Part shown: positions 1 to 33,450 of the stretch, one piece after another | Layout of the letters: each line of letters opens with the position of its first letter | Numbering within the stretch: the first letter of the stretch is position 1 | Assembly (NCBI GenBank): GCA_016209015.1 | Contig: JACQWY010000041.1 | Location: 1-33,450 of the forward strand | DNA: 33,450 nucleotides | Origin: Gammaproteobacteria bacterium | GTDB taxonomy: Bacteria > Pseudomonadota > Gammaproteobacteria > Ga0077536 | Direction of reading: 5' to 3' | Notes under the pieces: generated by a model | What the model saw: only the letters and a program-made list of their open reading frames with translations | Databases searched by the model: none | What the model was told of the DNA's origin: nothing | Made by a program: the position numbers and the translations under genes

Positions 1-125
1 GAGGTTCACTGCGCGTGCCGTGGGTCACCGACGGGGCCCTCGCCTGCGCGAGGGCGACAAAGTTCAGCCGAGGCGGAATGGGTCGAATGCCCCCGCCGGA
101 ATTAGTGCCTGTCCCCGAATAACCG
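1..125 (+). repeat. 125-bp direct repeat, copy 1 (right arm of hairpin element)
   Basis: These bases are, by eye, identical to 946-1070. They hold the right arm of the hairpin-bounded element described at 836-1005: a perfect stem GCCCTCGC/GCGAGGGC at 36-55, then a stretch ending in GTGCCTGTCCCCGAA at 105-119. The two copies diverge after base 125/1070. The left arm would lie before the window, so this is probably a truncated view of a full copy. Confidence 0.85.
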
Positions 126-260
126 ATGTAAACATCATCCCGTCCCGCCCTCACACTGGAGGACTTTGACCTGGCCACGGATGGGGGAGTTTCGGGTGGC
201 CGCCGGGGACATGGCGCAGGCAATTCCGCAAGGTCGCCGGCCCATGTAACGGCTCCGCCC

Positions 261-587
261 CTCTTACCGTTCATGGGCGCCGAGCGCGGGGACACCGAAC
301 AGCAATTGCCGTGCAACCTCCAGGACTACCTCGAGCTCGTCGATACCGCCGGCCGCCTGGCCCACCCGCACAAACGCGGCGCCATCCCGGCGACCCAGAT
401 CCCCATCCTCGAAGTGCTCGGTATCGCCCGCGATGAATGGCTTGCTACCGTCACACAGATGCAGCGGCGCTTCGAGCTGGTCCTGGGCTCACCTCTGAGG
501 CGGGAACTCTTTGCCGCGAAACAAGGGCGCCGCTGGCATCGCGGCAAGCTTGCCGCGCAACGTCTGTACCGACGCGCACAATCTTGA
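261..587 (+). pseudogene. C-terminal remnant of a REP-associated (Y1/RAYT-like) transposase
   Basis: The readable frame encodes about 108 residues. It resembles the C-terminal part of the roughly 300-residue Y1-type transposases usually linked to REP sequences: an LPF segment, then NLQDYLELVD, KRGAIPA, a following LGI segment and a QGRRWHRG-like tail. The N-terminal Y1 domain with the catalytic tyrosine and HUH motif is missing, because the frame upstream is stopped at 118-129 inside a repeat. A protein from the ATG at 273 would be 104 residues and could not transpose. It sits between copies of the GTGCCTGTCCCCG repeat, fitting a RAYT that once mobilised these repeats. The family call comes from remembered motif patterns, not a search. 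Confidence 0.7.
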
Positions 588-835
588 CCACTGACGCCGC
601 CATAGCGTCGCACGGCATGTGCGACACGGGCGGCATTGCTACGGACGGTGCCCGCTGACCCGTTCTCGTACTCCACACGAATCCGCTTCCTGATTCGACG
701 ACCAAGCTGCGACTGAGCGTTCACATTCGCGGGGCTCTGCAAACCGGGCGGGCAGCAGCGTGGGCAGACGATCGAGTTTGTGCCTGTCCTGTGTTGTTTC
801 TGCCTGTCCCCGAATAACCGCCGCTGTTTTCCCAC
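588..835. other. Non-coding stretch with two short REP-like repeats
   Basis: I find no convincing gene here. Two copies of the short repeat lie at 780-789 (GTGCCTGTCC) and 800-820 (TGCCTGTCCCCGAATAACC). The remaining ORFs in both strands are short and lack recognisable motifs or ribosome binding sites. Confidence 0.5.
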
Positions 836-1005
836 TTGTCGCCCTCGCGCAGGCGAGGGCCCAGTCGTTCGCCTCGGCGCCGGTGTCGAACCGCGGGGCC
901 AGCGCAGAAGACGAGCGCGGTGCGGAATGGAGCTCTCGAAAGTGCGAGGTTCACTGCGCGTGCCGTGGGTCACCGACGGGGCCCTCGCCTGCGCGAGGGC
1001 GACAA
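836..1005. repeat. Hairpin-bounded 170-bp element (copy A)
   Basis: The element starts TTGTCGCCCTCGC and ends in the inverse, GCGAGGGCGACAA. Each end is itself a perfect 8-bp hairpin: GCCCTCGC-GCAG-GCGAGGGC at 841-860 and GCCCTCGC-CTGC-GCGAGGGC at 981-1000. The right arm is preceded by GGTTCACTG and GGTCACCGAC. Related copies are at 4486-4655 (same stems), 4766-4868 (right half only) and 15194-15363 (different stem sequence, same plan). No ORF inside is convincing, so it looks like a non-autonomous mobile repeat or BIME-like structure. Confidence 0.8.
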
Positions 1006-1070
1006 AGTTCAGCCGAGGCGGAATGGGTCGAATGCCCCCGCCGGAATTAGTGCCTGTCCCCGAATAACCG
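946..1070 (+). repeat. 125-bp direct repeat, copy 2
   Basis: This matches bases 1-125 without a visible difference and includes the right arm of the hairpin element and a GTGCCTGTCCCCGAA repeat at 1050-1064. It ends abruptly at 1070, where unrelated sequence begins. Confidence 0.85.
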
Positions 1071-1243
1071 AAGCGGCGCGAACGCGCCGTGCCAATGAAG
1101 TAGAGCAATGCGGTGGCCGGAACCCACAGCACCAGCCAGAGGATGACAAAGAACCACGAGCAATAAAGCGTCACGCCGAGAATCTGCACAGCGTTTCCCG
1201 AGTTGTCCGCTGTTCCGACCACAAGCGCGAAGGCCGCAGCCAC
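1070..1243 (-). pseudogene. Fragment of an unknown membrane protein between repeats
   Basis: The minus strand encodes about 58 residues with two hydrophobic stretches: AAAFALVVG near the start, then a longer segment around VTLYCSWFFVILWLVLW. The frame then runs straight into the short repeat at 1050-1070. On the other side another repeat (1262-1282) abuts it. There is no ribosome binding site and the only start is an internal GTG. It therefore looks like an internal piece of a former membrane protein gene cut out by repeat activity. I do not recognise the family. Confidence 0.4.
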
Positions 1244-1261
1244 GCCGAGCGCCGGAAATTA

Positions 1262-1282
1262 GTGCCTGTCCCCGAATAACCC
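1262..1282 (+). repeat. Short REP-like repeat
   Basis: GTGCCTGTCCCCGAATAAC copy that closes the first repeat island. The sequence after it becomes clearly lower in GC than the rest of the window. Confidence 0.7.
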
Positions 1283-1416
1283 CCCTCGTTGCCTTCTCCG
1301 GCTCGTATCGTTTGCCTAGCTAATGTCAGAAAATCTTGCTCTAAAAGATTCCTCGGCGTAAACGGCATCGACTTATCCTCTTATGCTTGAATTCGTCCGC
1401 GAATAGTAGAAGTGCG

Positions 1417-2229
1417 TCACTTCTTCAATTGGGTCTCGAAACTGCACCTTCGGCCAGCTTGGGCAAACATCTCGCCGCTCGTCGCAACAGCGCCGGACAC
1501 CATTGCGACATGCAGCCTGTACGCGTATGGCTCTTCTCGTGGCGTCATTCGCTCGGCCACAAAACTGTAGAGGAAATACGAATTTCCAAATTTGATTACA
1601 GCATCGCGATCTATTTCACTTCGCACGGCCGCCTCGTTGACATTCGTTCCGAAAACCCACCGGTACTTGCAGTACCCATCGGCAACCGAGAAGACGGCGT
1701 ACCTGCCAAAACTCATCCCACGTTCGGACTTCCTTTCTCCATATATAACGTCTTCCGCGGGACCCAACCCCTGATTACCCAGAGCGATCCGATAAATCCG
1801 AAAGTTGGCAGATCCAATTTCTGCTCTCACCGAATATAGGTAGCCCTCCAACCCTGCGGTCTTTTGCTTGTGGTCCTCGCTATCGCAAAACGCGAATTGC
1901 GCAAACGCCGGGTCCGCCAAATCCCGGGGACGGGCAATGGGTTCTGGATAGGTGATTTCAGGGGAATTCGACGAGAGGGCCTCGAACAGAACTGGGCAGA
2001 TTGTTCTCGCCGGTTCTTCGAGTGATTCTTTGCCGCCCATCAAGCGCATCGGTCCGACCTTGCGCAGCATATTAGCGACGACCTGGCCCTTAGCGGCTTC
2101 TTTAACCTCGTCCGCCGAAATCGCCAAATTAGCAATCAGCAGTAAGGCAAGCGAAAGCGATTGCGCGGAATTGACGAGGCCGCAACGCCAAACAAAACCC
2201 ATAACGAAGGAACACCGTGGCTTAACCAT
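1417..2229 (-). CDS. Unknown secreted protein, low GC
   Basis: This encodes 270 residues of unknown function. An N-terminal hydrophobic stretch (roughly residues 20-38, SLSLALLLIANLAISA) followed by DEV resembles a Sec signal peptide, so the mature protein is probably periplasmic or exported. The rest is soluble, with few cysteines and no motif I recognise. The ATG at 2229 has a purine-rich stretch (GAGAG) just upstream. It follows directly on the stub of an HlyD-type gene, and the ATG overlaps that frame, so it was once probably the next gene of a type I secretion-related operon. Base composition is near 50% GC, against more than 65% in the housekeeping parts, which suggests transfer. Confidence 0.6.
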   Translation of the reverse strand: MVKPRCSFVMGFVWRCGLVNSAQSLSLALLLIANLAISADEVKEAAKGQVVANMLRKVGPMRLMGGKESLEEPARTICPVLFEALSSNSPEITYPEPIARPRDLADPAFAQFAFCDSEDHKQKTAGLEGYLYSVRAEIGSANFRIYRIALGNQGLGPAEDVIYGERKSERGMSFGRYAVFSVADGYCKYRWVFGTNVNEAAVRSEIDRDAVIKFGNSYFLYSFVAERMTPREEPYAYRLHVAMVSGAVATSGEMFAQAGRRCSFETQLKK

Positions 2230-2366
2230 GACTCTCTCACATCCCCCTGCTTGTACTTGAGCAACGGACTCGACAAAAACTCGATAAGTCGCCGCTTCCC
2301 CGTCTTTATTTCAGCACTGACCGCCATCCCGGGCGCGAGGTTTAGCGGGCTACTGTCGATGTTCAT
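2229..2366 (-). pseudogene. C-terminal stub of a second HlyD-family adaptor gene
   Basis: The 46 residues read here begin MNIDSSPLNLAPGMAV and include EFLSSPLLKYKQ. They align with the last residues of the intact HlyD homologue at 2784-4163 (MIDGNDVALAPGMAV and EFLLSPLLRYRQ). Only this C-terminal end of the beta-barrel and tail remains, and similarity stops at about 2366. The frame has lost its stop and runs on into the next gene. I infer a deleted paralogue of the neighbouring adaptor gene. Confidence 0.7.
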
Positions 2367-2787
2367 TGCCGCCTCTTGGAGCGCGACGCAATGAGTTTCT
2401 GTGCGATGGGATTCGCAAGAATCGTTTCAGACGTATCTGCATTAAACATGTGCGCGATAGTCTGCGGATAAAATGTTTGAAGAACGATTCGGTCCAATCG
2501 ATTCGCAAAAACTGATCGCACATCGAACAATGGCGGCGCAATGAGGTCAGCACATAGGACAGGAACCCGAAATTCTTGCAGTTTGGCGCACCGACGTTGG
2601 ATCGACATTCAAGCGGCATTACATCGTTCGAACATAATGTCAGAGCAAACATTATTGCTCCGCTCACGAAACGTTCTAGCGAAGCGCATTCGGCATGAGC
2701 GCGATCACGAAACGACGTTAGATAGAGTGCAGCCTCGACCCGATGCGTTCCGGGCTTGTTCACAGTAGCAAGTGCGTTAGATATCAT
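2350..2787 (-). CDS. Unknown ORF coupled to hlyD, possibly frameshifted
   Basis: The ATG at 2787 overlaps the hlyD stop as ATGA, the usual sign of translational coupling, and the ORF could make 145 residues. I recognise no domain. The second half is rich in Arg and Cys and looks like poor protein. The adjacent minus frame over 2363-2560 reads better (LDRIVLQTFYPQTIAHMF) and ends just at the HlyD stub, so a frameshift near 2560 may have broken an original gene of about 140 residues. The GC content is low, as for its downstream neighbour. Confidence 0.4.
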   Translation of the reverse strand: MISNALATVNKPGTHRVEAALYLTSFRDRAHAECASLERFVSGAIMFALTLCSNDVMPLECRSNVGAPNCKNFGFLSYVLTSLRRHCSMCDQFLRIDWTESFFKHFIRRLSRTCLMQIRLKRFLRIPSHRNSLRRAPRGGNEHRQ

Positions 2788-4163
2788 CTTTCCCTCCCAC
2801 CTTCCTGTCGGTACCTCAGCAACGGGCTCAATAGGAATTCGATCACCGTCCGCGTTCCCATCTTCAATTCCGTAGTCACCGCCATCCCCGGCGCCAGCGC
2901 GACATCGTTCCCGTCGATCATCATCGTCGTCGCCATTAGCACGACGTGCGCGGTGTATACCAAGCCGCGCTTCTCGTCGGCCACGGCGTCGTGAGAGACC
3001 CTCCGCACCTTGCCGCGCACGGAACCGTATTTCGTGAAGTTGAATGTCTCGATCTTAACCACGGCCTCCTGCCCTTCGCGCACGAACCCGATGTCCTTGT
3101 TCGGCACCATCGCTTCCACTTCGACGGGTGTATCGTCCGGCACTAGCAGCATCAGCGGTTGCGCTTCGGTGACCACTCCGCCGACCGTGTGGACGACGAG
3201 CTGCTGGATGGTGCCGGCGAGCGGTGCGCGCAGCGTCTGCAGCTCGAGCTTGCGCTCGGCTTTCGCGATTTCCTCGTCGTAGGCGGCGCGCTTCGTCTCG
3301 GCGTCGTCGAGCTCTGCCATCCAGCGATTGCGATATTGCGCGGCGGTGACCGCGAGCTTCTGCTGGAGTGCGCCTAGCGTCGACTCGATCATGCGGCGCT
3401 GATGGCGCTGCACGTCCCGCTCCTGTTGCTGCTCGATGCGTTGACGTTCGAGCTCGAGCCATTTCACGCGCGGTACCATGCCCGTGCCCATGAGCTTTCT
3501 GTTCGCTTCGGCTTCCTCGGTGACGAGCGGCAGCGTCGCTTCGAGCTGCGCGATGCGAGCTTCGGTGCCCTGGCGCTCGGCGAGCTTCGCCTCCATCTCG
3601 TCGTACACGCCGGCGACGGCGGCCTGGTATTCCTCGAACTGCTGACGCAACTGCGCCTGTTCCCGCGCGATTTCGGCTTGCGCGATTCCGACACCTGCGC
3701 TCGCGAACGACGTGGCGGCCGGGGGGATAGAGCCCGTTCGCATATCCGGGACGGTCGCGGCTTTCACTGTGGTATCGACCGCTGCGACGAGCGCCGCCAG
3801 GCGAAGCTGATCCAGGACGACCGCCTCCTGTTCCTTGACGAGGCGAGCCCGGTCGGCGAGCGAGGCCGTCGGATCGAGTTCTACGAGCACCTCGTCGGCC
3901 TTCACGTGCTGGCCGTCGGCGACGTGGATCGCCGAGACCACCGAGCGCTCGAGCGGCTGAATGGTCTTCGTCCGCCCCGAGGGCACGATCTTGCCGGGCG
4001 CGACGCCGACGATGTCGACCTCGCTGATGCAGGACCAGACCAGTGCAGCGGCAAAGAACAGGACGATCACCCAGAGCATGACGCGCGCCATCGCCGGGGG
4101 CGGCGTCTCCTCGATTTCGCGGGCGGCGGGCAGGAATTCGAGCTCGAGTGTGCGTCCTTGCAT
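2784..4163 (-). CDS. HlyD-family type I secretion membrane fusion protein
   Basis: These 459 residues have the layout of a type I secretion periplasmic adaptor, which links an inner-membrane ABC exporter to a TolC-like outer-membrane channel. A short cytoplasmic start is followed by a membrane anchor at about residues 27-46. A first lipoyl-like half follows at about 50-100, a long Glu/Gln/Arg-rich coiled coil at about 105-310, and then the second lipoyl half and beta-barrel (LRAPLAGTIQQLVVHTVGG, then VKIETFNFTKYG). The C-terminal tail EFLLSPLLRYRQ is typical of HlyD-type proteins. No ABC exporter, TolC or RTX substrate gene lies in the window, so it is an orphan here. The ATG at 4163 gives the expected family length. 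Confidence 0.9.
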   Translation of the reverse strand: MQGRTLELEFLPAAREIEETPPPAMARVMLWVIVLFFAAALVWSCISEVDIVGVAPGKIVPSGRTKTIQPLERSVVSAIHVADGQHVKADEVLVELDPTASLADRARLVKEQEAVVLDQLRLAALVAAVDTTVKAATVPDMRTGSIPPAATSFASAGVGIAQAEIAREQAQLRQQFEEYQAAVAGVYDEMEAKLAERQGTEARIAQLEATLPLVTEEAEANRKLMGTGMVPRVKWLELERQRIEQQQERDVQRHQRRMIESTLGALQQKLAVTAAQYRNRWMAELDDAETKRAAYDEEIAKAERKLELQTLRAPLAGTIQQLVVHTVGGVVTEAQPLMLLVPDDTPVEVEAMVPNKDIGFVREGQEAVVKIETFNFTKYGSVRGKVRRVSHDAVADEKRGLVYTAHVVLMATTMMIDGNDVALAPGMAVTTELKMGTRTVIEFLLSPLLRYRQEGGRER

Positions 4164-4382
4164 GGTTCGGCCTCGCGATGCGGTATCGAGAAATCCATCT
4201 CTTGGAGCGCCGGCGGTCGATCCTCGACACCGGCGCGTGGAGCATAGCCGATCGTCGTCAGGCGCGCCTCGGGACGCGGTTTCTACGATGCAGTCGCGCG
4301 GTGCGAGTGTGTTTCAGCCACGGATGAACGTATCGAGTGGTGGGCATTTGTCGCCGATGAGCGCTGGTCGAAATAGTGCCTG

Positions 4383-4424
4383 TCCCGGTTCCTGCGTCCC
4401 GGTTCCTGCGTCCCGGTTCCTGCG
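4383..4424 (+). repeat. 14-bp tandem repeat, three units
   Basis: The unit TCCCGGTTCCTGCG occurs three times without change and without spacing (4383, 4397, 4411). It appears to be expanded from the tail of the short REP-like repeat at 4376. Confidence 0.9.
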
Positions 4425-4485
4425 AATTAGCGGAGAATCAGTGCCTGTCCCCGTTCCTCTGTACACCACGGCGCGTATTTCCCGC

Positions 4486-4655
4486 TTGTCGCCCTCGCGG
4501 AGGCGAGGGCCCAGTCGTTCAGCCTCGGCGCCGAGGTCGAACCGCGGGGCCAGCGCAGAAGACGAGCGCGGTGCGGAACGGAGCGCTCGAAAGTCCGAGG
4601 TTCACTGCGCGTGCCGAGGGTCACCGACTGGGCCCTCGCCTGCGCGAGGGCGACA
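4486..4655. repeat. Hairpin-bounded 170-bp element (copy B)
   Basis: Same plan as 836-1005. The left hairpin GCCCTCGC-GGAG-GCGAGGGC lies at 4491-4510 and the right one GCCCTCGC-CTGC-GCGAGGGC at 4632-4651. The interior is nearly the same as copy A, with scattered substitutions. Confidence 0.8.
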
Positions 4656-4765
4656 GAGGTCAGCCGAGGCGGAATGGGTCGAATGACCCCGCCGGAATTG
4701 GTGCCTGTCCCCGAACGGGTTGCCCCTGTCCACGAACGGGTTCCTGTCCCCGAACGGGTTCTATT

Positions 4766-4868
4766 CGAAAGTCCGAGGTTCACTGCGCGTGCCGTGGGTC
4801 ACCGACTGGGCCCTCGCCTGCGCGAGGGCGACGAAGATCAGCAGAGGCGGAATGGGTCGAATGACCCC
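4766..4868. repeat. Half copy (right arm) of the hairpin-bounded element
   Basis: Only the part from CGAAAGTCCGAGGTTCACTG through the right hairpin (4810-4829) and the GGAATGGGTCGAATGACCCC tail is present. The left arm is missing and is replaced by short repeats. Confidence 0.75.
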
Positions 4869-4957
4869 GTAGTCTGGAGAAGAACCATAAATTTCGTCGA
4901 ATCAGTGCCTGTCCCGAATCAGACCCCGAATCAGACCCCCTGTCCCGAATCAGATCC

Positions 4958-6046
4958 TCACCGCACCGGCACCCCGACCTCCATCGACCTCGCCAGCACC
5001 GCGTGACCCGGGTCGAGATCGAGGCTGTCGTCGAGCCAGGTCGCGTCATTGAAATCGAAGAGGCGCGAGGCAACGCGCGGTGCGGTACCGCGGACCGGAT
5101 ACGTCGCCGCCCGTTTCAGGTCGGCGAGCAGGGCCACCGCATAGGCGACGAGATCGGGCTGGTCGAGGTGGATCATGTGGCCGCTGTCGCGGGCGAGCAG
5201 ATGCGCGGACTGCGGGCTCTGGACTGCGAGCTCGGACTGAAGCTCGAGCCACAGGCGTTCGAGCAGATCACCGTGGGCGTCGCGCGGCCACACGCGCTGC
5301 CCCCGCGAGAGCACGACGAGCGGCAGCGGCCCGAGCGGCGGTGCGGCGCGCAGCTCCGCCGCGCTGTCGCGGAATTCCAGCAGCTCGTTGCTCATCGCCC
5401 GGCGCGGCTTCCAGTTCGTCTGCTGATAGAGCGATTGCAGGCGCGCGCGCGGCGGCAATGCCGGGTTCGCGATCGGGATTTCGCGGAACTGCACCATGCC
5501 GACGCGGCTCGTCGGCGCGGTGACGAGGTTGTAGGGCGATTCCTCGAAGCGCTCGACCTGGCTTGGATGCGAGGCGTCGACGAGCACGAGCCCGGCCACC
5601 CGGTCAGGATGCAGCCGCGCGAAGAGCTGGACGAGATAGCCGCCGTAGGAGTGACCGACGAGGATCAGTGGGCCTTCGATTTTCGCCGCCCGCACGAGCG
5701 TGAAGAATTCGCTCACGAGCGTCGAGCCCACGCGCGGCAGCGGTCCCGGATCGCTCCAGCCGTAACCGGCACGATCGTAGACGCATGCCCGCGTGAAGCG
5801 CCGCACGCGTTCCATCACCGGCGTCCATTCCAGCGAGGCGCCGCCGAGGCCGGCTTCTAGCATGACGGTCGGACTGCCGTGACCTTCGCAGTAGAGATGC
5901 AGACGGTGACCGCCGATGTCGACGAGCTCGCCGGGCGGCGGGCCGAGGGGATGCGCGCCGGCCAGTGGCATGACGAACAGGAACATGGCCGCAATGAAGC
6001 GTGCCACGCGGATGGACGTCGCGGTTCCGTGCAGACTACTGGGCAT
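4958..6046 (-). CDS. Exported alpha/beta hydrolase
   Basis: The 362-residue product has an N-terminal hydrophobic signal (about residues 14-31, ending LAGAHP) and then an alpha/beta hydrolase core. Visible elements are an oxyanion-type EAGLGG at 64-69, a DRAGYGWSD segment at 91-99, the nucleophile elbow GHSYGG at 131-136 (Ser133), LVDASH after strand 6, and a late DSGHMIHLDQP segment with the probable catalytic His290. The substrate cannot be told from sequence. I chose the ATG at 6046 because it has GGAG at good spacing and leads directly into the signal peptide. The frame is open up to 6244. It lies alone between two repeat islands. Confidence 0.85.
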   Translation of the reverse strand: MPSSLHGTATSIRVARFIAAMFLFVMPLAGAHPLGPPPGELVDIGGHRLHLYCEGHGSPTVMLEAGLGGASLEWTPVMERVRRFTRACVYDRAGYGWSDPGPLPRVGSTLVSEFFTLVRAAKIEGPLILVGHSYGGYLVQLFARLHPDRVAGLVLVDASHPSQVERFEESPYNLVTAPTSRVGMVQFREIPIANPALPPRARLQSLYQQTNWKPRRAMSNELLEFRDSAAELRAAPPLGPLPLVVLSRGQRVWPRDAHGDLLERLWLELQSELAVQSPQSAHLLARDSGHMIHLDQPDLVAYAVALLADLKRAATYPVRGTAPRVASRLFDFNDATWLDDSLDLDPGHAVLARSMEVGVPVR

Positions 6047-6191
6047 CGTCGCGCACTCCGGCATCAGCGTCCCGGCGGCGCGCTCCGGCCGCCGCACGCT
6101 GCACCTGTCCGCCCTCGACGAGCGCGCGGCAGTTGCACCGTTGCGGAGGATTGTGCCAGATTCGCCCGCCGCCAGGCATTCGACCCCTTCC

Positions 6192-6268
6192 ACTTCAGGA
6201 TACTCATGACTCGCTCGATCGCCCTCACTCCGGGACACCCCCATGCCACGCGCAATCGGGGACAGGCA
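6192..6268 (+). repeat. 77-bp direct repeat, copy 1
   Basis: Starts CTTCAGGATACTCATGACTC and ends in GGGGACAGGCAC. It repeats at 6393-6469 with about two substitutions. The spacing between copies is 201 bp, filled by short repeats. Confidence 0.85.
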
Positions 6269-6392
6269 CTCTCAATCCGGGACAGGCACATCTTCAGCCT
6301 TCCTCTGCCCTCAGCTTTCCCTCAATCCGGGACAAGCACGTCCTCAGCCCTCATCAGCCTTCCCTCAATCCGGGACAGGCACGTCTTCAGCC

Positions 6393-6469
6393 CTTCAGGA
6401 TACGCATGACTCGCTCGATCGCTCTCACTCCGGGACACCCCCATGCCACGCGCAATCGGGGACAGGCAC
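6393..6469 (+). repeat. 77-bp direct repeat, copy 2
   Basis: Second copy of 6192-6268, differing at about two positions (ACGC for ACTC, GCTCTC for GCCCTC). Confidence 0.85.
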
Positions 6470-6564
6470 GAACTGCTCCTGCCACGGGCAATCCGGGACA
6501 GGCACTCAATCCGGGACAGGCACGTCTTCAGCCATCCGGGACAGGCATGTCTTCAGCCTCTTCA

Positions 6565-6669
6565 GCACAATCGGGGACAGGCACGTATTCAGCCATGAAC
6601 GCCCCGCCCCCCGAGCCACCCATCCGCGAGCCTGCCCACCTCTGGCGCCGGCTCGCCGCCATGATCTAC
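6565..6669 (+). pseudogene. Duplicated, truncated 5' end of the RDD-protein gene
   Basis: These 105 bases repeat 6819-6923 with three visible substitutions. They contain the leader and the first 25 codons of the downstream RDD gene (MNAPPPEPPIREPAHLWRR against MNAPPAEPPVREPANLWRR). After codon 25 the sequence switches to repeat arrays. Read through, the stub would be 85 residues, and its stop (6850-6852) overlaps the start of the intact gene as ATGA. Confidence 0.85.
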
Positions 6670-6848
6670 AGGGACAAATTCCGGGACAGGCGCATCTTCA
6701 GCCAACAATTCCGGAGCCAACAATGCCGGGACAGGTATCAATTCCGGGCCCCAATTCCGGGACAGGCACGTCTTCAGCCCCCCATTCCGGGACAGGCACG
6801 TCTTCAGCCTTCTGCCACGCACAATCGGGGACAGGCACGTATTCAGCC

Positions 6849-7349
6849 ATGAACGCCCCGCCCGCCGAGCCACCCGTCCGCGAGCCTGCCAACCTCTGGC
6901 GCCGGCTCGCCGCCATGATCTACGACGCCATCGCGGTCTTCGGATTACTGTGCCTCGCCGCCGCGTTTCCGATGGCCGTGCACCGGGCCGCAATTCCGGC
7001 CGGGAATGCCTGCTATCAGGCGTACCTGCTCTTCGTCGCCTACGCTTATTTCGCGGTGTGCTGGCACCGCGGCGGGCAAACCGTCGGCATGCGGCCCTGG
7101 CGGGTCCGCGTCGTGAGCGCCGACGGGCGGGCGGTCGTAAGCTGGCTTCAGACCCTCGTCCGCTTCCTCGTCGCGCTGCTGCCGCTCGTCGCGTTCGCGG
7201 CCGTCGGGCAATGGTCGCTCCACGCCGGAATCGGCGCCGCTGCGTTCGGATCGCTCGGTTATCTGTGGTCGTGGTGGGATCCCGCGCGGCGCGCCTGGCA
7301 CGATACGGCCTCACGCACTGCGCTCGTCCACGAACCGAAACGCCGCTGA
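6849..7349 (+). CDS. RDD-family membrane protein
   Basis: The product is 166 residues. It starts with a Pro-rich tail and LWRRLAAMIYDAI, the typical entry of RDD proteins into the first membrane helix (about residues 24-45). A second helix lies around LLFVAYAYFAVCW, followed by the conserved loop GGQTVGMRPWRVRVVSADG and one or two further helices (about 100-140). RDD proteins are small inner-membrane proteins of mostly unknown, perhaps transport-related, function. They are often found near lptG, and here the two genes converge with a 19-bp gap. The ATG at 6849 is supported by the duplicated copy at 6595. Its upstream region is made wholly of repeats, so its promoter has been rewritten. Confidence 0.85.
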   Translation: MNAPPAEPPVREPANLWRRLAAMIYDAIAVFGLLCLAAAFPMAVHRAAIPAGNACYQAYLLFVAYAYFAVCWHRGGQTVGMRPWRVRVVSADGRAVVSWLQTLVRFLVALLPLVAFAAVGQWSLHAGIGAAAFGSLGYLWSWWDPARRAWHDTASRTALVHEPKRR

Positions 7350-7368
7350 GCGGCGCCGGTCCGGCGGT

Positions 7369-8439
7369 TCAGCGCGTCGTCGCGAGCAGCCCGAGCGCCG
7401 CGATCGAGACCAGCATCGCCGGTCCCGTCGCGCTCAGCAGCGGCGGCCAGTCGTACACCGTGCCGAGGTGGCCGGCCGCCTGGTCCAGCAAATGGAAGCC
7501 GAGCCCGATGAGCCCGCCGAACAGAATGCTCTGACCGACGGTCGTCGTGCGGGTCGCGCGCATCACCATCGGCACGGCGAGCACGACCATCATCGCGGTC
7601 ACGAGCGGATAGCTCGCACGCACCCAGAGCGCGTGGTCGTAGCGCTGCGGGCTCTGACCGTTGCTGCGCAGGAAGCGCGAGTACTTGTAGAGGTTCCACA
7701 TCGACAAGTCCTCGGGATTGATCGTCACGAGCGAAATCAGATCCGGCTTCAGCTCCGAATCCCAGGTCGCCTTCTCGAGACTGCGCCGCGAGACTTCCAT
7801 GCCCTTGAACTCGGTCTGCGAAATGCCCTCCAGGATCCACTTGCCCTGCGACTTCCGGTAATGCGCGCGCTCGGCGTGCGTGCTCCGCCGCAGCCGGTTG
7901 TCCGCGTCGAACTCGTAGATGTAGACGTCCATCACCTGGTTGCCCGGCAGGACCTGCTGGATGTTGATGTAGCTGTTCCCGTCGCGCGCCCAGAAGCCGT
8001 GGTCCGAGCTCGGCGTGATGCGATCGTTCAGCGCAAGATTGCGGAAGTCCCGCGCGAAGCGCTCGGCAGGCGGCGCCATGAGCTCGCCGATCAGCATCGC
8101 GACGGCGACCACGAACATGCCGGCCTTCAGCACGGAATAGACGATCCGGTACTTCGGCACGCCGACACAGCGCACGACGGTGATCTCGCCGTTGCGCATC
8201 ATCGTTCCGAAGGCTATGAGCGCACCGATCAGCGCCGCCATGGGGAAAAGGCGATAGATCAGACTGGGCAGGGTCAGCAGCACGAAGAAGATCACCTGCA
8301 CGATCCCGTACGTGCCGCGCCCGATGTCCTCGAGCTGCTCGATGAACGCGAAGAAGGAGAAGATCGCGACCAGCACGATGAGCACGGTGACGATCGAGGA
8401 GATGATCGTGATGCCGATGTAGCGATCGATGATGCGCAT
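7369..8439 (-). CDS. lptG: LPS export permease LptG
   Basis: The 356-residue protein has the YjgP/YjgQ fold. An N-terminal set of membrane helices starts with MRIIDRYIGITI (helices at about 12-32, 55-78 and 97-118). A periplasmic beta-jellyroll of about 130-260 follows, and a C-terminal set of helices (about 268-352). In the LptB2FG complex it helps extract lipopolysaccharide from the inner membrane and pass it to LptC. It reads away from pepA, as in other gammaproteobacteria, but lptF, which normally lies between them, is absent. The start at 8439 matches the family N-terminus (DRYI). Confidence 0.93.
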   Translation of the reverse strand: MRIIDRYIGITIISSIVTVLIVLVAIFSFFAFIEQLEDIGRGTYGIVQVIFFVLLTLPSLIYRLFPMAALIGALIAFGTMMRNGEITVVRCVGVPKYRIVYSVLKAGMFVVAVAMLIGELMAPPAERFARDFRNLALNDRITPSSDHGFWARDGNSYINIQQVLPGNQVMDVYIYEFDADNRLRRSTHAERAHYRKSQGKWILEGISQTEFKGMEVSRRSLEKATWDSELKPDLISLVTINPEDLSMWNLYKYSRFLRSNGQSPQRYDHALWVRASYPLVTAMMVVLAVPMVMRATRTTTVGQSILFGGLIGLGFHLLDQAAGHLGTVYDWPPLLSATGPAMLVSIAALGLLATTR

Positions 8440-8615
8440 GCGGAAAAAAGCGTCTTTGCGGCGGCCTAAATGCTCAAAGCGGGGCGCCGGCCGTGCTTTG
8501 CGCGCGTGTTCGCAAACGAATAGACTGCGGTCCGGCGCCGGCCTTCTCGAACCCTGGCGGCACGCATCCTCGATGGACTCGGTTCAGACCCATTTCTACT
8601 CTGGCGGAACAAGCT

Positions 8616-10106
8616 ATGGAAATTTCGATCAAGCGGGGCACCCCGGCGAGCCAGAAGGCCGCCTGCATCGTGGTCGGCGTGCACACCGGGAAACATCTGA
8701 GTCCGAGCGCTGCGGCGCTCGACAAAACGATGCGGGGCGCCATCAGCCGCATCTTAAAGCGCGGCGACCTTAGCGGCAAATGCGGTGAGACCCTGCTGCT
8801 GCCCGAGGCCCCGGGCGCCGGCCCGGAGCGCGTGCTGCTCGTCGGCGCGGGTAAAGCGGGCGCACTCGACGCGTCCGATTTCATGTCGCTCGTGCAGAAG
8901 ACCGCCGCGGCGCTCGGCAGCGTGCACGGCAAGACCGCCGTCACGTGTCTCTCGGAGATCGAGGTCAAGGAGCGCGATCTCGACTGGCGCGTCCGTCAGG
9001 AAGTGCTCGCGCTGCACGCCGCTGCCTATCGCTTCGATCAGATGAAGTCGAAACCGAAGCCCGCGAAGGGTGCCTATGGCCGTATCGGTCTCCTCGTCGC
9101 CGAGAAGCACGCGCCGGCCGCGACCGAGGCGCTCGCGACGGCGAAAGCGCTCGTTGCCGGCCTCGAGCTGACGAAGACGCTCGCGAATCTGCCGGGCAAC
9201 CACTGCCCGCCCTCGCACCTCGCGGACGCGGCCGAAGAGATCGGCAAGGCCTACGAGGCCGTCGAGGTCACGGTGCTCGAGCAGGCGGACATGGAGAAGC
9301 TCGGCATGGGCTCGCTGCTGTCCGTCTCGCGCGGCAGCCGTCAGCCGCCGAAGCTCATCACGCTCGAATACGCGGGCGGCGCGGCCGATGCGGCGCCCGT
9401 CGTCCTCGTCGGCAAGGGCGTGACGTTCGATTCCGGCGGCATTTCGCTGAAACCCGGTGCGGCGATGGACGAGATGAAGTTCGACATGGCGGGCGCGGCG
9501 TCCGTGCTCGGCTGCATCAAGGCGTGTGCCGAGCTCGCGCTGCCCTTGAACGTCGTCGGCGTCATTCCGGCGACGGAGAACCTGCCCGACGGCAACGCGA
9601 CGAAGCCCGGCGACGTCGTGACCAGCATGTCGGGTCAGACGATCGAAATCCTGAACACCGACGCCGAGGGCCGGCTCATCCTCTGCGACGCGCTGACCTA
9701 CAGCAAGAAGTTCAATCCCGACGTCGTCATCGACATCGCGACACTCACCGGCGCCTGCGTCATCGCGCTCGGGAGTCACGCCAGCGGGCTGATGAGCAAC
9801 AACGACAAGCTCGCCGAGGACCTGCTCGAGGCCGGCACGCTCAGCGGCGATCGCGCCTGGCGGCTGCCGCTGTGGGAGGATTACCAGAAGCAGCTCGACA
9901 CGCCGTTCGCCGACATGGCGAACGTCGGCGGCCGCGAGGCCGGCACGATTACCGCGGCCTGCTTCCTGTGGCGGTTCACGAAGGACTATCGCTGGGCGCA
10001 TCTCGACATCGCGGGCACGGCCTGGAAGTCGAAGCCGAAGGGCGCGACCGGCCGGCCGCTGCCGCTGCTGATGGAATACCTGCTCGCGCGCGCCGCGAAG
10101 GCCTGA
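8616..10106 (+). CDS. pepA: Leucyl aminopeptidase (M17)
   Basis: This 496-residue protein is a cytosolic M17 metallo-aminopeptidase that removes N-terminal residues, and in relatives it also acts as a DNA-binding factor. Visible active-site elements are GKGVTFDSGG at 266-275 (Lys267, Asp272), Asp290 in the KFDMAGA segment, and the family signature NTDAEGRL at 347-354 (Asp349, Glu351, Arg353). The N-terminal 160 residues form the variable macro-like domain. I chose the ATG at 8616 because GGCGGAA lies upstream and it gives the usual family length. The open frame extends up to 8493. It is divergent from lptG and followed 14 bp later by holC. Confidence 0.95.
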   Translation: MEISIKRGTPASQKAACIVVGVHTGKHLSPSAAALDKTMRGAISRILKRGDLSGKCGETLLLPEAPGAGPERVLLVGAGKAGALDASDFMSLVQKTAAALGSVHGKTAVTCLSEIEVKERDLDWRVRQEVLALHAAAYRFDQMKSKPKPAKGAYGRIGLLVAEKHAPAATEALATAKALVAGLELTKTLANLPGNHCPPSHLADAAEEIGKAYEAVEVTVLEQADMEKLGMGSLLSVSRGSRQPPKLITLEYAGGAADAAPVVLVGKGVTFDSGGISLKPGAAMDEMKFDMAGAASVLGCIKACAELALPLNVVGVIPATENLPDGNATKPGDVVTSMSGQTIEILNTDAEGRLILCDALTYSKKFNPDVVIDIATLTGACVIALGSHASGLMSNNDKLAEDLLEAGTLSGDRAWRLPLWEDYQKQLDTPFADMANVGGREAGTITAACFLWRFTKDYRWAHLDIAGTAWKSKPKGATGRPLPLLMEYLLARAAKA

Positions 10107-10120
10107 GGATCCCGAGTCGC

Positions 10121-10564
10121 ATGACCCGCGTCGATTTCTACGTGCTGGAGCAGCCGACGCCGCGGGCGCTCGATCTCGTCGTCTGCCGCCTTGCGGAGAA
10201 GGCTTTCCAGCAAGGTCACCAGGTGCACATCCGCTGCGCTTCCGGACAGCACGCGGAAGCGCTCGACGAAATGCTCTGGACGTTCCACGACACGAGCTTC
10301 GTGCCCCACGCCATCGCCGGCTCGCCGGAAGCGGCCGAGGTGCCGGTCGTGATCGCGGAGGGCGATCGCGAGCCGGCGGCCGCCGACGTGTTGATCAATC
10401 TCCATCCCGAGGTCGCGCCGTTCTTCAGTCGTTTCGAGCGCGTGATCGAGACGACGGGCGAGGACGAAGCAGGACGCCAGGCGGCGCGCGCGCGCTATCG
10501 CTACTATCGCGATCGCGGCTATGCCATCCACAATCATCAGCTCGACGGCCGCCAGGGTGGCTGA
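10121..10564 (+). CDS. holC: DNA polymerase III chi subunit
   Basis: The 147-residue protein starts [12 protein letters not shown] and contains [24 protein letters not shown] and SFVPHA, in the order expected of HolC. The chi subunit links the clamp loader (through psi) to single-strand binding protein. The pepA-holC-valS order is widespread in proteobacteria and supports the call. The ATG at 10121 is 14 bp after pepA. Confidence 0.93.
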
Positions 10565-10991
10565 GACGCCGCCGGAAGGCTCGGGGCTCGCAGGCACGAT
10601 CGGGGAGCTCGAGACGCTCATCGCCGAGAAGGCGAAGGACATCCGCGCGATCGCCGCGGGTCGCCGTCCGCCGCCCGGTCTCGACGTGCCGCGCCTGACG
10701 GAGCGCGTGGAGAACGTCGATCCGGCGCTGTTCGCGCATCTGCCAATGGCGCCGGACGACGCTCAGGACAGCGAGCCCCCGGCGACCGTGCCCCTCGCCG
10801 ACGAGCCCGAGGAAGTCGTCACCGAGCCGCAGGCGCGCGCACGGGCACCGCAATTCGAGCCGCCGGTCGCGACGATTCCGCTCGACACGGAGCCGGAAGA
10901 TATTCCGACCGACCCGCAACCGCGCGAACCGGAGCAGGAAGTCACCGCGCCGCCGGCGCCACCCGCAGAATCCGAGACCACGACGAGCATC
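10557..10991 (+). other. In-frame open extension between holC and valS
   Basis: The valS frame is open without a stop from 10521. A GTG at 10557 overlaps the end of holC, and an ATG lies at 10521 inside holC. The 145 codons from 10557 would encode a short helical piece ([18 protein letters not shown]), then about 80 residues rich in Pro, Glu, Ala and Thr. No known domain is seen. It could be a disordered N-terminal extension of ValS, or a former separate small gene now joined to valS. Ribosome binding sites are weak at all three candidate starts (10521, 10557, 10992), so sequence alone does not decide. Confidence 0.5.
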
Positions 10992-13772
10992 ATGAGCACG
11001 ACCGCGACCACCCTGGCCAAGACCTACGATCCCCACGCCATCGAGAAGAACCTCTACGAGGCGTGGGAGGACGCCGGCCACTTCCGGCCGACGGGCGGCG
11101 AGACGCCCTACTGCATCATGCTGCCGCCGCCCAACGTCACCGGCAGCCTGCACATGGGACATGCGTTCCAGGACACGCTGATGGACGCGCTGACGCGCTA
11201 TCACCGGATGCGGGGCGCGAACGTACTCTGGCAGTGCGGCACGGATCACGCAGGCATCGCGACGCAGATGGTCGTCGAGCGCCAGCTCGGACAGAAAGGC
11301 ATCTCGCGCCACGATCTCGGCCGCGAGAAATTCCTCGAAGCGGTGTGGGCCTGGAAAGAGGAATCCGGCGGCACGATCTCGAAGCAGCTCCGCCGCATGG
11401 GCGCCTCGATGGACTGGAGCCGCGAGCGCTTCACGATGGACGCGGGTCTCTCGCGCGCCGTGACGGAAGTGTTCGTGAAGCTCTACGAGGACGGCCTCAT
11501 CTATCGCGGCAAGCGGCTCGTGAACTGGGATCCGGTGCTCAACACGGCAATCTCCGATCTCGAAGTCGTCGCGACCGAGGAAGCCGGCAAGCTCTGGCAC
11601 ATCCGCTATCCGCTCGAGCACGGCGCGGGCCACGTCGTCGTCGCGACGACGCGTCCCGAGACCATGCTCGGCGACGTCGCGGTCGCGGTGCATCCCGACG
11701 ACGAGCGCTACCAGCGCATCATCGGCAAGACGGTGCGCCTGCCGCTCTGCGATCGCAGCATCCCCGTCATCGCGGACACCTACGTCGATCCGGGCTTCGG
11801 CTCGGGCTGCGTGAAGATCACGCCCGCCCACGACTTCAACGACTACGCGGTCGGCGAGCGGCACAAGCTGCCGCTCATCAACGTCTTCACGGATCACGCG
11901 GCGATCAACGACGACGCGCCGGAGCAGTACCGCGGCCTCGATCGCTATGCGGCGCGCGCGCGCATCGTCGAGGATCTCAAAGCGCTCGGACTGCTCGTGC
12001 GCATCGACGATCACAAGCTCATGGTGCCGCGCGGCGATCGCTCGCACGCGGTGATCGAGCCCTATCTCACGGACCAGTGGTTCGTGCGCATCGCGCCGCT
12101 CGCCGAGCCGGCGATCGCCGCGGTCGAGGACGGGCGCATCCGCTTCGTGCCGGAGAACTGGCGCAAGACCTACTTCGAGTGGATGCGCAACATCGAGGAC
12201 TGGTGCATCAGCCGGCAGTTGTGGTGGGGCCATCGCATCCCGGCCTGGTACGACGCGGAAGGAACGATTTACGTCGGGCGGACGGAAGCCGAGGCGCGCG
12301 AACGCGGCGGGCTCGGCGCGGACGTCGTGCTCACGCAGGACGACGACGTGCTCGACACCTGGTTCTCCTCCGCGCTCTGGCCGTTCTCGACGCTCGGCTG
12401 GCCGGAGAGGACGCCGGAGCTCGCGACGTTCTACCCGACGAGCGTGCTCGTCACGGGCTTCGACATCATCTTCTTCTGGGTCGCGCGCATGATCATGATG
12501 GGTCTGCGCTTCATGGGCGACGTGCCGTTCCGCGAGGTCTACATCCACGGCCTCGTGCGCGACGCGGACGGCAACAAGATGTCGAAGTCGAAGGGCAACA
12601 TCCTCGATCCGATCGACCTCATCGACGGCATCGATCTCGAGACGCTCGTCGGCAAGCGCACGACCGGGCTCATGCGGCCCGAGGATGCGCCGAAGATCGA
12701 GGCCGCGACGCGCCGGCAGTTCGCCGGGGGCATCCCGAGCTACGGCTGCGATGCGCTGCGCTTCACGTTCGCCTCGCTCGCCACACAGGGCCGCGACATC
12801 CGCTTCGATCTCGGCCGCATCGAGGGTTACCGCAATTTCTGCAACAAGATATGGAACGCCGCGCGCTTCGTGCTGATGATGGTCGAGGGTCACGATCTCA
12901 CGAACCCGACCGAGCACACGCACAGCGCGCTGCCGGAACGCTGGATCCGCAGCCGGCTGCACCATGCGGTGCGCGTGTTCACGGAGGCCTTCGACGGCTA
13001 CCGCTTCGATCTCGCGGCGCAGGCGATCTACGAATTCATCTGGAACGAGTTCTGCGACTGGTACATCGAGCTCGCGAAAGTCGAACTGAACGACCCGGAC
13101 ACGCCGGAGGCTCTGAAGCGCGGCACGCGCCGCGCGCTCGCGAGCGTGCTGGAGACGAGCCTGCGCCTCCTGCATCCCCTGATGCCATTCATCACGGAGG
13201 AGATCTGGTTGAAGGTCGCCCCGCTCGTCGGCAAGACGGGCCGGACGATCATGCACGAGCCCTTCCCGCGGCTCGAGGACGACGACTACGACGATCACGC
13301 AATCGCGACGTTCGACTGGCTCGCGACGTTCATCCTCGGCGTGCGGCGCATCCGTGCCGAGAACAACATCGAGCCCGCGAAGCGGCTCGCGGTGAAAGTC
13401 CGCGGCGGCGCGCCGTTCGAGCAGCTCTGGCTGCAGGAATACGCGCTCTTCGTGCGCCAGCTCGCGCGGCTCGAGACGATCGAGCGCGTGGAAGGTGGCG
13501 ATTCGGAAGACGCGGCGACCGCGCTCGCCGGCGAGACGACGATCCTCGTCCCGCTCATGGATCTCATCGATCCGGCCGTCGAGATCGAGCGCCTGACGAA
13601 GGAGCTCGCGCGCCTCGAACAGGATCTGACGCGCACCGAGGCGAAGCTCGCGAACGAATCGTTCGTCGCGAAGGCGCCGCCGGAAGTCGTCGACAAGGAA
13701 CGCCGGCGCGCGCTCGACAACCGCGACGCGATCGGCCGCCTCACCGGGCAGCTCACGAAGCTCAGGAAGTAA
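10992..13772 (+). CDS. valS: Valyl-tRNA synthetase
   Basis: From the ATG at 10992 this is 926 residues, close to the usual ValS length. It is a class I synthetase that charges tRNA-Val and edits threonine. The HIGH-type motif HMGH is at 54-57 (after PPPNVTGSL) and KMSKS at 529-533. The CP1 editing region lies between, with [19 protein letters not shown] typical of it. An anticodon-binding alpha-helical domain and a C-terminal coiled coil (about 860-926) complete the family pattern. The MST start leads into [16 protein letters not shown] as in relatives. The frame is open into the preceding 145-157 codons, so a longer form of about 1,071-1,083 residues cannot be excluded. Confidence 0.95.
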
Positions 13773-13926
13773 AGGAAGCTCTGAATAAGTCCATCCTGGA
13801 CTTTTCAGAGCACGGTCGGCAAGAAGCGTGGTTCTTGCCGACCTTACGTGAACAATGGCTTACGCCACTGTTCACGGCGGCACATCCCTATGCCGCCGGA
13901 AGCTCTGAACTTGTTCAGAGCTTCCT
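13773..13926. mobile_element. 154-bp MITE-like multi-hairpin element, complete copy
   Basis: The element has perfect 13-bp terminal inverted repeats, AGGAAGCTCTGAA at 13773-13785 and TTCAGAGCTTCCT at 13914-13926. Inside it folds into a string of hairpins: GCTCTGAA/AAGTCC pairing with GGACTT/TCAGAGC, GTCGGCAAGAA with TTCTTGCCGAC, GTGAACA with TGTTCAC, GGCGGCA with TGCCGCC, and a last stem GGAAGCTCTGAA-CTTG-TTCAGAGCTTCC. It begins at the base after the valS stop and may act as its terminator. The first 136 bp recur at 15027-15162. There is no ORF. Confidence 0.85.
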
Positions 13927-13988
13927 AAAGTCCTCACCATCGCGCCGGGAGACCGGCGCGGTACGCTCCCCGGCGGCGCAGGCCGTCG

Positions 13989-14975
13989 TCAGTCGATGTT
14001 GATCACCACGTTGCCGGGCACCGCGCCCTGCTCCACGAGCTGGTGCGCGAGCGCAGTGTCCTCGAGCGGGACGCGGCAGGCGACGTTGTGGACGAGCCGC
14101 CCGGCAGCGAGCAAGGCCGTCAGGCGCGTTTCGGCGCGGGCGCGATCCGCGGGGGTGAGGTGATAGACGATGAAGAAGCGGTAGCGGATGTTCTTCAGGA
14201 TCGAGCCCACGAACGGCACGGGGATCTCGGGCGCGCCGCTGCCATAGACGACGATGTCGCCGTCGGGCTTCACCATCGCGACGTCGGCCGCGACGTTCGC
14301 CGCGAAATCCACTTCTACGATCCGATCCACGCCCGCACCCGCGGTGAGGCCGGCGACCCGCTCGACGAGGTTCTCGGTCCGGTAGTCGATGACCTCATCG
14401 GCGCCGGCCGCCCGCGCGAGCGCGGCCTTCCCGGCACTGCTCACGGTCGCGAGAACGCGCGCGGCGCCCTCGGTCTTCGCGAACTGGATGGCATAGTGCC
14501 CGACCGCACCCGCGCCGCCGGCGACGAGCACGGTCTTGCCGGCGACGCCGCCGTCGACGGCGATGGCCTGGAACGCCGTGAGCGCCGGAATGCCGAGACA
14601 GGCGGCGGCGGCGAAGTCGACGTCGTCCGGGAGCGGCACGGCTTGCGCGGCGGGCAGCGCGACGTACTCGGCGGCCGTCCCGTGCGCGCGGCCCCACGCG
14701 GCGTTCCAGATCCAGACGCGCTGTCCGATGCGCGAGGCCGGCACGCCGGGTCCGACCGCGTCGACGATTCCGGCGCCGTCGCTGTGCGGAACGATGCTCG
14801 GAAACGGCAGCACCTTGCTGCGCGTGCCGGCACGGGATTTCACGTCGGAGGGATTCACGCCCGACGTCGCGAGCCTGACCCGGACCTCGCCGGGCCCGGG
14901 CTCGGGCAGCGGGAGCTCGACGAGCCGCAACACTTCACGGGCTGCTCCGACCCGCTCGTAGACGATGGCGCGCAT
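13989..14975 (-). CDS. Quinone oxidoreductase-like MDR-family enzyme
   Basis: The 328-residue product is a zinc-free medium-chain dehydrogenase/reductase of the quinone oxidoreductase type. The N-terminal catalytic domain has PGPGEVRVRLATSGVNPSDVK. The NADPH-binding Rossmann fold carries VLVAGGAGAVGHYAIQFAK at about 145-165. These enzymes reduce quinones or alpha,beta-unsaturated carbonyls with NADPH, and the substrate here is unknown. I chose the ATG at 14975 because AAGGAA lies at good spacing and the homologous start MRAIVYE follows. The open frame extends back through the repeat to 15167. It stands alone, with near-identical multi-hairpin elements on both sides. Confidence 0.88.
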   Translation of the reverse strand: MRAIVYERVGAAREVLRLVELPLPEPGPGEVRVRLATSGVNPSDVKSRAGTRSKVLPFPSIVPHSDGAGIVDAVGPGVPASRIGQRVWIWNAAWGRAHGTAAEYVALPAAQAVPLPDDVDFAAAACLGIPALTAFQAIAVDGGVAGKTVLVAGGAGAVGHYAIQFAKTEGAARVLATVSSAGKAALARAAGADEVIDYRTENLVERVAGLTAGAGVDRIVEVDFAANVAADVAMVKPDGDIVVYGSGAPEIPVPFVGSILKNIRYRFFIVYHLTPADRARAETRLTALLAAGRLVHNVACRVPLEDTALAHQLVEQGAVPGNVVINID

Positions 14976-15026
14976 GGCAGTGTTCCTTATCCTTTGCTCA
15001 CGGAAAATCGACCGTCGGGAACTTAG

Positions 15027-15162
15027 GGAAGCTCTGAATAAGTCCATCCTGGACTTTTCAGAGCACGGTCGGCAAGAAGCGTGGTTCTTGCCGACCTTAC
15101 GTGAACAATGGCTTACGCCACTGTTCACGGCGGCACATCCCTGTGCCGCCGGAAGCTCTGAA
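15027..15162. repeat. Multi-hairpin MITE-like element, truncated copy
   Basis: The 136 bases match 13774-13909 with one visible difference (CCTGTGCC for CCTATGCC). The final arm, including the right inverted repeat, is missing. The copy lies in the upstream region of the oxidoreductase gene, in the same orientation as the complete copy beyond that gene's 3' end. Confidence 0.85.
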
Positions 15163-15193
15163 CCCAATTCCCCAGAGCCCGCTTGCCACTGCC

Positions 15194-15363
15194 GTCATTC
15201 CCGCGCAGGCGGGAATCCAGTCGTCGAGCCCCGGCTTAGACGATCAGCCACGGGCCATACCTTGGACGTCAGTAACGAGGCCCGGGCCCAGCACTCTCGA
15301 ATACCGCGGTTCACTGAACTTACCGTAGGTCACCGACTGGATTCCCGCGTTCGCGGGAATGAC
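15194..15363. repeat. Hairpin-bounded 170-bp element (copy D, variant stem)
   Basis: The ends are GTCATTCCCGC and GCGGGAATGAC. Each arm is a perfect 8-bp hairpin: ATTCCCGC-GCAG-GCGGGAAT at 15197-15216 and ATTCCCGC-GTTC-GCGGGAAT at 15341-15360. The flanking CCAGTCGTC on the left and GGTTCACTG...GGTCACCGACTGG on the right match the other copies in this window, whose stems are GCCCTCGC/GCGAGGGC. No ORF is seen inside. Confidence 0.8.
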
Positions 15364-15640
15364 GTGGTGGGGCAGGCGGCGACGGTGCCGTGACGGCGCG
15401 CTCTCGGGGTCTTCAATCGTCAGCATCGTTCATCATGGCGGGCGAGGCTCGCGCTTCATGACCGTTGGAGACATGCCCGGTTTGTGAAAGCCGGACCGGC
15501 CACCGGCTGGATGGCCTGAAGCGCCGCCGCATACCCGGGCTCCCGCGTCTCCTATACGATTCGGAACCCGCACGGCTCACCACCGGGCGCGGGGCGGGCG
15601 CGGCCTGCCGCCATCATCGATACGACGCACGGAGGGGAGC
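15364..15640. other. Intergenic region upstream of the acyl-CoA dehydrogenase
   Basis: I see no convincing gene. A strong ribosome binding site (GGAGGGGAGC) immediately precedes the ATG at 15641. A TATACG-like hexamer at about 15553 could be a -10 element, but I cannot pair it with a good -35. Confidence 0.4.
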
Positions 15641-16912
15641 ATGGACTTCGATATTCCAGAGGACATCCGGCAACTGCTCGGACAGCTCGACGCTTTCATC
15701 GAGACGACGATCAAACCCCTGGAGCGGGAGAACGACAACGCCCGCTTCTTCGACCACCGCCGCGAGCACGCGCGTACCGACTGGGATCGCGACGGCCTGC
15801 CGAACGAGGAGTGGGAGGCTCTGTTGCACAAAGCGAAGCGTCTCGCCGACGAAGCCGGCTTCTACCGCTATCCGGTTCCGAAAGCCCACGGCGGCATGGG
15901 CGGAACGAATCTCGGCATGGCGATCATCCGCGAACACCTGACGGCGAAGGGCCTGGGACTGCACAATGATCTGCAGAACGAGCACTCGATCGTCGGCAAC
16001 AACGTGGGGCTCCTGCTCATGCTGCGCTACGGCAGCGATGCGCAGAAGCAGGCCTGGATCGACGACCTCGCGGAGGACCGTCGAAGTTTCGCCTACGGCA
16101 TCACCGAGCCGAAGCACGGTTCGGACGCCACACACATGGAAACGGTGGCCGTACGCGGGGGCGACACCTGGGTCATCAACGGCGAGAAGACCTGGAACAC
16201 CGGCGTGCACAAGGCGCATTCCGACATGGTCATGGCCCGGACGCACGGCAAGGCGGGCGACGCGGACGGCATCACCGCCTTCCTCGTCCCCATGGACACG
16301 CCGGGCGTGAAGATCGAGGAGTTCCTGTGGACGTTCAACATGCCGACCGACCACGCGCGCGTCTCGTTCACGAACGTGCGCGTGCCCGATTCGGCGATCT
16401 TCGGCGGTGCGGGGCGGGGCCTGCAGGTCGTGCAGCACTTCTTCAACGAGAACCGGATCCGCCAGGCGGCGTCGAGTCTCGGGGCGGCGCAGTACTGCGT
16501 GAACGAGTCGGTGAAATACGCCATGGAGCGCAAGCCCTTCGGCAAAGCGCTGTCGAGCAATCAAGGCATCCAGTTTCCGCTCGTGGAGCTCCAGACGCAG
16601 TGCGAGATGCTGCGCGCGCTGATCCACAAGACTGCCTGGCTCATGGATCGCGACGGCGCGTTCTCGGTCTCCGACAAGGTCTCGATGTGCAATTTCTGGA
16701 GCAACCGCCTGTGTTGCGAAGCCGCCGATCGCGCCATGCAGATCCACGGCGGTCTCGGCTACTCGCGCTACAAACCGTTCGAGCATATTTATCGTCACCA
16801 CCGGCGTTACCGCATCACCGAAGGCGCCGAGGAGATCCAGATGCGCCGCGTGGCGGGTTACCTGTTCGGCTACATGACGCAGCGCGCCCCGAAGGGCGTA
16901 GCCGAGGATTGA
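15641..16912 (+). CDS. Acyl-CoA dehydrogenase (LvaC/ACAD11-like)
   Basis: The 423-residue flavoprotein has the ACAD fold: a helical N-terminal domain (1-145), a beta domain with AYGITEPKHGSDATHMET at 151-168 and WVINGEKTWNTG, and a C-terminal helical domain with AMQIHGGLGYSR and the catalytic-base region RITEGAEEIQ (Glu394). It is fed by a strong Shine-Dalgarno sequence. Six bases after its stop comes an APH-fold kinase gene. In the levulinate pathway (LvaA/B kinase with LvaC) and in animal ACAD10/11, such pairs phosphorylate a 4-hydroxyacyl-CoA and eliminate phosphate to give an enoyl-CoA. That role here is inferred from the pairing. A plain fatty acyl-CoA dehydrogenase is the alternative. 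Confidence 0.88.
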   Translation: MDFDIPEDIRQLLGQLDAFIETTIKPLERENDNARFFDHRREHARTDWDRDGLPNEEWEALLHKAKRLADEAGFYRYPVPKAHGGMGGTNLGMAIIREHLTAKGLGLHNDLQNEHSIVGNNVGLLLMLRYGSDAQKQAWIDDLAEDRRSFAYGITEPKHGSDATHMETVAVRGGDTWVINGEKTWNTGVHKAHSDMVMARTHGKAGDADGITAFLVPMDTPGVKIEEFLWTFNMPTDHARVSFTNVRVPDSAIFGGAGRGLQVVQHFFNENRIRQAASSLGAAQYCVNESVKYAMERKPFGKALSSNQGIQFPLVELQTQCEMLRALIHKTAWLMDRDGAFSVSDKVSMCNFWSNRLCCEAADRAMQIHGGLGYSRYKPFEHIYRHHRRYRITEGAEEIQMRRVAGYLFGYMTQRAPKGVAED

Positions 16913-16918
16913 GGCCGC

Positions 16919-18340
16919 ATGGCACGCAGCGAATTCGAGGAACGGCTGGCTAGCCTGGTACGGCGTCGGGTTCCGGGCTGTGAGGCTCTGATCGCCGCCG
17001 AGCGGCTCTCGGGCGGCGCGAACCAGGAGACCTACCGCATCACGGTGCGGGGCGGGGACGGTCCGCGCCGGCTCTGCCTGCGCCGCGCGGCCGGGGGCGT
17101 TGGCCGACACGAACATGGTCAGCCGGGACTCGCCACCGAAGCCCGGCTCATGCAGGTCGCGCGCGACGCGGGCGTGCCGGAGCCCGAAGTGCTGCACGTG
17201 CTCGGGCCGGATGACGGGCTCGGCGAGGGTTTCCTCATGGAGTGGCTCGACGGCGAGACGCTCGGCGCGAAGATCGTGCGCGCTCCGGAATTTGCCGCCG
17301 TCCGGCCGCGGCTCGCGCGGGAGTGCGGCGAGGTCCTGGCCCGTATTCACGCGATCGACGTCGACGCCACCGGTTTGCGGGATCGCCTCGAGACGCTCAG
17401 CCCCGAGCAGTTCGTGCGCCGCATGTGGCTGCAGTACCAGGGCTACGCCACACCGCAGCCGATGATCGACTACACGGCCCGCTGGCTGCTCGCGCACCTG
17501 CCCGAGCCGTCGTGCCCTGCGCTCGTCCACAACGACTTCCGCAACGGCAACCTGATGATCGACGCGGGGGGTATCCGTGCCGTCCTCGATTGGGAGATTG
17601 CGCATCTCGGCGACCCGATGCGCGACCTGGGCTGGATCTGCACGAACTCGTGGCGCTTCGGTGTGAGCGACAAACCGGTCGGCGGCTTCGGCGGGTACGC
17701 GGATCTCTGCGCCGGCTACGAGGCGGTCTCGGGACGGGCGGTGAACCGCGAGCACCTGAAATTCTGGGAAGTGTTCGGGTCGTTCTGGTGGGCGATCGAA
17801 TGTCTGGGGATGGCGGACCACTACCGGCACGGTCCCGACCAGACGGTCGAGCGGCCCGGCATCGCGCGGCGCAGCTCGGAATGCCAGATCGACTGCGTGA
17901 ACCTGCTGATGCCGGGCCCGGTGGAAATGCTCGCCGCGCCCGGATTCGACGACGACGAGATGCCGAGGCTGGACGAGCTGCTGTCCTCGGTGCGGGATTT
18001 CCTGCACCAGGACGTGATGGCGGAAACGACGGGCCGGACGAGCTTCCTCGCCCGCGTCGCCGGCAACAGCCTCGACATCGTGCTCCGCGATCTGGCGCTC
18101 GGCAGCCGCCATCGTGATGCCGAGCTCAGACGGATGCGCGCGCTGCTCGGGACGGACGGCACGCTGCCGGAGCTGCGTTGGAAGCTCGCGCTCGCGTTGC
18201 GCGCGGGCTCGATCGCGCTCGATACCCCGGCCCTGCAGGCGCACCTGCGGACTACGGTCGCGAACCAGCTCGCCATCGACCAGCCGAAATACTCCGGCTT
18301 GCGCACGGCACTCGCCGGCGGCGGACGACGACCCGACTGA
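16919..18340 (+). CDS. APH-fold kinase with C-terminal LvaB-like (DUF6285) region
   Basis: The 473-residue protein starts with an aminoglycoside-phosphotransferase-type kinase (about 1-335): a nucleotide-binding RLSGGANQETYR segment at 29-40, the catalytic loop HNDFRNGN at 204-211 (Asp206, Asn211), and the metal-binding LDWE at 223-226 (Asp224). Residues about 345-460 are an extra helical region (LDELLSSVRDFLHQDVM, then SFLARVAGNSLDIVLRDL) that resembles the small LvaB/DUF6285 proteins. In Pseudomonas LvaA needs LvaB to phosphorylate 4-hydroxyvaleryl-CoA, and here both seem joined in one chain. With the dehydrogenase just upstream I infer a 4-hydroxyacyl-CoA kinase rather than an antibiotic-resistance enzyme. 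The start at 16919 is 6 bp after the upstream stop. Confidence 0.82.
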   Translation: MARSEFEERLASLVRRRVPGCEALIAAERLSGGANQETYRITVRGGDGPRRLCLRRAAGGVGRHEHGQPGLATEARLMQVARDAGVPEPEVLHVLGPDDGLGEGFLMEWLDGETLGAKIVRAPEFAAVRPRLARECGEVLARIHAIDVDATGLRDRLETLSPEQFVRRMWLQYQGYATPQPMIDYTARWLLAHLPEPSCPALVHNDFRNGNLMIDAGGIRAVLDWEIAHLGDPMRDLGWICTNSWRFGVSDKPVGGFGGYADLCAGYEAVSGRAVNREHLKFWEVFGSFWWAIECLGMADHYRHGPDQTVERPGIARRSSECQIDCVNLLMPGPVEMLAAPGFDDDEMPRLDELLSSVRDFLHQDVMAETTGRTSFLARVAGNSLDIVLRDLALGSRHRDAELRRMRALLGTDGTLPELRWKLALALRAGSIALDTPALQAHLRTTVANQLAIDQPKYSGLRTALAGGGRRPD

Positions 18341-18504
18341 CCCGGGCGGCGCCGGCAGCCGGCGGGAGGCGCGGGCTCCCGTCATCGCGTTCAGGCCGGC
18401 GCGAGTTGGGGACACACGGGCCTTCTGAATCGGGGGTGTCCCGAATGAAAAGGACGCCGGCCGACACCCGGGGAACCTACTGCGGAAAATCCGGCCGAAC
18501 ATTC
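18341..18504. other. Intergenic stretch with a weak hairpin
   Basis: A 7-bp inverted repeat, GGGACAC at 18409-18415 with GTGTCCC at 18436-18442, may be a terminator for the kinase gene or a decayed copy of the short repeat. No U-tract follows. I see no gene. Confidence 0.35.
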
Positions 18505-18556
18505 TTGACTGAAATACTTGGAATCTGAGACCATAACCCAGTAAATTACTTGGTAA
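18505..18556 (+). promoter_or_regulatory. Candidate IscR operators and promoter of the Fe-S operon
   Basis: Two AT-rich sites contain the half-site words of IscR type I operators. Site 1 (18505-18524) reads TTGACTGAAATACTTGGAAT and site 2 (18537-18556) reads CCCAGTAAATTACTTGGTAA, a near palindrome. The TTGACT of site 1 would also serve as a -35 hexamer, so bound IscR would block the promoter. No equally good -10 is obvious. The position, directly upstream of an iscR-like gene, fits feedback repression by the [2Fe-2S] form. Confidence 0.65.
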
Positions 18557-18603
18557 CCGCCCGCGCCATCCCGGTTGCGGCGTGTTCAGGAGGCAGAGAA
18601 ATC

Positions 18604-19071
18604 ATGCGATTGACCACCAAAGGCCGCTATGCGGTGACCGCCATGGCCGACCTGGCGTTGCACTACGAGACGGGGCTGGTTTCGCTGGCCGAGATTGCGG
18701 AACGCCACGGCATCTCGCAGTCCTATCTCGAACAACTGTTCGCGTCGCTGCGCCGCCGCGGGCTCGTCGACGGCACCCGCGGACCGGGCGGCGGCTACCG
18801 GCTCAGCAAGCCGCGGGAGGCCATTTCGGTCGCCGACGTCATCGACGCCGTCGACGAATCCGTGGATGCGACGCGCTGCCGCGGCAAACGCAACTGCCAC
18901 GACAACGAGGGCTGCCTGACCCACGATTTGTGGGAAGATCTGAGCAACCAGATCCGCCGTTTCCTCACGAGCGTCACGCTCGCCGACGTCATCGAGAAGC
19001 CCCGCGTCGATGTCATCGCGAAGTGGCCGGAACGCAATCCCGAACCCGTGCGGCGCGAAGCCTCGGCGTGA
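18604..19071 (+). CDS. iscR: IscR-like Fe-S-sensing repressor
   Basis: The 155-residue Rrf2-family regulator has a winged helix at 1-75 (MRLTTKGRYAVTAMADLAL, QSYLEQLFASLRRRGLV, GPGGGYRLSKP). Its cluster ligands are Cys92, Cys98, Cys104 and His107, the same numbering as in E. coli IscR. The apo/holo switch lets it repress Fe-S assembly genes when clusters are plentiful. The ATG at 18604 has a perfect AGGAGG upstream. It heads the suf operon, so it is probably autoregulated through the sites at 18505-18556. SufR is less likely because the spacing and the His ligand are those of IscR. Confidence 0.92.
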   Translation: MRLTTKGRYAVTAMADLALHYETGLVSLAEIAERHGISQSYLEQLFASLRRRGLVDGTRGPGGGYRLSKPREAISVADVIDAVDESVDATRCRGKRNCHDNEGCLTHDLWEDLSNQIRRFLTSVTLADVIEKPRVDVIAKWPERNPEPVRREASA

Positions 19072-19095
19072 TCGAGTAGCAGGGACGAGAAGACC

Positions 19096-19419
19096 ATGAC
19101 CATCACGCTCACCGAACGCGCCGCCCGGCACGTGCAGAAGCAGCTCGCCCTCGCGCCGGACGCACAGGGCCTGCGCCTGTCCGTCAAGCCGACGGGGTGT
19201 TCGGGCTATTCCTACATCGTGAAAGCGGCCGAGACCGTCAACCCCGAGGACACCGTCATCGAAGTTCAGGGCGTACGCCTCGTCGTCGACCGCGGCAGCC
19301 TGCCCTTCCTCGACGGGACCGAAGTCGACTTCGCGCGCGAAGGCCTGAACGAGGGTTTCAAGTTCCACAATCCGAACGTCAAGGCGACGTGCGGCTGCGG
19401 CGAGAGCTTCAGCGTCTGA
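19096..19419 (+). CDS. A-type Fe-S carrier (SufA/IscA-like)
   Basis: The 107-residue protein carries the three invariant cysteines of A-type carriers: Cys35 in PTGCSGYSY and Cys99/Cys101 in the C-terminal CGCGESFSV. It would accept clusters from the SufBCD scaffold and pass them to target apoproteins. It lies between the regulator and sufB (24 and 31 bp gaps), which suits the sufA position. The IscA, SufA and ErpA subtypes cannot be told apart safely by eye. Confidence 0.9.
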
Positions 19420-19450
19420 GCACCCGCCGGCGAGTTCACGGAATCACTGC

Positions 19451-20899
<1,449 letters not shown>

Positions 20900-20928
20900 A
20901 GCGGCGCTCACAACCGAGAGAAGGAATC

Positions 20929-21674
<746 letters not shown>

Positions 21675-21678
<4 letters not shown>

Positions 21679-22961
21679 GCGAGTTCATCGCGGCGCTGGA
21701 GCGCGCCTTCGCGCCGGGTGCGGCATCCTCGCCGATCGGCGCCTTGCGCCGGCGCGCGTTCGAGACGTTCGCCGCGCGCGGCGTGCCGAGCCTGCGCGAC
21801 GAGGATTGGAAATACACGGATCTGAGCCGCGTGCTCGCGGCGCCTTGTGCCTTGAGCCCGGCCGCGACGGCGAGCTCCGCATTGCCGGCCTACGTCGACG
21901 GTGCGGCGCGCCTCGTGTTCGTGAACGGCGTCTACAGTGCCGCGCTCTCCGCCGCGGCAGCGCTGCCGGCCGGTGTCACGGTGCACCGGTTCGACGAGCT
22001 CGCGACGCGCGCGCCGGACACGCTCGCGCCGCTGCTCGAGCGCCAGGCGACGGGCCGCGCCGGGCCTTTCGCGGCCCTGTCGGCCGCGTTCGCCGCGGAC
22101 GGCGTCTACGTCGACGTCGCTGCGGACGCGGCGCCGGATTCGCCGCTCCACGTCGTCTTCCTGCGCACCGACACCGCCGAGCCCGCGTTCTCCGCGCCGC
22201 AGCTCCTCGTCAGTGCCGGGCACCACAGCAGGCTCACGCTCGTCGAGACTCACGCCGGCGGGGCCGGCTCGCGGGTCTCGGCCGCCGTCACCGAAATCCG
22301 GCTCGCGGACGGCGCGACGGTCGATCACTACCGGATCGTCGACGAGCCCGCGGCGGCGAGCCATCTCGGCAACGTGTATCTGCAGCCCGGCCGCGACGCG
22401 ATCGCGACGTCGTGGTCGTTCGTCGTCGGCGCGGGCCTCGCGCGCGTCGATCTGCACGCCGAGCTCGCGGCGCCGGGTGCGGCGGTCGTGCTGAACGGTC
22501 TCTTCCTCGCGACCGGCAAGGCGCACGTCGATCATCATGTGCGCATCGATCACGCCGCGCCGCACACGACGAGCGCGCAGGTCTACAAGGGCATCGCGAA
22601 CGATCGCGGCCGCGGCGTGTTCAACGGCAAGATCGTCGTCCATCCCGATGCCCAGAAGATCTCGGCGACGCAGGCGAGCAACAATCTCCTGCTCTCGGAC
22701 GACGCCGAGATCGACACGAAGCCCGAGCTCGAGATCTACGCCGACGACGTCGTCTGCCAGCACGGCGCGACCATCGGCCGCCTCGACGACGATTCGCTCT
22801 TCTACCTGCGCGCCCGCGGCGTTCCGCGCGACGTCGCGGAGGCGATGCTCAGCTATGGCTTCGCGGACGAGGTCGTCGCGCCCGTCGCGGTGCCGGCGCT
22901 GAAGGCCTGGCTCGAGGCGCGCCTGACGGGCGCCGCGATCGGCCGCGAGGACGCGGCATGA
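21675..22961 (+). CDS. sufD: SufD scaffold subunit
   Basis: The 428-residue partner of SufB has an N-terminal helical region including LRDEDWKYTDLS, a beta-helix core and the C-terminal motif CQHGATIGRLDDDSLFYLRA, whose His corresponds to the functionally important His360 of E. coli SufD. The start is GTG at 21675, overlapping the sufC stop by 4 bases (GTGA), and the stop overlaps sufS by ATGA, so translation of the three genes is probably coupled. Confidence 0.94.
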
Positions 22962-24202
22962 ACGCGCCGGCGCAGGTGAAGTCCGCGTTCGACGTCGCAC
23001 GGGTGCGCGAGGATTTCCCGATCCTCCGCGAGCTCGTGCACGGCAAGCCGCTCGTCTACCTCGACAATGCCGCGACGACGCAGAAGCCCGCGGTCGTGAT
23101 CGAGACGCTCGATCGCTACTACCGCACGACGAACGCGAACATCCACCGCGGCGTGCACACGCTCTCGGCGCGCGCGACGGATGCCTTCGAAGCCGCGCGC
23201 GAGACCACGCGGCGCTTCCTGAACGCGCCGAGCACGGCGGAGATCGTCTTCACGCGCGGCACGACGGAGGCGATCAACCTCGTCGCGCAGAGCTGGGCGC
23301 GGAGCACGCTGAAAGCCGGCGACGAAATCCTGATCGGCGAGGCCGAGCATCACTCGAACATCGTGCCCTGGCAAATCGTCTGCGGACAGACGGGCGCGAA
23401 GCTCGTCGTGGCACCCGTCGACGAGAAGGGCGAGCTGCACCTCGAGGCGGTCGCGGCGAAGTTGACGGAGCGCACGAAGCTCGTCGCCGTCGGCCACGTC
23501 TCGAACGCGCTCGGCAGCGTGAATCCCGTCGCCGCCATCACGAAGCTCGCGCACGACGCGGGCGCGCTCGTCCTCATCGACGGCGCGCAGGCCGTCGCGC
23601 ACGCGCCCGTCGACGTCGTCGCGCTCGGCTGCGATTTCTACGCCTTCTCCGGCCACAAAGTGTTCGGGCCGACCGGTATCGGCGCGCTCTACGGCCGGCG
23701 CGAGCTGCTCGAGGCGATGCCGCCCTGGCAGGGCGGCGGCGACATGATCAGGACCGTGAGCTTCGAGGGTGCGGAGTACAACGATCTGCCCTACAAGTTC
23801 GAGGCCGGCACGCCGCACATCGCGGGCGCGATCGGCCTCGGCGCGGCGCTCGAGTACGTGATGACGATCGATTTCGCGGGCGCGCTCGCCCACGAGCACG
23901 AGGTGCTGCATTACGCGACCGGGAAGATGATCGCGATCGAGGGCCTGCGGGTGATCGGCGCGGCGCGCGAGAAATCGGGCGTGCTGTCGTTCGTCATCGA
24001 GGGCCTGCACCCGCACGACGTCGGCATGCTGCTCGATCACCAGGGGGTCGCGATCCGCACCGGGCACCATTGCGCGATGCCGGTGCTGTCGCGCTTCGGA
24101 CTGTCGGGGACGGCGCGCGCGTCGTTCTCGATCTACAACACGCGCGAAGACGTGGATTGCCTGGTCGCGGCGGTCCGCAAGGCTCAACAACTCTTGTCTT
24201 AA
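22958..24202 (+). CDS. sufS: SufS cysteine desulfurase
   Basis: The 414-residue PLP enzyme removes sulfur from L-cysteine as persulfide for Fe-S assembly. The cofactor lysine is Lys234 in SGHKVFGPTG, and the persulfide cysteine is Cys372 in RTGHHCAMP, typical of group II desulfurases. AEHHSN and NIHRGVHTLS support substrate and cofactor binding. Group II enzymes usually need SufE or SufU to accept the sulfur, and neither is encoded in this operon. Confidence 0.95.
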   Translation: MNAPAQVKSAFDVARVREDFPILRELVHGKPLVYLDNAATTQKPAVVIETLDRYYRTTNANIHRGVHTLSARATDAFEAARETTRRFLNAPSTAEIVFTRGTTEAINLVAQSWARSTLKAGDEILIGEAEHHSNIVPWQIVCGQTGAKLVVAPVDEKGELHLEAVAAKLTERTKLVAVGHVSNALGSVNPVAAITKLAHDAGALVLIDGAQAVAHAPVDVVALGCDFYAFSGHKVFGPTGIGALYGRRELLEAMPPWQGGGDMIRTVSFEGAEYNDLPYKFEAGTPHIAGAIGLGAALEYVMTIDFAGALAHEHEVLHYATGKMIAIEGLRVIGAAREKSGVLSFVIEGLHPHDVGMLLDHQGVAIRTGHHCAMPVLSRFGLSGTARASFSIYNTREDVDCLVAAVRKAQQLLS

Positions 24203-24220
24203 ACGGATGCGAACCAGCCG

Positions 24221-24784
24221 ATGAATGCGCCCCGCAACCCCTCCGGCCCGCTCACCGTGGAGCAGGACTGCCCTGCGTTCCTGATCCCCGAGGGCTCGCC
24301 GATCACGCTCAAGGCCGGCATGGAGGTCTACGTCACCCAGGCGCTCGGCGGCTCGGTGACGGTGAACGTGAACGGCAACCTCGCCCGCGTCTCGGCGGAG
24401 CACGTCGGCGCGCTCGGCCTCGAGACGGACGCGAGCCCGGCGCAGAGCACGCACGCGGCGGACAACGGCAAGGTCGACGAGGCGGAGCTCTGGGCGCAGC
24501 TCAGCACCTGCTACGACCCCGAGATCCCGATCAACATCGTCGAGCTCGGCCTCGTCTACCGCTGCGAGATCATGGCGCTCGAGGGCGGCGGCAATCGCGT
24601 CGAGGTCGACATGACGCTGACCGCGCCCGGCTGCGGCATGGGTCCGATCCTCGTCGACGACGTCTACAACAAGCTCCGCCAGGTCCCGAACGTCGACGAG
24701 GTCGTCGTCGATCTCGTCTTCGATCCGCCCTGGAATGCCGAGATGATGTCGGAGGCGGCCAGGCTCCAGACGGGGCTCTATTGA
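24221..24784 (+). CDS. sufT: SufT, MIP18-like Fe-S maturation factor
   Basis: The 187-residue protein has an N-terminal region of about 90 residues with the ALGGSVTVNVNGN motif found in SufT. A MIP18/PaaD-like domain follows, with LSTCYDPEIPINIVELGLVY (about 90-115), MTLTAPGCGMG and VVVDLVFDPPWNAEMMS. SufT proteins help mature Fe-S enzymes. The stop overlaps the TTG start of the next gene. Confidence 0.9.
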   Translation: MNAPRNPSGPLTVEQDCPAFLIPEGSPITLKAGMEVYVTQALGGSVTVNVNGNLARVSAEHVGALGLETDASPAQSTHAADNGKVDEAELWAQLSTCYDPEIPINIVELGLVYRCEIMALEGGGNRVEVDMTLTAPGCGMGPILVDDVYNKLRQVPNVDEVVVDLVFDPPWNAEMMSEAARLQTGLY

Positions 24785-25101
24785 ACGCCGCCTGGCTCGA
24801 TCTCGGGTCGACCGGCGAGTTCGCGGCCGACCGCCACGCCGTCGTGCTGGCCGGGGACAAACGCCTCGTGGTGGTGAACCTGGCCGGGGAGTTCACGGTG
24901 TTCCCCGACTTCTGTACGCACGACTACACGTCCTTCGAGTCCGGCAAACTGCAGGACGGGAGCCTCGTGTGCCCGCGGCACGGCGGCCGCTTCTGCGCCC
25001 GCACCGGTCAGGCCCGGAAGGCCCCGCCCCGACACCCGCTGCCGGCTTTCGAAGTCCGGCTCGCCGACGGCCGCCTCTTCGCCCGACCCGCAACGTCCTG
25101 A
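24781..25101 (+). CDS. Rieske-type [2Fe-2S] ferredoxin
   Basis: The 106-residue protein has a clear Rieske cluster motif: Cys-Thr-His (in FCTHDYTSF) and, 16 residues on, Cys-Pro-Arg-His (in VCPRHGGRF). It looks like the ferredoxin subunits of ring-hydroxylating oxygenase systems, but it ends the suf operon, a place where such proteins occur in several proteobacteria. Its partner is not known. The start is a TTG overlapping the sufT stop, and no ATG or GTG in frame gives the complete fold. Confidence 0.85.
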   Translation: MNAAWLDLGSTGEFAADRHAVVLAGDKRLVVVNLAGEFTVFPDFCTHDYTSFESGKLQDGSLVCPRHGGRFCARTGQARKAPPRHPLPAFEVRLADGRLFARPATS

Positions 25102-25137
25102 AGGACGGTATCCGCCCGCGAGTCGGCCTCGTGCGCC

Positions 25138-25166
25138 GTGCTTTTATGCCCCGCGGCCAATATAAT
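25138..25166 (+). promoter_or_regulatory. Likely ndk promoter
   Basis: TATAAT at 25161-25166 matches the -10 consensus exactly. The hexamer 17 bp upstream (GTGCTT at 25138) is a poor -35. The -10 lies 52 bp before the ndk ATG and starts a new transcription unit after the suf operon. Confidence 0.6.
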
Positions 25167-25218
25167 GCCGACGATTTTCAATGCTTTATCTTGCATCTTT
25201 CCGGAGGTTCGTTTTTTC

Positions 25219-25644
25219 ATGGCTATTGAGCGCACTTTTTCCATCATCAAACCCGGCGCGGTCGCGAACAATCACATCGGCGGCATCGTCGCGAAGCTCG
25301 AAGCGGCGGGCCTCAAGATCGTCGCCCAGCGCATGCTGAAGCTCTCCCCCGAGCAGGCCGGCCAGTTCTACGCCGTCCATCGCGAGCGTCCGTTCTACGG
25401 CGAGCTCGTCGAGTTCATGAGCTCGGGCCCGATCGTCGCCCAGGTCCTGGAAGGCGAGAACGCGATCCTCAAGAACCGCGAAGTGATGGGTGCGACCGAT
25501 CCCGAGAAGGCCGCGCCCGGCACGATCCGCGCGGAATTCGGCAAGGACATCTCCGAGAACGCGGTCCACGGTTCGGACGCCCCCGAGACGGCGCGCGAGG
25601 AAATCGCGTTCTTCTTCGCGGCGAGCGAGATCCACTCGCGCTGA
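25219..25644 (+). CDS. ndk: Nucleoside diphosphate kinase
   Basis: The 141-residue enzyme equalises NTP pools by phosphate transfer through an active-site histidine. It starts [15 protein letters not shown], and the nucleotide loop and catalytic motif [12 protein letters not shown] contain the His. Length and sequence are typical. The ATG at 25219 has GGAGG at 25203-25207, and the TATAAT-led promoter lies just upstream. rlmN begins one base after its stop. Confidence 0.96.
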
Positions 25645-25645
25645 G

Positions 25646-26743
<1,098 letters not shown>

Positions 26744-26744
26744 A

Positions 26745-27509
26745 ATGACATCTATCCTGAAGTGGGCCGGCATCGCGTGCACGGTGCTCGCCCTGGCCGG
26801 CTGCCAGAACGCGCAGACGCGCAAGGCCTCGAACGAAGAGGCGCGCAAGGTGAGCGAGCTCAACACACAGCTCGCGGTCGCCTACATGCGGGACGGCGAG
26901 AACGAGACGGCGCTCGGCAAGTTGAACAAGGCCATCGAGGCCGATGACAACAACCCGGACGCCTGGAACGCCTTCGGGCTGCTGCACGCGCGGCTCGGCC
27001 AGCTCGGCGAGGCCGAGGACAGCTTCAAGCGCGCGATCAGGCTCGACCCGACGAACGCCTCCGCGAACAACAACTTCGGTCAGTTCCTGTGCCAGCTCGG
27101 CCGCTACGACGAAGGCCTCATGCGCTTCGACCAGGCGCTCCACAATCCGCTCTACCAGGAGCCCGAAGTCGCGCATACGAACGCCGGCCTCTGTGCACTG
27201 CGCGGCAAGAAGATGGATCTCGCCGAGCAGCATTTCCGCTCGGCGCTGCAGATCAACCCGAAGCTGCCGCCCGCGTTGATCGAGATGTCGCAGATCAGCT
27301 TCGATCTTTCGAACTACCTGCCTGCGCGCGCCTATCTCCAGCGCTATCTCGATGTCGCGAAGCACACCTCGCGCTCGCTGTGGCTCGGGATCCAGATCGA
27401 AACGGCGCTCGACAACCGCGATGCGGTCGCGAGCTACGGCCTCCAACTGCAGAAGAACTTCCCGGACTCGAACGAGACGAAGCTGCTGCAGCAACGCGCG
27501 GCCCAGTGA
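26745..27509 (+). CDS. pilF: PilF/PilW type IV pilus biogenesis lipoprotein
   Basis: The 254-residue protein has a lipoprotein signal with lipobox LAGC (Cys20) and then about six tetratricopeptide repeats over residues 38-245. PilF is the outer-membrane pilotin that helps assemble the PilQ secretin of type IV pili. The position between rlmN and rodZ is conserved in gammaproteobacteria and supports the call. Its stop overlaps the rodZ ATG. Confidence 0.9.
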   Translation: MTSILKWAGIACTVLALAGCQNAQTRKASNEEARKVSELNTQLAVAYMRDGENETALGKLNKAIEADDNNPDAWNAFGLLHARLGQLGEAEDSFKRAIRLDPTNASANNNFGQFLCQLGRYDEGLMRFDQALHNPLYQEPEVAHTNAGLCALRGKKMDLAEQHFRSALQINPKLPPALIEMSQISFDLSNYLPARAYLQRYLDVAKHTSRSLWLGIQIETALDNRDAVASYGLQLQKNFPDSNETKLLQQRAAQ

Positions 27510-28432
27510 TGGCAGACCGCTTCCCCGACGCGACGCCGAGCGGCAGTCCGGCCGGACGCAGTCCGGGGGCCCTGCTGCGGGCGGCCCGCGAGGCGGCCGG
27601 CATGAGCCGCGAAGACCTCGCGGCCCGCACCCGTCTCGAGCCGAAGCTCATCGTCGCGCTCGAGGGCGACGATTTCGCGCGCCTGCCGCAGGCGGCGTTC
27701 GTGAAAGGCTACATCAGGAGCATCGCCCGCGAGATCGCGATCGATCCCGCGCCGGTGCTCGCCGCCTATGCCGCGGCGGACGGACCACCGGAGCCCGAGC
27801 TCGCCGATTTCGCGACGCGCCCGCCGACGCAGATCACGAGCAACAGCATGATCGTGCGCGGCGCGACGTATGCGATCGTGGTGACTTTCATCGTGCTCGT
27901 CATCGCGTGGTGGCGCAGCGACTATTCCTCGCGCCGCATCGACAAGGCGCCCGAGCCCGTGGTGGACAAGACGCCGCGCGATCCCTATCCCGATCGCGGC
28001 AAACCGCCCGACTACGCGTGGACGATCATCGACGGCTCGAGCAGCGATCCGCTCGCCGCGCCCCTCGACCAACGGTACGAATCGAACGGCGGCGACGTCT
28101 CCGTGCCGGCCGAGCTCGCGCCGGTGACGCCGGGCGCGCCGGAAGCGGCCGGACCGGCCACGGCGACGCCGCCCGCCGCGGTCGAGCCCGCGGGCAGGGA
28201 AATCACCATCGAGACCACGGAAGCGTCCTGGGTCGACATCTCGGACGCGAAGCGCACGCGGCTCTATTTCGGCATGGTGAAGCCCGGCAAGCCCGTGAGC
28301 GTCGGCGGCATCGCCCCCTACAACCTCGTGATCGGCAATCCGCCGCATGTCACGCTGCGCTTCCGGGGCAAGCTCATCGAATTGACCGAAAAATCCCCAC
28401 AGGGCGTCGCGAAGCTCAGGCTGGGCGACTAG
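27509..28432 (+). CDS. rodZ: RodZ cytoskeletal protein
   Basis: The 307-residue protein has the RodZ layout. A cytoplasmic Xre-type helix-turn-helix lies at about 20-85 ([33 protein letters not shown]), one membrane helix at about 117-135, a periplasmic Pro/Ala-rich linker, and a C-terminal DUF4115 beta domain at about 225-300 ([19 protein letters not shown]). It links MreB to the cell envelope and sets rod shape. ispG, often next in line, is absent. Confidence 0.9.
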
Positions 28433-28481
28433 CGGCGCGGGACCGGACGGTCCGGGCCGGCGCGACGCGGAGAAAAACACT

Positions 28482-29753
28482 TTGAAACAGACGCTACGTG
28501 CCATACGCGGCATGAATGACGTGGTGCCGCCGCAGACGGCCCACTGGCAATGGCTCGAGAAGACGATAGGCACGGTGCTCGCGGGCTACGGCTATCGCGA
28601 AATCCGCCTGCCGCTCGTCGAGCTCACGCAGGTGTTCTCGCGCTCGATCGGCGAAGTGACGGACATCGTCCAGAAGGAGATGTACACGTTCACGGACCGC
28701 AACGGCGACAGCCTGACGCTGCGCCCGGAAGGCACGGCGAGCTGCGTGCGCGCGGTGCTCGAGCACGGCCTGCTGCACCAGCAGGCGCAGCGCCTGTGGT
28801 ATCGCGGTGCGATGTTCCGCCACGAGCGTCCGCAGAAGGGCCGCTATCGCCAGTTCCACCAGGTCGGCGTCGAAGCGTTCGGCTACCCCGGCCCGGACAT
28901 CGACGCCGAGATCATCCTCATGACGGCGCGCCTGTGGCGCGAGCTCGGCCTCGGCAATCTGCGCCTCGAGATCAACACGCTCGGCACGAGCGAGGAACGC
29001 CGCGGCTATCGCGACGCGCTCACCGTGTATTTCGCGCAGCACCGGGAGCGCCTCGACGCCGAAAGCGCGGCGCGGCTCGAGCGCAACCCGCTGCGCATCC
29101 TCGACTCCAAGAATCCGGACATGAAGACGCTGAACGCGGGCGCTCCGGTGCTCGCCGACCATCTCGGCGAGGAATCCCGGGCGCACTTCGCGGGCCTGCG
29201 CGCGCTGCTCGACGCCGCCGGCATCGCCTACGAGGTGAATCCGCATCTCGTGCGCGGTCTCGACTACTACGCGAAGACGGTCTTCGAGTGGATCACCGAC
29301 GAGCTCGGCGCCCAGGGCACGGTGTGCGCGGGCGGACGCTACGACGGCCTCGTCGAGCTGATGGGCGGCGAACCGACGCCGGCGATCGGCTTCGCGCTCG
29401 GCATGGAGCGCCTGCTCGAGCTCATCGCTGCGAACGCCGCCGGCGAGACGACGGAAGCGGATTGCTACGTGCTGAGCGCCGGCCCCGAGCTCCTCGGACC
29501 GGCCCAGGCCGTCGCCGAGCAGTTGCGCGACGCGCTGCCCGGCGTGCGCGTAATCTGCCATTGCGGCGGCGGGAGCCTCAAATCGCAGATGAAGAAGGCC
29601 GACCGCGCGGGCGCGGCAGTGGCGCTGATCCTCGGGCCCGACGAGCACGTCGCAGGGGAAATCACCGTCAAGGCCTTGCGCGGCGAGACCGCCCAGCAGC
29701 GCGTGCCGCTCGCGGAACTCGCAGCCGCTGTCCGGGGTCTCCTCGGACGCTGA
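28482..29753 (+). CDS. hisS: Histidyl-tRNA synthetase
   Basis: The 423-residue class II synthetase charges tRNA-His. It shows RGMNDVVPP at the N-terminus, [14 protein letters not shown], motif 2 [21 protein letters not shown], the histidine motifs [15 protein letters not shown] and AGGRYDGL, and motif 3 [12 protein letters not shown]. The start is TTG at 28482, with GGAG about 10 bases upstream. An ATG start would remove the conserved RGM segment. The gene usually follows ispG, but here it follows rodZ. Confidence 0.95.
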
Positions 29754-29786
29754 TCGGTGCGGGCGGCGCTTTGGGCCGGGCGAGGG

Positions 29787-29792
29787 TATAAT
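29787..29792 (+). promoter_or_regulatory. Possible -10 element between hisS and yfgM
   Basis: A perfect TATAAT lies in an otherwise GC-rich 216-bp gap, about 180 bp before the yfgM ATG. No -35 is evident at normal spacing. It may start a second transcript for yfgM-bamB-der. Confidence 0.4.
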
Positions 29793-29969
29793 CCGCGCCT
29801 TCGAGCCCCGCCGGATCCCGACATCCCCCGCGCATTCCGTCCCGCCCCAGGCGGGCGCAAGCCTCGCAGACCGGCCTTCCGCCGTCGCGGGCTCGACACG
29901 AACACGGGTGGCCCGCCGCACGGGTCACGTCACACGCATCAAGCCCGAACGGGCTCGAGGAGACTTCGG

Positions 29970-30614
29970 ATGGAAGGCTACGCCTCTGAGAAGGAACAAA
30001 TCGAGGAGATACGCAAGTGGTGGGACGCCAACGGCAAGGCCGTGCTCGGCGGTCTCGCGCTCGGCCTCGTCGTGCTGTTCGGTTATCGCTACTGGGATGC
30101 GAGCCGCAACGCGCTCGCCGAGCAGGCGTCGATCAACTACGAGCACTTCCTCACCGTCGCCGCGCAAGGTCCGGGCAAGGAGGCGAGCGAAGCCGGCGAG
30201 TCCCTCATCGCGACCTATCCCGAGACCGCGTACGCGAAGCTCGCGGCGCTGCTGCTCGCGAGCCTCGAAGTCCGCGACAAGAAACCCGAGGACGCGGAGA
30301 AGCACCTGCGCTGGGTGGTCGAGCACTCGGGCTCGCCGGAGCTGCGCGCCGTCGCGCAGACCCGCCTCGCCGCGCTGCTCCTCGCGCGAGGCGACACCGC
30401 CGCTGCGGACGCGATCGTGAAGCAGCTTCCCGCGGCCGGCGACAACGATCGCTATGCCGAGCTGCGCGGCGATCTGCTCGCCGCCCAGGGCAAGGCCGAT
30501 GAAGCCCACGCCATGTACCTCGAGGCCATCGCCGCGCTGAAGACCATCGGCGGCGATCCCTCCTCGTTGCAGATCAAGCTCGACAATCTCGGCCTGACTG
30601 CCGCGACGGAGTAG
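29970..30614 (+). CDS. YfgM-like inner-membrane TPR protein
   Basis: The 214-residue protein begins with a short cytoplasmic segment (EKEQIEEIRKWWDANGK) and one membrane helix at about 23-41, followed by a periplasmic TPR-like region to the end. It matches the YfgM/UPF0070 family, which in E. coli associates with SecYEG and PpiD and helps outer-membrane protein traffic. It lies between hisS and bamB as in E. coli. The ATG at 29970 is favoured by GAGGAG upstream. The open frame extends back to 29757 with no support. Confidence 0.88.
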   Translation: MEGYASEKEQIEEIRKWWDANGKAVLGGLALGLVVLFGYRYWDASRNALAEQASINYEHFLTVAAQGPGKEASEAGESLIATYPETAYAKLAALLLASLEVRDKKPEDAEKHLRWVVEHSGSPELRAVAQTRLAALLLARGDTAAADAIVKQLPAAGDNDRYAELRGDLLAAQGKADEAHAMYLEAIAALKTIGGDPSSLQIKLDNLGLTAATE

Positions 30615-30617
30615 CCC

Positions 30618-31802
30618 ATGCCGAGATCGCTCGCCCGAGGCGGACTGCTCTGCCTCCTCCTGTCCGCCGTCATCGGCTGCACGGTGATCAAGGACAATTA
30701 CAACAAAATCCTCGACCGCGATCCCGACAGCAAACCGAAGCCGGCCGAGCTCGTCCAGTTCCCGACCACGCTGAAGGTGACCGAGGCCTGGTCCGGCAGC
30801 TTCGGCAGCGGCGCGGAGAAGCAGTATCTGAAGCTCACGCCGGCTTACGCGGACGGCCGCATCTACACCGCGGACCGCGACGGCCGGGTGATGGCGGTCG
30901 ACGCGCAGAAGGGCAGCACGATCTGGGAGCTGCGCGACAAGAAGCAGCGCATCTCCGGCGGCCCGGGCGTCGGCGAGGGCCTCGTCATGGTCGGGACCTC
31001 GAAGGCCATGGTGCTCGCCTACGACGCCGCGACCGGCAAGCCGCGCTGGGCGACGAAGGTCTCGAGCGAAGTGCTCTCGCCGCCCGTCGCCTCGGACGGC
31101 GTCGTCATCGTGCGCGCCGGCGACGGCAAGATGATGGCGCTCGGCGCGGCCGACGGTAAGCTGCACTGGACCTACGATCGCTCGATTCCGACGCTGACGC
31201 TGCGCGGCAGCGGCACGCCCGTCATCCACGAGAACCTCGTCGTCGCCGGCTTCGACAACGGCCGCCTCGTCGCACTCGATCTGCATTCCGGCAAGACGAT
31301 CTGGGAGACGCGGCTCGCCGAGCCGACGGGCCGCTCCGATCTCGAACGCATGGTCGACGTCGACAGCGAACCGGTGATCGCCGGCAACACTGCTTACGTC
31401 GCCTGTTTCCAGGGCCGCGTGGCCGCGGTCGCGCTCGACGACGGCCGCGTCGAATGGACGCGCGACATCTCCTCCTATGCGGATCTCTCCGTCGACGACG
31501 AGCGCCTCTACGTCACCGACGACAAGGGCACGGTGTGGGCGCTCAAGCTCGAGGACGGCAGCGATGCCTGGAAGCAGCCGGCGCTGCTGAACCGCGCGCC
31601 CACCGGCCCGACGCGCATCGACGACTTCGTCGTGGTCGGCGACTTCGAGGGCTATCTGCACTTCATGGATCGCTACAACGGCAAGTTCGCGCAGCGCGTG
31701 CGCGTCGACAAGAAGCGCATCCTCACTTCGCCCATCCGCGTCGACGACCTGCTGCTCGGCTACTCGTCGGCCGGCGAGCTCGTCGCCTACCGCCTGCACT
31801 AG
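30618..31802 (+). CDS. bamB: BamB outer-membrane assembly lipoprotein
   Basis: The 394-residue lipoprotein has its lipobox at residues 18-21 (VIGC). Repeated PQQ-like beta-propeller blades follow, with W-containing signatures such as [27 protein letters not shown] and SGKTIWETR. BamB scaffolds the BAM complex that inserts beta-barrel proteins into the outer membrane. It starts 3 bp after yfgM and precedes der, the standard order. Confidence 0.95.
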
Positions 31803-31818
31803 GCGGACGGGCTCGCTC

Positions 31819-33225
31819 ATGAGCTTCGACCTCGAGAAATACGTCAAACCGGCTTTCGCGATCGTCGGCCGGCCGAACGTCGGCAAGTCGACGCTCTTCA
31901 ATCGCATCACCCGCACGCGCGACGCGCTCGTCGCGGACACGCCGGGCGTCACGCGCGACGTGAAGCTCGGCGTCGGCCGCATCGGGCCCGCGGCCTATCT
32001 CGTCGTCGACACGGGCGGCGTCGAGGACGGTACGGCCGGTCTCGACGAGCTCGTCGGCAGGCGCGCGCTCGCCGCGGCGCTCGAGTGCGAGGCGATCCTC
32101 TTCATGGTCGACGGCCGCGACGGCCTGACCGCGACGGACCAGACGCTCGCCGCGGAGCTCCGCAAGAGCGGCAAGCGCGTGTTCCTCGCCGTCAACAAGA
32201 CCGAGGGTCGAAACGGCGAGCTCGCGGCGACGGAGTTCAGCGCGCTCGGTCTCGGCGCGGTGTATCCGATCTCCGCCGCGCACGGTCTCGGCGTCGAGGA
32301 TCTGATCCTCGAGATCACGCGCGACTGGCCCGCGCCGCAGCCGGAGACCGGGAACGAGGAGGACGGCGTGCGCGTGGCGATCGTCGGGCGGCCGAACGTC
32401 GGCAAGTCGACGCTCGTGAACCGCATGCTCGGCGAGGACCGCATGATCACGTTCGACCAGCCGGGCACGACTCAGGACAGCGTCGCGATCCCCTTCGAGC
32501 GCCGCGGCAAGCGCTACACGCTGATCGATACCGCGGGCCTGAGGCGCCGCGCGCGCGTCAGCGAGACGGTCGAGAAGTTCAGCGCCATCAAGACGCTGCA
32601 GGCCATCGACGGCTGCAACGTCGTCGTGCTCGTGCTCGACGCGCAGGCCTCGCTCGCCGAGCAGGATCTGACGGTGCTCGGCAACGTGCTCGATTGCGGG
32701 CGCTCGCTCGTCATCGCCATCAACAAGTGGGACGGTCTGCCGCAGGAGCAGCGCGAGGAAGTGAAGCGCCAGGTCGACCGGCGGCTGAACTTCGTCGACT
32801 TCGCGGAGATCCGCTACATCTCGGCGCTGCACGGCACGGGCGTCGGAGACCTCTTCGGCGCGATCGACGCGGCATGGCGCTCGGCGAACGTCTCGGTGCC
32901 GACGAACGTGCTGACTAACATGCTCATGGACGCGGTCGAGAGCCACCAGCCGCCGCTCGTGCGCGGCCGGCGCATCAAGCTGCGCTATGCGCACTTCGGC
33001 GCGAAGAACCCGCCGACGATCATCATCCACGGCAATCAGACGGAAGACGTCCCGGATTCGTACCGGCGCTATCTCGCGGGCTACTTCCGCCGCGCGCTGA
33101 AGCTCACCGGCACCCCGGTGCGCATCGAGTTCCGCTCCGGCGACAATCCCTTTGCCGGCCGCCGCAACACGCTCACGCCGCGCCAGGTGCATAAGCGCCG
33201 GCGGCTGATGCGGCATCACAAGTAA
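31819..33225 (+). CDS. der: GTPase Der (EngA)
   Basis: The 468-residue ribosome-assembly GTPase has two tandem G domains: the first with GRPNVGKS at 17-24 and DTPGVTRD, the second with GRPNVGKS at 190-197 and [13 protein letters not shown]-terminal KH-like domain ends [21 protein letters not shown]. The second G4 motif is NKWD (canonical NKxD). The first is NKTE at 126-129, with Glu for Asp, a change seen in some Der proteins. It matures the 50S subunit. Confidence 0.96.
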
Positions 33226-33232
33226 TTCGTAG

Positions 33233-33304
33233 GTCCGATTAGCCGAAGGGGTAATCGGACGTTCGACTCCGAAGCCTCAGCCGTTCGAGACGAACGTCCG
33301 ATTA
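33233..33304. repeat. REP-like palindrome
   Basis: A 9-bp perfect hairpin GTCCGATTA...TAATCGGAC lies at 33233-33260. A 14-bp inverted repeat pairs TAATCGGACGTTCG (33252-33265) with CGAACGTCCGATTA (33291-33304). It starts 8 bp after the der stop and may double as a terminator. No T-run follows. Confidence 0.75.
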
Positions 33305-33326
33305 CGCTTACGCTAATCAATGGAAT

Positions 33327-33402
33327 GGACGCTCCCACTCTTAATCGGCATCTAGGTGCCATAGTGGAGATGTCAATCAACACTCAACGAGTAGGAGCGT
33401 CC
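33327..33402 (+). promoter_or_regulatory. Structured leader of an IS110-family transposase
   Basis: A 9-bp inverted repeat, GGACGCTCC at 33327-33335 and GGAGCGTCC at 33394-33402, brackets the region before the transposase. Its right arm includes the AGGAG ribosome binding site (33393-33397), which could therefore be sequestered in the transcript. In the IS110 subgroup the non-coding left end upstream of the recombinase encodes the bridge RNA, so this region may include it. That role is inferred. Confidence 0.5.
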
Positions 33403-33405
33403 GCC

Positions 33406-33450
33406 ATGAAGATTACTACCCTCGGCATCGATTTGGCCAAGAACGTTTTC
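33406..33450 (+). CDS. IS110-family transposase, 5' end only
   Basis: The window ends 15 codons into an ORF reading MKITTLGIDLAKNVF. This is the hallmark N-terminus of IS110-type (DEDD, RuvC-like) transposases, in which the Asp of GIDLAK is the first catalytic acid. The ATG has AGGAG at good spacing. The rest of the element lies beyond the window. Confidence 0.85.
   Translation, partial: MKITTLGIDLAKNVF

What the first reader, a model, noticed from the sequence alone, without database searches (positions are those of the whole stretch)
16919..18340. Apparent LvaA-LvaB fusion beside an LvaC-like acyl-CoA dehydrogenase
An APH-fold kinase carries an extra C-terminal helical region like the small LvaB/DUF6285 partner, and an acyl-CoA dehydrogenase ends 6 bp upstream. 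In the levulinate pathway of Pseudomonas, LvaA with LvaB phosphorylates 4-hydroxyacyl-CoA and LvaC eliminates the phosphate. A fused two-gene version, with no other catabolic genes nearby, may be a compact, stand-alone 4-hydroxy-acid detoxification or salvage module.
Basis: partly seen in the sequence, partly recalled or inferred. Interest (0 to 1): 0.65.

Follow-up and report, generated by a model that had tools for sequence, protein, structure and literature searches.

The report
Fused acyl-CoA kinase with non-LvaC dehydrogenase
Two neighbouring genes encode a kinase fused to its helper domain and a dedicated dehydrogenase; the pair resembles the known levulinate/4-hydroxy-acid pathway, but the dehydrogenase lacks the residues which that pathway needs, so its chemistry is an open and testable question.

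Summary
The fusion is real: window 16919-18340 is an APH-fold kinase (PF01636, E 1.5e-38) followed by DUF6285 (PF19802, E 5.4e-28), the LvaB-type domain by operon position. The acyl-CoA dehydrogenase (ACAD) 6 bp upstream is not LvaC-like: it has Phe, Gln, Ser and Glu where LvaC/ACAD11 need Arg, His, Arg and Asp. Six LvaC-type ACADs elsewhere in the genome keep them.

Comparison showed more. DUF6285 kinases fall into two lineages with different ACAD partners; the window's lineage pairs with a distinct Glu-type clade ("E*"). Among 397 genomes of the phylum E* occurs in 31, all with a DUF6285 kinase; the 11 DUF6285 genomes without E* have only kinases of the LvaC lineage. The association recurs in Actinomycetota and Myxococcota in several gene orders. 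Fusion or fission happened at least five times, so fusion itself is not rare. Substrate and E* chemistry are unknown; every E* genome in the sample also has an LvaC-type ACAD. A new variant of a known kind.

The parts
15641..16912 (+). Acyl-CoA dehydrogenase of the E* clade (423 aa, Glu base)
   Evidence: Pfam ACAD N/M/C domains; 71-77% identical matches in 13 of 39 other genomes searched; residue class FRQSE
15631..15639 (+). Purine-rich ribosome-binding-site-like stretch before the ACAD ATG
   Evidence: read directly from the sequence; inference
16439..16474 (+). ACAD residues 267-278: the stretch where LvaC/ACAD11 carry Arg626, Arg631, His634 and Arg637; here Phe, Arg, Gln, Ser
16820..16822 (+). 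ACAD catalytic base Glu394 (Asp753 in ACAD11)
16919..18340 (+). Fused APH-fold kinase plus DUF6285, 473 aa
17000..17728 (+). APH kinase domain, residues 28-270
   Evidence: PF01636 E 1.5e-38
17528..17551 (+). Kinase catalytic loop, residues 204-211 (His204, Asp206, Asn211)
   Evidence: invariant in 36 fused sequences; over 90% conserved in both kinase lineages
18023..18292 (+). DUF6285 (LvaB-type) domain, residues 369-458
   Evidence: PF19802 E 5.4e-28; genome search hit at the same place

Best explanation
The two genes form an operon for handling hydroxylated acyl-CoAs. The fused protein is an active LvaAB-type kinase: the APH domain phosphorylates a hydroxyl (most likely the gamma-OH) of an acyl-CoA, and the attached five-helix DUF6285 domain, normally the separate LvaB-type subunit, supports that step. 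The partner ACAD is not the phosphate-eliminating LvaC. It is a conventional Glu-base, FAD-dependent dehydrogenase of its own clade (E*), which oxidises the alpha-beta bond of the same acyl chain before or after phosphorylation and passes electrons to ETF. The phosphate is expelled by one of the LvaC-type ACADs encoded elsewhere in the same genome. Shown here: domain make-up, kinase catalytic residues, absence of the LvaC residues in E*, and the close pairing of E* with this kinase lineage. Inferred: the substrate, the order of steps, electron transfer to ETF, and the use of an unlinked LvaC.
For: Fusion and intact kinase residues. ACAD residue class FRQSE in the window and in 29 of 29 genomes re-searched with it; ACADs fetched by similarity to an LvaC-type one read RRHRD in 29 of 29 family loci and in 29 of 29 E* genomes. 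E* occurs in 31 of 397 genomes, all of them with a DUF6285 kinase; 11 DUF6285 genomes lack E*, and all 11 have kinases of the LvaC lineage. Adjacency in several gene orders across phyla: 54 of 80 titled E* loci have kinase and DUF6285 close by. 31 of 31 E* genomes carry an LvaC-type ACAD against 117 of the other 366, 8 of 42 DUF6285 survey loci hold both types within 14 kb, and 3 of 80 E* loci have an LvaC-type ACAD in the locus. Non-fused E* loci are rich in enoyl-CoA hydratase (19 of 35), CoA ligase (14 of 35) and SDR (11 of 35) genes. One fused locus has ETF alpha two genes upstream of the kinase (L265). LvaAB/LvaC chemistry: PMC6692424 and PMC11342911 (passages), PMC12440821 (passages, sections 7 and 10).
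Against: No substrate evidence of any kind. Co-occurrence with LvaC-type ACADs may only reflect large lipid-degrading genomes. 23 of 80 E* loci have neither kinase nor DUF6285 within about 3 kb (6 of these with little flanking sequence), and 3 have the kinase only; the 3 loci with E* beside an LvaC-type ACAD have no kinase or DUF6285 there. In the window's own family two genomes have the fused kinase but no E* match (G007; G019, 71% complete) and one has E* without a kinase match at the cut-off (G021). ETF alpha was found near the pair in only 1 of 45 fused loci.
Confidence: 0.4

Rival explanations
1. One reading: E* does LvaC's job, so the two genes are a complete compact 4-hydroxyacyl-CoA module (phosphorylate, then redox-neutral phosphate elimination).
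For: Position beside a DUF6285 kinase, where an LvaC-type ACAD stands in lva-type clusters; close pairing with the kinase.
Against: Arg626, His634, Arg637 and Asp753 of ACAD11 are replaced by Phe, Gln, Ser/Ala/Gly and Glu in 112 of 112 E* ACADs (the class is defined by Phe/Arg/Gln/Glu, so this shows consistency only); non-conservative replacement of these Arg/His residues disrupted ACAD10/11 activity most (PMC12440821 section 7). Two fused kinases of this family stand next to a true LvaC-type ACAD instead (L073, L075).
Confidence: 0.12
2. E* and the kinase make a self-sufficient route with different chemistry: E* oxidises the 4-phosphoacyl-CoA to a 4-phospho-2-enoyl-CoA (net two-electron oxidation to ETF), from which phosphate leaves by elimination to give a dienoyl-CoA for beta-oxidation; no LvaC is used.
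For: Glu base and no phosphate clamp suggest net dehydrogenation; close pairing and operon structure.
Against: Every E* genome of the sample also has LvaC-type ACADs, so independence from LvaC cannot be seen in the genomes; no search for dienoyl-CoA reductase was made; the chemistry is my inference.
Confidence: 0.2
3. The kinase acts on another hydroxyl: a tertiary or side-chain alcohol of a steroid-, terpenoid- or branched-chain-like acid, as 25-hydroxy steroid kinase does; E* is the matching beta-oxidation dehydrogenase.
For: The nearest solved structures after 3dxp are 25-hydroxy steroid kinase (Foldseek E 1.2e-11), where phosphorylation serves ATP-dependent dehydration of a tertiary alcohol (PMC8449060, start of abstract in the listing and passages). 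Sulfitobacter has two further ACADs without Glu or Asp at the catalytic column near the E* cluster (L056).
Against: Many APH-superfamily structures score close behind; the passages of PMC8449060 that I read name no DUF6285 or ACAD partner; the Pfam names in the window flanks suggest no steroid genes.
Confidence: 0.2
4. The kinase is an antibiotic (aminoglycoside or macrolide) phosphotransferase and its place beside the ACAD is incidental.
For: APH fold; weak NCBIfam matches to APH and Mph models far below their cut-offs.
Against: The resistance models listed are far under cut-off (for example 19.9 against 205 bits for APH(3')); DUF6285 fusion and conserved ACAD pairing.
Confidence: 0.02

Closest known systems
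LvaA-LvaB of the Pseudomonas putida levulinate (lva) operon
   Same: APH-fold kinase with an LvaB-type (DUF6285) partner; stands beside an ACAD gene; kinase catalytic residues intact
   Different: Kinase and DUF6285 fused; the kinase lies outside the clade that holds most kinases next to LvaC-type ACADs (LvaA itself was not in the tree); no SDR, CoA synthetase, regulator or transporter of the lva kind beside it
LvaC and the ACAD domains of mammalian ACAD10/ACAD11
   Same: ACAD superfamily, genomic or covalent link to an APH-fold kinase
   Different: Window ACAD has Glu instead of catalytic Asp and lacks Arg626, His634 and Arg637; 28-31% identity to LvaC-type ACADs of the same genome
Conventional acyl-CoA dehydrogenases (MCAD, SCAD, butyryl-CoA dehydrogenase)
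   Same: Glu base; best solved-structure matches are of this kind
   Different: A separate clade tied to the DUF6285 kinases; no NCBIfam model reaches its cut-off
25-hydroxy steroid kinase (9ft5, 9fsg)
   Same: APH-fold metabolic kinase whose phosphorylation serves removal of a hydroxyl
   Different: No DUF6285 or ACAD partner named in the passages read; 20-22% identity in the fold alignment

Membership tests
APH phosphotransferase family (PF01636) | Pfam profile above gathering score | tested here: met
   133.3 bits against 23.2
APH phosphotransferase family (PF01636) | Catalytic loop HxDxxxxN and following Asp (motif recalled) | tested here: met
   H204, D206, N211, D224 invariant in 36 fused sequences
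DUF6285 / LvaB | Pfam DUF6285 profile above gathering score | tested here: met
   97.9 bits against 28.1
DUF6285 / LvaB | LvaB itself is DUF6285 | tested here: inconclusive
   By position only: in a Stutzerimonas plasmid operon laid out like lva, DUF6285 follows the kinase.
DUF6285 / LvaB | Needed for kinase activity | not testable with these tools
   Known for LvaB only (lvaB mutant does not grow on levulinate; PMC6692424 passages)
LvaC / ACAD10-11 type ACAD | Catalytic Asp (D753) | tested here: not met
   Glu394
LvaC / ACAD10-11 type ACAD | R626, H634, R637 phosphate site | tested here: not met
   Phe, Gln, Ser
[quoted passage not shown]
   needs purified enzyme
lva operon | Neighbouring SDR (LvaD), CoA synthetase (LvaE) and regulator (LvaR) | tested here: not met
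   Flanks scanned hold valyl-tRNA synthetase, LptF/G, an MDR dehydrogenase, Rrf2 and SUF genes
Acyl-CoA dehydrogenase superfamily | N, middle and C domains | tested here: met
   PF02771, PF02770, PF00441 above gathering score

The most novel reading that the evidence does not exclude
The E* dehydrogenase and the DUF6285 kinase are a second, LvaC-independent way to remove a hydroxyl from an acyl-CoA: phosphorylation followed by net oxidation and elimination with transfer of electrons to ETF, a chemistry that I do not know to be described for the ACAD family, kept as a near-obligate pair across Pseudomonadota, Actinomycetota and Myxococcota and perhaps haloarchaea.
Probability: 0.2. Interest if true: 0.72.

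Novelty: new variant of a known kind. Interest (0 to 1): 0.5.

Why it matters
4-Hydroxy-acid breakdown by phosphorylation was worked out only recently (lva operon; ACAD10/11). Here a whole lineage of the same kinases goes, genome by genome, with an ACAD that lacks the residues which the known mechanism needs. Either a different reaction exists or the known pathway has an additional oxidative step. Both are directly testable with two purified proteins. It also guards against a likely annotation error: an ACAD beside a DUF6285 kinase need not be LvaC, and five alignment columns tell the two apart.

Tried and rejected
Tried and rejected. (1) LvaC-like ACAD: rejected by residues. (2) Fusion as a rare or new architecture: rejected; fused forms occur in both kinase lineages, with at least 5 changes forced by well-supported branches, and in 10 of the 42 survey loci fetched. 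(3) Antibiotic resistance kinase: rejected. (4) A conserved catabolic neighbour that would reveal the substrate: all-against-all comparison of ORFs and a scan with single representatives of chosen families gave only general lipid genes, SDR in 20 of 45 and CoA ligase in 12 of 45 fused loci. (5) Known fold for DUF6285: five helices, pLDDT 93.8, no PDB match with E below 0.001, best 0.73; helical bundles are often missed, so this is weak. (6) Haloarchaeal small protein as DUF6285: no Pfam DUF6285 match, profile comparison probability 21.8%, E 0.00098 from only 3 sequences: undecided. (7) Print: no paper in the held library contains the word DUF6285; the listings of searches for ACAD11, LvaA/LvaB, aminoglycoside phosphotransferase plus ACAD, and phosphoacyl-CoA terms show no title or abstract start about a Glu-type ACAD partner; this does not cover subscription journals, and Rand et al. 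2017 itself was not held. Alignment A1 wrongly included a kinase stretch (L075) as an ACAD row; it was dropped and A2 rebuilt without it. One row of A4 (L154) carries extra residues after the domain.

Full report
What is there. The window holds two genes on the + strand: an ACAD at 15641-16912 and, 6 bp downstream, a 473-aa protein at 16919-18340. The second is an APH-fold kinase (PF01636, residues 28-270, E 1.5e-38) followed by DUF6285 (PF19802, residues 369-458, E 5.4e-28). AlphaFold2 on an alignment of 36 fused sequences gives pLDDT 93.1 and pTM 0.91, with the kinase followed by five C-terminal helices. The kinase residues H204, D206, N211 and D224 are invariant in those 36. The flanks are mostly housekeeping: LptF/G, valyl-tRNA synthetase and a divergent MDR dehydrogenase on one side; an Rrf2 regulator, a SufBD-core protein, an Fe-S assembly protein, NDK, RlmN and histidyl-tRNA synthetase on the other.

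Is DUF6285 LvaB? LvaB is a 12-kDa protein that binds LvaA, and an lvaB mutant does not grow on levulinate (PMC6692424, passages). On a Stutzerimonas plasmid the order regulator, phosphotransferase, DUF6285, histidine phosphatase, ACAD, SDR, acyl-CoA synthetase, DUF485, symporter resembles the lva operon, with DUF6285 in the LvaB place and an ACAD of class RRHRD. I could not align LvaB itself, so this rests on position; the lva gene functions beyond A-E are recalled.

The ACAD is not LvaC-like. In ACAD11 the phosphate is held by R626, H634 and R637 and the base is D753; these are shared with LvaC and not found in conventional ACADs, and non-conservative replacement disrupts activity (PMC12440821 section 7). 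At these four columns the window has Phe, Gln, Ser and Glu, and it keeps the general Arg631: class FRQSE, called E* here. LvaC-type ACADs read RRHRD, including those of the Thermus and Stutzerimonas clusters and six in the window's own genome (C26, C28, C29, C46, C55, C56). The two classes are clearly apart: among 162 ACAD domain matches in the loci used, 112 ORFs are E* (109 FRQSE, 2 FRQAE, 1 FRQGE) and 29 are RRHRD. Most E* rows were fetched with an E* query, so these counts are not frequencies.

A second kinase lineage with its own ACAD. I surveyed 397 genomes of the window's phylum (own genome included; Pseudomonadota, inferred from the nearest titled relatives). DUF6285 was found in 41, E* in 31 (E 1e-80 or better) and LvaC-type ACADs in 148 (E 1e-60 or better to L010). 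Only the first-look candidates that rank highest in each genome are scored (4 or 5), so some absences could be misses. Of the 31 E* genomes 30 have a DUF6285 call; the last, G312, has a fused kinase-DUF6285, missed by Pfam's model, directly beside E* (it is not on the tree). The 11 DUF6285 genomes without E* (G046, G054, G083, G107, G174, G201, G292, G326, G365, G398, G418) all have kinases in one clade of the kinase tree (14 rows, 11 of them within 1.7 kb of an LvaC-type ACAD; support 85/69, and 100/99 for the 13 rows without Thermus). Of these 11, 10 have an LvaC-type ACAD; G292 has none at that cut-off. The kinase of G175 lies outside both clades, yet G175 has E*. The window's own genome has kinases of both lineages (L034 is of the LvaC lineage). 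Counting any Pfam-called DUF6285 against E*, Fisher p is 8e-35; genomes are not independent, but E* spans nine families in this sample (f1, f19, f55, f61, f62, f65, f74, f83, f91). In 10 of the 29 E* genomes re-searched, E* is not in the stretch around the kinase and is still present exactly once at the cut-off.

On the tree of 117 kinases, 96 bear a neighbour label (83 E*, 13 LvaC); the label needs 2 changes against 12.4 for shuffles. The second change is the pair L073/L075 in the window's own family, where a fused kinase stands beside an LvaC-type ACAD and E* is on another contig. Fused (56 rows) against separate (58) needs 6 changes, at least 5 forced by well-supported branches: fusion or fission recurred.

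Neighbourhoods. Of 42 survey loci fetched around DUF6285, 19 have E* within about 7 kb (8 of these also LvaC-type), 9 have LvaC-type only and 14 have neither. Loci with kinase and DUF6285 include Pseudomonadales, Myxococcales, Burkholderiaceae, Sphingomonadaceae, Ilumatobacteraceae, Nocardia, Mycobacterium and Frankiaceae. Non-fused E* loci are rich in enoyl-CoA hydratase (19 of 35), CoA ligase (14) and SDR (11); fused ones in SDR (20 of 45) and CoA ligase (12). In genomes of family f65 (Bradyrhizobium-like by my guess; no call names them) one cluster holds LvaC-type ACAD, E*, kinase, DUF6285, hydratases, SDRs and a CoA ligase. Haloarchaeal plasmids carry E* (58-60% identity) next to a kinase and a 157-159-aa protein of uncertain kinship.

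Exceptions in the window's family (40 genomes, 25 of them of the family): both genes in 13 (own included); fused kinase without E* in G007 and G019; E* without a kinase match at the cut-off in G021; G016 and G022 have only a 40%-identical kinase and no E*. In G015 the kinase reading frame is broken while E* is whole.

How it most likely works. The kinase should phosphorylate a hydroxyacyl-CoA as LvaAB does. E* has the ordinary Glu base and no known phosphate site, so ordinary dehydrogenation is the economical reading. Phosphate removal could then fall to unlinked LvaC-type ACADs, present in 31 of 31 E* genomes against 117 of 366 others (p 6e-15; class checked by residues in 29 of the 31 and in the own genome, G312 by similarity only). 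That fits a shared pathway, but a lipid-degrading lifestyle alone could explain it. The alternative, that E* carries out a new net-oxidative elimination, is not excluded. By fold the nearest solved structures after 3dxp are 25-hydroxy steroid kinase, another APH-fold kinase that primes a hydroxyl for removal, so a different hydroxyl is possible.

Verdict. Fusion confirmed and common; LvaC claim refuted by residues; the close pairing of one DUF6285-kinase lineage with a distinct Glu-type ACAD clade is the real finding, and I saw no sign of it in the listings. Function remains to be assayed.

Noticed in passing
L034 (own genome C46:1-9784): Unfused LvaC-type ACAD, kinase and DUF6285, followed by an AMP-binding enzyme and a hydantoinase B/oxoprolinase-like gene: an LvaC-lineage DUF6285 cluster in the same genome.
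   Followed up: partly
L033 6325-7894 (own genome C44): A third kinase plus DUF6285 pair, next to a DUF7064/DUF7065 gene, with neither E* nor LvaC-type ACAD in the 15 kb fetched; its kinase forms a small separate branch with L082.
   Followed up: no
L083, L085, L086 (haloarchaeal plasmids): E* ACAD beside a kinase and a 157-159-aa protein without a convincing Pfam family, in two of three near hydantoinase/oxoprolinase genes; the small protein may be a remote LvaB-like subunit.
   Followed up: partly
L054 9291-9944 and L273 7355-8116: A histidine-phosphatase-family gene directly follows DUF6285 in the Thermus and Stutzerimonas LvaC-type clusters; P. citronellolis was reported to have such a gene beside its lvaA homologue.
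   Followed up: no
window 15193-15364: A 42-nt inverted repeat with an 88-nt gap upstream of the ACAD gene, perhaps a REP-type intergenic element.
   Followed up: no
L081 (G015) about 8475-9750: The kinase-DUF6285 gene is broken into pieces in this relative while the adjacent E* ACAD is intact: decay or assembly error.
   Followed up: no
phylum sample: LvaC-type ACADs (by similarity) occur in 148 of 397 genomes, far more often than DUF6285 (41 of 397), so many probably work with kinases that have no LvaB-type partner.
   Followed up: partly
PDB 3dxp: The chain is named 'putative acyl-CoA dehydrogenase' in the sequence file while the structure title says aminoglycoside phosphotransferase; perhaps a naming carry-over from kinase-ACAD fusions.
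   Followed up: no
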